NCBI RefSeq assembly: GCF_013377755.1
Contig: NZ_JABXWR010000001.1
Span: 755,104 to 819,103 of the forward strand
Reading direction: 5' to 3'
From: Methanofollis tationis
GTDB taxonomy: Archaea > Halobacteriota > Methanomicrobia > Methanomicrobiales > Methanofollaceae
DNA: 64,000 nt
This document shows, one piece after another, positions 1-64,000 of the stretch. The notes below the pieces were generated by a model. The model saw only the letters and a program-made list of their open reading frames with translations. It ran no database searches and was not told where the DNA came from. Made by a program: the position numbers and the translations under genes. Within the stretch, counting starts at the first letter, position 1. Each line of letters starts with the position of its first letter.

Positions 1-1407
1 AGAAGCTGATCGCGGAGGGGTTTGTGGCAGAGGAAGACGGAAAATACCGTCTCCGGTGATCAGGGGAACGAGGCCGCCGCCCGGCGTCCTCCCCTCCTCC
101 TTTTCAGACGCCGCAATGATCCCGTAGGCCGTCAGGGCATAGGGGGACCTACCCTCAAAGACCAGGCGGCCTTCGGGGTCGTAGCCGACAAACGAGGTGG
201 GGATCGTCTCGACCAGAGAGGGGACGCTGTCGAGGGAGTCCGGGCGTGCCGCCACGATCACCACGCCCTCCTGACCGCCGTGTGCGGCCGTCCACTCGGG
301 CCCGACGGTCAGCCGAACCGTGACCGGCGTCGCCGGGTCGGCCTCTTCACGCACGATCCCGGCGATCGAAACGCCGTCGAAGTCGTGGGCGATGGTCGGG
401 ACCTCGCCGGTATCGGCCATGATAAACGCCCGCATGAGATAGGGATCAGAGGCGGCCCTCAGGCTCCAGGCGTCCGGAGATTCAGAACCTTCTGCCAGGT
501 CAGGCACATCTGCTCCCTCAAGGAAATGAACGGCCGGGGCGCCGGAACCGACGCCGAGGGCGATCCTCCTCCCGTCCGGGGTGATCGCCGCTCCCTGGAC
601 GGTGTTCCCGGCGTCATAGCGCCAGACCAGGTTCCCCTCCCGGTCCAGGAGGAGCAGGCCGGTGCCGGCGGCGGCCGCCACATACTTGCCCCCGGCCGAT
701 ACCGAGACATCGAATACCCGCTCGCCGACGATGTAGCGCCAGAGCAGGACACCCTCCTGATCGAGGAAGTAGATCACCTTGTCGAGCGAACCGGCCGCCA
801 CATACTCGCCTTCAGGTGAGACCGAGACCCCCATCACCGTCTTTCCGGTCTCGTACGACCAGAGGGGGACGCCCCGGTTGTCGAAGAAATACAGGCGCTC
901 GTCCTTGGACCCGGCGGCCAGGTACGACCCGTCCGATGAGAGCGACAGGGAAACGGCATCGTCGTCGAGTTCCGCGGTCCAGAACTCCTGACCTCCTGCG
1001 GTATAGAGGGCGATCGTGCTGTCGTCATACCCGGCGGCAAGATAGTTTCCATCGGCAGAGAGGGCGGTGCTGTAGGCAAAAAAACCCGTATCAAAGTTTG
1101 ATATGATCTGTCCGTTTCTGTCAAAAAGGCGGACTTTATCAGATGCGGCGGCGACAAAACGGCCGTCGCCCGATATCGAGACCTGATAGACCGGGCATCC
1201 GGTCGGATAGTTCCAGACCTCAGTGCCGTTCTCGTCAAAGATCCTGACGCTTCCTGCATCACGGGTTCCCGCGACGGTCAGGCTGCCGTCTGTCGTCACT
1301 GCTGTCGATGTCACACCCCCGCCGACGGCAATGCTCCAGAGAGGGCCGGCCATTTCTTCTCCCGAGGCCGCCGGGACGATCAGAAGGGTCAGAACGCCAA
1401 GAACCAT
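1..1407 (-). CDS. Exported beta-propeller (PQQ/WD40-like repeat) protein, 3' end outside window
   Basis: The minus-strand frame is open from an ATG at 1407 to base 1, giving 469 residues with no stop. The N-terminus is a hydrophobic signal-like segment ending in PAASG. Residues about 25-290 hold repeated blades with the pattern FxDxxGxxxWxY (for example FFDNRGVPLWSYETG and FLDQEGVLLWRYIVG) alternating with SxDGxYLAAG, as in PQQ-like/WD40-like propellers of archaeal surface proteins. The last 170 residues do not repeat and I do not recognise them. It is organised like the 38312-39601 gene, so an extracytoplasmic binding or scaffold role is inferred. No clear Shine-Dalgarno precedes the ATG. 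The IS1634-type element lies directly upstream on the same strand and may affect its transcription. Confidence 0.8.
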   Translation of the reverse strand, partial: MVLGVLTLLIVPAASGEEMAGPLWSIAVGGGVTSTAVTTDGSLTVAGTRDAGSVRIFDENGTEVWNYPTGCPVYQVSISGDGRFVAAASDKVRLFDRNGQIISNFDTGFFAYSTALSADGNYLAAGYDDSTIALYTAGGQEFWTAELDDDAVSLSLSSDGSYLAAGSKDERLYFFDNRGVPLWSYETGKTVMGVSVSPEGEYVAAGSLDKVIYFLDQEGVLLWRYIVGERVFDVSVSAGGKYVAAAAGTGLLLLDREGNLVWRYDAGNTVQGAAITPDGRRIALGVGSGAPAVHFLEGADVPDLAEGSESPDAWSLRAASDPYLMRAFIMADTGEVPTIAHDFDGVSIAGIVREEADPATPVTVRLTVGPEWTAAHGGQEGVVIVAARPDSLDSVPSLVETIPTSFVGYDPEGRLVFEGRSPYALTAYGIIAASEKEEGRTPGGGLVPLITGDGIFRLPLPQTPPRSAS

Positions 1408-1500
1408 GAATATTTTTTTCAGATTACCACCCCGCGTACACCTGCTGCAGAGCAGGCGAACATGCAGTATTTTTTGCGATGCGGGAAGCATTAACCCCAC

Positions 1501-3177
1501 ATTCCGCACCACTTTTTTCATGAGTAGTAATTTTCATACTCCTTCCCAAGCAACCGGAGTATCTTCCACAATTCCGGGGTCATATTGGTAACAAGCACTT
1601 TTACCCCATCTATTGCCCCAAACCTCAGTTCCCTGACTCCCCGAAAGAGGAAGAAGGTCCATTTCAGGGTTGGGTTCTGGGTCTGCTTCTTCGTCTGTCC
1701 GGTCACCGTTTCGCTGGCGTTCTGCAGTTCCCTGCGCAGCCGAAACTCTGTCATCGCATAGATGAACAGGCAGAGCACCATGATCATCGCCAGTGCCTGG
1801 ATCCTGGACGGCTTCTTCAGAAAGATCTCCGCCACCCTGAACGAGGGATCCTTGAGAAACCGGAACCCCCGCTCCACCGCGCCCTGCTCCTTGTAGTTCG
1901 TCAGGAGTTCATCGGGAGAGAGATCCCGGTCATTCGTCGCCAGGATAAACCTCCCGAGTTTCTGCCGCTTCTCTTCAACAGCACGGGGGTCGTGCTCAAT
2001 CTCTGCAACGACCGTATAGGCCAACTCCACCGGCTCATCTGCCTTCGGCCTACCCGGTTTCTTCTCTTTCTTCCGGGTGATCGTCCTGATGTCCAGAGAG
2101 CTGAAGCAGAATTGTTGGTGCTCCTGCAGCCACTTCTCGGCGGCCATGCGGGCGTCCGGTTCGCAGGCGAACTCCCGTGCACCGAGTTTCCGCAGCGACG
2201 TTTCTGCCTGTTTCTTCTCTTTTTCCAGCCGTTTTTCAAACGTCTTCTCCTGCCGTTCCTGCATCGGTGCCGAGTGATATACCACCCACTTCTGAGGGAT
2301 GCCGGCATATTCGGATGTATGCTCCGCATATTGGTAGCGCTCGTCCGCGCACGGCTGCAGGGCGAGGTCCTCTGCGGCAACAAGCTCCTTGACCTCGTTC
2401 AGGGTCGCCGGAACCCGACTGATCCAGAAGGTATGGGTGCCGAGGGTGGTGAGATTCTCGGCGGTATAGAACGCTGCGTCAGCGATATGGTAGACCTTGC
2501 CCGGATGCTGCAGGTTTTCGGTGAGCTGGGTGATGATCGCCATCAGCGTTTTCTTATCCGACTCGTTCCCGGAGAACGTCTGCACGAAGAGGGGAATGCC
2601 ATGCTGATCGGTTGCCATCCCGAGAACGAACTGTTTGAGGTCCCACCGGCCGTCCTTTGGACGGCCGTAGGTGATATTCATGTCACGGGAATCGAAATCA
2701 ACGTCATAGTCGCCGCTGACGCTGAACGCGGTGGTATCGACGTGGATGCAGTGCGTACCGTAATCGCTGGCAAGCAGGCACTCCGCGACGATTTGGTTGA
2801 AGAGTTCGGTCGGGCCAAATAAGGCGATCGCGTCGAGCGTCCGGCCCAGGACGTCATCGTTAAGATGCGCGGTGGTCACGCCTTCGCCAAGAAGACGTTC
2901 AATGGCGATATCCGAGAAGAATGCCGGATAGAGATAGAGGCGCCGTTCGACGAACCCGAGACCGTTGAGCACCATGGCCTTGACGATATCTCCATGGGTG
3001 AGATGATGCTGCCGCGTTTTGGGGATGGCACGGTCGATAACCGGGGCGATGCCGAGGGTGTCGAAGGCACCGGCAACGAGCCCGAGATGGCCGATCGAGA
3101 TGTTGGAGCCTTCGATGAAGTCAGCAGAGGAGGGCACAGGAGAGGTTTTTCCTGAAAGTACAAGGATCTTGCGGTTT
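1501..3177 (-). mobile_element. IS1634-type insertion sequence (about 1.7 kb)
   Basis: One complete transposase gene with short flanks. The end beyond the transposase stop is defined near 1501 because an unrelated copy of the same end occurs at 13109-13176 and the two match only up to GCGGAAT. The opposite end is tentative: a TTGCGG at 3169-3174 is in the right orientation but the inverted repeat is weak. I could not identify a target duplication. Confidence 0.65.
1518..3137 (-). CDS. IS1634 family (IS4 superfamily) transposase
   Basis: A 539-residue DDE transposase starting at GTG 3137. The N-terminal ~120 residues resemble the DUF4277-type domain of IS1634 transposases. Catalytic residues are visible as D134 in IHVDTTAF, D220 in HIADAAFY and E422. 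The IS4 signature appears as Y415-x2-Q-x3-E422-x6-K429 in YKEQGAVERGFRFLK, with Q where the classical signature has R. A basic, lysine-rich insertion lies around residues 296-365. The frame is intact, so it could be active. The length fits the family. It is the only complete copy in this window; a relic of a related end lies at 13.1 kb. Confidence 0.92.
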   Translation of the reverse strand: MPSSADFIEGSNISIGHLGLVAGAFDTLGIAPVIDRAIPKTRQHHLTHGDIVKAMVLNGLGFVERRLYLYPAFFSDIAIERLLGEGVTTAHLNDDVLGRTLDAIALFGPTELFNQIVAECLLASDYGTHCIHVDTTAFSVSGDYDVDFDSRDMNITYGRPKDGRWDLKQFVLGMATDQHGIPLFVQTFSGNESDKKTLMAIITQLTENLQHPGKVYHIADAAFYTAENLTTLGTHTFWISRVPATLNEVKELVAAEDLALQPCADERYQYAEHTSEYAGIPQKWVVYHSAPMQERQEKTFEKRLEKEKKQAETSLRKLGAREFACEPDARMAAEKWLQEHQQFCFSSLDIRTITRKKEKKPGRPKADEPVELAYTVVAEIEHDPRAVEEKRQKLGRFILATNDRDLSPDELLTNYKEQGAVERGFRFLKDPSFRVAEIFLKKPSRIQALAMIMVLCLFIYAMTEFRLRRELQNASETVTGQTKKQTQNPTLKWTFFLFRGVRELRFGAIDGVKVLVTNMTPELWKILRLLGKEYENYYS

Positions 3178-3679
3178 GATAATTAGGGGAAGTGGATGGG
3201 CTCCTGCGAAAGGTGGGACGAAGAGATGATTTTTCGGTTTTGTAGAGATCCTATTCTGGTATGCTTGAACCGGGGGACTGCTGCCCCCGGACCCCCGCAC
3301 AGGATAGGTGGGGATACGGCCCGCTCCCCCCCGGGCGTCCTGCTCGCTCTTCCCGGGGCCCATCGCAATTGGGGTCCGGGGGTGATGGGGAAGGCGGGGG
3401 ATCCGCACCCCCTCCCTGCGATTACAGGAAATACATCAAACTCGGTATGAGGGTCTCAACAAAGCCGATATCTGTGTCTTATTTTTGATGAAGCCTGGCA
3501 TTCTATGTCATTTGCCTCTAATGTCCTGCTGAAACAAGAGTATGATGAAGTAAGATAATTTGAAAAAAATATGGCTTCGTTGAAACCCTCCAGTAGTCCG
3601 GTTCCGCGCTAAAGCAAAGATCTATAAGAATCGTTGCTCCTTGAGTTAATGACCAAACCAACACCAAGGAGCAGAGATA
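3178..3679. other. Intergenic stretch between insertion sequences
   Basis: No convincing gene. From 3270 to 3415 it is GC-rich with runs of C and G able to fold (for example the CCGGGGG...CCCCCGG pair near 3269-3290). Similar GGGGTCCGGGGG-bearing DNA occurs near 13020. The 3449-3590 part has an 18-bp inverted repeat and is AT-rich. GCTCCTTG at 3636-3643 and CAAGGAGC at 3665-3672 form a second small inverted repeat just before the transposase remnant. Confidence 0.6.
3449..3590. repeat. 142-bp segment bounded by 18-bp imperfect inverted repeats
   Basis: GAGGGTCTCAACAAAGCC (3449-3466) is matched at 16 of 18 positions by the reverse complement of 3573-3590. The interior is short, AT-rich and has no reading frame. 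This could be a small non-autonomous element or the end of the degraded IS whose transposase fragment follows at 3680. Confidence 0.5.
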
Positions 3680-3936
3680 GTGTCAACGAACCGGTATATC
3701 AACCTTATCGAAAGCATCTGTTCAGTACTCCGATCTTCCCATCTGCCTCTTTATTCCTGCAAATACTCCCGGAAAATGTATACTCAGCATCAACTCATGG
3801 CTATTCTTCTCTTTCGTGAAGCTCTTCGCACTGACTATCGCTCGACCGTTGAGCTCATCGATCTAATGGACGGAGTCAAAGAGATCCTTCAGCTTGATCA
3901 GGTCCCCCACTACTCAACCATCCAAAAAATATATCT
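3680..3936 (+). pseudogene. N-terminal fragment of a second transposase, cut by IS copy A
   Basis: About 85 codons from ATG 3680 encode a transposase-like N-terminus (MYTQHQLMAILLFREAL, then PHYSTIQKIYL), a pattern known from archaeal IS4/IS5-type transposases. The gene meets the left end of IS copy A at 3937. Joining it across the IS, minus one ATCT, continues only a short distance (YVALRWHQ...) to a TAA and shows no recognisable remainder. It was therefore probably already degraded before the insertion. Family assignment below IS4/IS5-like is uncertain. Confidence 0.6.
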
Positions 3937-5075
3937 GAGAATTTCGAACAACCCCACCTCACCCAAAGTACTTTATAGTCCCGGATCGACCTTTTTCCCA
4001 TGAGCACGTTTACCAATTTCGCGATCCACCACGAATATGCCAGCCTTGCAGCTCTGGGTGATCGGCTGGGTGAGGTCAGCGGTCTGATCGACTGGGATGC
4101 CTTCCGCCCTCTCCTTGCTGACCTCTACACCAACGCCGAGGGGCGAGGCGGCCGTCCGAACTATGACGTCGTTCTGATGATCCGGCTGCTGGTGCTTCAG
4201 CAGTGGTATGGCCTGTCTGACCCCGAACTGGAGCGTCAGGCGACCGACCGGATCTCGTTCCGTCACTTCCTGGGATATCCGGAAACCATTCCGGATCGGT
4301 CGACGGTCTGGCTGTTCCGGGAACGCTTGGCGCAAACCGGGAAGGATACCGCGATCTGGGATGAGTTCCAGCGGCAACTCGAAGTACAAGGGCTCGCCAT
4401 CAAACGCGGTGTCATGCAGGACGCGACGTTCATCACCGCCGATCCCGGGCATGCTCCTGCCGGCACGCCCCGGGGAGATCAGGCAGAGACGCGGCGCAGC
4501 CGCGACGGCACCTGGGCCAAGAAGGGCTCGAAGTCACAGTTCGGGTACAAACTTCACATCCTGCTCGACAAGGACAGTCAGCTGATCCGCCGGATTGAGA
4601 CCACCACGGCGTCACTCCATGACAGCAGGATCGATCTCTCCCGGGAAGGTGAGACGGTCTATCGCGATAAAGGCTATTTTGGGGTGAAACCGCAGGCATC
4701 TATGGACAAGACCATGCACCGGGCCGTTCGCAACCATCCCCTCTCCATCAAGGAGAACCGGCGGAACAAGGCCATCAGCAGAACACGATCGCTGGTGGAA
4801 CGACCGTTTGCCGTGATCAAGCGGGTGTTCCATGCAGGCCACCTCATGGTCACGACGGTTGCCAGAGTGCACGTCAAGAACATCTTCTCCTGCATGAATT
4901 TCAACTTCAGGCAACTTCTTACCCTCAAAGCGCAAGCTGCCGAGCGATAGCTCTCGAGAAAATCCAAAAAACCCTCTAAATGCAGGGGTTCAGGAAGGAA
5001 ACGGCTGAACAGCGAGGGGAAGAGGGCAGTCGGGAGCGAGTATCTGATGGCAGGGAGGAGTTAATCGCAATTCTC
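3937..5075 (+). mobile_element. IS5-type insertion sequence, copy A (1,139 bp)
   Basis: The ends are defined by comparing three copies. The left end begins GAGAATTTCGAACAACCCC. The right end, reverse complemented, begins GAGAATTGCGATTAACTCC, which matches at 15 of 19 positions. The flanks carry ATCT at 3933-3936 and again at 5076-5079, a probable 4-bp target duplication. It carries a single transposase gene. Confidence 0.92.
4000..4950 (+). CDS. IS5 family transposase, copy A
   Basis: A 316-residue DDE transposase identical in protein sequence to the copies at 11468-12418 and 21750-22700. Visible motifs are DAT at 141-143 (first catalytic D), YRDKGY with D223, and a C-terminal SLVERPFAVIK block with E267 and K274, which fits the IS5 family DDE/YREK layout. 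An N-terminal helical region (residues 53-110) precedes the catalytic fold. It starts at ATG 4000, 63 bp inside the left terminal repeat. The frame is intact, and the identity between copies implies recent transposition. Confidence 0.95.
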   Translation: MSTFTNFAIHHEYASLAALGDRLGEVSGLIDWDAFRPLLADLYTNAEGRGGRPNYDVVLMIRLLVLQQWYGLSDPELERQATDRISFRHFLGYPETIPDRSTVWLFRERLAQTGKDTAIWDEFQRQLEVQGLAIKRGVMQDATFITADPGHAPAGTPRGDQAETRRSRDGTWAKKGSKSQFGYKLHILLDKDSQLIRRIETTTASLHDSRIDLSREGETVYRDKGYFGVKPQASMDKTMHRAVRNHPLSIKENRRNKAISRTRSLVERPFAVIKRVFHAGHLMVTTVARVHVKNIFSCMNFNFRQLLTLKAQAAER

Positions 5076-5126
5076 ATCTTTATGTCGCTCTACGCTGGCA
5101 TCAGCGCCCTCCCGGGTTCAAGTCAT

Positions 5127-5140
5127 AAAAATTAAATTAA
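5127..5140 (+). promoter_or_regulatory. TATA element for the amino acid transporter gene
   Basis: CATAAAAATTAAATTAA at 5125-5141 is the only strong AT-rich box between IS copy A and the lipoprotein gene. It is centred about 30 bp before ATG 5163, which suggests a leaderless or very short-leader transcript. The IS right end lies about 50 bp upstream. Confidence 0.55.
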
Positions 5141-5162
5141 CCTTGTGCTTAATTACACACGA

Positions 5163-5942
5163 ATGAATGCGAAAAGTGTTGGTGTTCTCCTTGGATGCAT
5201 GATCGTGCTGGTCGTCGGCATCGCCGGCTGTACAGGCAATGATCAGACAGATGTGACCGGAACGAAGGTCTACATCGTTGGTGTCGACGGCAACTACGCG
5301 CCCTACTCCTACATCGAGACTGACGGAAGCGTCACCGGTTTCGATGTCGAGTCGGTGAAATGGATCGCGGAGAAGATGGGTTTTGAGGTGAAGATCCAGC
5401 CGATGGACTGGGACTCTATGATCCCGTCGCTCAACGCGAAAAAGATCGACATGGTCTACTCAGGCATGACCATCACCCCTGAGCGGGCCGAGCAGGTCAC
5501 CTTCTCGATGCCGTACCTGCGGATCAACCAGAGTGTCGCCGTCCACAATGACTCTGCGATCACGATGGCAGACATCATGGCCGGAACGGTCGTCATCGGA
5601 GCCCAGAGAGGGACGACCGGTCAGATCTGGGTCGAAGAGAACCTGATCGCGAACGGGACCATGCCGAAAGACACCTTAAAGCTCTACGACAACTTCCCGC
5701 TGGTCATCACCGATCTCCAGAACAAGCGGATCGAGGCGTCCATCTATGACCGCCCGTCGCACCTTGCAGCGATCGAAGGCAAGCCCATCCACATCATTGG
5801 CGAGATCAATACCGGTGAGGAGTACGGTGTTGCGATGCGCAAGGACGATGTTGAACTGCACGAAAAGATCAACACCGGTCTTGACGAACTCATGAAGGAC
5901 CCGTACTGGCAGGAGCTTCTCGAAAAGTACAACCTTGCATGA
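5163..5942 (+). CDS. Amino acid ABC transporter substrate-binding lipoprotein
   Basis: A 259-residue family-3 solute-binding protein. A hydrophobic signal peptide ends in the lipobox GIAG-C at about residues 20-24, so it should be a lipid-anchored receptor outside the membrane. The following domain shows family-3 hallmarks: NYAPYSYIETDGSVTGFDVE near the start, IPSLNAKKIDMVYSGMTITPERA, and GAQRGTTGQ. A GTG at 5145 is in frame, but ATG 5163 gives a normal signal peptide and fits the TATA spacing. It heads a set with two permeases and an ATPase; polar amino acids (Gln/His/Arg type) are the probable substrates, but the exact one cannot be read. Confidence 0.92.
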   Translation: MNAKSVGVLLGCMIVLVVGIAGCTGNDQTDVTGTKVYIVGVDGNYAPYSYIETDGSVTGFDVESVKWIAEKMGFEVKIQPMDWDSMIPSLNAKKIDMVYSGMTITPERAEQVTFSMPYLRINQSVAVHNDSAITMADIMAGTVVIGAQRGTTGQIWVEENLIANGTMPKDTLKLYDNFPLVITDLQNKRIEASIYDRPSHLAAIEGKPIHIIGEINTGEEYGVAMRKDDVELHEKINTGLDELMKDPYWQELLEKYNLA

Positions 5943-6066
5943 GCGCCCTGCCGCTCTGCCGGGCAAAAACCCAAACTATTTTTAAAATGTGTGAGCATTA
6001 AGATTATTTGCACCATCCCTGTCAGAGGGGAAGGCTGCATGGGTGTATTTGTATAGGATCTGAAAC

Positions 6067-6744
6067 ATGGAGATCACATCAATCCTGGTGGAATGGTTCC
6101 CTTACCTCTTCTCAGGTATCGTCGCCACCCTCGGTCTTGTCGCCGCCTCCCTCGGCCTCGGGCTTCTCTTCGGCCTTCCGATGGCCCTGGGCCAGATATA
6201 CGGTTCAAAACCGGTCAGAAGTCTGATCGGGGTGTATGTCTGGTTTTTCCGCGGCCTTCCCGTGCTCGTCCTCCTGTTTCTCTTCTTCTTCGGCATCTTC
6301 CCCCAGCTCGGCATGGGCGACCTTCCCCCCTTTTTCGTCGCCGTCGTCGTGCTCGGCCTGAGAGGCGCCGCCTACCAGTCGCAGATCTTCAGGGGGGCGA
6401 TCCAGTCGATCAGCGAGGGGCAGATGACCGCGGCGCGGTCCCTGGGCATGACCCGGTTTCAGGCGATCAGATATATCATCCTGCCCCAGGCGGTCAGGAT
6501 CGCCCTGCCTGGCTGGTCGAACGAGTACCCCACGGTGCTGACCGACACGGCGATCTGCTATGCGATCGGGGTGGCCGAGATCCTGACCAGGACGACCCAG
6601 ATCGTGGCGCAGACCTATGTGACCATGCCGCTCTATCTGGCTGCAGCCTGTCTCTATATCGTCCTCAATTACGCAGGGATGAGGGCCCTGCACTATATCG
6701 AGCAGCGGATCAGCATCCCGGGGTTCGGGCAGGGGGGTCTGTAG
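6067..6744 (+). CDS. Polar amino acid ABC transporter permease (first)
   Basis: A 225-residue HisM/GlnP-type inner-membrane permease with several hydrophobic segments. The cytoplasmic EAA-type loop reads EGQMTAARSLGMTRFQAIRY followed by ILPQAVRIALPGW and contacts the ATPase. It ends at TAG 6742-6744, four bases before the ATPase start, so the two are cotranscribed. The 124-bp gap from the binding-protein gene contains a TATA-like CTATTTTTAAAATG at about 5975-5988, so the permease-ATPase-permease part may also have its own promoter. It is homologous to the permease at 7500, and the pair probably forms a heterodimeric channel. Confidence 0.93.
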   Translation: MEITSILVEWFPYLFSGIVATLGLVAASLGLGLLFGLPMALGQIYGSKPVRSLIGVYVWFFRGLPVLVLLFLFFFGIFPQLGMGDLPPFFVAVVVLGLRGAAYQSQIFRGAIQSISEGQMTAARSLGMTRFQAIRYIILPQAVRIALPGWSNEYPTVLTDTAICYAIGVAEILTRTTQIVAQTYVTMPLYLAAACLYIVLNYAGMRALHYIEQRISIPGFGQGGL

Positions 6745-6748
6745 ACCG

Positions 6749-7483
<735 letters not shown>

Positions 7484-7499
7484 CCGGTGATGGTGGAGA

Positions 7500-8156
7500 A
7501 TGGATCAGGTCGCATTTATCATACAGGTTCTTGTTCCGGCCCTTGCCGACGGACTCGTGCTGACGCTGGCCCTGATCGCGGTCTCGGCCCCGTTCGGCTT
7601 TCTTCTCGGGGCCGGACTGGCGGTGGGGCGCACCTACGGCAGCCGTCCGCTCTCCTTTACGGCCCGGGCATTTGTCACCTTTGTCAAGGGTTGCCCCCTG
7701 CTTCTCCTGCTTTTCATCCTCTACTTCGGTCTTCCGGCCGTCGGGGTCAGGTTCTCACCCTTTGAGGCGGCGGCGATCGGTTTTATCTTCTGCAACGGGG
7801 CGTATAACTCCGAATATATCAGGGGCGCCCTCCTCTCGATCAAGGAGGGGCAGATGACCGCCGCCTTTGCCCTCGGCATGACCCGCAACCAGGGTATCAG
7901 GTACATCCTCCTGCCGCAGGCCCTCCGCCGTGCGATCCCCGGGATGACAAACGAGTTCATCTACCTGATCAAGTACTCTTCCCTTGCCTACATGATCACG
8001 GTCGTGGAGCTCACCGGGGCCGGAAAACTCGTCGCCACCAAATATTTCACCTTCACCGAGACCTTCATGGTGGTCGGCGCGGTCTATCTGGTGCTCGTCA
8101 CCTTCACCACCATCGCCGCAAACTACCTGGAGAAGCGGTACGCCGTGCCGGTCTGA
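7500..8156 (+). CDS. Polar amino acid ABC transporter permease (second)
   Basis: A 218-residue permease of the same family as that at 6067. The EAA loop is EGQMTAAFALGMTRNQGIRY followed by ILLPQALRRAIPGM. It starts at ATG 7500 behind GGTGGAGA. It should pair with the first permease in the membrane. It is the last gene of the transporter set; the next gene starts 41 bp later with GTG and may be read through. Confidence 0.93.
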   Translation: MDQVAFIIQVLVPALADGLVLTLALIAVSAPFGFLLGAGLAVGRTYGSRPLSFTARAFVTFVKGCPLLLLLFILYFGLPAVGVRFSPFEAAAIGFIFCNGAYNSEYIRGALLSIKEGQMTAAFALGMTRNQGIRYILLPQALRRAIPGMTNEFIYLIKYSSLAYMITVVELTGAGKLVATKYFTFTETFMVVGAVYLVLVTFTTIAANYLEKRYAVPV

Positions 8157-8197
8157 CCGCCGTCAGGTTTATCCCCGCGGCCCCCGCAGGTGAGGGC

Positions 8198-8443
8198 GTG
8201 AGGACGAGCCAGGCACTCCTTCTGCGCTACCGGCACGACCCGGCCTTCGAGTTCTCCCGGGTGCTGGTCACCTACGTGGACCGCGGCGCGCCGGGCGATC
8301 TCTCTTCGGTCGGCGGCGGGGAGATTGTGCGGCTCGGACCCGGCTTTTTTGACGTCCTCAGGGAGGAGCGGGCGGTGACGGTGCCGTACCACCGGATAAG
8401 AAGGATCGCCTACGACGGTGTGGTGGTCTGGGAGAAGGAGTGA
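8198..8443 (+). CDS. UPF0248/DUF504-type small protein
   Basis: An 81-residue protein starting at GTG 8198. The C-terminus VPYHRIRRIAYDGVVVWEKE and the internal FSRVLVTYVDRGAPGD match the UPF0248/DUF504 family of archaeal proteins of unknown function. The family is small and soluble with an alpha/beta fold; in other archaea it is often near RNA-processing genes. Here it sits alone between a transporter and a lipoprotein gene, so context gives no function. Confidence 0.75.
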   Translation: MRTSQALLLRYRHDPAFEFSRVLVTYVDRGAPGDLSSVGGGEIVRLGPGFFDVLREERAVTVPYHRIRRIAYDGVVVWEKE

Positions 8444-8487
8444 GGGGTGCGCAATGCATATCCTGAAAGGGGGCCAGATACATCCCC

Positions 8488-9297
8488 ATGAAATGGATGC
8501 CGCTTCTCGCGCTTGCCGCATGCTGCGCTGTCTTTGCCGGGTGCGTGCACTCGCCCGCTGCCGATTCCGAAATGACCGTGATCCTTGACTCGATGCAGGG
8601 GGAGATCAACGGCGCCCTGACGGCGATCGATCGGTCTGCTGAAATGACCGCCGCAAACCTGAGCCAGACCGGTCTTGCCGGCCCTGATGTCGATGCCCTC
8701 CTCTCAGAGGCCCTCGAAACCGACCCTTCGGTGATCACCGCCACGGTGATCGCCAGGAACGGGACGGTCGCCGCGGTGCAGCCTTATATCGATGAACTCG
8801 CCGGCGCAGACCTCAGCGACCAGGCGGTGGTGCAGGAGGTCTTCACCCGGGAGGCCCCGGTGATGTCAGACCTCTTCGCCCTCAGGGAGGGCGGGTATGC
8901 GGCGACGATCGAGCACCCGGTCTTCTCCTCAGACGGCGAGGTCATAGGGGCGGTGAGCCTTGCCTTCCAGCCGGAGGTGCTCGTCAGGAGATATGCGGAG
9001 CCCGCGGTTGCCGGCACCCCGTATACGGTGATGGCCCTTCAGCCCGGCGGTCTGGTGCTGTATGACGCAGACCCCGGAGAGATCGGGAAAGAGACGCTCA
9101 ACGATACCCTGTATGCCGACTTCCCTGAGGTGCTCGATGCCGCCCGCAAGTATGCAGAGAACCGTTCTGGCCATACGACGTACTCGTTCTATGCCGCAGG
9201 TTACGGGACGGTCGTGCGAAAAGAGGCGTACTGGACGACTGTCGGATTGCACCGCACAGAATGGCGTTTGTCCATCATCAGGGAGATCGGCGCCTGA
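8488..9297 (+). CDS. Cache-domain-like lipoprotein
   Basis: A 269-residue protein with a lipoprotein signal (lipobox FAG-C at residue 19). The rest looks like a single extracellular sensor domain of the Cache/PDC type: an N-terminal helix (ILDSMQGEINGALTAIDR), then TATVIARNGTVAAVQPY, IEHPVFSSDGEVIGAVSLAF and GLVLYDADPGEIGKETL, which are typical strand and loop motifs. There is no transmembrane signalling partner or kinase domain in the same chain, so it would act as a tethered ligand-binding protein. The 3' end overlaps only the unlikely extended form of the next frame. Confidence 0.7.
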   Translation: MKWMPLLALAACCAVFAGCVHSPAADSEMTVILDSMQGEINGALTAIDRSAEMTAANLSQTGLAGPDVDALLSEALETDPSVITATVIARNGTVAAVQPYIDELAGADLSDQAVVQEVFTREAPVMSDLFALREGGYAATIEHPVFSSDGEVIGAVSLAFQPEVLVRRYAEPAVAGTPYTVMALQPGGLVLYDADPGEIGKETLNDTLYADFPEVLDAARKYAENRSGHTTYSFYAAGYGTVVRKEAYWTTVGLHRTEWRLSIIREIGA

Positions 9298-9341
9298 TCG
9301 ACCGGCACCCTGATGAACCTGAACGTTCAACCGATCTTGCG

Positions 9342-9962
9342 ATGCAGCAACCAGCCTGTTACAGCATTGTCGACCTCATGGAAATGATGGCCGAGCGGAT
9401 CGGTGAGGCCGCCCGCTCCTTAAACGGGGACGACGCCGCGGCATTCGTCGACGAACTCCTTGTAGCCCGGCGCGTCTATGTCGCCGGCGCCGGAAGGTCC
9501 GGGCTTGTTGCACGGGCGTTTGCCATGCGTCTGCGGCATCTCGGGGTGGAGTCGTTTGTGGTCGGCGAGACGATCACCCCGGCGCTGCAGGAGGGCGATA
9601 CCCTTGTCGCCTTCTCAGGCTCGGGCGAGACGAACTCGATCGTCGATTACTGCGAGATGGTGAGGGAGATCGGCGGGCGGATCTGCCTGATCACTGCCAC
9701 GCCCGCCTCAAGGATAGGACGGATGGCGAACTGCACCGTGAACCTCGGAAACCACGCCCCGCGGATCGGCGGGATGCCGGGCAGGTATGAGGTCCGCCAG
9801 CTCACCGGGCAATATCGGTCTGTTGCTCCCGCCTTTGCCCCCTTCGGCACCCTCTTTGAGATGACTGCCCTCGTCTTCTCCGACGCCGTGCTCTCGGCCA
9901 TGATGGAGTTGAAGCACTGCAGCCTTGAGGAGATCAAGGGAAGGCTTGCAAATATCCAGTGA
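9342..9962 (+). CDS. hxlB: 6-phospho-3-hexuloisomerase (SIS domain)
   Basis: A 206-residue SIS-fold isomerase that interconverts 3-hexulose 6-phosphate and fructose 6-phosphate, the archaeal ribulose monophosphate route used to make pentoses. Sugar-phosphate binding motifs are VYVAGAGRSG (about 45-54) and VAFSGSGETNS (about 91-101). The conserved C-terminal APFGTLFEMTALVFSDA matches this isomerase rather than other SIS proteins. ATG 9342 gives the usual length; an upstream in-frame start would overlap the lipoprotein gene. No hexulose-phosphate synthase is next to it. Confidence 0.88.
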   Translation: MQQPACYSIVDLMEMMAERIGEAARSLNGDDAAAFVDELLVARRVYVAGAGRSGLVARAFAMRLRHLGVESFVVGETITPALQEGDTLVAFSGSGETNSIVDYCEMVREIGGRICLITATPASRIGRMANCTVNLGNHAPRIGGMPGRYEVRQLTGQYRSVAPAFAPFGTLFEMTALVFSDAVLSAMMELKHCSLEEIKGRLANIQ

Positions 9963-10028
9963 GGGCCTCCCCTTCCCTTTTCCCGGTGCCAGATTCTCTC
10001 TCGATTTCATGATATCCCGGGCAACAAA

Positions 10029-10042
10029 AGGATATTTATCCT
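10029..10042 (+). promoter_or_regulatory. Palindromic TATA region AGGATA-TT-TATCCT
   Basis: A perfect 6-bp inverted repeat around TT, centred about 33 bp before ATG 10069. It contains the TATA-like ATATTTAT. A symmetrical box over the TATA element could be a repressor site that blocks TBP, but that is inference. Confidence 0.4.
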
Positions 10043-10068
10043 CTCAGGATGGAAAATCTCTGATTGCT

Positions 10069-10389
10069 ATGACCGACGAGAAGGGACACTATGAGAAGGG
10101 GCGCTGGGTTCTGGACCCCGAGCCGGTGGAAGAGGAGAGCGCATCCGGGGCAGAGAACGAAGCGCCTGAAGAGGAGCAGAGTGCGCCCCAGGTCGAGGAA
10201 CTCGCCAGAGAAGCCTCGAAGTCCGTGAAGAAGGCGATCGACGACGTGGTCGTGCTCGGCAGGAACCTGTTCGGGACGAAGGAGGGCCGGGAGCATATCG
10301 AGAAGAAGGCTCGCGCCGCAGGTGCTGAACTGGAGCGGGCGATCAACGAGGTCGCCGAGGCAGCAAAAAAGACGATCAAAAACAGATAA
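10069..10389 (+). CDS. Small acidic protein with C-terminal amphipathic helix, unknown function
   Basis: A 106-residue protein starting at ATG 10069 (MTDEKGHYEKGRWVLDPEP). Residues 20-45 are a very acidic low-complexity linker (EEESASGAENEAPEEEQ). Residues 50-106 are predicted helical with alternating charged and alanine positions (VEELAREASKSVKKAIDDVV, ERAINEVAEAAKKTIKNR). No catalytic motif and no signal peptide. Similar small proteins with a GRWVL-type start are familiar from methanogens, but I know no function. The transcript is likely leaderless given the TATA palindrome. Confidence 0.65.
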   Translation: MTDEKGHYEKGRWVLDPEPVEEESASGAENEAPEEEQSAPQVEELAREASKSVKKAIDDVVVLGRNLFGTKEGREHIEKKARAAGAELERAINEVAEAAKKTIKNR

Positions 10390-10391
10390 TC

Positions 10392-10398
10392 TTTTTTT
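10392..10398 (+). terminator. Oligo-T terminator
   Basis: T7 immediately after the TAA of the small acidic protein, followed by CTCTCCCC. Archaeal polymerase terminates at such T runs. A second T6 run follows at about 10437-10443 before the convergent gene. Confidence 0.5.
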
Positions 10399-10554
10399 CT
10401 CTCCCCTGATTTCATCGCTCAACCGGACCTGGGCGCCTTTTTTCGTTAACCTCGCCCTCCCACTATCACGCACCCGGGGTTTCACCCCCGTCTGTGCGGA
10501 TCGACCCTGTAGGGGTGACGAGGCTGAGGGCGCCGCTCAGCAGCGCCGGGCATC

Positions 10555-11316
10555 TCACGCATCGAGCATCTCGCGGGCGGCGTCGATCATCGCCCGTGCC
10601 GCCCTGAGTTTCGTCCGCACCGCGGTATATTTCCCCTCGTCACAGGCGTCTTCGGCCTCGTGATAGAGTTTCTCGGCGCGTTCGGCACGGTTCTTTGCCC
10701 GGCCCACCTCCTGCCCCTCGCTCTCCAGGAGGTCGATCTCCTCCTGCACGGCGAGCAGGTCGCCGAGGACGTCTTCGAGTTCGCCGCGGGCTTCCTCCTC
10801 TTTCCCGTCGTCTTCGGCTTTTTTCTGCCGCCCCCGCTCCCTCAGTGCTTCTCTCGCCTCCTCCTGCGCACGCATGATCTCCTGGAGTTCGTCCTCGACC
10901 TCTTTGACGCAGGATGCAAGAAGGGCTGCAAACGCCGTCCGGTCTTCTCTCGACTCCTCCCATCCGCCGTATGCGCCGTAGGCCCCTCCGGCCGCCGCGC
11001 CGCCAAGGGCGTCTCCGATCCGGTCCCCGATCTCGCCGGTGTCCCGTCTCAGGATCCCGCCGAGGATGCTCCCGACGCCTGCCCCGGCAATAGCGCCCAT
11101 CACGCCCCTGCCGACCTCTTTTTTCTCCCGGGCGACGGTATAGGCGACCTTTACGTTCTTCCCTGACACCGTCACTTCCAGTTTCCCCCCCTCTCCGGTG
11201 TGGCGCACGTCCATCGTCGTCTTCCCGTCCTGTCGCTGCTCGCCGGTGATCTCGGTCCCTTCCAGTGCGAGGCGCGACATCAGGCGCTCAAGGAAATCGT
11301 CATAATAATCGGCCAC
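10555..11316 (-). CDS. Glycine-zipper and coiled-coil protein
   Basis: A 253-residue protein starting at GTG 11316. Residues 1-65 are a small alpha/beta region. Residues 72-118 are a Gly/Ala-rich hydrophobic segment (GVMGAIAGAGVGSILGGI, then ALGGAAAGGAYGAYGG) of the glycine-zipper type that may associate with membrane. Residues 130-253 are a long, highly charged coiled coil. No export signal is evident. IS copy B ends only 26 bp upstream, so the native promoter is probably lost or altered. Function unknown; a stress or membrane-associated role is only a guess from composition. Confidence 0.7.
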   Translation of the reverse strand: MADYYDDFLERLMSRLALEGTEITGEQRQDGKTTMDVRHTGEGGKLEVTVSGKNVKVAYTVAREKKEVGRGVMGAIAGAGVGSILGGILRRDTGEIGDRIGDALGGAAAGGAYGAYGGWEESREDRTAFAALLASCVKEVEDELQEIMRAQEEAREALRERGRQKKAEDDGKEEEARGELEDVLGDLLAVQEEIDLLESEGQEVGRAKNRAERAEKLYHEAEDACDEGKYTAVRTKLRAARAMIDAAREMLDA

Positions 11317-11342
11317 GCCCTGGCCATAATAGATAAACGGCA

Positions 11343-12481
11343 GAGAATTGCGATTAACTCCTCCCTGCCATCAGATACTCGCTCCCGACTGCCCTCTTCC
11401 CCTCGCTGTTCAGCCGTTTCCTTCCTGAACCCCTGCATTTAGAGGGTTTTTTGGATTTTCTCGAGAGCTATCGCTCGGCAGCTTGCGCTTTGAGGGTAAG
11501 AAGTTGCCTGAAGTTGAAATTCATGCAGGAGAAGATGTTCTTGACGTGCACTCTGGCAACCGTCGTGACCATGAGGTGGCCTGCATGGAACACCCGCTTG
11601 ATCACGGCAAACGGTCGTTCCACCAGCGATCGTGTTCTGCTGATGGCCTTGTTCCGCCGGTTCTCCTTGATGGAGAGGGGATGGTTGCGAACGGCCCGGT
11701 GCATGGTCTTGTCCATAGATGCCTGCGGTTTCACCCCAAAATAGCCTTTATCGCGATAGACCGTCTCACCTTCCCGGGAGAGATCGATCCTGCTGTCATG
11801 GAGTGACGCCGTGGTGGTCTCAATCCGGCGGATCAGCTGACTGTCCTTGTCGAGCAGGATGTGAAGTTTGTACCCGAACTGTGACTTCGAGCCCTTCTTG
11901 GCCCAGGTGCCGTCGCGGCTGCGCCGCGTCTCTGCCTGATCTCCCCGGGGCGTGCCGGCAGGAGCATGCCCGGGATCGGCGGTGATGAACGTCGCGTCCT
12001 GCATGACACCGCGTTTGATGGCGAGCCCTTGTACTTCGAGTTGCCGCTGGAACTCATCCCAGATCGCGGTATCCTTCCCGGTTTGCGCCAAGCGTTCCCG
12101 GAACAGCCAGACCGTCGACCGATCCGGAATGGTTTCCGGATATCCCAGGAAGTGACGGAACGAGATCCGGTCGGTCGCCTGACGCTCCAGTTCGGGGTCA
12201 GACAGGCCATACCACTGCTGAAGCACCAGCAGCCGGATCATCAGAACGACGTCATAGTTCGGACGGCCGCCTCGCCCCTCGGCGTTGGTGTAGAGGTCAG
12301 CAAGGAGAGGGCGGAAGGCATCCCAGTCGATCAGACCGCTGACCTCACCCAGCCGATCACCCAGAGCTGCAAGGCTGGCATATTCGTGGTGGATCGCGAA
12401 ATTGGTAAACGTGCTCATGGGAAAAAGGTCGATCCGGGACTATAAAGTACTTTGGGTGAGGTGGGGTTGTTCGAAATTCTC
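11343..12481 (-). mobile_element. IS5-type insertion sequence, copy B (1,139 bp)
   Basis: Same length and ends as copies A and C, in minus orientation. The flanks differ: GGCA at 11339-11342 and ATGA at 12482-12485, so there is no target duplication. That suggests an adjacent deletion or recombination with another copy after insertion. A truncated gene abuts its 12481 end. Confidence 0.93.
11468..12418 (-). CDS. IS5 family transposase, copy B
   Basis: A 316-residue protein identical to copy A (4000-4950): D141, D223 in YRDKGY, and E267 in the SLVERPF block. The frame is intact. It starts 63 bp inside the terminal repeat, as in the other copies. Confidence 0.95.
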   Translation of the reverse strand: MSTFTNFAIHHEYASLAALGDRLGEVSGLIDWDAFRPLLADLYTNAEGRGGRPNYDVVLMIRLLVLQQWYGLSDPELERQATDRISFRHFLGYPETIPDRSTVWLFRERLAQTGKDTAIWDEFQRQLEVQGLAIKRGVMQDATFITADPGHAPAGTPRGDQAETRRSRDGTWAKKGSKSQFGYKLHILLDKDSQLIRRIETTTASLHDSRIDLSREGETVYRDKGYFGVKPQASMDKTMHRAVRNHPLSIKENRRNKAISRTRSLVERPFAVIKRVFHAGHLMVTTVARVHVKNIFSCMNFNFRQLLTLKAQAAER

Positions 12482-12637
12482 ATGAGTCTCAAACGGCCGC
12501 GACATCGTCGCCGGCGTCTGCAGGGGATCCATGGGGATCACCCCGCCCCCCTCCCCACACCAGGTACAGCGCCAGAGATCGGTCATCGCCCGCGAAAACT
12601 CCTGGTGGTCCAGAACGCCCGGGAGGATCAGCGGCAC
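12482..12637 (-). pseudogene. 5' fragment of an unknown small gene, truncated by IS copy B
   Basis: From GTG 12637 the minus strand encodes 52 codons (starting MPLILPGVLDHQEF, then WRCTWCGEGGG and PMDPLQTPATM) and runs straight into the IS end. AGGTG sits 6 bases before the GTG, a plausible ribosome-binding site. A CxxC pair (CTWC) may be half of a zinc site. I do not recognise the family. Composition looks protein-like but the fragment is short, so it may be chance. Confidence 0.35.
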
Positions 12638-12970
12638 ATGTGCACCTGTGCACCTGTTTGCACTGGCGTGCACTTCGGAAGTGCAAACAAACGGACGACC
12701 CATAGGGGATGGATACTCGATCCCGCCCCGATAACCCCCATATTCCCGGCCATGTGCACTCTGGCACGGATCGCACACACACCCCCCCGCAGACCCGGGG
12801 GGATCGGGTGGGGTGTGTGTTTCTCTTTTCTGGTGCAAACTACTATTATAGGAGAGAGAGAGATCTCTCTCTTCTCTTTAGAATATACAGTCCGGGCTCG
12901 ATCCTCCGTTCCCGATCTTTGCACTTTTTCGGTGCAACTTCGGTGCAAACGAGGTGCAAAAGTGCCATCG
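12637..12970. repeat. Cluster of GTGCA/TGCAC repeats with two palindromes
   Basis: Non-coding DNA with many GTGCA(A)A or TTTGCAC words on both strands: around 12636-12662, 12669-12685, 12832-12840 and 12918-12965. The last stretch has four in quick succession (TTTGCAC, CGGTGCAAC, CGGTGCAAAC, AGGTGCAAA). TGCACTTC-G-GAAGTGCA at 12669-12685 is a perfect inverted repeat, and AGAGAGAGATCTCTCTCT at 12855-12872 is an 18-bp palindrome. This could be iterons or an operator array of a lost element. The rest of 12482-13108 shows nothing convincing. Confidence 0.5.
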
Positions 12971-13108
12971 CAACCACACCGCCCGGCCGTCCCCCGCAGA
13001 TCCGGGGCAATTCGCGGTGCAGGGGTCCGGGGGGTACGAGCCCCCGGACAGAGGCGAACTTCGCCATTCTTTATATCTTCTCTTCACGTTGAGAGCGTGA
13101 GGGTTTAG

Positions 13109-13176
13109 AATATTTTGAGGATGCCCTGGGCAGAAGACCAAAAATACTACTCATAGAAAAAAATTGGTTGCGGAAT
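13109..13176 (+). pseudogene. Relic of an IS1634-type transposase 3' end
   Basis: Fifteen codons in the plus frame end KYYS then TAG at 13154-13156 and align with the C-terminus of the 1518-3137 transposase (ILR...YYS). The following DNA, TAGAAAAAAATTGGTTGCGG, also matches that element's end up to GCGGAAT. A TAG just before the 15 codons shows that nothing more of the gene remains. This is a solo end of a related, older element. Confidence 0.6.
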
Positions 13177-13214
13177 ATCGACTCACCCATCCCCCGACGG
13201 AAAGAGGAGACGGA

Positions 13215-14339
13215 TCACCCCGACGCCTCCCCGATCTCGGGCGGCACTGGCACATCGACCACCGATTCGGTATAATCGTCGAACCACAGGGCATCAGGGT
13301 TCCGCCTGAAGGCCATGAACGTCCCGATCTTCTCAGGATCGGCCGCCTGATGGTACTTGAAGAAGACATACTCGTCGGTGAGGCCGGCGACCTCGATCTT
13401 CCCGGTCGCATGGGAGATCACAAACCGCGCCCTCTTCGCGAGCCCCGAGACCTGCGCCTTCGCCGCCTCGATGATCGCATAACTCTCCTCCACCGGCACC
13501 TGGAACATCCGGTTCCCCAGGGTCGGGCGGCACTGGAAGACATAGTACGGCGGCACCCCGATGAACGAGAGTTTCCTGAACAGATCGGCGAGCACCGCCG
13601 GATCGTCGTTCACCCCGCGCAGGATGGGCGTCTGGTTCACCACGATCGCACCCGCAGAGAGCAGGAGGCCGAGCGCCTCCACCGCCTGCGGCGTGAGCTC
13701 ACGCGGGTGGTTGAACTGCGCCATGATGTAGATCCGCTTCTCGGGCGTCGAGTATTTCCTGATCATCTCGGACAGAGAGGGATCGTCCAGGACCCGGTAC
13801 GGGTTGAAGGCCGGCATCTTCGACCCGATCCTGATGATCCCCACATGCTCGATCCCCCTGATCGCCGCCACGATCGGTTCGAGCTTCGCGGTCGCCATGA
13901 TCAGGGGATCCCCGCCGGTCAGGAGCACATTCGTGATCTCGGGGTGATGCCTGATATACTCGATCTCTTCTGTGACGTCCCGCGTCACCTCGGCGCCCCG
14001 GTCCATGAACAGGCGTTTTCTGAAGCAGAAGCGGCAGAACGTCCCGCACATGTCCGATACCAGTAAGAGGGCGGTCTCCCGGTACTTGTGCTGGAGACCC
14101 GGAGCAACCGTATAGTTCGACTCCCTGGAGGGGTCAAGGACACCCGACTCCTCCAGCTCCATCGGGTCAGGCACGGCGATCCGCCTGATTGGGTCGGCCG
14201 GATCGTCCCAATCGATGAGGGAAACATAATAATCGTTCGAGCGGAAAGCGAATTTCTCCTCCACCTTCTGCAGCATGATCTTCTCTTCAGGGCTCAATGC
14301 ATCGATCTGGTCGACGCCTGTCAGGTATCGCAGTTTCAT
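13215..14339 (-). CDS. KamA-family radical SAM aminomutase (lysine 2,3-aminomutase-like)
   Basis: A 374-residue radical SAM, PLP-dependent enzyme that would convert lysine to beta-lysine, the osmolyte precursor in methanogens. The radical SAM cysteines are C-GTF-C-RF-C at about residues 98-105. LLTGGDPL and RIGSKMPAFNPYR are family motifs. ATG 14339 is chosen because AGGAGGTG lies 8 bases before it; an in-frame ATG 36 bp upstream lacks this. It is shorter than classical KamA (about 416). The acetyltransferase gene ablB, its usual partner for N-acetyl-beta-lysine, is not adjacent, so a different lysine or protein substrate (EpmB-like) remains possible. Confidence 0.82.
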   Translation of the reverse strand: MKLRYLTGVDQIDALSPEEKIMLQKVEEKFAFRSNDYYVSLIDWDDPADPIRRIAVPDPMELEESGVLDPSRESNYTVAPGLQHKYRETALLLVSDMCGTFCRFCFRKRLFMDRGAEVTRDVTEEIEYIRHHPEITNVLLTGGDPLIMATAKLEPIVAAIRGIEHVGIIRIGSKMPAFNPYRVLDDPSLSEMIRKYSTPEKRIYIMAQFNHPRELTPQAVEALGLLLSAGAIVVNQTPILRGVNDDPAVLADLFRKLSFIGVPPYYVFQCRPTLGNRMFQVPVEESYAIIEAAKAQVSGLAKRARFVISHATGKIEVAGLTDEYVFFKYHQAADPEKIGTFMAFRRNPDALWFDDYTESVVDVPVPPEIGEASG

Positions 14340-14518
14340 CCTATTTTCACCTCCTCTTAAACCCGGGTCCCTCAAATTCCAGAAGGGGGGGTAAGACCTA
14401 TTGACCGGGCATGCCAGCAGCGCCCCCGTACGAAGAAGGGCACTGCCAGAGGATAACAGGTTACACTATAGCGGTACCAACATAAAAAAATTAGGACGAG
14501 AGGGGAAAAAGGGGATCA

Positions 14519-14914
14519 CTACTTCTTCGAAGACTTTTTATTGTCCTTTTTATGCATCGAGAGGATATCCACCATATATTTCCCCTCTCTGCCCAGGCTG
14601 ACGACCATCTCCTCGCTCTGTGCGAGTTTCTCGATGTTCAGTTCATACGAACCAGGCCCGACGATACGGATCGACTCGACGCGGTCATAGCACTCGACAC
14701 GCTTCGGGGCCTCCTCCTCCTCCCTGACCTCGAGTTCCTCCTCACCGGTCTCCTCGGCGATCTCCTCGATCGTCTTCTCCTCGAGCACATCCTCGTGCCG
14801 CGTCGATTCCCTGATGTAGAGGAACTTCTTCCCCCCGCAGCTCGGGCAGCCCTTCAGGATCCCGGTCGAACCGTCCTCGAACTCTCTTCCACATCTGGTG
14901 CACTTATGCGGCAT
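14519..14914 (-). CDS. Zinc-ribbon protein of the GTPase/DUF2073 set (OapC/ArvC-like)
   Basis: A 131-residue protein. The N-terminus is a zinc ribbon with C5-x2-C8 and C23-x2-C26. Residues 45-70 are strongly acidic (EEKTIEEIAEETGEEELEVREEEE). The C-terminal part (VESIRIVGPGSYELNIEKLA) looks like a small beta domain found in archaeal homologues. It starts 6 bp after the upstream gene ends, so it is the third gene of an operon with DUF2073 and Era-like GTPase genes, an arrangement conserved in many archaea. Function not established. Confidence 0.75.
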   Translation of the reverse strand: MPHKCTRCGREFEDGSTGILKGCPSCGGKKFLYIRESTRHEDVLEEKTIEEIAEETGEEELEVREEEEAPKRVECYDRVESIRIVGPGSYELNIEKLAQSEEMVVSLGREGKYMVDILSMHKKDNKKSSKK

Positions 14915-14920
14915 TGCCTC

Positions 14921-15301
14921 TCACCGTGACGAAACCCAGGCACTGATCAGATCCTGGTCCTTCTTGAGGGTCTTGAGCTGGTTTGCAGGCCCGATCACCG
15001 TCAGCCGCGACTCGGACTTTTTCCCGATCAGACGTGAAAGTAAACCGCCAAACCCTTCGTTTCCGCCCTTTGCAGGATAGGTCTCCAGCTCGATCCCGGA
15101 AAAGCCGTCAGGCTTGATCTCCATCATCGTCAGCTCGATGAGTTTGCTCTGCTCCTCGGGCAACAGCCCCTTCTCAAGCACGACAATGGTGCCTGAACGC
15201 ACATCGTCGAGGATCAGCCTGATCTTCTCCATCATGGTCAGCCGATCAAGCCGTTCTGCCGAGAGGAAATCGATCTGAACTCCCTGGATCATCCTGTTCA
15301 C
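14921..15301 (-). CDS. DUF2073 protein (OapB/ArvB-like)
   Basis: A 126-residue protein matching archaeal DUF2073 proteins: GVQIDFLSAERLDRLTMMEK at the N-terminus, IRLILDDVRSGTIVVLEKGL, and a C-terminal RLTVIGPANQLKTLKKDQD. GTG 15301 overlaps the GTPase stop (GTGA), a sign of translational coupling; ATG 15292 is also possible. No catalytic motif is visible. Constant pairing with the GTPase suggests a partner or effector subunit. Confidence 0.75.
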   Translation of the reverse strand: MNRMIQGVQIDFLSAERLDRLTMMEKIRLILDDVRSGTIVVLEKGLLPEEQSKLIELTMMEIKPDGFSGIELETYPAKGGNEGFGGLLSRLIGKKSESRLTVIGPANQLKTLKKDQDLISAWVSSR

Positions 15302-15939
15302 CCAAACATCTCGGTCATCTTCTCGTAGAGCTGCTCAACATTGCTCCCCTCCATCCCAGATATAGGGATCACCGGGTGCTGCGGGAAGGCGCTCCTGATG
15401 CGCTGAGGGGTGGCGTCAGGGAGGTCAATCTTGTTGGCAACGATGATCACCGGGAGTTTCCGGCTCTCGATGATCCCGATCATCATAATATTGACCTGCA
15501 TGAAGGGATCCTGGGTGGAGTCGAGCATGTAGATGACGCCGTCGATATCATCGCGGAGCCAGTGCATCGCCTCGGCGACACCCTCAGTCGCCTCCCGTGC
15601 CCGCTTGATCGCCTCCTCCTTCTCAAGGCCGTACTCGAGGAACTCGTTGTAATCGATCTTCGTCGTCACGCCGGGTGTATCGACGATATCGATGATCACC
15701 GAGCTGCCGTTCGTGCCCGTGATCGTGATGTCTTCCTTCCTTCGGGCCCGCCGCGTCTCATGCGGAATCTCGGAAACCGGACCGACGGCGTCGCCGGTCC
15801 AGTCCCTCACGATCCTATTGGCAAGTGTGGTCTTACCAGCATTGGGAGGACCATAAATACCAATTCTTGACCGCTTTCTTCTAAAAAACGCATTGAGAAA
15901 TGTAGATACCCGTTGTCTTGCCCGAACCAGAAAATTCAT
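15298..15939 (-). CDS. Era-like GTP-binding protein
   Basis: A 213-residue TRAFAC-class GTPase. G1 is GPPNAGKT (30-37), G3 is DTPG (87-90), G4 is NKID (169-172) and G5-like SGMEG follows near residue 197. A basic N-terminal helix (residues 1-25) precedes the G domain. It lacks the KH domain of bacterial Era, so RNA binding cannot be assumed. It heads the GTPase-DUF2073-zinc ribbon operon. GGGGATGA precedes ATG 15939. Partner and cycle are unknown. Confidence 0.85.
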   Translation of the reverse strand: MNFLVRARQRVSTFLNAFFRRKRSRIGIYGPPNAGKTTLANRIVRDWTGDAVGPVSEIPHETRRARRKEDITITGTNGSSVIIDIVDTPGVTTKIDYNEFLEYGLEKEEAIKRAREATEGVAEAMHWLRDDIDGVIYMLDSTQDPFMQVNIMMIGIIESRKLPVIIVANKIDLPDATPQRIRSAFPQHPVIPISGMEGSNVEQLYEKMTEMFG

Positions 15940-16147
15940 CGTTCATCCCCTATTCCAGAGTATACAGCTACTCAGTAGAAGATTGCCCCACCCGGTATAA
16001 ATACTCCCCCATATTGTCCCGGATATAACCCCGGCGCATACAGGCAGGAATTCATGAATTTCCTACAGTATTCTTTTATAGGGGAATCTCATAGGTAGAG
16101 GTATCTGGATTAAATCCGGAGTAAAGCGACCCTCTTGGGGTGAACTC
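15940..16147. promoter_or_regulatory. Divergent promoter region between GTPase and CBS operons
   Basis: GGTATAAATACTCCCC at 15995-16010 reads GTATTTATACC on the minus strand and would start the GTPase operon about 25-30 bp further on. For the plus strand, TTCTTTTATAGG at 16071-16082 is the best TATA box, giving a leader of about 45 bases before the GGGGTGAACTC-ATG of the first CBS gene. A second TATA-like GGATATAACC lies at 16021-16030. Confidence 0.5.
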
Positions 16148-16711
16148 ATGTCCGGCACACGAGAAACAATGTACGTAGAAACCAGGGTTCCGCTGAAGGA
16201 AGTGATGAGGGTCAACCCTACCACCATCGAGGCTGAAGCAACGGTCGCAAAAGCCGCGGCTCACATGTGCCGAGATGAAGTCGGGAGCTGCATCGTCCTT
16301 TCGGGGAACGTACCCATTGGCATCGTTTCCGAACAGGATATGAACTGCAAGGTCGTTGCACGGGATCTCAAACCGAGCTCGGTCTATGTCAGAGACATCA
16401 TGAGCACTCCCCTCATCACCATCGAGTTGGACAAAACCGTGGGGGAGGCGGCACAGATGATGATCAAACACCGGGTGCGCAGACTTCCGGTGGTTGAGAA
16501 CGGGAAAGTCCTGGGCATGGTCACGGTCAGAGATCTTCTCGGCGTTGCAAACGAACTCAACGAAATCATGTCGGATCTCATCGTCATCAACCGGGAGGAA
16601 AACTATGCCATGGGCATCTGCGACCGGTGTGGAAAGATGAGCGATGACCTTACTCCTATGGACGCGGTCATGCTGTGTAAAGAATGCAGGGAGGAGGAGC
16701 GTTTGAGATGA
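16148..16711 (+). CDS. CBS-pair protein with C-terminal zinc finger (CBS gene 1)
   Basis: A 187-residue protein. Residues 12-140 form one CBS pair (Bateman module): KEVMRVNPTTIEAEATVAKA in the first and VRDIMSTPLITIELDKTVGE in the second, each ending in a VxVRD/VSEQD-type motif. Residues 158-180 hold two CxxC pairs (C158-C161, C177-C180) that should bind zinc. Bateman modules bind adenosine nucleotides or SAM and act as energy sensors. First of five CBS genes in one direction; its stop overlaps the next start (ATGA), indicating coupling. It is the only one of the five with a metal site, so it may contact nucleic acid or a protein. Confidence 0.88.
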   Translation: MSGTRETMYVETRVPLKEVMRVNPTTIEAEATVAKAAAHMCRDEVGSCIVLSGNVPIGIVSEQDMNCKVVARDLKPSSVYVRDIMSTPLITIELDKTVGEAAQMMIKHRVRRLPVVENGKVLGMVTVRDLLGVANELNEIMSDLIVINREENYAMGICDRCGKMSDDLTPMDAVMLCKECREEERLR

Positions 16712-17466
16712 AAAGGGCCGAAGACGTAATGGTGAGGATCCCCGTCCTTACCACAGACGAACACATGACCCGGGCACGCCAGGTGCTACGGGACGACATA
16801 TTTCGCGAAATCGCGGTCACCGATCCAAAGGGACGGTATGTCGGCTACATCGACATAACCGATGCCCTGCGGGTCACTGATACAAAGTCCGACATCCTCA
16901 TCAAAGGCTTTGTCAGAGCGGGCTCAACCGTGCCGCCCGGCGCATCGCTGATCGCCGTATCACAGGCGATCATGGAGAAAAATACCGACATCGCCGTCGT
17001 CGTCGACGATGAAAACCATGTGCTCGGCGGCGTCCTGCTCTCAGAGATCTTCCCGATCCTCTGCACGCGTGAGGACCTGCGGGGAATGGTCAGAGACTGC
17101 ATGGAGAACCGGCCGCCGGTATGCAATGCAGAGGACAATCTGGGCAAGATATATTCGAAAATGATAGAAACCGGCATTTCGGCCTTTGCAGTCATAAAAG
17201 AAAAGAGCCTGATCGGAATGCTGTCACGGAGGGATATCTTAAATAACGGAAGGGTGAGAAAGAGCCTGGAGAGCGGGGGGAAAGTGCCGGTCGAAAGCGT
17301 CATGACGACACCGGTCATCACCATCGAAAAGGACGAGAGCATCAGCGCCGCTGCAGAGCTGATGGTCAGCCACGATCTTTCCCAGCTGCCTGTAGTCGAC
17401 GGCGATCTCCTTGTTGGAATGATCGACAGACATGGCGTGCTGAACGGGCTTCATACAAAGGAATGA
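16708..17466 (+). CDS. Four-CBS-domain protein (CBS gene 2)
   Basis: A 252-residue protein made only of CBS repeats, two Bateman modules in tandem. MKRAEDVMVRIPVLTTDEHM opens the first, and VESVMTTPVITIEKDESISA with the DLSQLPVVDGDLLVGMIDR core forms the last. The middle repeats are more divergent. ATG 16708 overlaps the upstream TGA. No membrane segment or enzymatic domain is present, so it should be a soluble sensor that regulates a partner. The ligand cannot be predicted. Confidence 0.85.
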   Translation: MKRAEDVMVRIPVLTTDEHMTRARQVLRDDIFREIAVTDPKGRYVGYIDITDALRVTDTKSDILIKGFVRAGSTVPPGASLIAVSQAIMEKNTDIAVVVDDENHVLGGVLLSEIFPILCTREDLRGMVRDCMENRPPVCNAEDNLGKIYSKMIETGISAFAVIKEKSLIGMLSRRDILNNGRVRKSLESGGKVPVESVMTTPVITIEKDESISAAAELMVSHDLSQLPVVDGDLLVGMIDRHGVLNGLHTKE

Positions 17467-17470
17467 TGGT

Positions 17471-18412
17471 ATGCATAAGAACAACCAGAATATGAAACAG
17501 GGAGACAAGCTCCTGAAAATGCCCGGCAAACTTGACCGCGGCCCGATCGAGTTCAAGTCCAGAATCGTCGAGTCCGAAGGCGAGGTGATGGCGATCGCCA
17601 CGCGTGAGGTCATATCGGTACCGCCGACGATGAGCATCATCAGCGCCATCGAGACGATGACCGAGTACGGCTTCCGCCGGCTTCCGATCACCGACGCAGG
17701 GACAAAACGGCTCCTCGGCATCGTCACGGCACGGGACAGCATTGACTTCCTGGGCGGCGGCGATCATTTCAATCTGGTCAGGGTCAAGCACAACGGCAAC
17801 CTGCTTGCAGCCATCAACGAGAGTGTCAGAGAGATCATGACCCAGCGGGTGACGACCATCCCGCACACCGCATCGATCGCCGACGTCACCGAGATCATCG
17901 TCACAAAAAAGATTGGCGGCCTGCCCATCGTTGACGAGGAGGAAGTCCTCACCGGGATCGTCACCGAGCGGGACGTGATGAAGGCGCTTGCCACTGAAGA
18001 GACCGATATCATGGTCGAAGAGATCATGAGCACGGGGCTGCGGGTCACCGGCCCGGAGGCACCGATCGGAACGGTGACGCGGGAGATGATCACGCACGGG
18101 TTCAGGCGTCTCCCTCTGGTCATGGACGACGTCCTCTACGGGATCGTTTCGGCATCGGATATCATGAAGTATCTCGGCACCGGCGAAGTGTTCAAGCGCC
18201 TCTCGACCGGCGACGTTGCCGAGGTAATGGCCCTCCCGGTGAGGAGCCTCACGTCAGGAGAACTCATCACCACCGTCCCTGACGCAAATATCAACGATGC
18301 AGCACTGAAGATGCTGCAGAGGAAGGTCGGTGCGCTTCCGGTCATCGAAGACGGGAGACTGATCGGCCTGGTAACCGAATTTGACCTTGTGAAAGCATTT
18401 TCCGGGAAGTGA
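17471..18412 (+). CDS. Four-CBS-domain protein (CBS gene 3)
   Basis: A 313-residue protein with a basic 30-residue N-terminal tail (MHKNNQNMKQGDKLLKMPGK) followed by four CBS repeats. Each repeat shows the MtxxVxxVxxxxxixxaxxxM...RLPV...GIVTxRD pattern (FRRLPITDAGTKRLLGIVTA; GGLPIVDEEEVLTGIVTERD; FRRLPLVMDDVLYGIVSASD; GALPVIEDGRLIGLVTEFD). The best-conserved CBS repeats of the cluster are here. It starts 4 bp after the previous stop. The basic tail is unique in the set and could bind nucleic acid or membrane; that is inference. Confidence 0.88.
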   Translation: MHKNNQNMKQGDKLLKMPGKLDRGPIEFKSRIVESEGEVMAIATREVISVPPTMSIISAIETMTEYGFRRLPITDAGTKRLLGIVTARDSIDFLGGGDHFNLVRVKHNGNLLAAINESVREIMTQRVTTIPHTASIADVTEIIVTKKIGGLPIVDEEEVLTGIVTERDVMKALATEETDIMVEEIMSTGLRVTGPEAPIGTVTREMITHGFRRLPLVMDDVLYGIVSASDIMKYLGTGEVFKRLSTGDVAEVMALPVRSLTSGELITTVPDANINDAALKMLQRKVGALPVIEDGRLIGLVTEFDLVKAFSGK

Positions 18413-18417
18413 TACAG

Positions 18418-19257
18418 ATGAAAGCAGAGGATGTGATGTCATCACCGGTCAGAGTGGTAGCGCCTGAAGACACCGTTGCGTATGCGAGAAACCAGATGAT
18501 CAAGCACAAGATCTCGCGCGTCCTGGTGATGGAGGGAGACCGCCTTGCCGGCATCATTACCAAGAAGGATCTTGCCTACCGCCTCAGAAATACCGATCCG
18601 GTCTGGCGGAGACGGCCAATCGACCGCATCCCTGTTTCCTTACTGATGACGCCGGCCCCGATTGTCGTGGACCCCGAGACGAGCATCAGGGATCTCGCTG
18701 CCCTCATGCTCGACCGGATGATCAGCGGCATCCCCGTCGTCAACAGCGACGAAGTGATCGGCATCGTTACGAAATCAGACATCCTGAGGTCAGCATCGGT
18801 TCAAAAACTCGACGTCCCGGTCACCGCCCTCATGGAGGAGGCGATCACGGTCAGCCGGTATCATTCGCTTGACCACGTCGTCGATCTCTTCTCTGAGAGC
18901 GGAGGAAAACTGATCGTCGTCAACAATGACGGAACGCTCGCCGGAATCATCACCGAAACAAACCTCGCCTTTTACGAGTATGCAAACGAAGCCGGAGAGA
19001 TACCCGAAAAAGATATTAAAATGCTGAGAAAAGAAACATCTGGCGGCAGGAAGTCATTCAGATATATTCTGGAGGTCTCTGCGGTCGCCGAAGACGTAAT
19101 GACCCATCCTGTCGTGACCACCGGCCCCGAGACCACCGCCGCAGCAGCGGTGAAGATGATGATCGACCACCACATCAACAGTATGGTCATCGCGCGAGGA
19201 TCCGAGATCCTCGGGATCGTAAAGAGAGACAACATCTTACAGGAAGTGGCAAAATGA
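18418..19257 (+). CDS. Four-CBS-domain protein (CBS gene 4)
   Basis: A 279-residue protein with four CBS repeats: MKAEDVMSSPVRVVAPEDT, VSLLMTPAPIVVDPETSIRD, VTALMEEAITVSRYHSLDHV and AEDVMTHPVVTTGPETTAAA. Between repeats 3 and 4 is a charged linker of about 30 residues (EIPEKDIKMLRKETSGGRKS). ATG 18418 is preferred over an in-frame GTG at 18409 that overlaps the previous stop. The 3' end overlaps the next start by ATGA. No other domain is present. Confidence 0.87.
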   Translation: MKAEDVMSSPVRVVAPEDTVAYARNQMIKHKISRVLVMEGDRLAGIITKKDLAYRLRNTDPVWRRRPIDRIPVSLLMTPAPIVVDPETSIRDLAALMLDRMISGIPVVNSDEVIGIVTKSDILRSASVQKLDVPVTALMEEAITVSRYHSLDHVVDLFSESGGKLIVVNNDGTLAGIITETNLAFYEYANEAGEIPEKDIKMLRKETSGGRKSFRYILEVSAVAEDVMTHPVVTTGPETTAAAAVKMMIDHHINSMVIARGSEILGIVKRDNILQEVAK

Positions 19258-20039
19258 GCGAAGAGATGTACATCTATATCAGAGACGTGATGGCAAAACC
19301 CCTCACCATCTCAAAGTCTGCACCAATCACCGACGCCCTCGACAAAATGCTCTCCGAGAACATCGACCCCCTGATCGTCACCGACAACGGGGCGGTCGTC
19401 GGCACCATCTCCAGACAGGCGATAGCGGAGACGCTCGGCAAAAAGAGGAACGCCGACATGCCGCCGACACAGATCCATGTTTCAAACAGTGTCTCAGAAG
19501 AATTTACCGCGGCCTACCCGGATCAGGGCGTCGAGATCCTTCCCGACCTCCTCCAGCACGCAAAGATCGTTGTGGTCTTCGATCAGGAGCACAATTTGAT
19601 CGGCCAGGTCACCTATGGTGACCTGCTGAAGATCATGCAGCCGTCAGCGGCGGTAAAAGATGTTATGGAACCGGCATACACCATCAACGCCGAGGAGAGA
19701 GTGGTTCACCTCCGCCGCAGGATGGTCGACGAGGGGATCTCCCGCTTCATCGTCGCTGCCGATAACGGTGCGGTCGGGATTGTCACCGAAACCGATGTTG
19801 CCAGATCCATGCGGGCCTTCCGCGAGGTGGTCGAAGGGAAGCACCAGGATCACCGGATCAGAAACCTCATCGTCCGCGACATCATGTCGACCCCGCTGAT
19901 CTCGGTCGATGCAGAGAAACCGCTCGCCGAGATCATCGACCTGATGATCGCAAAGAAGATCAGTTCCCTCCCGGTCGCCAGCGGCAACGGAAAGATCGCC
20001 GGCATCATCACCAGGTCGTCGCTGATCAAAGCGATGTGA
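19254..20039 (+). CDS. Four-CBS-domain protein (CBS gene 5)
   Basis: A 261-residue protein with four CBS repeats, beginning YIRDVMAKPLTISKSAPITD and ending VRDIMSTPLISVDAEKPLAE with KISSLPVASGNGKIAGIITR. Repeat 2 is the least typical (ILPDLLQHAKIVVVFDQEHN). It is last in the run and is followed by an AT-rich stretch with T runs, likely a terminator, before the IS200/IS605 element. Confidence 0.87.
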   Translation: MSEEMYIYIRDVMAKPLTISKSAPITDALDKMLSENIDPLIVTDNGAVVGTISRQAIAETLGKKRNADMPPTQIHVSNSVSEEFTAAYPDQGVEILPDLLQHAKIVVVFDQEHNLIGQVTYGDLLKIMQPSAAVKDVMEPAYTINAEERVVHLRRRMVDEGISRFIVAADNGAVGIVTETDVARSMRAFREVVEGKHQDHRIRNLIVRDIMSTPLISVDAEKPLAEIIDLMIAKKISSLPVASGNGKIAGIITRSSLIKAM

Positions 20040-20045
20040 GAAAAC

Positions 20046-20067
20046 AGACTAATTTAACTTTTTTTAA
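20046..20067 (+). terminator. T-rich terminator after the CBS operon
   Basis: AATTTAACTTTTTTTAACTT directly after the last CBS gene includes a T7 run. It could equally be the AT-rich target of the IS200/IS605 element. Confidence 0.4.
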
Positions 20068-20191
20068 CTTGCGGGGGTAAAGGGGGCGGAGCGGGAAGTC
20101 CCCGGTCTTCAGGCCGGGGATGAAAACGGAGCCGCCCTTTTTCCTTGCGATAGATAGATCTTATTGGGTGACGTATTATGGAATACCCAAC

Positions 20192-20599
20192 ATGAAGTAT
20201 AAACTTGATAGGTCAGCGCATTCAGTCTTTGCTCTCTACTATCATCTAGTGATAGTAGTGAAGTATCGCCGGAAAGCGATGTATTCTGACGATATTCGGG
20301 AACGTCTGAAAGATATTGTGTGGAACCTATCTGACGAGTTGGGTATAGAGGTTGTTGCTCATGAGCCCGCCGAAGATCACTATCATCTTCTCTTCAAGGC
20401 GACTCCAAAAACCAACCTCGTCAATGTTGTCAATGTGATCAAGGGGGTATCAGCGCGGAGACTGCGGCAGGAGTTTCCTGCAACAAAGAATTTACTGTGG
20501 GGAGATTCCTTGTGGTCTCCGTCATATTTCCTTGCAACATCGGGGTAGGTAAGCCTTGACGCCCTGAAAGAGTACGTCGATTCTCAATTGGAGAAGTGA
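20192..20599 (+). pseudogene. tnpA: tnpA, IS200/IS605 Y1 transposase with in-frame amber codon
   Basis: From ATG 20192, 118 codons encode a HUH-type single-strand transposase with the HYH metal motif in DHYHLLF. A TAG at 20546-20548 stops it after SYFLATSG. In the same frame the expected C-terminus continues (VSLDALKEYVDSQLEK) to TGA 20597-20599, exactly before the tnpB ATG. The Y-x3-Q pair of the catalytic helix, YVDSQ, lies after the amber codon (Tyr at 20573-20575), so the truncated protein lacks its nucleophile. TAG is a common normal stop in this window, so readthrough is unlikely. Confidence 0.85.
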
Positions 20600-21624
20600 A
20601 TGATCATTTCCTACAAGTATCGGGCGTATCCGGATGCAACCGTGGAAACACGATTGCACGAGACACTTGATACCTGTAGGTGGCTCTACAACAAACTCCT
20701 CGAAGAATGCACCACAGCAAGGGAGGGTGGGATCTCCCCGACGATGCGAGGAATGCAGGCGCGGATCGTCACGCTGAAGGATGAGAATCCGTCTCTGAAG
20801 AGCGTGTATTCCAGGGTGCTTCAGATGGTGAACTATACCCTCTGGAGTAACATCGCTGCACTCTCGCAGACGAAGAGGAGAGGACGGAAAATCGGCAAAC
20901 TCAGGTTCAAGAGTGCATTCCGATACCGGACGCTCAACTACAACCAGTCCGGGTTCAAGATCGACCGCGAACAGAGCACGATCACGTTCTCAAAGATCGG
21001 GGCAATTCCGTTCACGATGCACCGACCATACACGGGAAAGGTGAAGGGTGTTCTGATCACTCGTTCCGGTGATGGATGGTACGTGATCATTCAGGCAGAG
21101 CAGGAGGCTTCCGCGTCAAAGCGGGAAGGACGGTCTGTCGGGATCGATGTCGGTCTGAACTCGTTTGCCGTCGATAGCGAGGGTGCGGTGATTGAGAATC
21201 CAAGGTTCTATGAGCACTCGCTGAACCAGATCAGAAAGTTACAGCAGAGCATTGCCCGAAAGAAGCGATTTTCACAGAACTGGAAGAAGGCAAAAAGCAG
21301 GCTGGAGAAGGTCTATGATCATATCACGAACCAGAAAAAAGATTTCCTGCACAAACTCTCCCGTCAGTATGTTGATACCTATGCGGCGATCTGCGTCGAA
21401 GACCTGAATATCAAAAGTCTGAAGGAGAAAGGCAACGCTACAGGATTGCACAGGAGCATCCATGATGCTTCGTGGGGTCGATTCTATTCTTATCTTTCGT
21501 ACAAGGCTGAAAGTGCTGGTACGAAACTCGTCAAAGTTGATCCCCGGAATACGTCGCAGATGTGCTCAAACTGTGGTAGCATCGTGAAAAAGACGCTCTC
21601 CGAGAGAGTCCACGAATGTCCATA

Positions 21625-22763
21625 GAGAATTGCGATTAACTCCTCCCTGCCATCAGATACTCGCTCCCGACTGCCCTCTTCCCCTCGCTGTTCAGCCGTT
21701 TCCTTCCTGAACCCCTGCATTTAGAGGGTTTTTTGGATTTTCTCGAGAGCTATCGCTCGGCAGCTTGCGCTTTGAGGGTAAGAAGTTGCCTGAAGTTGAA
21801 ATTCATGCAGGAGAAGATGTTCTTGACGTGCACTCTGGCAACCGTCGTGACCATGAGGTGGCCTGCATGGAACACCCGCTTGATCACGGCAAACGGTCGT
21901 TCCACCAGCGATCGTGTTCTGCTGATGGCCTTGTTCCGCCGGTTCTCCTTGATGGAGAGGGGATGGTTGCGAACGGCCCGGTGCATGGTCTTGTCCATAG
22001 ATGCCTGCGGTTTCACCCCAAAATAGCCTTTATCGCGATAGACCGTCTCACCTTCCCGGGAGAGATCGATCCTGCTGTCATGGAGTGACGCCGTGGTGGT
22101 CTCAATCCGGCGGATCAGCTGACTGTCCTTGTCGAGCAGGATGTGAAGTTTGTACCCGAACTGTGACTTCGAGCCCTTCTTGGCCCAGGTGCCGTCGCGG
22201 CTGCGCCGCGTCTCTGCCTGATCTCCCCGGGGCGTGCCGGCAGGAGCATGCCCGGGATCGGCGGTGATGAACGTCGCGTCCTGCATGACACCGCGTTTGA
22301 TGGCGAGCCCTTGTACTTCGAGTTGCCGCTGGAACTCATCCCAGATCGCGGTATCCTTCCCGGTTTGCGCCAAGCGTTCCCGGAACAGCCAGACCGTCGA
22401 CCGATCCGGAATGGTTTCCGGATATCCCAGGAAGTGACGGAACGAGATCCGGTCGGTCGCCTGACGCTCCAGTTCGGGGTCAGACAGGCCATACCACTGC
22501 TGAAGCACCAGCAGCCGGATCATCAGAACGACGTCATAGTTCGGACGGCCGCCTCGCCCCTCGGCGTTGGTGTAGAGGTCAGCAAGGAGAGGGCGGAAGG
22601 CATCCCAGTCGATCAGACCGCTGACCTCACCCAGCCGATCACCCAGAGCTGCAAGGCTGGCATATTCGTGGTGGATCGCGAAATTGGTAAACGTGCTCAT
22701 GGGAAAAAGGTCGATCCGGGACTATAAAGTACTTTGGGTGAGGTGGGGTTGTTCGAAATTCTC
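21625..22763 (-). mobile_element. IS5-type insertion sequence, copy C (1,139 bp)
   Basis: Same ends and length as copies A and B, minus orientation. CATA at 21621-21624 and 22764-22767 is a clean 4-bp target duplication within tnpB, whose frame is restored exactly by removing the IS and one CATA. Confidence 0.96.
21750..22700 (-). CDS. IS5 family transposase, copy C
   Basis: A 316-residue protein identical to copies A and B, with all three catalytic acidic residues present and an intact frame. Confidence 0.95.
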   Translation of the reverse strand: MSTFTNFAIHHEYASLAALGDRLGEVSGLIDWDAFRPLLADLYTNAEGRGGRPNYDVVLMIRLLVLQQWYGLSDPELERQATDRISFRHFLGYPETIPDRSTVWLFRERLAQTGKDTAIWDEFQRQLEVQGLAIKRGVMQDATFITADPGHAPAGTPRGDQAETRRSRDGTWAKKGSKSQFGYKLHILLDKDSQLIRRIETTTASLHDSRIDLSREGETVYRDKGYFGVKPQASMDKTMHRAVRNHPLSIKENRRNKAISRTRSLVERPFAVIKRVFHAGHLMVTTVARVHVKNIFSCMNFNFRQLLTLKAQAAER

Positions 22764-23120
22764 CATACTGTGGGTTTGTTGCCGATCGAGATTACAACGC
22801 AGCGGTGAATATTCACCGCGTGGGGATGGAACAGCCCTTTGAGCCTGTGGAGACGATACCTCTCCATCACATCTCTGTGATGCACGTGTTGTCCATGAAG
22901 CAGGAAGCCCCGCCCTTCAGGGCGCGGTAGTTCACTGTAATGCAAAGTGCCCCGACGACTATTCCCACGCCAGTATTACCATCCAGGGAGTGTCCGGCAA
23001 AACCGAAAGAACAGGCCAGGCGCTGCCCCGCCCTGACCGAAAAAACACGCCCACCCGCACAATAAACCAGACCAGTCAATTAATCACATCTCAGCCCAGA
23101 TAACTATCGGGAGGAGAGTC

Positions 23121-24095
23121 ATGCATATGAACCCACGCCGATCGGTCATGCCGACAAACGACGTATCGTCCCTCCTTGGCGAAATGAGCGAGAGCGGATT
23201 TCAGGGGAGAAAACTCGGGGAATCCGTAAAAATATGGTCTGAGATGGTCCAGGACCCCGGGTGCACCATCCTGCTCGGCCTCTCAGGCGCCATGATCCCG
23301 GCCGGCATGCAGGAGTGCATCATCGAGATCGTACGCCGGCGCTACGTGGATGCGATCGTCTCCACCGGCGCAAACATCTTCCACGACATCGTCGAACACC
23401 TGGGCATCCGCCATTATGCCGGCCACCATGTCGTCGATGACGCTGCCCTGTATACAAAAGGGATCGACCGCATCTACGATGTTTTTGCATACGAAGAAGA
23501 GTTCAGGAGCGTGGACTGGCGGGTCGCAGATTTCGCCGGGACGATCGCACCCTTCCACGCCTCTTCGGCCGAGTTCATACGCAGGCTCGCAGGCTTTATC
23601 ACGGAAAAAGCCCCGGAAGGGCGATCGATCACCGCCACAGCCGCCGCCATGGGCGTGCCGATCTTCGTTCCCGCCCTCTGCGACTCATCCATCGGCATCG
23701 CCCTGACCGTGGCCCGTCGCAGGGGCGTCGATATCGGCATCGACCAGATCGCCGACGCCGACGAGTTGACGCGGATCGTCGAGAACTCGAAAAAGACCGG
23801 GGTCATCTATGTCGGCGGAGGGGTGCCGAAAAACTTCATCCAGCAGACGCAGGTGATCGCCTCGATGCACGACCTCGACCTCGGCGGGCATGCCTATGCC
23901 GTTCAGTACACCACCGACGCCCCGCACTGGGGCGGACTCTCCGGGTGCACCTTTGAAGAGGCGATCTCATGGGGCAAGGAATCGCCACGGACAAGGCAGG
24001 TCCAGTGTTTCTGCGACGCCACCATCGCCCTGCCCATCGTCACGTCGGCGCTGATCGGGAGCGGACTGGAACGGGCACAGCCCTTCAAGGGCTGA
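23121..24095 (+). CDS. dys: Deoxyhypusine synthase
   Basis: A 324-residue enzyme that transfers the aminobutyl group of spermidine to a lysine of translation factor aIF5A, first step of hypusine synthesis, NAD-dependent. STGANIFHDIVEH and the C-terminal GGGVPKNFIQQ with the substrate lysine K237 are family signatures, as is HWGGLSGCTFEEAISWGK. GGGAGGAGA at 23110-23118 serves ATG 23121 or ATG 23127; the latter has the more usual spacing. It is separated from the interrupted IS605 element by about 190 bp with no gene. Confidence 0.93.
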   Translation: MHMNPRRSVMPTNDVSSLLGEMSESGFQGRKLGESVKIWSEMVQDPGCTILLGLSGAMIPAGMQECIIEIVRRRYVDAIVSTGANIFHDIVEHLGIRHYAGHHVVDDAALYTKGIDRIYDVFAYEEEFRSVDWRVADFAGTIAPFHASSAEFIRRLAGFITEKAPEGRSITATAAAMGVPIFVPALCDSSIGIALTVARRRGVDIGIDQIADADELTRIVENSKKTGVIYVGGGVPKNFIQQTQVIASMHDLDLGGHAYAVQYTTDAPHWGGLSGCTFEEAISWGKESPRTRQVQCFCDATIALPIVTSALIGSGLERAQPFKG

Positions 24096-24191
24096 CCACA
24101 ACCCTTATTACAGATTCCCACATATAGAGTAGAACATCATTCATGGAGCAGCGCTGTGCGTTGCGAGTGTCAATGGATGCGAACATTATCG

Positions 24192-24276
24192 GTTGAGGTA
24201 GCCAAGCCTGGTATGGCGCAGGTTTGCTAAACCTGTGTCCCCCTGGGACTCGAGGGTTCAAATCCCTCCCTCAGCG
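24192..24276 (+). tRNA. tRNA-Ser (anticodon GCT)
   Basis: The acceptor GTTGAGG pairs with CCTCAGC (one G-U). The anticodon loop is TTGCTAA. There is a long variable arm as expected for serine, the T arm is GAGGG-TTCAAAT-CCCTC, and the discriminator is G. CCA is not encoded. A TATA-like ACATATAGAG lies about 70 bp upstream. Confidence 0.95.
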
Positions 24277-24304
24277 CTTTGACCACATCTAATGAGGAGA
24301 TTGG

Positions 24305-24757
24305 ATGGATCAGGAAGAAGAGATCAAGTATTTCGTCCGGGTTAGAGAAACCGACCTTGACGGCACCAAGCAGGTGCAGATCGCCCTCACCGGCATCACG
24401 GGAGTAGGACGGCACGCTGCGAAGATTATCGCAGAGCAGGCCAGCGTAAATTCCCACGCCATCCTCGGCAAAATGTCAGACGAGGAGATCGAGCGGATCC
24501 GCGCAGCGGTCGAAAACTATGCTGAAAGCGTCCCCACCTGGATGCTGAACCGGCCAATAGACATCTACTCGGGCAAGTCCAGGCACCTCCTTGCAAGTGA
24601 GGTCCCGATGACCCTCGACGAGGATATCAACATCATGCGTAAGGTCCGTTCCTACAGCGGCATTCGTCATGAGACCGGCCAGAAGGTTCGCGGTCAGCGC
24701 ACCAAGTCCACCGGCAGAACGGGAACGACCGTCGGCGTGAAGAGGAAGAAGAACTGA
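24305..24757 (+). CDS. rps13: 30S ribosomal protein S13
   Basis: A 150-residue uS13. [17 protein letters not shown] is the conserved N-terminal helix-two-turn-helix region, and the basic C-terminus [20 protein letters not shown] reaches the decoding site and tRNA. First gene of the archaeal rps13-rps4-rps11-rpoD cluster, 28 bp after tRNA-Ser. AGGAG precedes ATG 24305. Confidence 0.97.
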
Positions 24758-24773
24758 TTGCAGCGGTGAGACC

Positions 24774-25319
24774 ATGGGATATCCAGGAAAAAACCATAAG
24801 CAATACTCAACCCCCAAGCGCCGGTTCGAAAAAACGCGCATGGAGGACGAGGTAAAGATCGTTATCGAGTACGGTCTCCGGAACAAGCGCGAGCTCTGGA
24901 AAGCCGAGAGCGTGCTCCGCAAGTACCGTAAGGCCACCCGTGAGATCCTCGCCCTTGAGTCCGCGGGCACCGACCCGAAGCGTGCCGAAGCAAAGAGGGA
25001 GCAGTTGATCAACCACCTCGCCCGCTACGGCCTCGTTTCAGAAAGCGGCGACGTCGATATCGACGACATCCTCGCCCTGAAGGTCCAGCAGGAACTCGAG
25101 CGCCGACTCCAGACCCTTGTCTACCGCAAAGGCCTCGCCCGCTCGCCAAAGCAGGCCCGTCAGCTCATTACCCACGGGCACATCGCCCTGAACGGCCGCC
25201 GCGTCAACATCCCCGGCTATCTCGTTCCAAAGAGCGAAGAGGGCAGCATCGGCTACTACGGCCACTCGCCACTCGCCACCGTATCGCACGCTGAGCGCAC
25301 CAGGATCACCGGGAGATAA
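24774..25319 (+). CDS. rps4: 30S ribosomal protein S4
   Basis: A 181-residue uS4, a primary 16S rRNA-binding protein. It has an archaeal-type N-terminus ([20 protein letters not shown]) and an S4 RNA-binding domain around [20 protein letters not shown]. It lacks the zinc-binding N-terminus of some bacterial forms. GGTGAG precedes ATG 24774; the gap to the next gene is 2 bp. Confidence 0.97.
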
Positions 25320-25321
25320 TC

Positions 25322-25717
25322 ATGGCAGCAGAGAAGGAGAAATGGGGCGTGGCACACATCTTTGCCTCGTTCAACAACACCATCATCACCGTCACCGACC
25401 TCTCCGGGGCTGAGACAATCACCAAGAGCAGCGGCGGTATGGTCGTCAAGCAGGACCGCAACGAGAGCTCACCCTATGCAGCCATGCAGATGGCGATCAA
25501 CGTCGCCAACGCGGCCAGAGAAAAGGGGATCTCAGGGCTCCACGTCAAGGTCCGCGCTCCCGGACAGGGCAAACAGCGCAGCCCCGGCCCCGGCGCCCAG
25601 GCAGCAATCCGCGCCCTTTCCCGCGCAGGCATGCGCATCGGTAAGATCGAGGATGTCACCCCGGTCCCCCATGACTCAATTCGCCAGAAGGGCGGGAGAC
25701 GTGGAAGGAGAGTCTGA
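25322..25717 (+). CDS. rps11: 30S ribosomal protein S11
   Basis: A 131-residue uS11 of the platform, near the mRNA exit. [20 protein letters not shown] and the C-terminal [20 protein letters not shown] are diagnostic. The stop overlaps the rpoD start by one base (TGATG), implying translational coupling. Confidence 0.97.
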
Positions 25718-26541
25718 TGCAGATCGAATTCGCCAGAATTGACAGCGACTCCGCACGTTTCGTGCTTTCCGGAGCCACGCCAGCGTTCGCCAACACCCTG
25801 CGCCGCGCCATGATCGGCGAGGTGCCGACGCTTGCCATCGAAGACCTGAGGATCTATGACAACTCCAGCGTACTCTTCGATGAGATTCTGGCACACAGGC
25901 TCGGACTCATCCCGATAAAGACCGACCTGACCCGTTTCGTAAAACAGGACAGATGCTCGTGCGAAGGCGCGGGCTGTCCCCTCTGCTCGGTGACCTTCAC
26001 CATGAGCGTCGAGGGGCCGGGGATCGTCTATTCAGGCGACCTCATATCAGACGACCCCGAAACCAGACCGGTCCACGACGATATTCCTATCGTCAAACTC
26101 TTCGAGGGTCAGAAAGTCGTTCTCGAAGCGCGCGCCGTCCTGAACACAGGCACAGAACACGCAAAGTGGCAGGCCGTCACTGCCTGCGGTTACAAGACCT
26201 ACCCGGTCATCACCATCACGGAGAACTGTGACGCCTGCGGCATGTGTATCGATGAATGCCCGCGCGGCGTGCTCGAACTCAAAGGCCGCAAAGCCCGGAT
26301 AGTCGATGGGAAACTTGAGGAGTGCTCGCTCTGCAAGCTCTGTGAGAAGGCATGCCTGACCACCGGCATAGGCCTGGAGCCTGCGATATCAATCGGCTCC
26401 GACACCTCACGGTTCATATTTGTCGTGGAAAGCGACGGTTCGCTGCCTGTTCCGACGATCATAGAGAAAGGACTGGAATACATCAGGAATCAATCAACGG
26501 ATCTGGCTGATACGTTGAGCGAGATAGCCGGAGTGAATTAG
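25717..26541 (+). CDS. rpoD: RNA polymerase subunit D (Rpo3) with two 4Fe-4S motifs
   Basis: A 274-residue alpha-like subunit that, with Rpo11, nucleates polymerase assembly. The dimerisation part contains FANTLRRAMIGEVPTLAIED. Domain 3 is ferredoxin-like with two complete cysteine sets: C171-C174-C177-C181 and C203-C206-C209-C213, so it can in principle bind two 4Fe-4S clusters. An extra cysteine group C80-C82-C87-C90 precedes it. Many archaea keep only one or no complete set. Cotranscribed with ribosomal protein genes. Confidence 0.96.
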   Translation: MQIEFARIDSDSARFVLSGATPAFANTLRRAMIGEVPTLAIEDLRIYDNSSVLFDEILAHRLGLIPIKTDLTRFVKQDRCSCEGAGCPLCSVTFTMSVEGPGIVYSGDLISDDPETRPVHDDIPIVKLFEGQKVVLEARAVLNTGTEHAKWQAVTACGYKTYPVITITENCDACGMCIDECPRGVLELKGRKARIVDGKLEECSLCKLCEKACLTTGIGLEPAISIGSDTSRFIFVVESDGSLPVPTIIEKGLEYIRNQSTDLADTLSEIAGVN

Positions 26542-26910
26542 ATGGCAAAGAGGACAAACCAGAAGACGAACCCCCGTCTCTCCAACCTCATCGCGATGCT
26601 GAAGGATACCGCTCGCGAGAACGATGCAAAGATATGGCGGGTCATCGCACAAAGTCTGGAAGCACCCAGCAACAATTATGCTGAGGTGAACATCGGAAAG
26701 ATCAACCGCTACGCACAGGACGGAGAGACCGTCATTGTGCCCGGCAAGGTGCTCGGAAGTGGCGTGCTCGACCAGAAAGTATCGGTCGCCGCACTGAACT
26801 TCTCGGAGTCTGCGATCATCAAGATCACCGGTCTTGAGGGCAGCTGCCTGACCATTGAAGAACTGGTGGCAGCAAACCCGAAGGGCTCGGGTGTGAGGAT
26901 ACTGAGGTGA
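26542..26910 (+). CDS. rpl18e: 50S ribosomal protein L18e
   Basis: A 122-residue eL18, an archaeal/eukaryotic large-subunit protein. [19 protein letters not shown] near the start and [20 protein letters not shown] in the middle are characteristic. It starts immediately after the rpoD stop and is 4 bp from rpl13. Confidence 0.96.
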
Positions 26911-26914
26911 GATC

Positions 26915-27337
26915 ATGGTGACGATAATTGATGCTGAGGGATTGCTGCTCGGTCGGCTTGCAAGCAACGTCGCAAAGCGCTCACTTCAGGGCGAAGAGTT
27001 CGCAATCTTAAACGCCGAGAAGGCAATCGTCTCAGGGCGCCGTGCCATGGTGATCGAGCACTACCAGACGAAGCGGGCACGCGGCTCTGTTGAGGGCGGC
27101 CCCTTCTTCCCGAGAAGACCCGACCACATTCTGAAGCGGACAATTCGCGGCATGCTCCCGTACAAACGCCAGCGCGGCGCGGATGCATTCAGGAATGTGA
27201 AGGTCTACGTCGGCGTGCCCTTTGAATTCCAGGGCAAAGCGTTCGAAACCATCGAGAAGGCAGGGATCGATAGGCTGAACAACCCCAGGTTCGTAACCCT
27301 TGGTGAGATCAGCACAAAACTCGGATCCAGGTTCTAG
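26915..27337 (+). CDS. rpl13: 50S ribosomal protein L13
   Basis: A 140-residue uL13. It begins [20 protein letters not shown] and includes [20 protein letters not shown], both conserved. It is in the usual archaeal order L18e-L13-S9-RpoN. Stop is TAG. Confidence 0.97.
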
Positions 27338-27349
27338 AGGTGAAGAGAG

Positions 27350-27751
27350 ATGGTAAAGGTCGTAAATACTAGTGGAAAAAGAAAGACCGCAATCGCACGG
27401 GCGACCCTGAAGGAAGGGAAAGGACGGATCCGCATCAACTCCGTCCCTCTCGAGGTCTACGGCACCGAACTCGCCCGCATGAAGGTCTCCGAGCCCCTGC
27501 TCCTTGTTCCGGGTTCGGTTGACGGCGTGGACATTGCGATCGAGGTGAATGGCGGCGGTTATATGGGACAGGCCGAGGCCGTCAGGACCGCACTCGCCCG
27601 CGGCATCCTGAAGTGGCATAACGATCCAAGGGTCAAGGACGTCTTCATCACCTATGACCGCACCCTCCTGGTGAACGATTCTCGTCAGAAGGAAGCGAAG
27701 AAGCCGCACGGCCGCGGTGCACGCAAGAAGTTCCAGAAATCGTACCGTTAA
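27350..27751 (+). CDS. rps9: 30S ribosomal protein S9
   Basis: A 133-residue uS9 whose basic C-terminal tail ([11 protein letters not shown]) reaches P-site t[23 protein letters not shown] and [20 protein letters not shown] are family motifs. GAGGTGAAGAGAG precedes ATG 27350. Confidence 0.97.
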
Positions 27752-27783
27752 GACAGAGAGATTACAGAGAGGTAAATCGAGAT

Positions 27784-27972
27784 ATGATCCCGGTTCGATG
27801 CGTTACATGCGGCAAAGTGATCTCCCCTGCATGGGAGGCGTTCAAACGGCGTCGGGAAGCCGGCGAGGATCCAAAAGAGATCCTCGACGATCTCGGTTTA
27901 AAACGCTACTGCTGCAGGCGGATGCTACTCACACACAAGGAGACTGTAGACGACGTCAATCCATACCAGTAA
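27784..27972 (+). CDS. rpoN: RNA polymerase subunit N (Rpo10)
   Basis: A 62-residue zinc-bundle subunit of the Rpo3-Rpo11-Rpo10-Rpo12 assembly platform. It begins [18 protein letters not shown] with the CxxxC/CxxC zinc ligands C6 and C9, and the second pair is the CC of [11 protein letters not shown]. The length is standard. The stop touches tRNA-Pro, whose first base is 27973. Confidence 0.96.
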
Positions 27973-28045
27973 GGGGTCGTGGGGTAGCCTGGTATCCTAG
28001 GGCGTTCGGGATGCTCTGACCTGAGTTCGAATCTCAGCGACCCCA
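27973..28045 (+). tRNA. tRNA-Pro (anticodon CGG)
   Basis: The acceptor GGGGTCG pairs with CGACCCC. The anticodon loop is TTCGGGA and the T arm is CTGAG-TTCGAAT-CTCAG, with discriminator A. CCA is not encoded. It starts directly at the rpoN stop codon, so it must be cut out of the operon transcript. Confidence 0.94.
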
Positions 28046-28077
28046 TTATCTACTATTATGTGTTTTGATGATGTATG

Positions 28078-28248
28078 ATGGACCCATATACTCGCTATGA
28101 AAAGGCACGGATTGTCGGAGCACGCGCACTTCAGATTTCCATGGGTGCACCGGTTCTCATTCCTACAGGCAATGTTGATCCTCTTAACATTGCGCTTGAG
28201 GAATTCGGACTGGATCAGATCCCCATCACCGTAAAAAAGAGGGCGTGA
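28078..28248 (+). CDS. rpoK: RNA polymerase subunit K (Rpo6)
   Basis: A 56-residue omega-like subunit. It begins [20 protein letters not shown] and includes [10 protein letters not shown] and the terminal ITVKKRA, all typical of archaeal RpoK. An ATG at 28075 directly before (ATGATG) is an alternative start. It lies 32 bp after tRNA-Pro and 4 bp before eno. Confidence 0.93.
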
Positions 28249-28252
28249 TCAG

Positions 28253-29440
28253 ATGACTGAGATTGAGAGAATCGTACTGAGAACGATCCTGGACAGCAGA
28301 GGCAACCCGACCGTTGAGGCCGAGGTGTACACCTGTTGCGGTTTCGGCCGGGCTGCAGCGCCGAGCGGTGCCTCCACCGGAACCTGGGAGGCAAAGGTTC
28401 GACCGCCGCGGGAGGCAATCGCCGCTGCACGCGAGAACCTTGTCCCCGAGCTCGTCGGGCTTGACGCCGCCGATCAGGTGGGTTTCGACTATGCCCTCCG
28501 CGATGCAGACGGCACCGCCGATTTCTCCGCCATCGGAGCGAACGTGGCGGTGGCGCTCTCCCTCGCCTGTGCAAAGGCAGCCGCGAACGCAACAGGAACA
28601 GAACTCTTCAGATATCTTGGCGGTGCATTCACGCAGCGGACACCCCTGCCCCTTGGAAATGTCATCGGGGGCGGGGCGCATGCAGCAAACGCCACAGACA
28701 TCCAGGAGTTCCTGGTCATTCCGACCGGCGCCTCCTGTGCTGAGGAAGCGGTCTTTGCAAACGCGGCCGTACACAAAAAAGTGAAGGAACTCCTGATCGC
28801 AGAGGGCAGAGGCTGCGGAAAGGGCGACGAAGGGGCATGGGCCCCCAGGATCGCTGACACCGAAGCATTCGACCTGCTCTCCCGGGCGGTCGACGCCGTC
28901 TCCGACGAGTTGAAGATCTCCATCAGCATGGGGATCGACGTGGCCGCCACAGAGATGTGGGACGGGAGTGCCTACACGTACACCGGCATCAAGAGATCGA
29001 CCGAGGATCAGATCGCATATATTGCCGAACTGGTCGACCGTTACGGCCTCGTCTATGTCGAAGACCCCCTCCAGGAGGAGGACTTCGAAGGCTTCGCCGA
29101 GATCACCGCGCAGGTCGGAGACCGTTGCATGATCTGCGGTGACGACCTCTATGTGACAAACGTCGAGCGGATCACGCAGGGCATCGAGACCGGAGCATCG
29201 AACTGCGTGCTCATCAAACCCAACCAGATCGGGACACTGACCGACACCTTCGAATCGGTGCACCTTGCAAAGTCCCAGGGCATGGACACGGTGATGAGCC
29301 ACCGCTCGGGTGAGACGACCGACGAGACCATCGCCCACCTTGCCACTGCATTCGAGTGCAGACTCCTGAAGACCGGAGTCGTGGGCGGCGAAAGAATCGC
29401 AAAACTGAATGAACTCATACGCATTGAGGAGATGATCTAA
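28253..29440 (+). CDS. eno: Enolase
   Basis: A 395-residue phosphopyruvate hydratase interconverting 2-phosphoglycerate and phosphoenolpyruvate. It contains [17 protein letters not shown], a metal ligand in [28 protein letters not shown] and [12 protein letters not shown]. It is shorter than many archaeal enolases (about 415-430), with trimmed loops around residues 45-70, but the active-site motifs are complete. Placement between rpoK and rps2 is the common euryarchaeal order. Confidence 0.95.
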
Positions 29441-29442
29441 CA

Positions 29443-30054
29443 ATGGCACAAGAGAGTGAGATGGAAATTGTGTTGAACGAGCCGCTCGTTCCTGTGGAAG
29501 AATACCTCGCAGCAGGCGTCCACATTGGTACCCAGCAGAAGAGCCAGGACATGAAAAAGTTCATCTACCGCGTGCGCGGGGACGGACTGTATATCCTTGA
29601 CATCAAGGCAACCGACGAGCGGATCAAGATGGTGGCAAAGTTCCTCTCCGGATACGATGCCCCGAAGATCCTGGTCGTGGCCTCCCGGCAGTACGCCCAG
29701 TACCCGGCAAAGAAGTTTGCCGACGCCATCGGCGGCACCTCGGCGATCGGGAGATACATCCCGGGCCTTATGACCAACCCGAACTTCGAGCACTATATCG
29801 AACCCGAAGTCGTCATCGTCACCGACCCGATGGGAGACGCTCAGGCCGTCCGTGAAGCGGTTCAGAACGGTATCCCGGTCATCGGTCTTTGTGACACCAA
29901 CAACATGACAAGTTATCTCGATCTTGTCATTCCGACAAACAACAAGGGTAGAAAGGCTCTTTCGCTCATCTACTACCTGCTGACCAGGGAGATGTTCCGT
30001 CTGCGCGGTGTTTCTACCTCGCTCACTCCCGAGGACTTCGAGACCGAACTGTAA
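29443..30054 (+). CDS. rps2: 30S ribosomal protein S2
   Basis: A 203-residue uS2. [20 protein letters not shown] at the N-terminus and [20 protein letters not shown] near the end are conserved. The coiled insertion of bacterial S2 is absent, as in archaea. It starts 2 bp after the eno stop. Confidence 0.96.
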
Positions 30055-30079
30055 CCGGACAACCAGGAGGCAGGAAAGG

Positions 30080-30865
30080 ATGGAGACCAGGCCATGCACC
30101 TTCGCAGGCATGTTCTATCCCGGCGAACCGGGCCATCTCGAGCAGTTCCTCGAAACGGTCACCCCCGTCGAGAGACCTGCTCCAGATGCACTCGGTATTG
30201 TCTCCCCCCATGCAGGTTACCCGTACTCAGGGACGGTCGGAGCCCGGGCATTCTCCGCGATCAGGCCGGATTTTGACGGGACATTCGTGGTGATCGGACC
30301 GAGCCACCGGGGATTTCTGACCTGCACCTCTGCAATACCCTGGGAGACGCCCCTCGGGATCGTCGATGTAGACGTCGATTTCGTGAGAGCGCTTGATATC
30401 AGGGTGGACGAGGTATCCATGGAGGATGAGCACTCCCTGGAGGTCCAGACCCCCTTTATCAAACATTTTTTCCCGCGCGCACAGATAGCGCCGATTATGA
30501 TGGGCGACCAGAGCCCGGCAAGTGCAGAACTGGTTGCAGGGAAGATCATCCGCGCCATAAGGGCGACCGGGCGCGAGGTCAGGATCGTTGCATCCAGTGA
30601 TTTTTCCCACTATATTCCTGAAAGTCAGGCACGCAAACGTGACGCCATGGCAATCAAGGCGATCGAACACCTCGATGTCGATGGACTCTACCGGAGCATC
30701 GAGGAGTACGATATTTCAGCATGTGGATACGGCCCGATTGCTGCAATGATCACCGTATGCAAAACATTAGGGGCGACCAGAGGACGCCTGCTCACCTATG
30801 CTACGAGCGGCGATGTGACCGGGGATCCCGAGGTAGTCGGCTACGCCGCCATCATGGTGGTGTAG
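30080..30865 (+). CDS. MEMO1 family protein
   Basis: A 261-residue member of the MEMO family, related to non-haem iron dioxygenase folds; the biochemical role in archaea is not settled. Motifs include AGMFYPGEPGHLEQFL, VSPHAGYPYSGTVGARAF with a metal-type His, IGPSHRGF, DEHSLEVQTPF and ASSDFSHYI. ATG 30080 follows AGGAAAGG; upstream in-frame codons overlap rps2. It is placed between rps2 and the mevalonate genes, as in many methanogens. Confidence 0.9.
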   Translation: METRPCTFAGMFYPGEPGHLEQFLETVTPVERPAPDALGIVSPHAGYPYSGTVGARAFSAIRPDFDGTFVVIGPSHRGFLTCTSAIPWETPLGIVDVDVDFVRALDIRVDEVSMEDEHSLEVQTPFIKHFFPRAQIAPIMMGDQSPASAELVAGKIIRAIRATGREVRIVASSDFSHYIPESQARKRDAMAIKAIEHLDVDGLYRSIEEYDISACGYGPIAAMITVCKTLGATRGRLLTYATSGDVTGDPEVVGYAAIMVV

Positions 30866-30866
30866 C

Positions 30867-31736
30867 GTGGCCACCTGGAGCGCTCCCGGCAAAGTTTTTC
30901 TTTTCGGTGAACACGCCGTTGTTTATGGGAAACCAGGCGTTGCCATGGCGATCAAACCCAGGGTCGCCGTGACGGTCAGAAAAAGCCGGAACCCCCCGCA
31001 TGCGCGCTCGCCCTATATCGAAGAGTGTTTCCGTTCGACCGGCGTGCAGGGAAGCGTTTATATCAGGTCCCAGCTCCCGAGTTCGTCTGGCCTTGGTTCG
31101 TCGGCAGCAGTGACGGCAGCCACCCTTGCAGCGATATCCGAGGAGTTCAATCTCGGGTTCACCAGAGAAGAGGTCGCCGAACGCGCCTACGCGATCGAGA
31201 AGAAGGTCCAGAAGGGACGGGCAAGCCCCACCGACACCTATGTAACGACCTTCGGGGGGATCGTGCTGATCACCGGCGATTCGAAACGGCGCCTTCCCCC
31301 CCAGAACTTTCATCTGATCATCGGCAACAGCCTGGTCTCCCACTCCACCTCAAAAATGGTTGAGCATGTGGCGCAGGAGCGGCAGCGCAACCCCGAGATC
31401 ATCAACCCGATCCTGGACGCCATCGGCGCGGTGACGATGAAGGCGATAAAAAGCATGAACAAACCCCAGCAGCTTGGCCAGTGCATGGACGTGAACCACG
31501 CCCTGCTCGACGCCATCGGCGTTGGACACCCGGCCCTTTCAAAGCTCGTGCTCACCGCCAGGGCTACCGGGGCGTTCGGAGCAAAGATAACCGGCGCCGG
31601 CGGCGGCGGGTGCATGGTTGCACTCTGCCCCAAACACGCAAAGAGCAGGGTGGCAGGCGCAATGGACGCCACCGGGGCACGCTCGATCATCACCACCATC
31701 GACACCGAAGGAATACGCAGAGAGAAAAATGAATAG
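30867..31736 (+). CDS. mvk: Mevalonate kinase
   Basis: A 289-residue GHMP kinase that phosphorylates mevalonate with ATP, committing it to isoprenoid lipid synthesis. It begins WSAPGKVFLFGEHAVVYGKP; the phosphate-binding loop is LPSSSGLGSSAAV (about residues 71-83), and GAKITGAGGGGCMVAL is the third GHMP motif. GTG 30867 follows the MEMO stop by one base. The 3' end overlaps ipk by 8 bp. Confidence 0.95.
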   Translation: MATWSAPGKVFLFGEHAVVYGKPGVAMAIKPRVAVTVRKSRNPPHARSPYIEECFRSTGVQGSVYIRSQLPSSSGLGSSAAVTAATLAAISEEFNLGFTREEVAERAYAIEKKVQKGRASPTDTYVTTFGGIVLITGDSKRRLPPQNFHLIIGNSLVSHSTSKMVEHVAQERQRNPEIINPILDAIGAVTMKAIKSMNKPQQLGQCMDVNHALLDAIGVGHPALSKLVLTARATGAFGAKITGAGGGGCMVALCPKHAKSRVAGAMDATGARSIITTIDTEGIRREKNE

Positions 31737-32484
31737 AGAGATTACACTGCTGAAACTCGGGGGAAGCGTCGTCACCGACAAGGGAGGGAGCGGGGCGATC
31801 GACCATGCGCGCCTCGCAGAGATCGCCGGCGTGATCGCACAGCGGCCCGAGCAGCGCCTCATCATCGTCCATGGGGCGGGTTCCTGCGGCCACCCCGAGG
31901 CAAAACACTACCGTATCCAGGAAGGGGTCGGCCCGGAGAACCGGGCAGGCGTCGCCGTCACCCATGAGGCGGTCGCAGTCCTGAACCGGGCCGTTGTTGC
32001 GGCTCTGAGAGCGAACGGCGTCGATGCCGTAGGGATCCACCCCCTCGCCGGGTGCCATGCAGACAACGGACAGCTCATATGCTGTGAGTGCATATCTATT
32101 ACTCAACTGGTACGGCTCGGCATCACCCCGGTCCTTCACGGGGACGTGGTGACGGACATGAGCCGCGGTGCCTGCATCATTTCAGGCGATCAGATCATCC
32201 GGTACCTTGCCGTTGCCCTGAGGGCAGGGCGGGTCGGGCTTGCAACCGATGTCGCGGGCGTCCTCGACGGCGGCGCGGTGGTACCGGCGATCACAAGGGA
32301 TACAGTCAGACATCTGTCTATCGGGTGTTCGGAGAACACCGACGTCACCGGCGGGATGAGAGGAAAGATCAACGAACTCCTTGCACTTGCGGACGAGGGG
32401 ATCGAGTCGCATATATTTCACATCTCCCGCACCGCTGATTTCCTTGATGGGAAAGACCACAGCGGAACGATCGTCAGAAGATAA
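31729..32484 (+). CDS. ipk: Isopentenyl phosphate kinase
   Basis: A 251-residue amino acid kinase-fold enzyme that makes isopentenyl diphosphate from isopentenyl phosphate, a step of the archaeal mevalonate pathway. LLKLGGSVVTDKGG is the ATP-binding N-terminus, and HGAGSCGHPEAKHY carries the conserved histidine that binds isopentenyl phosphate. TDVAGVLDGGAVV and GGMRGKINELLALA are kinase-fold motifs. ATG 31729 lies inside the end of mvk, so the two are coupled. Confidence 0.93.
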   Translation: MNREITLLKLGGSVVTDKGGSGAIDHARLAEIAGVIAQRPEQRLIIVHGAGSCGHPEAKHYRIQEGVGPENRAGVAVTHEAVAVLNRAVVAALRANGVDAVGIHPLAGCHADNGQLICCECISITQLVRLGITPVLHGDVVTDMSRGACIISGDQIIRYLAVALRAGRVGLATDVAGVLDGGAVVPAITRDTVRHLSIGCSENTDVTGGMRGKINELLALADEGIESHIFHISRTADFLDGKDHSGTIVRR

Positions 32485-32531
32485 CAGTATGACGGCCAGG
32501 CACACCAGCAAACAACAACGGAGGAATCTCT

Positions 32532-33575
32532 ATCAGAAAGAATACGCAGACGTCCTCGCGGAAGCTGGACCACCTCCGGATCTGCTGCGAGCATGAGGTT
32601 GAGGCGGGCAGCGCAGGCTTCGAGGACGTCAGGCTGGTGCATGAGGCCCTGCCGGAGCAGGATCTCAAAGACATCAGACTGGAAACAGAATTCCTCGGCG
32701 CCTCTCTCGGGGCGCCTCTTTTTATCGCCGCCATGACCGGCGGTCACCCGGCAACGACCGAAGTGAACCGGAGACTCGCACGGGTTGCCAGAACGTTCGG
32801 TCTCGGCCTGGGGGTAGGATCCCAGCGCGCAGCGCTCGAACACCCCGAACTGGCCGGGAGTTTCTCGGTCGTCCGGGACGAAGCGCCCAACGCCTTTCTC
32901 TGCGCCAATCTCGGCGCGGTGCAGTTGCGCGATCATGGTGCCGGATGGGCTGAACAGGCGGTCGAGATGATCGATGCCGATGCCCTCTGCATCCACCTCA
33001 ATTTCCTGCAGGAGGCGATCCAGCCTGAAGGCGATCACGATGCACGCGGCTGCCTTGCGGCCATCGCCGAACTCTGCGAAGATTTTAAAACGCCGGTGAT
33101 CGTCAAAGAAACCGGGGCAGGCATATCCAGGGAGACGGGACGTCTCATCTGGGGTGCGGGCGCCGCGGCGATCGATCTCGGCGGCGCAGGCGGCACCTCA
33201 TGGGTGGCAGTCGAGGTGGAGCGGACCGAAGACGAAGGCCTGCGGTCACTCGGAGAGCGCTTCCTCGACTGGGGCATCCCGACGGTGGTCAGCCTCGGCG
33301 AGGTGGGCGGCACCGGCCCGGTGATCGCCACCGGCGGCGTGCGGAGCGGAATCGATGTGGCAAAGGCGATTGCACTCGGTGCCAGCCTTGGGGGGATGGC
33401 GCTTCCCTTCCTGCGCCCTGCGATGCAGAGCGACGATGCTCTCGAAGCCGCGGTCGGCACCGTCCTGCGAGAGGTGCGCGCGGCGATGTTCCTGACAGGA
33501 TCCGGCAGCATTACGGATCTTGCAAAGGCACGGACCTATATTACGGGCAAAACTCGCCAGATGCTTGAAATTTAA
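32532..33575 (+). CDS. fni: Type 2 isopentenyl diphosphate isomerase, apparent AUC start
   Basis: FMN-dependent isomerase converting isopentenyl to dimethylallyl diphosphate. From 32532 the frame gives 347 residues, beginning RKNTQTSSRKLDHLRIC after the first codon; RKLDHL is the conserved family N-terminus. GGAGG at 32520-32524 is exactly 7 bases before codon ATC 32532-32534. There is no ATG, GTG or TTG in this frame between a TGA at 32490-32492 and GTG 32637, and starting at 32637 would remove the conserved N-terminus. Later motifs are intact (AAMTGGHPATTEVNRR, GVGSQRAALE, DLGGAGGTSW, TGGVRSGIDVAKAIALGA). Start is inferred; the coding region is secure. Confidence 0.88.
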   Translation: MRKNTQTSSRKLDHLRICCEHEVEAGSAGFEDVRLVHEALPEQDLKDIRLETEFLGASLGAPLFIAAMTGGHPATTEVNRRLARVARTFGLGLGVGSQRAALEHPELAGSFSVVRDEAPNAFLCANLGAVQLRDHGAGWAEQAVEMIDADALCIHLNFLQEAIQPEGDHDARGCLAAIAELCEDFKTPVIVKETGAGISRETGRLIWGAGAAAIDLGGAGGTSWVAVEVERTEDEGLRSLGERFLDWGIPTVVSLGEVGGTGPVIATGGVRSGIDVAKAIALGASLGGMALPFLRPAMQSDDALEAAVGTVLREVRAAMFLTGSGSITDLAKARTYITGKTRQMLEI

Positions 33576-33593
33576 ATAAATAGGAGATAAAAA

Positions 33594-34931
33594 ATGGATA
33601 TTGAGATTGTTACAGTGGGCGGCTACAACGAAGTCGGTCGAAACATGACCGCCGTCCGCTGCGGAAAGGAGATCGTCATCTTCGATATGGGCATCAGGCT
33701 CGACCAGATCATGATCCACGAGGATGCCGAACTCGAGAACATGCACTCCCTCGACCTGATCGAGATAAAGGCAATCCCCGACGACACGATGATGAACACC
33801 GTGGAGGGGAGCGTGAAGGCGATCGTCTGCACGCACGGCCACCTCGACCATATCGGGGCGATCCCGAAGCTCGCGCACCGGTACAACGCCCCGATCATCG
33901 GGACACCCTACACCGTCGAGCTGATCAAACAGCAGATCCAGGGCGAGCAGAAGTTCGGGGTGAACAACAAGGTGCAGGTCCTGCGGCCCGGCCAGCGCTT
34001 CCGCATCTCCCAGAACATCACCCTGGAATTTGTCAAGATGCAGCACTCGATCATCGATACGGTGATGGCTGTCCTCCACACAAAGGACGGGGCGATCGTC
34101 TATGCAAACGATTTCAAACTCGACCGGACGCCGGTGCTCGGCGACCCGCCCGACCTCGCCCGCCTCCGCCAGATCGGCAAGGAGGGTGTGATCGCCCTCG
34201 TTGTCGAGTCGACGAACATCGAAAAGAAGGGGAAATGCCCGAGCGAGCGGATCGCCCGCGACCTGGTGCGCGACACGATGACCAGTTATGAGGACGACAA
34301 AGGCGCCATGATCGTTTCGACCTTCTCGTCCCATATCTCGCGGATCAAGACGATCGCCGAGTGTGCTCATGAGATGGGAAGAAAGCCCGTCCTCCTCGGC
34401 CGCTCGATGGAGCGCTACTCCACGACCGCCGAGCAGTTAAAACTCGTCTCTTTCCCGCCGACGCTCTCGGTCTTCGGGAACAGGCGGACGGTAGACCGGA
34501 CGCTTCGTCACATCTTAAAGACCGGCAAGGACAAGTTCGTCCCGATCGTCACCGGCCACCAGGGCGAGCCCGGGGCGATCCTGACCAGGATTGCACAGGG
34601 CGACACACCGTACAAGGTCGAGAAGGGTGACAAGATCCTCTTCTCGGCAAAGGTGATCCCGAACCCGATGAACTATGGCCAGCGCCACCTCGTCGAGACG
34701 CTCCTGCGGATGAAGGGCGCACGGATCCACGACGAACTCCACGTGAGCGGCCATGCCTACCGGGAGGATCACTACGAATTGATCCATCTCTTAAACCCCC
34801 AGCACATCATCCCGTCCCATGGGGACATCGACATGACCGGCGGCTACCTGAAGTTCGCCGAGGGGTGCGGATATACCCTGAACAACGATATCCACCTGAT
34901 GAGGAACGGGCAGCGGCTCCTGCTCAAATAA
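33594..34931 (+). CDS. Ribonuclease J-type metallo-beta-lactamase nuclease
   Basis: A 445-residue RNase J family enzyme (5' to 3' exo/endoribonuclease) of the beta-CASP group. Zinc ligands are in HGHLDHIG (H81, H83, D85, H86). Later motifs are VYANDFKLDRTP, VSTFSSHISRIKTIAECA, TGHQGEPGAILTRIA, HVSGHAYREDHYELI and IPSHGDIDMTGGYLKFA. It sits within the isoprenoid gene run, an order also seen in other Methanomicrobiales to my knowledge, so cotranscription is likely even though the function is RNA turnover. Confidence 0.9.
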   Translation: MDIEIVTVGGYNEVGRNMTAVRCGKEIVIFDMGIRLDQIMIHEDAELENMHSLDLIEIKAIPDDTMMNTVEGSVKAIVCTHGHLDHIGAIPKLAHRYNAPIIGTPYTVELIKQQIQGEQKFGVNNKVQVLRPGQRFRISQNITLEFVKMQHSIIDTVMAVLHTKDGAIVYANDFKLDRTPVLGDPPDLARLRQIGKEGVIALVVESTNIEKKGKCPSERIARDLVRDTMTSYEDDKGAMIVSTFSSHISRIKTIAECAHEMGRKPVLLGRSMERYSTTAEQLKLVSFPPTLSVFGNRRTVDRTLRHILKTGKDKFVPIVTGHQGEPGAILTRIAQGDTPYKVEKGDKILFSAKVIPNPMNYGQRHLVETLLRMKGARIHDELHVSGHAYREDHYELIHLLNPQHIIPSHGDIDMTGGYLKFAEGCGYTLNNDIHLMRNGQRLLLK

Positions 34932-34943
34932 TGGAGGATTGAC

Positions 34944-35912
34944 ATGAACGATCTGGAGACCTATCTTGAGGCGACCGCCGGCACGGTCGATATGGCCCTT
35001 GACCGGTATTTTGGAGACGTGTTTGGCGAACTTTACAAGGCCGGAGCTCACCTGCTCCTTGCAGGCGGAAAACGCCTGCGTCCTGCGGTGCTGCTCCTCG
35101 CGGCCGAGACGGTGAGGCCGGGGAGTTCTGACGACCTGATGAGCGCCGCCCTCGCCCTTGAGATGACGCACACCTTCACCCTTGTCCATGACGATATCAT
35201 GGACGGGGACGCCACCCGCCGGGGCGTGCCGACGGTCCATACAAAATGGGACATGCCGACGGCGATCCTGGCAGGCGACGTCCTCTACGCAAAGGCCTTT
35301 GAGTACCTCACCCATGCGCTTGCCGAGGACAAAGCGCGGGTGAAGGCGGTTGCGATGCTTGCACGGACCTGCGCGGAGATCTGCGAGGGGCAGCACCTGG
35401 ACATGACCTTCGAGAACGCCGGGGATGCTGTGGAGGCCGCGGACTATATCGAGATGGCGGCAAAGAAGACCGGGGCACTCTACGCTGCCTCGGCAGGTAT
35501 CGGCGCTATTCTTGCCGGCGGAAACGCCATGCAGGTGAGCGCCCTCTACCAGTACGGCATGAATGCCGGGATCGCCTTCCAGATCCAGGACGACCTCATC
35601 GATCTCCTGGCGCCTCCGGAGAAGAGCGGGAAGGACCGGGGCTCGGATCTCCGCGAGGGGAAGCAGACGCTCGTCGCCATCATCGCCCGCGAGCAGGGGC
35701 TTGACCTTACGAAGTACCGCCGCCCGCTCTCGCCCGCCGAAGTCGACGCCGCCATCGCCGAACTGGAGGAGGCCGGCGTGATCGCAGAGGTGCGCAAGAT
35801 TGCCGCGGAGAAGGTGGCGAACGCCCGGCAGTCCCTGAAAGTGCTGCCCGACTCGAAACAGCGCAGGTATCTCGACGAACTCGTAGAGTTTTTCGTGACA
35901 CGGAGTTTTTAG
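34944..35912 (+). CDS. idsA: Prenyl diphosphate synthase (farnesyl/geranylgeranyl)
   Basis: A 322-residue trans-prenyltransferase that builds C15/C20 chains for archaeal lipids. The first aspartate-rich motif is DDIMD (D83, D84, D87) and the second DDLID (D216, D217, D220). LLLAGGKRLRPAVLL is the diphosphate-binding N-terminal motif. Product length cannot be read reliably from the sequence. GGAGG precedes ATG 34944, and the stop is 1 bp before gltX. Confidence 0.94.
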   Translation: MNDLETYLEATAGTVDMALDRYFGDVFGELYKAGAHLLLAGGKRLRPAVLLLAAETVRPGSSDDLMSAALALEMTHTFTLVHDDIMDGDATRRGVPTVHTKWDMPTAILAGDVLYAKAFEYLTHALAEDKARVKAVAMLARTCAEICEGQHLDMTFENAGDAVEAADYIEMAAKKTGALYAASAGIGAILAGGNAMQVSALYQYGMNAGIAFQIQDDLIDLLAPPEKSGKDRGSDLREGKQTLVAIIAREQGLDLTKYRRPLSPAEVDAAIAELEEAGVIAEVRKIAAEKVANARQSLKVLPDSKQRRYLDELVEFFVTRSF

Positions 35913-35913
35913 G

Positions 35914-37593
35914 ATGGATGCAGGGGTCAGAAAGGTCCTGTATGTCTACGCACTCCAGAATGCCGTGAAACACGGCAATGTGCCGAATCCAAAGGCAGTC
36001 ATGGGCAAGGTGCTCGGCGCCCACCCTGAGCTCCGCCCGCATGCAAAAGAGATCCCGGGGGTGCTCACAGAGGTGCTCGACGAGGTGGCAGGGATGCCGC
36101 CCGAGGCATGGAAGGCGCGGCTGGAGGAACTCGCTCCTGAACTCGCCGGCGAAACGAACAGCGGGAAGAAGGACCGGTCAAAGGAGCTCCCACCCCTTGA
36201 GGAGGCCGAGGACGGCGTGGTGATGCGCTTTGCCCCCAACCCGTCAGGGCCTCTTCACCTGGGCCACGCAAGGGCTGCCTTCCTGAACGACGCCTATGTG
36301 AAACGCTATGGCGGCCGCTACGTGCTGCGGATTGAGGACACCGACCCCAGGCGGGTCGATCCCGATGCCTACCAGATGGTGCAGGAGGATCTCAAGTGGA
36401 TGGGACTCGGCATCACCGATATTGTCTATCAGAGCGACCGGATGGAGGTCTACTACGATCTGGGCAGGAAACTCATCGAGATCGGCGGTGCGTATGTCTG
36501 CACCTGCGACGCCGAATATTTCCGCGACCTGAAGATCAAACAGAAGGCCTGTCCATGCCGCTCCCATTCGATCGAGGATAACCTCGCCCTCTGGGACCGG
36601 ATGCTCGGCGGCGATTTCGCCGAGGGGCAGGTGACGGTGAGGGTGAAGACCGATCTGGCCCACCCGGACCCGGCGATGCGGGATTTCTCCATCTTCAGGA
36701 TCGTGGACACGCCCCACCACCCGCGGATCGAGGCGAGGGTCTATCCATTGATGAACTTCTCGGTCGTCGCTGACGATCACCTTCTCGGGATCACCCATGT
36801 GATCAGGGGGAAGGACCATATCGCCAACACCCGGCGCCAGCGGTATATCTACGATTATTTCGGCTGGAAGCCACCGGTGTACCGCCATTACGGGCGCATG
36901 GGCATCGAGGGAGTGGTGCTCTCCACATCGTCGATGCGCGAAGGGATCAACGCCGGGACCTATACCGGCTGGGACGACGTTCATCTCGGTACCCTGCGGG
37001 CGATCGGACGCCGCGGGATCAGGCCTGAGGCGGTGCGGGAGGCCGTTGTCGAGATCGGGATCGGAGAGACCGATATCTCCTTCTCCTGGGAGAACCTCTA
37101 TGCCAAGAACAAGGCGGTCATCGATCATGTCTCTGACCGCTTCTTCTTCGTCCCTGAGCCGGTCTCGGTCAGGATCGAGGGGGCCCCGGAGCAGGTCGCC
37201 GAGATCCCGCTCTATCCCGGCGATGCCGCACGGGGTGTCAGAGAGATCACCTTTGAGGGCGCAGCCGTGCTGCCGCGGGCCGAGACCGAGGGCGCGGCCC
37301 TCGTCCGGATGAAGGATCTCTTCAACATCAGGATGACGGGCGCCGGTCAGGCCGAATACGCCGGCGACGATCTCGCGGCGGCGAGAGCGGCAAAGGCCCC
37401 GATCATACAGTGGCTCCCCGAAGGCTACGGCATCCCCTGCCGGGTGCTGACGCCCGAAGGCGAGGTGTTCGGGGTGTGCGAGCCCCAGGTTGCAGGGTAT
37501 CAGGGCAGGACCGTCCAGTTCGAGCGGTTCGGATTTGTCAGGGTCGATCGCGCCGATGAGGCAGGCGTGCTCTGCTACTTCACCCACCGGTGA
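35914..37593 (+). CDS. gltX: Glutamyl-tRNA synthetase
   Basis: A 559-residue archaeal class I GluRS, probably non-discriminating. The HIGH motif is HLGH at 115-118 in APNPSGPLHLGHARA, after an archaeal N-terminal extension of about 95 residues. The KMSKS position is LSTSSMREG. A beta-barrel anticodon-binding C-terminus follows (residues about 380-559), as in archaeal/eukaryotic GluRS and GlnRS. The frame ends at 37593. Confidence 0.94.
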   Translation: MDAGVRKVLYVYALQNAVKHGNVPNPKAVMGKVLGAHPELRPHAKEIPGVLTEVLDEVAGMPPEAWKARLEELAPELAGETNSGKKDRSKELPPLEEAEDGVVMRFAPNPSGPLHLGHARAAFLNDAYVKRYGGRYVLRIEDTDPRRVDPDAYQMVQEDLKWMGLGITDIVYQSDRMEVYYDLGRKLIEIGGAYVCTCDAEYFRDLKIKQKACPCRSHSIEDNLALWDRMLGGDFAEGQVTVRVKTDLAHPDPAMRDFSIFRIVDTPHHPRIEARVYPLMNFSVVADDHLLGITHVIRGKDHIANTRRQRYIYDYFGWKPPVYRHYGRMGIEGVVLSTSSMREGINAGTYTGWDDVHLGTLRAIGRRGIRPEAVREAVVEIGIGETDISFSWENLYAKNKAVIDHVSDRFFFVPEPVSVRIEGAPEQVAEIPLYPGDAARGVREITFEGAAVLPRAETEGAALVRMKDLFNIRMTGAGQAEYAGDDLAAARAAKAPIIQWLPEGYGIPCRVLTPEGEVFGVCEPQVAGYQGRTVQFERFGFVRVDRADEAGVLCYFTHR

Positions 37594-37703
37594 AGGAAAT
37601 ACTCCGTTCTTTTTTCTGCGATCTCATCCACAGCGATCTCCATCGGGCTCGCTGGCAGGGAGGGCCAGATTATTAATACCCATGAAGCGCCATCACCCTC
37701 CCC

Positions 37704-38225
37704 ATGCGCACGATGGCACTCATGATTCTCATCCTCGCCTGCCTGCCCATATCGGTGGCGGCGGCCGGATGGGTGGAGATCTCGGCGGTTGCCGGCGGGG
37801 AGAACGGCACGGTGATCGTCAGGGGAACGACGAACCTGGCGGTAGAGAATATTCTGCAGGTGGAGATCCTCTCCGTCTCCTTCACCCCGACAGATAAGAG
37901 CGATCCCGGAGGGTTTTCCGGGGCGTCAGGCACCGTGACCGTGGAGGAGGGGAGCCCGTATAACATATGGACATTCACCGTCAAAACCCCCCTCCCGCCT
38001 GACACCTATCTGGTGACAGTCACCCACACGGAGAGCGGGACAGAGGCAGGGGGACAGTTCACCATCACCGAAGAGACGGTGAGCGAGATCACGACACCCG
38101 TGACAACTGCAGAAACAACAACCGCGGCGACCACGCCTGAGACCGCACCGGCACAGATGCCCTGCAGCCTGGTTGTCGCCGTCTTCGGGATTGTTGTCGG
38201 GGCGTTTCTGGTGCGCCGCATGTGA
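37704..38225 (+). CDS. Exported protein with C-terminal membrane anchor
   Basis: A 173-residue protein. Residues 1-20 are a signal peptide (LMILILACLPISVAAAG). The middle is a single beta-rich domain, residues 45-115 with a DTYLVTVTHTESG-type end, and residues 123-150 are a Thr-rich, probably glycosylated linker (TTAETTTAATTPETAP). Residues 152-173 are a hydrophobic helix followed by RRM, as in archaeal surface proteins with C-terminal sorting or anchor signals. It is beside a propeller protein with the same plan, suggesting both are surface-exposed. Function unknown. Confidence 0.75.
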   Translation: MRTMALMILILACLPISVAAAGWVEISAVAGGENGTVIVRGTTNLAVENILQVEILSVSFTPTDKSDPGGFSGASGTVTVEEGSPYNIWTFTVKTPLPPDTYLVTVTHTESGTEAGGQFTITEETVSEITTPVTTAETTTAATTPETAPAQMPCSLVVAVFGIVVGAFLVRRM

Positions 38226-38311
38226 GCGACCCTGCACCTGCCGGGGGGACGTCCTGCTCCACCCCTTTCAACCCCCGCAAGATAAATAGGAGCATCCAGA
38301 TACTCCCTTCC

Positions 38312-39601
38312 ATGGCACAGCAAACTATCGTCAGGGCCTTCCTGATCGCTGCCGCGCTTGGCATCCTGTGCTGCACGGCAATGGCGGTCACGGTCTTTCC
38401 TGACTGGACCTATAAGAGCCAGGCAACCGTGCGGTCGGTCTCGATCTCCGGGGACGGGGCGCTGGTCGTTGTGGGCGGCGACGATGCAAAGACGACTCTG
38501 ATAGGCGCCGGAGGCGCGGTCCAGTGGCAGAAAGGAGCAGCGGCAGCATTAGGCGCCGTTTCCATTGCACCGGACGGGAGCGCCGTGGGTGCAGGAGGGA
38601 GCGACAACAGGGTCTATCTCTATGACATCAACGGAGATCTGCGCTGGAGCACGGTCCTGCCCACCCGGATATACGGCGCGGGGGTGGCGGACGGCGGCGC
38701 CTATGTTGCCGTAGGGGGTTCAGACGACCGGGTCCATCTCTTTGACAGCACGGGCGCGTCGGTCTGGTCCTATATGACCGGGGACGATGTCCTCGCCGTT
38801 GCCATCACACCCGACGCCGGCCTGATCGCCGCCGGGTCCAACGACGACCGGGTCTATCTCTTCGATCAGACGGGAAAACTCCTCTGGTCGCGTGTCTTAT
38901 TCGCCAACGTCCTCACCGTCGCCCTCTCGCCTGACGGAAAGTATGTCGCCGCAGGATCGGCCGACACAAAGGTCTATCTCTATAACCGGGACGGCACCCT
39001 CCTCTGGAGCACTCCGACGCGGGGATCGGTGAGTGCGGTCTCGGTGAGCGAGGGCGGCGAACGGATTGCTGCCGGTTCGCTCGACCAGAACGCCTATCTC
39101 TTCGACCGGAACGGACTGGTTATCTGGAGCCAGGTGATCGGGACGTCAGTCAGGGGTGCGGCGATCTCTGCAGACGGGACACATCTCGCCTTCGGCGGGG
39201 ACGATAATCTGGTGCGGACCTTCACCGTCGAGTCGCCAGTCCAGACCACGACGGTGTCCACAACCGTGCCGACGACAACAGAGATCGAGACCGGGGCCCT
39301 TTCCATCGCCTCCTCACCTTCAGGGGCGGCGATCTACCTGGATAACAGGTATATGGGGATCACCCCGCTCACCCTTCAGGATCTGACGCCGGGGAACTAT
39401 GCCGTTCTCCTGCAACGCCAGGGTTTTGAGCCATGGACAGGCAACGTTTCGGTCTCGGCCGGGGCAACGGTGACGGTGAACGCCACGCTGAACGAGACAG
39501 CACCAACAGCGGCGACACCGACAGAAGCCGCGGCCACGCCTTTTGCAGCCCTCGGGGCAGCGGCCATCGCTGCAGCAGTCCTGCTGCTGCGGCGGCGATA
39601 A
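38312..39601 (+). CDS. Surface beta-propeller protein with PEGA domain and C-terminal anchor
   Basis: A 429-residue protein. A signal peptide (residues 1-30) precedes a PQQ/WD40-like propeller (about 35-315) with repeated xVYLYDxxGxLLWS and SPDGKYVAAGSxD motifs. A Thr-rich linker (TTTVSTTVPTTTEIE) leads to a PEGA domain (about 330-395, SSPSGAAIYLDNRYMGITPL), and the end is a Thr/Ala linker with a hydrophobic helix and RRR. The plan is that of anchored cell-surface proteins. TATA-like AAGATAAATAGG at about 38279-38290 lies 28 bp before ATG 38312, suggesting a leaderless message. It is related in its propeller to the 1-1407 gene. Confidence 0.88.
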   Translation: MAQQTIVRAFLIAAALGILCCTAMAVTVFPDWTYKSQATVRSVSISGDGALVVVGGDDAKTTLIGAGGAVQWQKGAAAALGAVSIAPDGSAVGAGGSDNRVYLYDINGDLRWSTVLPTRIYGAGVADGGAYVAVGGSDDRVHLFDSTGASVWSYMTGDDVLAVAITPDAGLIAAGSNDDRVYLFDQTGKLLWSRVLFANVLTVALSPDGKYVAAGSADTKVYLYNRDGTLLWSTPTRGSVSAVSVSEGGERIAAGSLDQNAYLFDRNGLVIWSQVIGTSVRGAAISADGTHLAFGGDDNLVRTFTVESPVQTTTVSTTVPTTTEIETGALSIASSPSGAAIYLDNRYMGITPLTLQDLTPGNYAVLLQRQGFEPWTGNVSVSAGATVTVNATLNETAPTAATPTEAAATPFAALGAAAIAAAVLLLRRR

Positions 39602-39834
39602 CTACCTTTTTTTCCAGTCAGCCCGACCTCAGGGGAAAAAAGAGGGGGCAGCCCGGCCCGGGATCGAACAGAGCAACCATTCAGACAATAGGGGTTCACC
39701 CCATGGTGCCGATTGGAACGGGAAGGTAGAGGCGGGATCGAAATGGGGCTGCACACATCTCTCCTCAATCAATAGAGAAGGAGCAGATTCACCTGAGCAG
39801 GGTCAGAAGAAGAACGACGCGTCAAAAAATAGGA

Positions 39835-41301
39835 TTATCCGAGGAAGTGCCTGATATTCGCAGCCCTCAGAACGCCCTGTCTGATATCTACAGTTCTGTT
39901 CTCCTCAAGGGCCCGGCAGATGCCGGCAGTGATCTCCAGGTGGTCGGGATCAGGCTGCGCATCGGTGAGATCGGAGACTGCTTTTTTCAGCGCGGGAGAG
40001 ACAAAGGAGGAGTCAGGATTGAAATAGCGGACGGCGTCGGCGATATCGGCATCGAAGTTGACATAGGCCCTCCTGAGAAATGCGATATCGTCTGATGCCA
40101 GGGCGTCGAGGCCGAGGAGTTCGGGAGGCAGACCGATCGAATAGAGCGCGGATGTGAAGGTGATCGCGCGGGGAAGGGTGACGCCGCCCATGCTCCGTGA
40201 ATACCCGAAGAGCCCGATATGGAGTTTACGTTTTCTCCGGCTCGGAATGAATGCAGCGACCCTGTTGATCACGTCCGAGAGTCCGGTGACCTCGCGCATA
40301 TAGGCCGCCGTGCAGGTCTGCACGACCTTTAAGGCCTCTTTTTCGTCAATCTCAGACGGCTTCTCGACCGTCCTTCCCTCAAGACCGGCAACGGCCTGCC
40401 TGACATCGTCGAGGGGGTAGTCGTACTTGAAGGCGGACTGGATCGTGAAGGTATGCACGCTGGGGTACTCGGCCGCGCACCTCTCCACGGTGTCGGGCCT
40501 CAGGTTGCCCCTGAACGGGGCCGAACCCACACCGATGATCGGATAGATCGGAACACCCGTCTCCTCGGCAAGGAGGTGAAGGCGGAAGAGGGCGATCTTG
40601 TTGAGGAGGATTGCCGGGATCATCCCGTAGTTCATCGCCGGGTCAGAGCGGGCAAGAAATACGCGCTGGTAGGAGAGGTCCTTGTCCTGCATATACCGGC
40701 CGACGATCCCGGCCGCATTGAGCATGCTCGCCTGGTCCTCAAAGAGGGGGATGACATCGATCTTCTGCGGCGCAAAACTGCCGATCCAGTCGGCGATGGT
40801 CAGGTCCCTCCCCCCGAGCCGCTTGTACTGCTGCCCGACCACGAAGTCGCAGTAATACTGATAGATATTGTCGATCCCGATATGCGACGAGGTCATCGGG
40901 AGGATGACCTGAAAGATCGGCGGGACCGCATTGCCGTAGAAGAGGTGCGCGATGTCGAACGAGCGCGGGATGCTCTCAAGGGCCTCGAGGAGGATCTTTG
41001 CCTCGGCCCGCTCGATATCAGGGTTGGGCACTCGCAGGGTAAGAAACACGTCAGAGCCGAGCTGGTGCTCTCTGAAAAACGGCTCATATCTGGAGAGAAG
41101 TTTCTTGACGACGAAGTTGTCGACTTCTTTTCCCTCGCAGTCCCACATCTGTTCCCTGCATCCCAGATGGGAGTAACTGTAATAGGCCTCCTGCACCTCG
41201 TCCTCCCCACCGAGTTCAGAACTTTCTGCAAAGAACGGAAGGTGGACGTTATCCGGGTGCTGGGTGCTCATGCATTTTGCTATCTTCGGAATATCATCCA
41301 T
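39835..41301 (-). CDS. ppcA: Phosphoenolpyruvate carboxylase, archaeal type
   Basis: A 488-residue PpcA-type enzyme carboxylating PEP to oxaloacetate, feeding the partial TCA pathway of methanogens. It starts DIPKIAKCMSTQHPDNVHLP and contains YYSYSHLGCREQMWDCEGKE, VIPLFEDQ, RSDPAMNYG, GVGSAPFRGNLRP and a C-terminal FGYSRSMGGVTLPRAI. It is half the length of bacterial PEPC, as expected for the archaeal family. Upstream on the minus strand, CCGAAAGTATATCCTG (about 41365-41380) is a BRE/TATA pair. Confidence 0.95.
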   Translation of the reverse strand: MDDIPKIAKCMSTQHPDNVHLPFFAESSELGGEDEVQEAYYSYSHLGCREQMWDCEGKEVDNFVVKKLLSRYEPFFREHQLGSDVFLTLRVPNPDIERAEAKILLEALESIPRSFDIAHLFYGNAVPPIFQVILPMTSSHIGIDNIYQYYCDFVVGQQYKRLGGRDLTIADWIGSFAPQKIDVIPLFEDQASMLNAAGIVGRYMQDKDLSYQRVFLARSDPAMNYGMIPAILLNKIALFRLHLLAEETGVPIYPIIGVGSAPFRGNLRPDTVERCAAEYPSVHTFTIQSAFKYDYPLDDVRQAVAGLEGRTVEKPSEIDEKEALKVVQTCTAAYMREVTGLSDVINRVAAFIPSRRKRKLHIGLFGYSRSMGGVTLPRAITFTSALYSIGLPPELLGLDALASDDIAFLRRAYVNFDADIADAVRYFNPDSSFVSPALKKAVSDLTDAQPDPDHLEITAGICRALEENRTVDIRQGVLRAANIRHFLG

Positions 41302-41462
41302 AAAACTGCTCCACTATCGGATCGTCAGATAACAATCCCGAACAGAATAATAGAACGTGATTCAGGATATACTTTCGGTCAGGCGCATCCGCCTTTTATG
41401 GAGGACAGACAAATCAGGAGAGAAGAAACGAATGTTCAATGCATTTTCATAATAAGAGAGGG

Positions 41463-41585
41463 GATAGCAGCGTATCACTGTTCCCGAGTGCTCCCGCAAC
41501 TCAGTACCGAGCGTTACGTGAGTGGGCTTAACTGCTGGGTTCGGAATGAGTCCAGGTGTTTCCCCACTGCTATGGCCGCTATCAC
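41463..41585 (-). rRNA. 5S ribosomal RNA
   Basis: The terminal helix is visible: GATAGCGGC at the 5' end pairs with GCTGCTATC at the 3' end. The internal GGAAACACC...GAACCCAGCAGTTAAGCC is typical of 5S rRNA. Ends are accurate to a few bases. It starts only about 4 bases after tRNA-Cys. Confidence 0.93.
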
Positions 41586-41589
41586 CCAA

Positions 41590-41661
41590 AGCCAAGGCCC
41601 GGAATCGAACCGGGATGTAGTTGATCTGCAGTCAACCGCGTAGCCACTCCGCCACCTTGGC
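41590..41661 (-). tRNA. tRNA-Cys (anticodon GCA)
   Basis: The acceptor GCCAAGG pairs with CCTTGGC. The anticodon loop is CTGCAGA and the T arm is CCCGG-TTCGATT-CCGGG, with discriminator T(U) as required for cysteine. CCA is not encoded. It lies between the 23S and 5S genes. Confidence 0.95.
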
Positions 41662-41746
41662 GACCGTGTATGCTCTATAATGTTATCGATTATAGATTTT
41701 AAAGGTATGCACAGCGGGTTTCGTCTGGGTTCAACGGAAAACTGGA

Positions 41747-44650
<2,904 letters not shown>

Positions 44651-44696
44651 TCCAGCTTTCCGCTGAACCCATTTGACGCCCGTTGTGCATACCTTT
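44651..44696 (-). other. 23S processing stem (5' arm; 3' arm at 41701-41745)
   Basis: Leader GGGTTCAGCGGAAAGCTGG can pair with trailer CAGTTTTCCGTTGAACCC, and AAAGGTATGCACAACGGG with CCCGCTGTGCATACCTTT. This long helix around the 23S gene is the archaeal precursor-processing stem where a bulge-helix-bulge is cut. Confidence 0.8.
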
Positions 44697-44770
44697 ACAC
44701 GGCCTCCTCAGGTCAGGGTATCTGACCTTCAGCCCTTCCCTGCAGATTCGCATCTCCAGGTGCATTGAAA

Positions 44771-44842
44771 TGGACTCAGGGGGATTTGAACCCCCGGCCT
44801 CCGCCTCGCAAAGGCGGCGATCTCCCACTGATCTATGAGCCC
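44771..44842 (-). tRNA. tRNA-Ala (anticodon TGC)
   Basis: The acceptor GGGCTCA pairs with TGAGTCC. The anticodon loop is TTTGCGA and the T arm is GGGGG-TTCAAAT-CCCCC, with discriminator A. Located in the 16S-23S spacer, the standard euryarchaeal position. Confidence 0.96.
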
Positions 44843-44911
44843 GATTTCCCTTGGCTGGCATTGGCAACTTTACGGTCTGTTCAGTAACCGCATCAATCCC
44901 CTCGAGTTCAT

Positions 44912-46380
<1,469 letters not shown>

Positions 46381-46425
46381 TTTGAAGTAGGCACACTATC
46401 GATTGTGTTTTAACTAAAGGAATTA

Positions 46426-46460
46426 GCGGTTACTAAACAGATTTCCGCATTGCCAATGCC
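46426..46460 (-). other. 16S processing stem (5' arm; 3' arm at 44853-44891)
   Basis: Leader GGCATTGGCAATGCGG...TAACCGC pairs with trailer GCGGTTACTGAACAG...TTGCCAATGCC, with a small internal mismatch region. This is the expected bulge-helix-bulge substrate around archaeal 16S precursors. Confidence 0.8.
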
Positions 46461-46600
46461 AACGTCAGAATCAACACCGACCTTTTCGGTGATTTTGATT
46501 CTCCATCAAAACGCAGAACAAACTCTGCGTCCCTTGTGTGGAAGCGAACGCATTCGTCGCTTCCGAGTGATTTCGTGGGATTACAGTATTGAACGCACGA

Positions 46601-46616
46601 GGTTATTAACCCTTCG
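46601..46616 (-). promoter_or_regulatory. rRNA promoter P1
   Basis: Minus strand CGAAGGGTTAATAACC: a BRE-like CGAAGGG abutting a weak TATA. It is the nearest to 16S, about 220 bases upstream of the mature 5' end. Confidence 0.5.
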
Positions 46617-46685
46617 CAGCGCCCTGCATCAGGCGTATGAGGCCCGGTGCAGCCATCCCGTGAGGGAACGATATTTGTGCTCCGA

Positions 46686-46700
46686 GGATATAAACCCTTG
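46686..46700 (-). promoter_or_regulatory. rRNA promoter P2
   Basis: Minus strand CAAGGGTTTATATCC: BRE-like CAAGGG with TATA TTTATAT, in the same arrangement as the other promoters of the array. Confidence 0.6.
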
Positions 46701-46816
46701 CAGTCCCGGTCGGCTGCCGGGATTTCGCCCCATTACACATCGCCCCCTACCGATTCCGGTCTCGCCGGAGTGTTCGGCAGTCAGTCACTCGTGTGCCAGC
46801 AACATAGGACTCGGCA

Positions 46817-46831
46817 GGATATATACCTTCG
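46817..46831 (-). promoter_or_regulatory. rRNA promoter P3
   Basis: Minus strand CGAAGGTATATATCC: BRE CGAAGG plus TATATAT. Preceded by CCCCTTCCGGGG, a shorter form of the upstream block of P4 and P5. Confidence 0.65.
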
Positions 46832-46906
46832 CACCCCGGAAGGGGAGCGAGATAATCCGTCAGGGTCGTTGCTGACAGTGTGAGGTAACCATCTTGGACG
46901 GTGCAG

Positions 46907-46921
46907 GATATATACCTTGGC
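46907..46921 (-). promoter_or_regulatory. rRNA promoter P4
   Basis: Minus strand CCAAGGTATATATCC. Upstream (46922-46953) is TTTAACGTCCCCTTCGGGGG then TCGACTG, nearly the same as at P5. Confidence 0.65.
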
Positions 46922-47052
46922 AGTCGACCCCCGAAGGGGACGTTAAAGAAAGGCATCACCCGCGTGTTCCCTCTGAAATCTCAGGCCCGATTCCGGTCTC
47001 GCCGGTGTCGTCGGGCCCGCATAGTGCAAGGCAACAATGTTGTTCTTTTCAC

Positions 47053-47068
47053 GATATATACCTTCGCA
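47053..47068 (-). promoter_or_regulatory. rRNA promoter P5
   Basis: Minus strand TGCGAAGGTATATATCG. Its upstream block (47069-47099) repeats that of P4: TTTAACGTCCCCTCCGTGGG then TCGACTG. Confidence 0.65.
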
Positions 47069-47184
47069 GTCGACCCACGGAGGGGACGTTAAAGGAAGAG
47101 ACAGATCCCGATAAAACATCTCAAGACCGATCGGTTCAGGACCGGTCCTGCCGCCGTTGCGTGCCAATAGAATCTGGCATTGAC

Positions 47185-47202
47185 ACATATATACCCTTCT
47201 TC
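47185..47202 (-). promoter_or_regulatory. rRNA promoter P6
   Basis: Minus strand GAAGAAGGGTATATATGT. It is the furthest from 16S (about 810 bases). Preceded by CCCCGGGGATGACC. Confidence 0.55.
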
Positions 47203-47321
47203 GGTCATCCCCGGGGAGAAAAAAAGACCCCCACATAACACCACCTCAGAGAGAACAAAGAAACGCCATTTTCATCGCCGTACCAGCCGGGGAGGATCTT
47301 CATTCCCCGCCCTCGACAGAT

Positions 47322-47810
47322 TTAATCGAGATCCAGGCGCCCCTGTCCCCCTACAAGGTCCGAGGTCTTGAAATAGCGGGAGAATTCAGGCGTCGTCTGG
47401 AGGAGATAACTTCGTCCGCTCCGGTAGCGCGCCACCAGATCGCGCTTGACCAGCTCCTCCACATGAGCATATGCCCCGCCCCCCCTGATCTCGATCAGGT
47501 CGCTCTGGAGAATCGGCTGGCGGTATGCGATCACCGAGAGGGTGCGCAGGACTGCACGCGATATCTCGGGACGCATGACCGGATAGACCAGAACGGCATA
47601 CTCTTCCTTCAAGACCATGAACACGCTCTCGCCTGAATCGATCACTTCAAGCGGGGACGAGCGCGCCGAAAGCCTGGCCGAAAGATCCTCTGCGAGTGCC
47701 GGAACCTCTCCCGGTTTTATGCCGAAGATCTTCGCCAGGTCCCCGTAGTTCACCGGCGCGTCGGCAACGAAAAGGGCCGCTTCAAGCATCGCCGTTCTGT
47801 CCACCATCAA
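47322..47810 (-). CDS. scpB: Segregation and condensation protein B
   Basis: A 162-residue kleisin-associated winged-helix protein of the SMC complex. It begins AMLEAALFVADAPVNYGDLA; the second winged helix includes SRAVLRTLSVIAYRQPILQS and EIRGGGAYAHVEELVKRDLV. It overlaps scpA by 29 bp, which suggests coupling and roughly stoichiometric synthesis. Confidence 0.93.
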   Translation of the reverse strand: MMVDRTAMLEAALFVADAPVNYGDLAKIFGIKPGEVPALAEDLSARLSARSSPLEVIDSGESVFMVLKEEYAVLVYPVMRPEISRAVLRTLSVIAYRQPILQSDLIEIRGGGAYAHVEELVKRDLVARYRSGRSYLLQTTPEFSRYFKTSDLVGGQGRLDLD

Positions 47811-48492
47811 TCCTCCTCACATAAAGGTCGCCAAAATACTCCTCCTGCCGGAGATCAACCTTTCCCTCAAGCATAAGAAAGAGCAGGGGGATATAGACCT
47901 CCATCGTCGCCTTCTTGAGAGAGGAGCAGATGTCACGCAGTTTCACCTCGCCACCGGAGGCGATGGCGTCGCAACAACCAAGCACCGCCGAAGCAGCAGC
48001 CTGATAATCCTCATCATGGGCCACCGAGACCACATCGGAGGCGCGGATCATCCGCTCGTCCACGCTCTCCGAACGCTGGCGCTGGCGTCTGCGCTCCTCC
48101 TTCTCTGCAGACTTCAACTCGGTGATCAACTCGTACAGGGTAACCGGCCGGCGGCGAACCTTTTTCCGCCCGATTCGCCGCTGGATCTCGCGCTCAAGCT
48201 GCTCGATCGGCTCGGCAAGATCAAAAGACCCAAAGCTCGCATCCTCTTCGTCAGGAACGGCCTCCTCCTCAGGGAGGTCGTCAGGGATCTCGGCAGCAAG
48301 ATACGCGGACTTCATCCTCAACAGGGTTGCAGCAAAAAAAAGGGTCCTTCCTGAGATCCGCAGGTCCAGTTCCCGGCACCGTTCCAGCTCGGCAAAGAAC
48401 CGATCGGTCACCTCGACGATATCGATGTTCCAGGGATCGATCTCGCCGCGCTCGGCGAGCTGGACCAGGATCTCGACTGGCTCTTCATGCAT
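47782..48492 (-). CDS. scpA: Segregation and condensation protein A (kleisin)
   Basis: A 236-residue kleisin bridging the SMC heads. EEPVEILVQLAERGEIDPWN is the conserved N-terminal SMC-neck-binding region, and FLMLEGKVDLRQEEYFGDLY the C-terminal winged helix binding the SMC head. The middle is charged (EEEAVPDEEDASFG). ATG 48492 is preferred over GTG 48504; either overlaps the smc stop region. Confidence 0.92.
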   Translation of the reverse strand: MHEEPVEILVQLAERGEIDPWNIDIVEVTDRFFAELERCRELDLRISGRTLFFAATLLRMKSAYLAAEIPDDLPEEEAVPDEEDASFGSFDLAEPIEQLEREIQRRIGRKKVRRRPVTLYELITELKSAEKEERRRQRQRSESVDERMIRASDVVSVAHDEDYQAAASAVLGCCDAIASGGEVKLRDICSSLKKATMEVYIPLLFLMLEGKVDLRQEEYFGDLYVRRIDGGQNGDA

Positions 48493-51400
48493 GATTTTCG
48501 ACACCGGTCACAAGGGTGCTCTTGTCCGGCCTGATGGTCACGCCCATGATCCGATCGGCCCGGTCGATCATCGGTTTGCGCAAAGAAACCGAGATGAACT
48601 GCGCAGTGTGAGAAAGTTCTCTGATCATGGCCGCGACCTGCTCCACATTCGAACCATCCAGGAACATATCCACCTCGTCAAAGGCGTAAAACGGGGCAGG
48701 CAGATATTTCTGGATCGAGAAGAGGAATGCAAGAGTCGTCAGGGACTTCTCCCCGCCGGAAAGCGCCGAGAGCAGTTGCACCTTTTTATCGCGCGGCTGC
48801 ACGGCAAAGGTGAGTCCGCCTGAGAACGGATCTTCGGGGTTTTCCAGCACAAGGTGCCCGCTCCCTGCCGTCAACCGCGCGAATGTTTCCCTGAAATGGG
48901 CATCGATCTCCCTGAAGGCCGTGGTAAAGGATTCAAACTTCATCTGGTCAAAACGCTCGATCCTCTCCAGGATCGAGGTCCGCTCGACCGAAAGCACCTC
49001 CTTTTTGGCGGTCCGGTCGCTGATCCGGTCGCAGACCCGCCCATACTCCTCGATCGCAAGCATGTTCACCGCCCCGATCGCCCGGAGTTCGCGATCGGCC
49101 GCGGCGATCCCTTCCTCGATCTCGGCCAGAGAGAGATCGGTCTCCTCACCGGCATGCCCGCGCAGGCCCTCGATCTCAGCCAGAAGCGCATCGGCCTTCT
49201 CCAGGAGGGAGGAGATCTGGAGGCGGAGGCGATCGGCCTGCGCGTTCAGTCCGGCCACCCGTTTTTCGGCCGCACCGATCGCCCCGGCAATCTCCTCCCG
49301 CTTCTTTCGGAGTTCATCGAGCTCTGCCGAGAACGACTTCTGCCGCTCTTCCAGTGCGGCGATCTCGGCACGGGCACCCTCAATTTCTTCGGCAGAGAGA
49401 GCGATCTCGGCATCGATCTCGACATTCTTCCTGACAAACCGCTCGCGCACTTCAGAGAGTTCTTCAACACGCTTTTCGAAGTACTGCCGCTCCCGCTGCG
49501 CGTCGGCGATATCAGCCTCCTTGTTTCGCAGGCGCCGCTCAACCCCCTCATGCTCCCGTCGTTTCCGTTCGAGTTCCTCGGTGAGACGCGGGATATCGGT
49601 GTCCTCGAGTTTCTTCTTGAGATCCCCGATATCGGCGTTCAGGAGGGAGAGGGCGTCAGCCACTCCGTCAAGCCCGGTTTCGATGGCGGCAAGATCGCCA
49701 GCACTCTGCTGCACCTCTGCCTTCAGCGCGGCAAGCGAGGAGGAAAGGGCCTCTTCCTCACCCTTCTGCGCAGTGATGCGCCCCCCGTAGTCCTCAATGA
49801 TGAGCCCGTACCGGGCGATCCCCTGCTCGATCTCGGCCCGCCGCCGTCTGGCCTCATCAACCTCCCCGGAAAGACGCGCGATCGAGCGTTCGAAGCCGGC
49901 GGCTTCCTCCCGCTTCCCGGCAAGCGCGCTGGAAAGTCGGGCGATCCCGTCCTCGACCGCCGCCCCGAAACCCCCTTCCCCCTTCTTTTTCAGATAGCCG
50001 CCGGTCATCGCGCCGGACTTTTCGAGGAGATCGCCCTCAAGCGTGACCATCCGGTGCTGACCGATGAGCCTGCGGGCGTTTTCCATGGTGTCGACGACCA
50101 GCGTCGTCCCGAACACCTGCTGGAACGCAAGATCGTACTCAGGTCCAAACGCGAGAAGATCCTTTGCATACCCGATCACCCCACGCTCCCGGACGGTCGG
50201 GAACTCCCGCGGCCGCAACTTGTTCATGGGGAGGAAGGTAAGGCGGCCAAGCCGCTCCTCCTTGAGATAGCGGATCGCGTCGGCGGCGACGGCGTCGTCG
50301 TCGGCCACCACGTAGCGGAGTTTGCCCCCGGCGGCCACGTCCAGTGCCGTGGCGTACTCAGGCGGCGCCCTGCCCAGCTGCGCGATCGTGCCCCGAACGC
50401 CCTCCATAGCGAGCACTGCCTCAAGGGCGGCCCCCCCGGCACCGCCGCGGGACTGTTGCTGGGCTTCGAGGCGCATCAGGTCCCGTTCGTCGTTCTGGAT
50501 CTCCTTTTTTATCCGTTCAAGCGAGGAGCGCCGCGCGAAGAGGGCACTTTCAGCCTCGGAAAGTTTTCGGTCGAGGGCGGTCTTCTCGACCGCAAGATCA
50601 GCAGACCCTTTCTTCGCCCCTGCGATCTCTTTCAGGAGGTCGTCATCCCCCTTCCTGATCGCGGCCAGGCGGGACTCGAGCCTCTCCATCTCCGAGGTCC
50701 GCATCCGGCTCTTTTCGATAAGGAGATCCTGCTCGCGGAGCAGCGCCGAACGCCGGGCCTTCTTCTCCTCGGCCTCCTGCATCAGGGCAAACAGACGATC
50801 CTTGAGGTCTTCCGCCGCTTTTCCTCCCCGAGAAATCTCTTTATCGAGATTTTCAATCACCGCTCTGGCAGCGGCGAGTTCCATCGAGAGGTTTGCCCGG
50901 TCGATCGAGAGGGTGCGGACCTGGCCTGTGCACTGCACCACCCGCTCCGCAGCCCTTTTCTCGTCGAGATACGCCCGGTTGATCCCCTCCAGATTACCTT
51001 CCTTATCCTTTTTCAGCCGCGCGATCGTGCCTTCGGCGACCTTTATCTTTCCTTTCGCCTCTTCAAGCGCCGATATCAGCCGCAGATACTCTGAGCCGCT
51101 CTTCTCGTTGATCTCGGCATCGGCGTCCACAAGGTCGTCCCGCAGGTACGCCAGATCGTTCTCCTCGATCCCGAGATCAGAGAGGGTGCGATCGAGGGCG
51201 ATCCGCTCCTCCCCGATCGTCCCCAGGAGGCGCCCGTGCTCCCGCTCCATCTCGCGCAGGTGCGCCGCGGCCCGGCAGTTCTGAAAGTGATCGAGCTGCT
51301 CTTTCCAGTGCCGGTAGGCGAGCGCCTGCTCCCGCTCGTGCTTCAGTTCTTCCTGACGGGCATTCAGTTCGAAGAGCACCACCTCCTCGCGCTCGATCCG

Positions 51401-51925
51401 CTCCCTGACCACCTCCAGCTCTTCAAGAGCCCTGACCTTCTTGCCCTCGAACTCAGCGACTCCTGCGATCTCGTCGATGATCTTCCGCCGCTCGAAGTCG
51501 CTCATCTCCATGATCCTGGTGATGTCGCCCTGCATCACCACATTATAGCCCTCGGGTTTGATCCCATATTTTGCAAGGAGCTCAACGATATCGTTCTGCT
51601 TGACGAGGCGGCCGTTGAGATAGTTATACGAATAGTAACTCGATGCTGTTCGCTTGATCCGCCGCCTGATCTCGGTGCCGTCCGAGAAGGTGATCGCCAC
51701 CTCGGCGGTGTTCCTGCCTGAATTGAGATTGATCAGGTCGGTGAGCTTCTCGGCGCGCAGACCGCGCGAGCTCGAGAGGGCAAGGGCAAAAAGCAGGCTG
51801 TCTATGATATTGCTTTTTCCTGACCCATTCGGACCCGATATGACGGTAAAACCATCTAAAAATGGAATTGAAGTCTTTTTTGAAAAAGACTTGAAATTAT
51901 CAATCTCAATTCCGGTGATATACAC
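48485..51925 (-). CDS. smc: Chromosome segregation protein SMC
   Basis: A 1,146-residue SMC ATPase that compacts and segregates the chromosome. Walker A is GPNGSGKSN (31-39). Two long coiled coils flank a hinge at about 500-640 (VRGTIAQLGRAPPEYATALD through GDLLEKSGAMTGGYLKKKGE). The C-terminal head has the ABC signature LSALSGGEKSLTTLAFLFSI and Walker B FYAFDEVDMFLDG. The length is typical. It is in the operon (coiled-coil gene)-smc-scpA-scpB, with overlaps that indicate one transcript. Confidence 0.97.
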   Translation of the reverse strand: MYITGIEIDNFKSFSKKTSIPFLDGFTVISGPNGSGKSNIIDSLLFALALSSSRGLRAEKLTDLINLNSGRNTAEVAITFSDGTEIRRRIKRTASSYYSYNYLNGRLVKQNDIVELLAKYGIKPEGYNVVMQGDITRIMEMSDFERRKIIDEIAGVAEFEGKKVRALEELEVVRERIEREEVVLFELNARQEELKHEREQALAYRHWKEQLDHFQNCRAAAHLREMEREHGRLLGTIGEERIALDRTLSDLGIEENDLAYLRDDLVDADAEINEKSGSEYLRLISALEEAKGKIKVAEGTIARLKKDKEGNLEGINRAYLDEKRAAERVVQCTGQVRTLSIDRANLSMELAAARAVIENLDKEISRGGKAAEDLKDRLFALMQEAEEKKARRSALLREQDLLIEKSRMRTSEMERLESRLAAIRKGDDDLLKEIAGAKKGSADLAVEKTALDRKLSEAESALFARRSSLERIKKEIQNDERDLMRLEAQQQSRGGAGGAALEAVLAMEGVRGTIAQLGRAPPEYATALDVAAGGKLRYVVADDDAVAADAIRYLKEERLGRLTFLPMNKLRPREFPTVRERGVIGYAKDLLAFGPEYDLAFQQVFGTTLVVDTMENARRLIGQHRMVTLEGDLLEKSGAMTGGYLKKKGEGGFGAAVEDGIARLSSALAGKREEAAGFERSIARLSGEVDEARRRRAEIEQGIARYGLIIEDYGGRITAQKGEEEALSSSLAALKAEVQQSAGDLAAIETGLDGVADALSLLNADIGDLKKKLEDTDIPRLTEELERKRREHEGVERRLRNKEADIADAQRERQYFEKRVEELSEVRERFVRKNVEIDAEIALSAEEIEGARAEIAALEERQKSFSAELDELRKKREEIAGAIGAAEKRVAGLNAQADRLRLQISSLLEKADALLAEIEGLRGHAGEETDLSLAEIEEGIAAADRELRAIGAVNMLAIEEYGRVCDRISDRTAKKEVLSVERTSILERIERFDQMKFESFTTAFREIDAHFRETFARLTAGSGHLVLENPEDPFSGGLTFAVQPRDKKVQLLSALSGGEKSLTTLAFLFSIQKYLPAPFYAFDEVDMFLDGSNVEQVAAMIRELSHTAQFISVSLRKPMIDRADRIMGVTIRPDKSTLVTGVENHA

Positions 51926-51936
51926 CCGGCAGCCCC

Positions 51937-52518
51937 TTATTTAGTGATGGTATCGTCATCGTCCTCTGCATAGATGATACCGCCGGACTTCTTCTCCGAA
52001 CTCCGCCGGCTACCCTTCCGTCCCTCGCTCATCAGACCGGCCGGGGCCTGGTACTTTGTGGGTGCGATGATATATGACGACTTCTCCCGCCGCTCACGCT
52101 TGAGCGTGCCGTCGGACTGCATGATCAGGTCCATATCGGCATCGTCCTCCTCGACAGGGGCAGGAACGGGGGCAGGGGCAACCTTCTGTCTCTGAGGCGC
52201 CGTGCGCTGTACCGGTTCTGGGGCCGGCGTCGCCGGCGGCTCAACCACGACAACCTTTGCTCTCGCCGCCTTCTCTGCCTCGGCACGCGCCTCAAATGCC
52301 CGATAGAGTTTCATGGTGATCGTCTTGAGATCGAGCACCTCCTCGGTGAGCCCTTTCACCAGCGCATCCATATCTTTCATGCGCTGCTCCATCCGATAGA
52401 TGCGCTCGTCCTCCGGCGTCACAAAGGTCTTTTCAGAGTCCCGCATTGACACTATCTCCCTCTCCCTCTCTTCAAGTTGATGCTCAAGAAATTTCACTTT
52501 GGCATCCTTTTTGAGCAT
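51937..52518 (-). CDS. Coiled-coil protein upstream of smc
   Basis: A 193-residue protein starting at ATG 52518 (in-frame TTG at 52530 possible). Residues 1-90 are a charged coiled coil (DAKVKFLEHQLEEREREIVS, RMEQRMKDMDALVKGLTEEV). A Pro/Ala-rich linker follows (PPATPAPEPVQRTAPQRQK), then a conserved-looking C-terminal patch (MDLIMQSDGTLKRERREKSS, YIIAPTKYQAP) and an acidic tail. It lies 11 bp before smc, so it may work with the condensin complex. No known domain recognised. Confidence 0.7.
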   Translation of the reverse strand: MLKKDAKVKFLEHQLEEREREIVSMRDSEKTFVTPEDERIYRMEQRMKDMDALVKGLTEEVLDLKTITMKLYRAFEARAEAEKAARAKVVVVEPPATPAPEPVQRTAPQRQKVAPAPVPAPVEEDDADMDLIMQSDGTLKRERREKSSYIIAPTKYQAPAGLMSEGRKGSRRSSEKKSGGIIYAEDDDDTITK

Positions 52519-52989
52519 ATTCTCCCTCAAAATAAAGATGTTTCTATTGCCCTATAAGGATTGTGCTCTTTTCACCGGGGTTTCCCGGAAGCGCACGGCA
52601 TGGACACTGATTACAACCTCCCTCGCCACGCTCTGCCCCTCCAGCCTCTCCCCCAAACAGCCCCGGGGCAGGGCATGAGCCTTAAAAAGAGGCGATAGGA
52701 GAGCATGCCACACCTGCGCCGGCACGTTCAGGAGAGACCGGACGAACGGTTCGATACAGAGGCCGGTTCATTCGCGCCTTGCTGGCAGGAAGGACCAAAA
52801 ACCTGACCGGCGCTGGAAAAAAAGCCATTACATCTCATCATGACTGGATTAAGCCCGAACACCGGCGAATCATTCCGACCGCAATACCGCCCTGATCCCT
52901 CCGGCAGATCGGTATCCCCGCGAGACGACGCCATTTATCTCCCGGCACCGAACGAAGACATAATACCGATCAAAGAGATGTTTCTGTAC
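52519..52989. other. Divergent intergenic region before glyA
   Basis: About 470 bp between the smc-side operon and glyA. Candidate TATA boxes are CCCTATAAGG at about 52550-52559 and CCTTAAAAAG at 52680-52689. A frame open from 52840 into glyA has atypical codon content and no family match, so I read it as non-coding. No riboswitch recognised. Confidence 0.5.
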
Positions 52990-54234
52990 ATGTCCAGTCT
53001 TGCCAACACAGATCCAGAAGTCGCAGATATTATTGAAATGGAGCGCCTCCGGCAGACCAACGGCCTTGAACTGATCGCATCGGAGAACATCGTTTCAAAG
53101 GCCGTCCTCGAGACCACCGGTTCGATCCTCACCAACAAGTATGCAGAAGGGTATCCTGGCAAGCGCTACTACGGCGGGTGCGAATATTATGATATCGCCG
53201 AGAACCTTGCACGCGACCGTCTCTGCCAGCTCTTCGGCGCCGAACATGCCAACGTCCAGGCCCACTCGGGTTCAGGCGCCAACATGGCGGTCTACTTCTC
53301 CACCATCAACTACGGCGACAAGATCATGTCGATGAAACTCTCCGAGGGCGGTCACCTCTCCCACGGTTCGCCGGTGAGTTTCTCGGGCAAGATGTACAAG
53401 GTCGTCCAGTACGGTGTCGACCATGAGACCGAGCGGCTCGACTATGCCGACATCGCCGCAATGGCCCGGAAAGAGAAGCCGCAGATGATCGTCTGCGGCG
53501 CCTCCGCATACCCCCGCGAGATCGACTTCAAGGCCTTCGGCGAGATCGCTGAAGAAGTAGGTGCGTACTGTGTCGCCGACATCGCCCATATCGCCGGCCT
53601 CGTCGCCGCGGGCCTGCACAATTCACCGATCGACGTTCTCCCCTTCACCACCACGACGACGCACAAGACTCTCCGCGGACCGCGCGGCGGCGCCATCATG
53701 TGCAAACAGGAGTACGCCCAGGTGATCGACAAGGCAATCTTCCCTGGTCTGCAGGGCGGCCCGCTCATGCACATCATCGCCGCAAAGGCGGTCTGTTTCG
53801 GGGAGGCGCTCAAGCCGTCCTATAAGGAATACTGCAAACAGATCATCAAAAACGCACAGACCCTCGCCGCAACCCTCGATGCAGAAGGGCTGCGCCTGGT
53901 CTCGGGCGGCACCGACAACCACCTGATGCTCCTCGACCTCTCTGACAAGGGGCTCACCGGCCTTCAGGCAGAGAACACCCTTCACGACGCCGGGATCACC
54001 GTGAACAAGAACACGATCCCGCGCGAGACCCTCTCGCCGTTCGTGACCAGCGGGCTTCGGATCGGCACCCCGGCCATCACCTCTCGCGGCATGAAAGAAG
54101 AGGAGATGAAGCAGATCGGCACCTTCATCGCCACCGTCCTCAACGACATCGAGAACAAGGAGAAGATTGCAGCGGTCAGGAAGGAGGTCGAGGCACTCGC
54201 GAGCAAATTCCCAATCTACGCGGTAACAGAATGA
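52990..54234 (+). CDS. glyA: Serine hydroxymethyltransferase
   Basis: A 414-residue PLP enzyme converting serine to glycine with transfer of a one-carbon unit to a pterin. It includes [40 protein letters not shown], the PLP lysine in [14 protein letters not shown], and [19 protein letters not shown] 52990 (or 52978, four codons earlier) matches the usual start. The stop overlaps the folD start (ATGA). In methanogens the acceptor may be tetrahydromethanopterin or tetrahydrofolate; the linked folD and pterin genes favour a folate-type role here, by inference. Confidence 0.94.
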
Positions 54235-55076
54235 TACTCGACGGCAAGGCGCTCTCTGAAAAGAGGCTCGAAATCCTGAAGGAGCAGATCGAGGACGCAG
54301 GCCTCTACCCCCACCTCGCCACGGTGCTGGTGGGGCAGGACCCGGCCTCGCAGATGTATGTCAGGATGAAACACCGGGCCTGCGAACGTGTCGGGATCGG
54401 ATCGGTCGGGATCGAACTCCCGGCCGAGGCGACGACGCAGGAGGTGCTGGCGGCGGTGAACCGCCTGAACAATGACTGCGACATTGCCGGCATCCTGGTG
54501 CAGCTGCCGCTCCCCGACCGGGTGGACACCGAACGGGTGATCGAGGCCGTTCTCCCGGCAAAGGACGTCGACGGCTTCCACCCGACGAACCTCGGGAAAC
54601 TCTTCTCAGGCCACCCGGCATTTGTTCCCTGCACGCCGCAGGGGATCATGACGATCCTGGCCGAATACGGGATCGAGACTGAGGGAAAAAATGCCGTCGT
54701 CGTCGGGCGCAGCGTGGACGTGGGAAGGCCGATGGCCGCCCTGCTCATAAACGCCAACGCAACGGTGACGATCTGCCACTCAAAGACGCAGAATCTCCCC
54801 GCGATCATGCGGCAGGCCGATATCCTGGTCTCCGCTATCGGAAGGGCAAACTTCGTGAGGGCAGAGATGGTGAAGGAAGGCGCGGTGGTCGTCGACGTCG
54901 GGATCAACCACGATGAAAACGGAAAACTCTGTGGCGACGTCGATTTCGAAGCGGTGAAAGAGAAGGCCTCCGCAATCACCCCGGTCCCCGGCGGTGTCGG
55001 GCCGATGACGATCGCAGCCCTGATGGAAAACACCTTCAGAGCGGCCCGGGCGAACTCATGCACCCGTGTACTGTAA
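54231..55076 (+). CDS. folD: Methylenetetrahydrofolate dehydrogenase/cyclohydrolase
   Basis: A 281-residue bifunctional FolD. The active-site lysine and tyrosine region is [53 protein letters not shown] (NADP loop) and [19 protein letters not shown] complete the signature set. It overlaps glyA by 4 bp and the next gene by 19 bp. It provides formyl- or methenyl-folate for purine synthesis, consistent with the purC-purS-purQ genes downstream. Confidence 0.95.
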
Positions 55077-55867
55077 ACGGGATGGCGATCGGGGGCGGAG
55101 CCCCGGTCCGCCTGATGGGCGTGATCAACTGCAGCCCTGAATCCTTTTTTCCAGGTTCGTATGTCCCGAGGAGCGACGTGCTGGAGCGGGCGCTCTCGAT
55201 GACAGGCGCGGGGGCCGACCTCGTGGACGTCGGGGCCCGCTCGACGGCGCCGGGGTCGCGGCCCATCAGCGTGCAGGAGGAGATCGAGCGGATCACGGCG
55301 GCCCTTGTCTGCATGGACGGGAGCGGCGTCACCGTCTCGGTGGACACGATGCACCCTGCAGTGCTGGAGGCATGCCTCCGCCACGATATCCATGCGATCA
55401 ACGATATCGGCGGGCTTTCAAACCCTGAATACGCCGCCATCGCCGCCGATGCCGGCCTCCCGGTGATCGCAATGGCAGCGCAGCGCATCCCCGGAGATCC
55501 TCGCGGCACGGCCGCCACACTCGCCGCACTGTGTGAAGTGGCCGGACGGGCCGACGCCGCCGGGATCGAAGACCTGATCCTTGACCCGGGCGTCGGCAGG
55601 TGGACGCCCGAGCGGACCTTCGAGGACGACTGGGACCTCTGCAGAAATTTCAGGCGGTTTCGGGAACCGGGTTTTCCGGTGCTCCTCGCCATATCGAGAA
55701 AATCGTTCATCGGCGACCTCCTGGGAAGATCGTCTGAAGAGCGGCTTGCAGGGACGCTTGCCCTGACGGCACGCCTCCTCCCGTCAGCCGACATGGTGCG
55801 GGCCCATGATGTGGCCGAGACGCACGACGCTCTTTTTGTAGTCAGAAAGCTGGAGGATGGATCATGA
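55058..55867 (+). CDS. Dihydropteroate synthase homologue
   Basis: A 269-residue TIM-barrel pterin-binding protein of the DHPS family. [16 protein letters not shown] is the first conserved loop, [16 protein letters not shown] the second, [12 protein letters not shown] the third, [10 protein letters not shown] the fourth and [15 protein letters not shown] the C-terminal loop. In methanogens such proteins may act in folate or methanopterin assembly with different aryl substrates. It overlaps folD by 19 bp and cofE by 4 bp, so it is in the same operon. Confidence 0.85.
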
Positions 55868-56667
55868 GCGAGTGGTTCTGTGTCTACGCCCTGCATACCG
55901 GCCTGATCAGTGAGGGAGACGACATTGCGGCGGCGGTGCTTGCGGCCGCCGATGCGGCGCCGTGCGCCGGGGTGGCCGACGGCGATATCGTCCTTGTCGC
56001 TGAGTCGGCACTGGCGACCGCCGAGGGCCGCGCCGTCCGTCTGGACGACGTCGTCCCCTCGGAAGAGGCACTCCGCCTCGCCGACCGCCATGCGATCGAG
56101 CCCAGGATCGCCGAAGTGGTGCTCAGGGAGTCAGACCGCGTCGTCGGCGGTATTCCGGGCTATCTTCTCACCCTGAAAAACGGGACCCTGCTCCCGAACG
56201 CCGGTGTGGACCACTCCAACGCTCCCGAGGGAATGGTCGTTCCCCTGCCCGCAGACCCGAACGGGAGTGCTGCGCGCCTCAGGACGGCGATCAGGGAGCG
56301 GCGGGGCGTGAACGCCGGCGTGCTCATCATCGATTCACGGACCCACGCAATGCGCCTCGGCTGCAGCGGGGTCGCCATCGGGTGCGCCGGCCTCAGGGCA
56401 GTCGTCGACGAGGCCGGGCGCTCTGATCTCTTCGGCAGGAAGCTTGAGGTGACCAAGCGCGCCGTCGGAGACTGCCTGGCGTCGGCCGCGGAACTGCTGA
56501 TGGGCGAGGCCGACGAGTGCGTCCCGGCCGTGCTGGTGCGCGGCACCGGTATCGAGATGGGAGAGGAGGCGGGCATCCCGACCATCGAGGCTTCAGCGTG
56601 TCTATTTATGGGCGCCGCGCTTCACGCCGACCCTTCCGCCTTCGATCGAGAGGGTAAAACCGAGTGA
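55864..56667 (+). CDS. cofE: Coenzyme F420:L-glutamate ligase
   Basis: A 267-residue GTP-dependent ligase adding gamma-linked glutamates to F420-0. GDIVLVAESALATAEGR, PNAGVDHSNAPEG (catalytic/metal region), RERRGVNAGVLIIDSRTHAM and CAGLRAVVDEAGRSDLFGRK are family motifs. ATG 55864 overlaps the upstream TGA. The last 66 bp overlap the end of cofC on the other strand, so the two F420 genes share a convergent 3' end. Confidence 0.93.
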   Translation: MSEWFCVYALHTGLISEGDDIAAAVLAAADAAPCAGVADGDIVLVAESALATAEGRAVRLDDVVPSEEALRLADRHAIEPRIAEVVLRESDRVVGGIPGYLLTLKNGTLLPNAGVDHSNAPEGMVVPLPADPNGSAARLRTAIRERRGVNAGVLIIDSRTHAMRLGCSGVAIGCAGLRAVVDEAGRSDLFGRKLEVTKRAVGDCLASAAELLMGEADECVPAVLVRGTGIEMGEEAGIPTIEASACLFMGAALHADPSAFDREGKTE

Positions 56668-57234
56668 TTCGAGGCAGCGGCGGGCCTCGCCCCGTCCGTG
56701 GATGAGCACCTCGACCAGATCCTCTTTTTCGTCCACGTCGGTATGGAGCCTGAACGAGTCCACAACGTCCACGGAGAGACCGGCGTCCATTGCGATCTGC
56801 ATGTGCTTCAAGAAACTTGCACCATAGTAGTTGACCCGAAACCGCGAGGGCTCCCGCAGAAAGATTGCGTTCGTCCCGCCGCCCCGTCCGGGCACCACCG
56901 CCATATCGGCGGCGGTCGATACCAATCTGGAGACGGCGGCGCCGTCTGCGAGCGGGAGGTCGGCCATGATGATGAGGACCGGGCTCTTCGACGTCGCAAG
57001 GAGGCGGTTCAAGGATTCGTTCAGGCCGTCCGGGTCGAGCAGGATCCGCGCGTCCGGGCGGTCATAAGGTGCGGTGCAGAGGAGCAGGGGAGAGCACCCC
57101 CCGGCCTGCGCGGCGGCGATGACGTCAGAAAGCATGGCCCGTGCGAAGGCCTCGCGCTCCTCCTGCTCCATCACGCAGGAGAGGCGGGTCTTGGGATTTT
57201 TCGGTTTGAAGGGGATGACTGCGTCAATGGCCAT
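56602..57234 (-). CDS. cofC: 2-phospho-L-lactate guanylyltransferase
   Basis: A 210-residue nucleotidyltransferase activating phospholactate for F420 synthesis. It begins AIDAVIPFKPKNPKTRLSCV, the nucleotide-binding loop with NPKTRL. SPVLIIMADLPLADGAAVSR (MADLPL) and VPGRGGGTNAIFLR are diagnostic. ATG 57234 follows GGTGG. Faces cofE and overlaps it by 66 bp; divergent from cofG, with 148 bp between their starts for two promoters. Confidence 0.93.
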   Translation of the reverse strand: MAIDAVIPFKPKNPKTRLSCVMEQEEREAFARAMLSDVIAAAQAGGCSPLLLCTAPYDRPDARILLDPDGLNESLNRLLATSKSPVLIIMADLPLADGAAVSRLVSTAADMAVVPGRGGGTNAIFLREPSRFRVNYYGASFLKHMQIAMDAGLSVDVVDSFRLHTDVDEKEDLVEVLIHGRGEARRCLESLGFTLSIEGGRVGVKRGAHK

Positions 57235-57382
57235 TCCACCAGAGGTTGGCGGGATACCCAAAAAAGCCATGGGTTCTGCTATCGCCTGTACCGGTGACCT
57301 GACCTGTCCCCCGGTCGCCAGAAAATCCCCGCGCCGTTCAGCCGCGAAGGTTACATGAAGGTTGAGGGGGAATGGTACCTGC

Positions 57383-58366
57383 ATGCACCGCAGGGTGATC
57401 ACCTTTTCACGGAACGTCTTCCTCCCGCTCACCACCGTCTGCACAAACGCCTGCAGCTACTGCTGCTTTAAGACACCGGTGAGAGAGGGGTGCGTGATGA
57501 CGCCGGCCGCGGCGCGCCTGACCATTGAGGCAGGTGTGAAGGCCGGATGCACCGAGGCGCTCTTTACCTTCGGGGAGCGTCCCGGCGAGGTTTCCGGTTT
57601 TTCAGATCACCTTGCAGCGCTCGGCTACGGCGACATTCTCGACTACTGCTATGATCTCTGCGAGTACGCCATATCGGCAGGGATCCTCCCGCACACCAAC
57701 GCCGGGGTGCTCACCTACGGGGAACTCGATCGCCTCAGGGAGGTGAACGCCAGCATGGGGCTGATGCTCGAGACCACCGCAGATGTCCCGGCACACCGGA
57801 ACTCTCCGGGAAAGGACCCGGCCGTACGGATCGCCATGATGGAGGACGCCGGCAAACTCCGGATCCCCTTCACGACCGGGCTCCTGATCGGGATCGGCGA
57901 GACCCCCGCAGACCGGGAGGAGTCCCTCCAGGTGATCGCAGGGCTGCACCGCCGCTACGGCCATATCCAGGAGGTCATCATCCAGAACTTCTGCCCGAAA
58001 GAAGGCACCGAGATGGGGGGGGCTGCAACCGTGCCGACGGCTGAATTTGCAGAGACGATCACCCTTGCGCGGGAGATCCTCCCATCAGATGTCGCCGTCC
58101 AGATCCCGCCGAACCTGGCCGACGCCGCCGCCCTGATCAGGTGTGGCGTCGACGATCTCGGCGGGGTCTCCCCGCTCACCATCGACTATGTGAACCCCGA
58201 GCATCCCTGGCCGCAGATCGAGGAGTTGAAAGGGCTGCTCGGGGACGCATGTTTGCGCGAGCGCCTCTGCATTTACCCGGGGTTCATCAGGAAAGGATGG
58301 TACCCGAAAGGGCTGGCGGCGCTGATCCGCCGCCTCCAGAACCAGATTGAGGAGAGGTCTTTGTGA
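57383..58366 (+). CDS. cofG: 7,8-didemethyl-8-hydroxy-5-deazariboflavin synthase subunit 1
   Basis: A 327-residue radical SAM enzyme forming the F420 chromophore with CofH. The cluster motif is C20-x3-C24-x2-C27 in TTVCTNACSYCCF. FTFGERPGE, GLMLETTADVP, TTGLLIGIGET, IIQNFCPKEGTEM and PPNLADAAALIRCGVDDLGG are CofG motifs. ATG 57383 gives the usual N-terminus; an upstream in-frame TTG at 57362 is less likely. cofH is not adjacent. The stop overlaps purC by 4 bp. Confidence 0.94.
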   Translation: MHRRVITFSRNVFLPLTTVCTNACSYCCFKTPVREGCVMTPAAARLTIEAGVKAGCTEALFTFGERPGEVSGFSDHLAALGYGDILDYCYDLCEYAISAGILPHTNAGVLTYGELDRLREVNASMGLMLETTADVPAHRNSPGKDPAVRIAMMEDAGKLRIPFTTGLLIGIGETPADREESLQVIAGLHRRYGHIQEVIIQNFCPKEGTEMGGAATVPTAEFAETITLAREILPSDVAVQIPPNLADAAALIRCGVDDLGGVSPLTIDYVNPEHPWPQIEELKGLLGDACLRERLCIYPGFIRKGWYPKGLAALIRRLQNQIEERSL

Positions 58367-59070
58367 CTGAACAGGAACCCATTTACCGCGGAAAGGCAAA
58401 GTCCGTCTTCCGCTCGGACAACCCCGACGAACTGATCGTGAAGTTCAGGGACGACATCACCGCCTTCGACGGCGCAAAGAAGGACGAACTCGCCGAGAAA
58501 GGGATCTATAACGCCCGCGTTTCGGCATATCTCTTCGAATATCTCAGGGCAAACGGGGTTCCTTCCCACTTCGTGCGGATGGAGGACGAGCGGACGATGA
58601 TCGTCCGACCCCTGAAGATGATCCCGGTCGAAGTGATCGTCAGAAACATCGCCGCGGGTTCCCTTGTCCGGAACTACCCCTTCGAGGAGGGCGCACCCCT
58701 GGATCCCCCGGTGATCGTCCTCGATTACAAAGACGATACCCGCCATGACCCGATGATCAACGAGGAGATCATCGTCGCCCTCGGGCTGATGACCGCCGAC
58801 GAGATCGCAGGCGTGAAGCAGACCGCCCTGAGGATCAACGACCTCCTCAGAGAGCGTATCGACGAGATCGGCCTCGACCTCGTCGACTTCAAGCTGGAGT
58901 TCGGGCGGCACGGCGACGAGATCCTGCTCGGCGATGAGATCTCCATGGACTCGATGCGCCTGTGGGATAAGAAGACCCGCACCTCTATGGACAAGGACGT
59001 CTACCGCTTTGACAAAGGAGACGTAATGGCCACCTATGCCGCCGTTGCAGAACGGCTGACCGGAGCGTGA
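58363..59070 (+). CDS. purC: SAICAR synthetase
   Basis: A 235-residue purine enzyme joining aspartate to CAIR. It begins YRGKAKSVFRSDNPDELIVK (GKAK ATP loop). MIPVEVIVRNIAAGSLVRNY and DFKLEFGRHGDEILLGDEIS are hallmarks. GTG 58363 overlaps the cofG stop. It is the first of three purine genes in the operon. Confidence 0.95.
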   Translation: MTEQEPIYRGKAKSVFRSDNPDELIVKFRDDITAFDGAKKDELAEKGIYNARVSAYLFEYLRANGVPSHFVRMEDERTMIVRPLKMIPVEVIVRNIAAGSLVRNYPFEEGAPLDPPVIVLDYKDDTRHDPMINEEIIVALGLMTADEIAGVKQTALRINDLLRERIDEIGLDLVDFKLEFGRHGDEILLGDEISMDSMRLWDKKTRTSMDKDVYRFDKGDVMATYAAVAERLTGA

Positions 59071-59074
59071 AAAG

Positions 59075-59320
59075 ATGAAGTACACGGCAAAGATCACCAT
59101 TGCACTGAAAGAAGGCATGCTCGACCCTGAAGCGCGGGCAATTCAGCACGCCCTTGCAAACCTCGGTTTCTCGACCGGATCCCTGAGCACCGCGAGGGTA
59201 TTTTACATCACCCTCGATGCGGAGAACAAAGAGGCGGCGCAGGCCGTGGCAGAGCAGATGTGCGAACGGCTGCTTGCAAACCCGGTGATCCACCGCTACG
59301 AGGTCGAGGTCGGCGCATGA
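59075..59320 (+). CDS. purS: FGAM synthase subunit PurS
   Basis: An 81-residue small subunit that bridges PurQ and PurL in phosphoribosylformylglycinamidine synthase. KITIALKEGMLDPEARAIQH and ANPVIHRYEVEV are typical. Its stop overlaps the purQ start (ATGA). Confidence 0.94.
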   Translation: MKYTAKITIALKEGMLDPEARAIQHALANLGFSTGSLSTARVFYITLDAENKEAAQAVAEQMCERLLANPVIHRYEVEVGA

Positions 59321-60027
59321 GGTTTGCGGTGGTCCAGTTCGGAGGGAGCAACTGCGACCGCGATGTGGTGCATGCCGTCTCCGATGTCTGCGGCGTCGAC
59401 TGCGACCTCGTCTGGTATAAGGACGGGATCACAAAGGATTACGACGCCATCGTGATACCCGGCGGCTTTTCCTATGGCGACTACCTCAGGGCGGGAGCAA
59501 TCGCCGCCCGGACGCCGGTGATGGATGGCATAAGGCGACACGCCGCGGCCGGCGGGCTTGTGCTGGGCATCTGCAACGGCGCCCAGATCGGAGCCGAGAG
59601 CGGGCTTGTGCCCGGCACCTTCACGACGAACGCCACCCCGAAGTTCATCTGCCGGCCGGTCTGCCTGCGGGTCGAGACAACGGCGTCCCCGTTCACCCGC
59701 CTGTACCGGGAGGGCGAGGTGATCAGGATCCCGATCGCGCATAAGGAGGGCAGGTATGTCGCATCTCCCGAGGAACTCGCCCGCCTGAATGCAGAGGGGC
59801 GGGTCGCCTTCCGCTTCTGTGACGCCGACGGGAATGTCACCCCGGCGGCCAACCCGAACGGCGCCGCGGAGAACATCACCGGGGTGCTCGGCGGCCCGGG
59901 GAAGAACGTGCTCTGCCTGATGCCCCACCCCGAGCGCGCCTCTGAGGAGGTGCTCGGTTCGGCCGACGGAAAACGGATCTTCCTTGGCATGATCAGGAGC
60001 ATCGAAGAAGTGGGTCCCCGGGCGTAA
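59317..60027 (+). CDS. purQ: FGAM synthase glutaminase subunit PurQ
   Basis: A 236-residue class I glutaminase. It begins RFAVVQFGGSNCDRDVVHA; the nucleophile is Cys in LGICNGAQIG, and His/Glu are in LMPHPERASEEVLG. It supplies ammonia to PurL, whose gene is not in this window. ATG 59317 is fixed by the overlap with purS. Confidence 0.95.
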   Translation: MRFAVVQFGGSNCDRDVVHAVSDVCGVDCDLVWYKDGITKDYDAIVIPGGFSYGDYLRAGAIAARTPVMDGIRRHAAAGGLVLGICNGAQIGAESGLVPGTFTTNATPKFICRPVCLRVETTASPFTRLYREGEVIRIPIAHKEGRYVASPEELARLNAEGRVAFRFCDADGNVTPAANPNGAAENITGVLGGPGKNVLCLMPHPERASEEVLGSADGKRIFLGMIRSIEEVGPRA

Positions 60028-60059
60028 AGGGGAAAGGTCAAGTCAGAAGGGGACAAGTG

Positions 60060-60365
60060 ATGCACATGGCAGAGATCACGCAGGAAGAGCTCGAAGAGGA
60101 GATCCTGAAGTGGGCGGAGGAGTACGCCAGGCAGAACGGATGGACCCTCAACCCCAATGATAAACAACTCAAGACCGTCATCAGGGGGCTTGCACGGAAC
60201 ACTGTCCGTTTCGGCGAGCAGTACTGCCCCTGCCGGATCAGGAGCGGCGACCCCGACGAGGACAGAAAGATCATCTGCCCCTGCATCTACCACCGCGACG
60301 AGGTGGAGAAGGACGGGCAGTGTCACTGCCACCTCTATTTCAGAGAAAAAACGTCTGAAGAGTAG
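60060..60365 (+). CDS. Ferredoxin:thioredoxin reductase catalytic subunit-like protein
   Basis: A 101-residue protein with the cysteine pattern of the FTR beta chain: YCPCR, CPCIYH and CHCHLYF, which bind a 4Fe-4S cluster and a redox-active disulfide. It would pass electrons from ferredoxin to thioredoxin-like proteins. AAGGGGAC precedes ATG 60060; ATG 60066 and GTG 60057 are alternatives. Archaeal homologues usually lack the variable subunit, and none is present here. Confidence 0.88.
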   Translation: MHMAEITQEELEEEILKWAEEYARQNGWTLNPNDKQLKTVIRGLARNTVRFGEQYCPCRIRSGDPDEDRKIICPCIYHRDEVEKDGQCHCHLYFREKTSEE

Positions 60366-60624
60366 CGCCTGAAGCGCTCACATTTTTCCGTTCTTCGCCC
60401 TTTCACCAACTTTTTTCCCCACCGGCTCCCATCCCCCGGATGGGCCCCCTGCCCCTCCGGGGTTTGCCCCCGCGTGTGGGCTTGCCAATCAACTGCCTTC
60501 CCCGCACTGCCCGCCGGGGGTTATCACCCCCGAACCTCCCTACACGAACGGGCCGTGAGGAAGATCCAGACGGGGAACATTGCCACCGCTACCCGACACG
60601 CAAGAGCGAAGCGCTCATATTTTT
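60366..60624. other. Convergent intergenic region
   Basis: Between the FTR-like gene and the opposing MFS gene. GC-rich with short inverted runs (CCGGGGG...CCCCCG near 60512-60533). T runs near 60382 and 60411 may terminate the plus-strand operon. No gene seen. Confidence 0.5.
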
Positions 60625-61803
60625 TCACCGGGTTTCTCCGGTGCTCAGGTGCCCGAACCGTTTCCAGGGATAGGGCACCGCCACTGCCAGCGCCACCGCC
60701 GCAATCAGTGGGAGGGCGAGAGTGGAAAGGGCTGCTTCAAGGGAGAAGGCATCAGCGAGAACGCCGCTTACCGCGACCCCGATGCCACCGGCCCCGACGG
60801 CAAGGCCGAGCATGAGCCCGGAGGCGAAACCGACGTTGCCCGGCATCACTTCATGCGCCATCGCCACCGTGACCGAGAAGGTGGACCAGAGGAAGAAGCC
60901 GAAGACGAGAAGGGCGGCATAGGAGACCGGCCCCGAGGTGAGGAGGAAGAGCGCAAATGGGGGTATCGAGGCGGCAAGGCCGAGGACGGTCACTTCCTTG
61001 CGGCCGAAGATGTCAGAGAGGGCGCCACCGACGTACTGCCCGATCACGCCGGCGAGGAGGGTGAGGGAGACAAGGGTGTTTGCCATGAGGATGTCGACCC
61101 CGAGGTGGTCGTGGAAGTAGGCAGGAAGGAAGGCGATGGAGGCGAAGATCGCCCACGACCGCAGGGCCCCGACCCCGATCACCATGGCGATCGGGCGGAA
61201 CTGGATGGGATCGCGCACTGCAGCCGAAACAACAGCCGTTCTCTCCATACCGTCAGGGGCCGGAAAAATCAGCCTGGAGAAGGCGGCGGTCAGGAGGCCG
61301 GGGATGACCAGGAAGATCAGACCGGGCAGGCCGAACGCCCCGACAGCAACCGCGGCGAAGACCGGGCCGACGGCAAAACCGAAGTTGCCGCCGATGACGA
61401 AGATCGACGTGAGTCTGCCGCGGTTCTCTGCCTCTGTCAGCCTGTTCACGGCAGAGAGAGCGCCGGGGTGGAAGATTGCGGCCCCGAAGGCAGCGCAGGC
61501 CGAGCAGACGAGGAGGACCGGGTAGTCGCCGATGAACCCGAAGACCCCGATGCAGACCGAGGTGAGCACGAAGGGGACGGCGAAGGGGACGGTGACGTCC
61601 CTCCGGTCTGAGAGCCATCCGACCGTGGGCTGGAGGAGGGAGGAGGTGATGTTAAAGGCAGCGACAAGGAGACCGGCAAGGAAGTACGAGTAGCCGTGCG
61701 TTGCGATGAGAACGGGCAGGACAGCAGGGATGACCGGCGAATAGATGTCGATGACGAAGTGGCCAAGCGAAAGGCCGAGGACTGACCTGAGCTCTTTCAG
61801 CAT
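60625..61803 (-). CDS. MFS transporter (fosmidomycin-resistance-like)
   Basis: A 392-residue major facilitator protein with about 11-12 hydrophobic segments. GLSLGHFVIDIYSPVIPAVL at the N-terminus and VGWLSDRRDVTVPFA (the loop 2-3 motif) are typical of the Fsr/MFS group, as is GQYVGGALSDIFGRKEVTVL after TM7-8. Substrate not predictable. ATG 61803 lies 7 bp inside the upstream gene, so the two are coupled. A longer open frame extending upstream to 62250 is the overlapping methylase read in the wrong frame. Confidence 0.88.
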   Translation of the reverse strand: MLKELRSVLGLSLGHFVIDIYSPVIPAVLPVLIATHGYSYFLAGLLVAAFNITSSLLQPTVGWLSDRRDVTVPFAVPFVLTSVCIGVFGFIGDYPVLLVCSACAAFGAAIFHPGALSAVNRLTEAENRGRLTSIFVIGGNFGFAVGPVFAAVAVGAFGLPGLIFLVIPGLLTAAFSRLIFPAPDGMERTAVVSAAVRDPIQFRPIAMVIGVGALRSWAIFASIAFLPAYFHDHLGVDILMANTLVSLTLLAGVIGQYVGGALSDIFGRKEVTVLGLAASIPPFALFLLTSGPVSYAALLVFGFFLWSTFSVTVAMAHEVMPGNVGFASGLMLGLAVGAGGIGVAVSGVLADAFSLEAALSTLALPLIAAVALAVAVPYPWKRFGHLSTGETR

Positions 61804-62414
61804 GGGCTCTCCCGCTCGATCTTCAGGATCTCCACCGGAATGTCCATCCGCTCGCGGCGGTGGAAGGCAAATGTTCTGGGGATGGTGAAGGCGCCGCCGA
61901 CGGCGGCGGTGATCCCGGCCCGGCCCTCGATGTAACGCTCGACAAAGGGGCGCGAACCGGCATTGAAGATGCCGTAGATCACCGGGGCGGCAGTGATGGC
62001 GCAATCGATGAACGGCCGGTCGGCATGACGCTGCTGCGCGCCGAAAGGCGGGTTCATGACGACCGTGTCGAACGAGTCGGTCCGCAGGGGAAAAGCCGGG
62101 CCGACCTCGCCGCGGATCAGGGCCACCTCGATATCGAGGGAGCGCGCGTTCTCCTGCGCCACCCTGAGGGCCCCGCGGTCGCAATCGATCCCGGCGACCA
62201 TGGCAGCGTCCAGAAGCCTCGCACCGCAGGCGAGGATGCCGGTGCCGCACCCGAGGTCGAGCACCCGTTTCCCCTCGATCGCCCCTTCACCCGCCGCATG
62301 AAAGAGCAGGCGGGCGGCGACCTCGGCCGGCGTTGCATACTGCTCCAGGGCCGGTTTGGGAGAGGGAAAACCGGAAAGTTTCTGGAGGGTCATCTCAAGG
62401 TGCCGCAGGCGCAT
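61797..62414 (-). CDS. METTL5-like predicted RNA/DNA methyltransferase
   Basis: A 205-residue SAM-dependent methyltransferase. It begins MRLRHLEMTLQKLSGFPSPK; EQYATPAEVAARLLF precedes the SAM-binding VLDLGCGTGIL, and the catalytic motif is NPPFG, as in N6-adenine methylases. Archaeal/eukaryotic METTL5-type proteins methylate rRNA adenine; the specific target here is inferred only from family. ATG 62414 is chosen by homology; the frame is open to 62477. Confidence 0.85.
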   Translation of the reverse strand: MRLRHLEMTLQKLSGFPSPKPALEQYATPAEVAARLLFHAAGEGAIEGKRVLDLGCGTGILACGARLLDAAMVAGIDCDRGALRVAQENARSLDIEVALIRGEVGPAFPLRTDSFDTVVMNPPFGAQQRHADRPFIDCAITAAPVIYGIFNAGSRPFVERYIEGRAGITAAVGGAFTIPRTFAFHRRERMDIPVEILKIERESPC

Positions 62415-62461
62415 GTCTGCAGAATACTTGGGAGGAGAGAGGGATGAACGTGCCGGAGAGA

Positions 62462-62870
62462 TCAGCCCTGAGAGCACGCCAGCCGGCAGTATATCCCGTT
62501 ATATTCGATGACCGCCGGAACGGCGGTGCCGTTCGCCTGCCGCACAAACATGTACGTCCACCACAGGGCCTGGTCCTCTTCCCCATTGAGGACGATTGCA
62601 CTCCAGTCGTCTCCTGGAGGCGGGAGAAAGAAGAGAGAGGTGGGGCGGCGCACCTTCTTTTCCTCCACCACAAGGTCAAAGAGTGCAGGATGCGCGCCGA
62701 AATCCTCTGCGGTGAGGTGGACGAGAACATATTGGCCTCCAGGCGCAGAGGCGCCGGGTATCACACCGATATATCCCGACGACCCTGCGACAGTCGAGAA
62801 GAAAAAAAAGAGCGGAGAACCCGGCGACGGCAACGAGAAAGATGAGGGCGCACCTGAGTCTCCTGTTCAT
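62462..62870 (-). pseudogene. Small exported protein with frame break at a T8 tract
   Basis: ATG 62870 starts a signal peptide (MNRRLRCALIFLVAVAGF) that runs into eight T on the minus strand at about 62802-62809. The frame then continues as unrelated residues, while the neighbouring frame carries a plausible mature protein (STVAGSSGYIGVIPGASAPG, then HLTAEDFGAHPALFDLVVEE) to a stop at 62462. Restoring the frame gives about 135 residues. It may be a true frameshift, phase variation or a sequencing error. A TTG start at 62833 in the second frame is another option. Function unknown. Confidence 0.55.
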
Positions 62871-62909
62871 GACAGGACCTCGCCTTCGGGATCGAAATAC
62901 CTTCCTCTT

Positions 62910-63863
62910 TTAGATCTCGTCGATGGCGTAGTCCTCCCACGCCCGCACCCCGCAGAGGATCTCGAACTCCTGCGGGGTGAGGAGGGGCACCGGGAAGCGG
63001 ACCTGATCGTCGTAGGCAAGGCGCGGGCAGGCAGTGTTCACGTAGGCCCCGCAGCCGAAGTTGGTCATCTCGGCGGCGGTCACCTCCCGCATCGTGATCA
63101 CCACTGCCCGTTCCGAGAGGGCTAAAAGGCGCTCTGCAAGGGCGGGGCGTGCCTGCCCGCTCTTGGTGGAGAGGAGGATCCCGAACGATTCGGCCCCGCG
63201 TGCGCGCTCGATCAGGGCGAAACGTCGGCGAAGAAGACGGTCGGCAGAGACCTCCTGCACGTCGCCGGTATAGGGATCGAGGGCGATGACCCGCCTTTGA
63301 GTCGCCATCTGGACACCGATCGGGTGGAAGACGCCGGTGCCGACGTAGAGGATCTCGGGGGCGGTGAGGGCCCGGGCATTTGCATAGCTGCACCCGAGCA
63401 CCTGGCCGGCGAGAGGGGTGCGCCCGCCCTCGTCTGCCACTTCGGTGGCGATCCCGTACTCCCCCAGAACGGCGGCGACCCCCTCGAGGAGGTGGGCGTG
63501 CTGGACCGTGGTGACCAGGCCGACGGTCGGTCCGGTCAGCAACGGGACGGCAGCCGCCACCACCGCCGGGTCGAAGTCGAAGGGAAGGTGCTCGAAGAGC
63601 ACACCCTCCCGCTCGTCGACCGGGGCGTGGCCGATATGGACGAGGAGGTCGGCACCGGTGAGGGCGACGGCGTCGAGGGAGAGGTCGCAGGAGCCGTAAC
63701 AGGGGTCTCCGGCGACCGCCGCCACCTCGATGCCTTCGGCTCTGAGCGCCCGTACAAGGGGGACAGCCTGCCGTTTCAGCCCGTCCGGGATCTGGAGGAC
63801 GATCCTCCGGGCGCCGGTCTGCCTGATCCGCTCAGCAAGTTCACCTGAAGGTATCGACGACAT
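62910..63863 (-). CDS. dph2: Diphthamide synthesis enzyme Dph2
   Basis: A 317-residue radical enzyme that starts diphthamide modification of a histidine in elongation factor 2 using SAM and a 4Fe-4S cluster. The three cysteines that hold the cluster are in GDPCYGSCDLS, LGCSYANA and FGCGAYVNTACPRLAYDD. IVLQIPDGLKRQAVPLVRAL and VHIGHAPVD are family motifs. ATG 63863 is preferred; the frame is open to 63920. It overlaps the end of the upstream gene by about 22 bp. Confidence 0.92.
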   Translation of the reverse strand: MSSIPSGELAERIRQTGARRIVLQIPDGLKRQAVPLVRALRAEGIEVAAVAGDPCYGSCDLSLDAVALTGADLLVHIGHAPVDEREGVLFEHLPFDFDPAVVAAAVPLLTGPTVGLVTTVQHAHLLEGVAAVLGEYGIATEVADEGGRTPLAGQVLGCSYANARALTAPEILYVGTGVFHPIGVQMATQRRVIALDPYTGDVQEVSADRLLRRRFALIERARGAESFGILLSTKSGQARPALAERLLALSERAVVITMREVTAAEMTNFGCGAYVNTACPRLAYDDQVRFPVPLLTPQEFEILCGVRAWEDYAIDEI

Positions 63864-64000
63864 GGACCCCTTTTTCATCGACCTCGATGCCGACCAGCGT
63901 CCTGACCGGGCGCCCGACATCAGGGTCGCCGCGCCTGATCACGACACAGATATCGACGACCTCGGCGCCTGCCCGCTCAAGGGCGGCAATGACGGCCTTC
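63842..64000 (-). CDS. C-terminal part of a phosphoribosyltransferase-like protein
   Basis: The minus frame entering from 64000 encodes ALERAGAEVVDICVVIRRGD, then TLVGIEVDEKGVHVVDTFR and TGA at 63842-63844. This resembles the C-terminus of archaeal purine PRTases (Hpt/Apt-like), but the catalytic PRPP loop is outside the window, so the assignment is tentative. It overlaps dph2. Confidence 0.5.

Follow-up and report, generated by a model that had tools for sequence, protein, structure and literature searches.

CBS-module families CM-1 to CM-6 were defined in the April 2026 paper on HibA (PMC13324472). According to that work, Dri (a fusion of CM-1 and CM-5) and HibA sit in idle archaeal ribosomes at the tRNA, mRNA and peptidyl-transferase sites, and Thermococcus deleted for hibA resumes growth later and contains less 70S. 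The stand-alone modules CM-1, CM-2, CM-4 and CM-5, which seldom co-occur with HibA, were named likely hibernation factors; dormant ribosomes of Methanosarcina acetivorans were found to contain CM-1 and CM-4 (the discussion adds CM-5), and a CM-5/4/1/2 gene cluster was reported. Three cryo-EM entries released on 2026-01-28 are entitled as the M. acetivorans 70S ribosome in complex with SriA and SriB (PDB ID: 9ZNF), with SriD (9ZNG) and with SriC and SriD (9ZNI). All three also contain protein uS13 (aligning as its counterpart in M. acetivorans 9O17 does) and are therefore ribosome entries. A literature search on SriA-D and the PDB code returned nothing relevant.

Here we analyse a stretch of 64,000 nucleotides from Methanofollis tationis (the window), in which an operon of five CBS-domain genes, judged by its sequence relationships, very probably encodes a ribosome-hibernation set. 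The core of this system is of a known kind and has been structurally solved in a relative; for Methanomicrobiales, the literature searched gives no more than a note of the cluster. Four features are apparently undescribed in that literature: the association of cbs1 with the cluster, the coupling of the cbs3 tail to cbs2, the adjacency of arvABC and the RNA ligase neighbour. The main text of the paper reporting the CM-5/4/1/2 cluster does not mention links to zinc, vesicles or a ligase, and its methods retained two-tandem CBS proteins, so that cbs1 would be left out (PMC13324472).

Organization of the operon

Five consecutive coupled ORFs lie on the forward strand at positions 16148-20039 (Table 1). 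Their products, 187-313 aa long, consist of CBS domains throughout (2+4+4+4+4 = 18), and ORF calls, Pfam searches and near end-to-end PDB alignments all agree with a sequence-only reading of this DNA, which had described five coupled CBS genes with about 18 repeats. CBS (PF00571) was the sole domain matched by Pfam in the five proteins, and the Pfam and NCBIfam searches yielded generic CBS names and nothing more specific. This 3.9 kb operon accounts for 16 of the 45 CBS matches of the whole genome. The second CBS domains of cbs2 and cbs5 are degenerate and were both missed by the whole-genome CBS search; the total of 18 is right because the PDB chains that these two proteins match over nearly their whole length have four CBS domains.

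The ORF coordinates likewise confirm the tight junctions that had been read as ATGA overlaps or 4-5 bp gaps. ATGA overlaps join cbs1 to cbs2 (which starts at ATG 16708, not at 16684 upstream) and cbs4 to cbs5, 4 bp separate cbs2 from cbs3, and cbs4 starts either at GTG 18409, with a GTGA overlap, or at ATG 18418, with a 5-bp gap. CTTTTATA is present in 43 of 83 intergenic regions of the kind that separates the operon from the divergent genes on its 5' side. When a common regulatory word was sought in the 208-bp region, TATA-like and Shine-Dalgarno-like words alone were found to recur.

Table 1. Features of the CBS operon and of the divergent arvABC operon (positions within the window)
Feature	Positions	Strand	Description
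arvC/oapC	14519..14914	-	PF09845, zinc-ribbon protein
arvB/oapB	14921..15301	-	PF09846
arvA/oapA	15298..15939	-	Era-like small GTPase, divergent from cbs1
Intergenic region	15940..16147		208 bp, common to both divergent operons; TATA-like TTCTTTTATA upstream of cbs1
cbs1	16148..16711	+	Two CBS and C-terminal four-Cys zinc ribbon (predicted); operon head gene
Zinc ribbon of cbs1	16616..16690	+	Cys158/161/177/180
cbs2	16708..17466	+	Four-CBS module; CM-5 type; Dri N-lobe-like; SriA by chain order
cbs3	17471..18412	+	Four-CBS module with N-terminal tail; CM-4 type; MJ1225-like; SriB by chain order
cbs3 N-terminal tail	17471..17584	+	About 38 residues; conserved DRGPxxFKSR-type motif
cbs4	18409..19257	+	Four-CBS module; CM-1 type; Dri C-lobe-like; SriC orthologue
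cbs4 basic loop	18976..19086	+	Between CBS3 and CBS4; KDIKMLRKE..GGRKSFRY; collinear with Dri C-lobe loop
cbs5	19254..20039	+	Four-CBS module; CM-2 type; SriD orthologue

Counterparts of ribosome-bound proteins

PDB sequence searches paired each of the four-CBS proteins with a chain of the M. acetivorans ribosome entries: the cbs2 profile with 9znf_4 (2e-96), the cbs3 profile with 9znf_5 (2.8e-99), the cbs4 profile with 9zni_6 (2.8e-113) and a single cbs5 sequence with 9zni_7 and 9zng_7 (5e-40). The alignments are one to one and nearly end to end, and each Sri chain has the expected cbs gene as its top match within the window. SriD corresponds to cbs5, because chain 7 is the sole such chain in 9ZNG, and SriC to cbs4, because this is the remaining CBS chain of 9ZNI (chain 6); SriA is equated with cbs2 and SriB with cbs3 by chain order only. 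With their four tandem CBS domains, full-length similarity and Methanosarcina-type gene order, cbs2-5 are one-to-one full-length orthologues of SriA-D, in identical order, and the published CM-5/4/1/2 order fits cbs2-3-4-5 as well. A Methanosarcina-like genome (family f8, genus g79) has the five-gene cluster, and its genes 2-5 share 83-93% identity with the PDB chains. Intergenic distances reach about 500 bp in such Methanosarcina-like loci, whereas the Methanofollis genes overlap or are 4-5 bp apart.

As shown by this orthology, cbs2-5 are the Methanofollis counterparts of the 70S-bound SriA-SriD of M. acetivorans, and binding to the Methanofollis ribosome is inferred from the same relationship. 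The window proteins share 30-45% identity with the PDB chains, and binding sites could differ from those of SriA-D.

Comparison with Dri of Pyrobaculum calidifontis (9E6Q, 9E7F) points in the same direction: the highest score for the N half of Dri came from the cbs2 profile (75 bits) and that for its C half from the cbs4 profile (56 bits, the CBS3-CBS4 loop included), so that the N-lobe resembles cbs2 and the C-lobe, with its loop, cbs4. The operon would work like Dri but is not Dri, in which two CBS modules are fused in one polypeptide; in Methanofollis they are separate genes. HibA of Pyrococcus abyssi has a four-CBS module related to cbs2/CM-5, but it carries an HPF/RaiA-type domain, found in none of the five operon proteins. 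A PF02482 search, with a model that is unreliable for archaeal HibA, gave no match in this genome nor in Haloferax.

From what is known of the family, CBS modules would fill the vacant functional sites of idle ribosomes at growth arrest. The Dri-N-like cbs2/SriA may cover the peptidyl-transferase/tRNA region of the large subunit and the Dri-C-like cbs4/SriC the mRNA channel, cbs3/SriB and cbs5/SriD being their probable partners in the pairs of 9ZNF and 9ZNI. Translation would thereby be blocked and rRNA protected until growth restarts. Such a role would give a likely function to genes that, in most Methanomicrobiales methanogens, have been recognised by nothing but their CBS domains, and would extend a ribosome-bound system of one Methanosarcina to the whole order and beyond.

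Putative nucleotide-binding sites

Both CBS sites of cbs1 (in all 58 orthologues) and all four of cbs3 (in nearly all of 60 sequences) retain the ribose-site motif G-h-h-[ST]-x-x-D. In cbs4 it is kept at sites 1-2 and site 3 is altered (Asn in 44 of 46 sequences); cbs5 keeps it at site 3, with the Asp also at site 2, and sites 1 and 4 are consistently altered. Some sites are therefore probably structural. Ligand sensing by the operon proteins is plausible on this evidence, and adenylates may be bound at those sites of cbs1 and cbs3 whose ribose-binding residues are intact, which could tie ribosome binding or release to the energy state.

The same conservation can be read as the mark of a free hetero-oligomeric adenylate sensor, similar to AMPK gamma, acting independently of the ribosome to control other enzymes. 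Four CBS domains with the adenylate-site Asp, as in AMPK gamma/MJ1225-like proteins, are found in cbs3 alone, which is similar over its full length (8e-59) to MJ1225, a protein whose PDB title calls it a putative archaeal gamma-AMPK homologue. However, the operon contains no kinase or enzyme partner, and the orthologues of cbs2-5 are all ribosome-bound in deposited structures, so that we consider a free sensor improbable. The sequence-only reading had proposed a hetero-oligomeric sensor with no effector encoded in the operon. Joint action of the proteins is supported, but not as a free complex, since the orthologues sit on the 70S ribosome as SriA with SriB, SriC with SriD, or SriD alone; as for the effector, the ribosome is the most likely target, and an RNA ligase gene extends the run of genes outside the order.

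The zinc-ribbon gene cbs1

The zinc finger noticed in the first gene is real, Cys158, Cys161, Cys177 and Cys180 being invariant in 20 of 20 orthologues from inside and outside Methanomicrobiales. In the predicted structure of cbs1 the C-terminal element is strand-rich, and the fold matches Ta0289, among other two-CBS proteins. Like cbs1, Ta0289 (CBS-rubredoxin-like; PDB ID: 1PVM, 2QH1) combines two CBS domains with a C-terminal four-Cys ribbon; identity between the two is 22-24%, and the zinc of cbs1 is predicted. The gene is present at 132 of 137 cluster loci, a distribution that takes a single change on the tree, and a contig scan with cbs1 picked up three Methanofollis genomes and one distant match, to Bathyarchaeota. 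In the ribosome entries 9ZNF, 9ZNG and 9ZNI no separate chain was found for cbs1. It may be a fifth component of the set, with an accessory or regulatory role.

A zinc ribbon could also contact DNA, and CBS modules can act as transcription regulators, as does HhpR of Pyrococcus yayanosii, which is of the CM-3 type (PMC13324472). We nonetheless hold it extremely improbable that the operon encodes regulators of this sort: cbs2-5 are devoid of a DNA-binding domain, the NCBIfam HhpR matches fall far under the cut-off, and CM-3 is set apart from CM-1/2/4/5 (PMC13324472).

The cbs3 tail and the cbs4 loop

The basic tail that had been noted on the third gene was recovered and lies at the N terminus; its consensus within Methanomicrobiales is LKMPGKLDRGPVEFKSR. 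A tail-scoring matrix trained on Methanomicrobiales alone gave scores of at least 14.3 in held-out loci with cbs2 and of at most 9.1 in loci without it, and the tail is present in 93 of 93 loci that contain cbs2 and in 0 of 45 that do not. On a cbs3 tree built without the tail region, four changes in cbs2 are needed (three on well-supported branches), with the tail changing each time. There are no exceptions, but 3-4 independent changes are too few for a sign test of this coupling to reach significance. The tail of cbs3, the most retained gene of the cluster, may act jointly with cbs2.

The basic loop of cbs4 is poorly ordered in a structure model of cbs4 alone. Full-length cbs4 was found solely alongside cbs2; in one clade (genera g20 and g33) cbs4 is kept without cbs2, and there the loop is deleted. 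One locus (L099, 8544-10436, minus strand) contains a natural cbs3-cbs4 fusion of 630 aa with eight CBS domains, which suggests that cbs3 and cbs4 can act together. This fusion sits in the second copy of the cluster in its genome (G223).

Conservation of the cluster

Gene neighbourhoods show that the cluster is kept throughout Methanomicrobiales and in many outside families, instead of its genes occurring singly beside different effectors, the outcome that would have spoken against the sequence-only reading. Orthologues of cbs4 occur, by our count, in 107 of 149 Methanomicrobiales genomes. All family-level groups of the order have the arvC-arvB-arvA genes facing cbs1-2-3-4-5, with gene losses in some genera. 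Phylum-wide, matches to the cbs3 profile form two peaks by our count, one of 122 of 197 genomes (2e-159 to 2e-82) and another of all remaining genomes, at 1e-33 or weaker. Many families outside Methanomicrobiales have the five-gene order too, and in one large family of small genomes (f9) the pair cbs1-cbs3 alone is kept. With gene order conserved across the order and far beyond it, a chance origin of the arrangement is not an issue.

Several of the outside families can be named tentatively: f8 would be Methanosarcinaceae, f9 Methanobacteriaceae, f14 Methanocellaceae and f21 Archaeoglobaceae. Genus g79 of f8 is placed more firmly, by the 83-93% identity of the M. acetivorans PDB chains to one of its genomes. 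Genus g65 of f8 (G247, G258 and others) is devoid of cbs3-like genes, and other genera of this family carry the whole cluster.

Neighbouring genes: arvABC and an RNA ligase

A GTPase, PF09846 and PF09845 in one operon identify the divergent genes as arvABC, the former oapABC, renamed for a role in the formation and output of extracellular vesicles in Haloferax (PMC10927574). GTPase, OapB and OapC are encoded in the same order in Haloferax volcanii; the Methanofollis operon differs in its divergent pairing with the CBS operon and in its large distance from the main orc1. The pairing extends over Methanomicrobiales and six other families (f11, f14, f15, f16, f19 and f25), and was not seen in the loci of f7, f8, f9, f12, f18, f21 and f28. 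In Methanomicrobiales, oapB matches lie at a near-constant distance from the cluster, and almost every genome of the phylum (188 of 197) has oapB. It went undetected in genera g9 and g12 of f5 (G011, G017, G054, G058 and others), which keep the CBS cluster; the loci of these genera that were read retain oapA and oapC.

The link to the divergent GTPase suggested earlier therefore stands as far as placement goes, the GTPase being ArvA/OapA and its position conserved; its functional meaning is still a matter of inference. ArvA/B/C control vesicle output in Haloferax (PMC10927574), and the conserved pairing could mean that the CBS proteins gate ArvA or regulate the arvABC vesiculation operon, with ribosome binding secondary. 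We regard this as very improbable, since haloarchaea-like genomes have oapB without a cbs3-like gene, oapB is non-adjacent in presumed Methanosarcinaceae, Archaeoglobaceae and Methanobacteriaceae, and family f7 as well as genera g9 and g12 are without oapB yet keep the CBS genes.

Outside Methanomicrobiales, 40 of 60 loci have a Pab1020-type RNA ligase gene (PF18330) on the same strand 3' of the cluster, within 90 bp of it in 34 of the 40. The RNA ligase of Thermococcus kodakarensis is described as needed for circularisation of C/D box sRNAs (PMC9014305). As an effector in Methanofollis the ligase was rejected, PF18330 being absent from this genome and from the other Methanomicrobiales genomes tested.

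Together with the probable hibernation of ribosomes by the Sri-type proteins, the conserved presence of a GTPase of vesicle formation and of an RNA ligase next to the cluster hints at a broader dormancy programme. In its fullest form, which we put forward as a rather unlikely proposal, the Sri operon, the ArvABC operon and (outside Methanomicrobiales) the RNA ligase would be one dormancy module, cbs1 a fifth ribosome factor or a switch for loading and unloading, and the cbs3 tail the SriA coupler; hibernating ribosomes might be a target of the Era-like GTPase, or their RNA might be exported by it. The fifth gene missing from the solved complexes, the tail that tracks cbs2 and the conserved neighbours are all worth following.

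A replication-origin link through OapABC was also considered and rejected, the main orc1 being far off (1.25 Mb vs 0.77 Mb), likewise in other complete Methanomicrobiales genomes searched; orc1 lies about 12-20 kb from the cluster in some complete Methanosarcinaceae-like genomes alone. An extra orc1/cdc6-like gene (G000:C1:740850-741899) is situated about 30 kb from the cluster, just beyond the window.

Beside arvC, a radical SAM protein (PF04055) is encoded at 13215-14375 on the minus strand and resembles, by eye, lysine 2,3-aminomutase. An IS200/IS605-like pair (20120-21625) starts 80 bp past cbs5 and comprises, by eye, a 142-aa TnpA-like and a 341-aa TnpB-like protein. Three identical IS copies (3936-5018, 11400-12500 and 21682-22763; 100% over about 1.08 kb) encode a 316-aa transposase, and two copies in the same orientation flank arvABC and the CBS operon, so that recombination between them could delete both.
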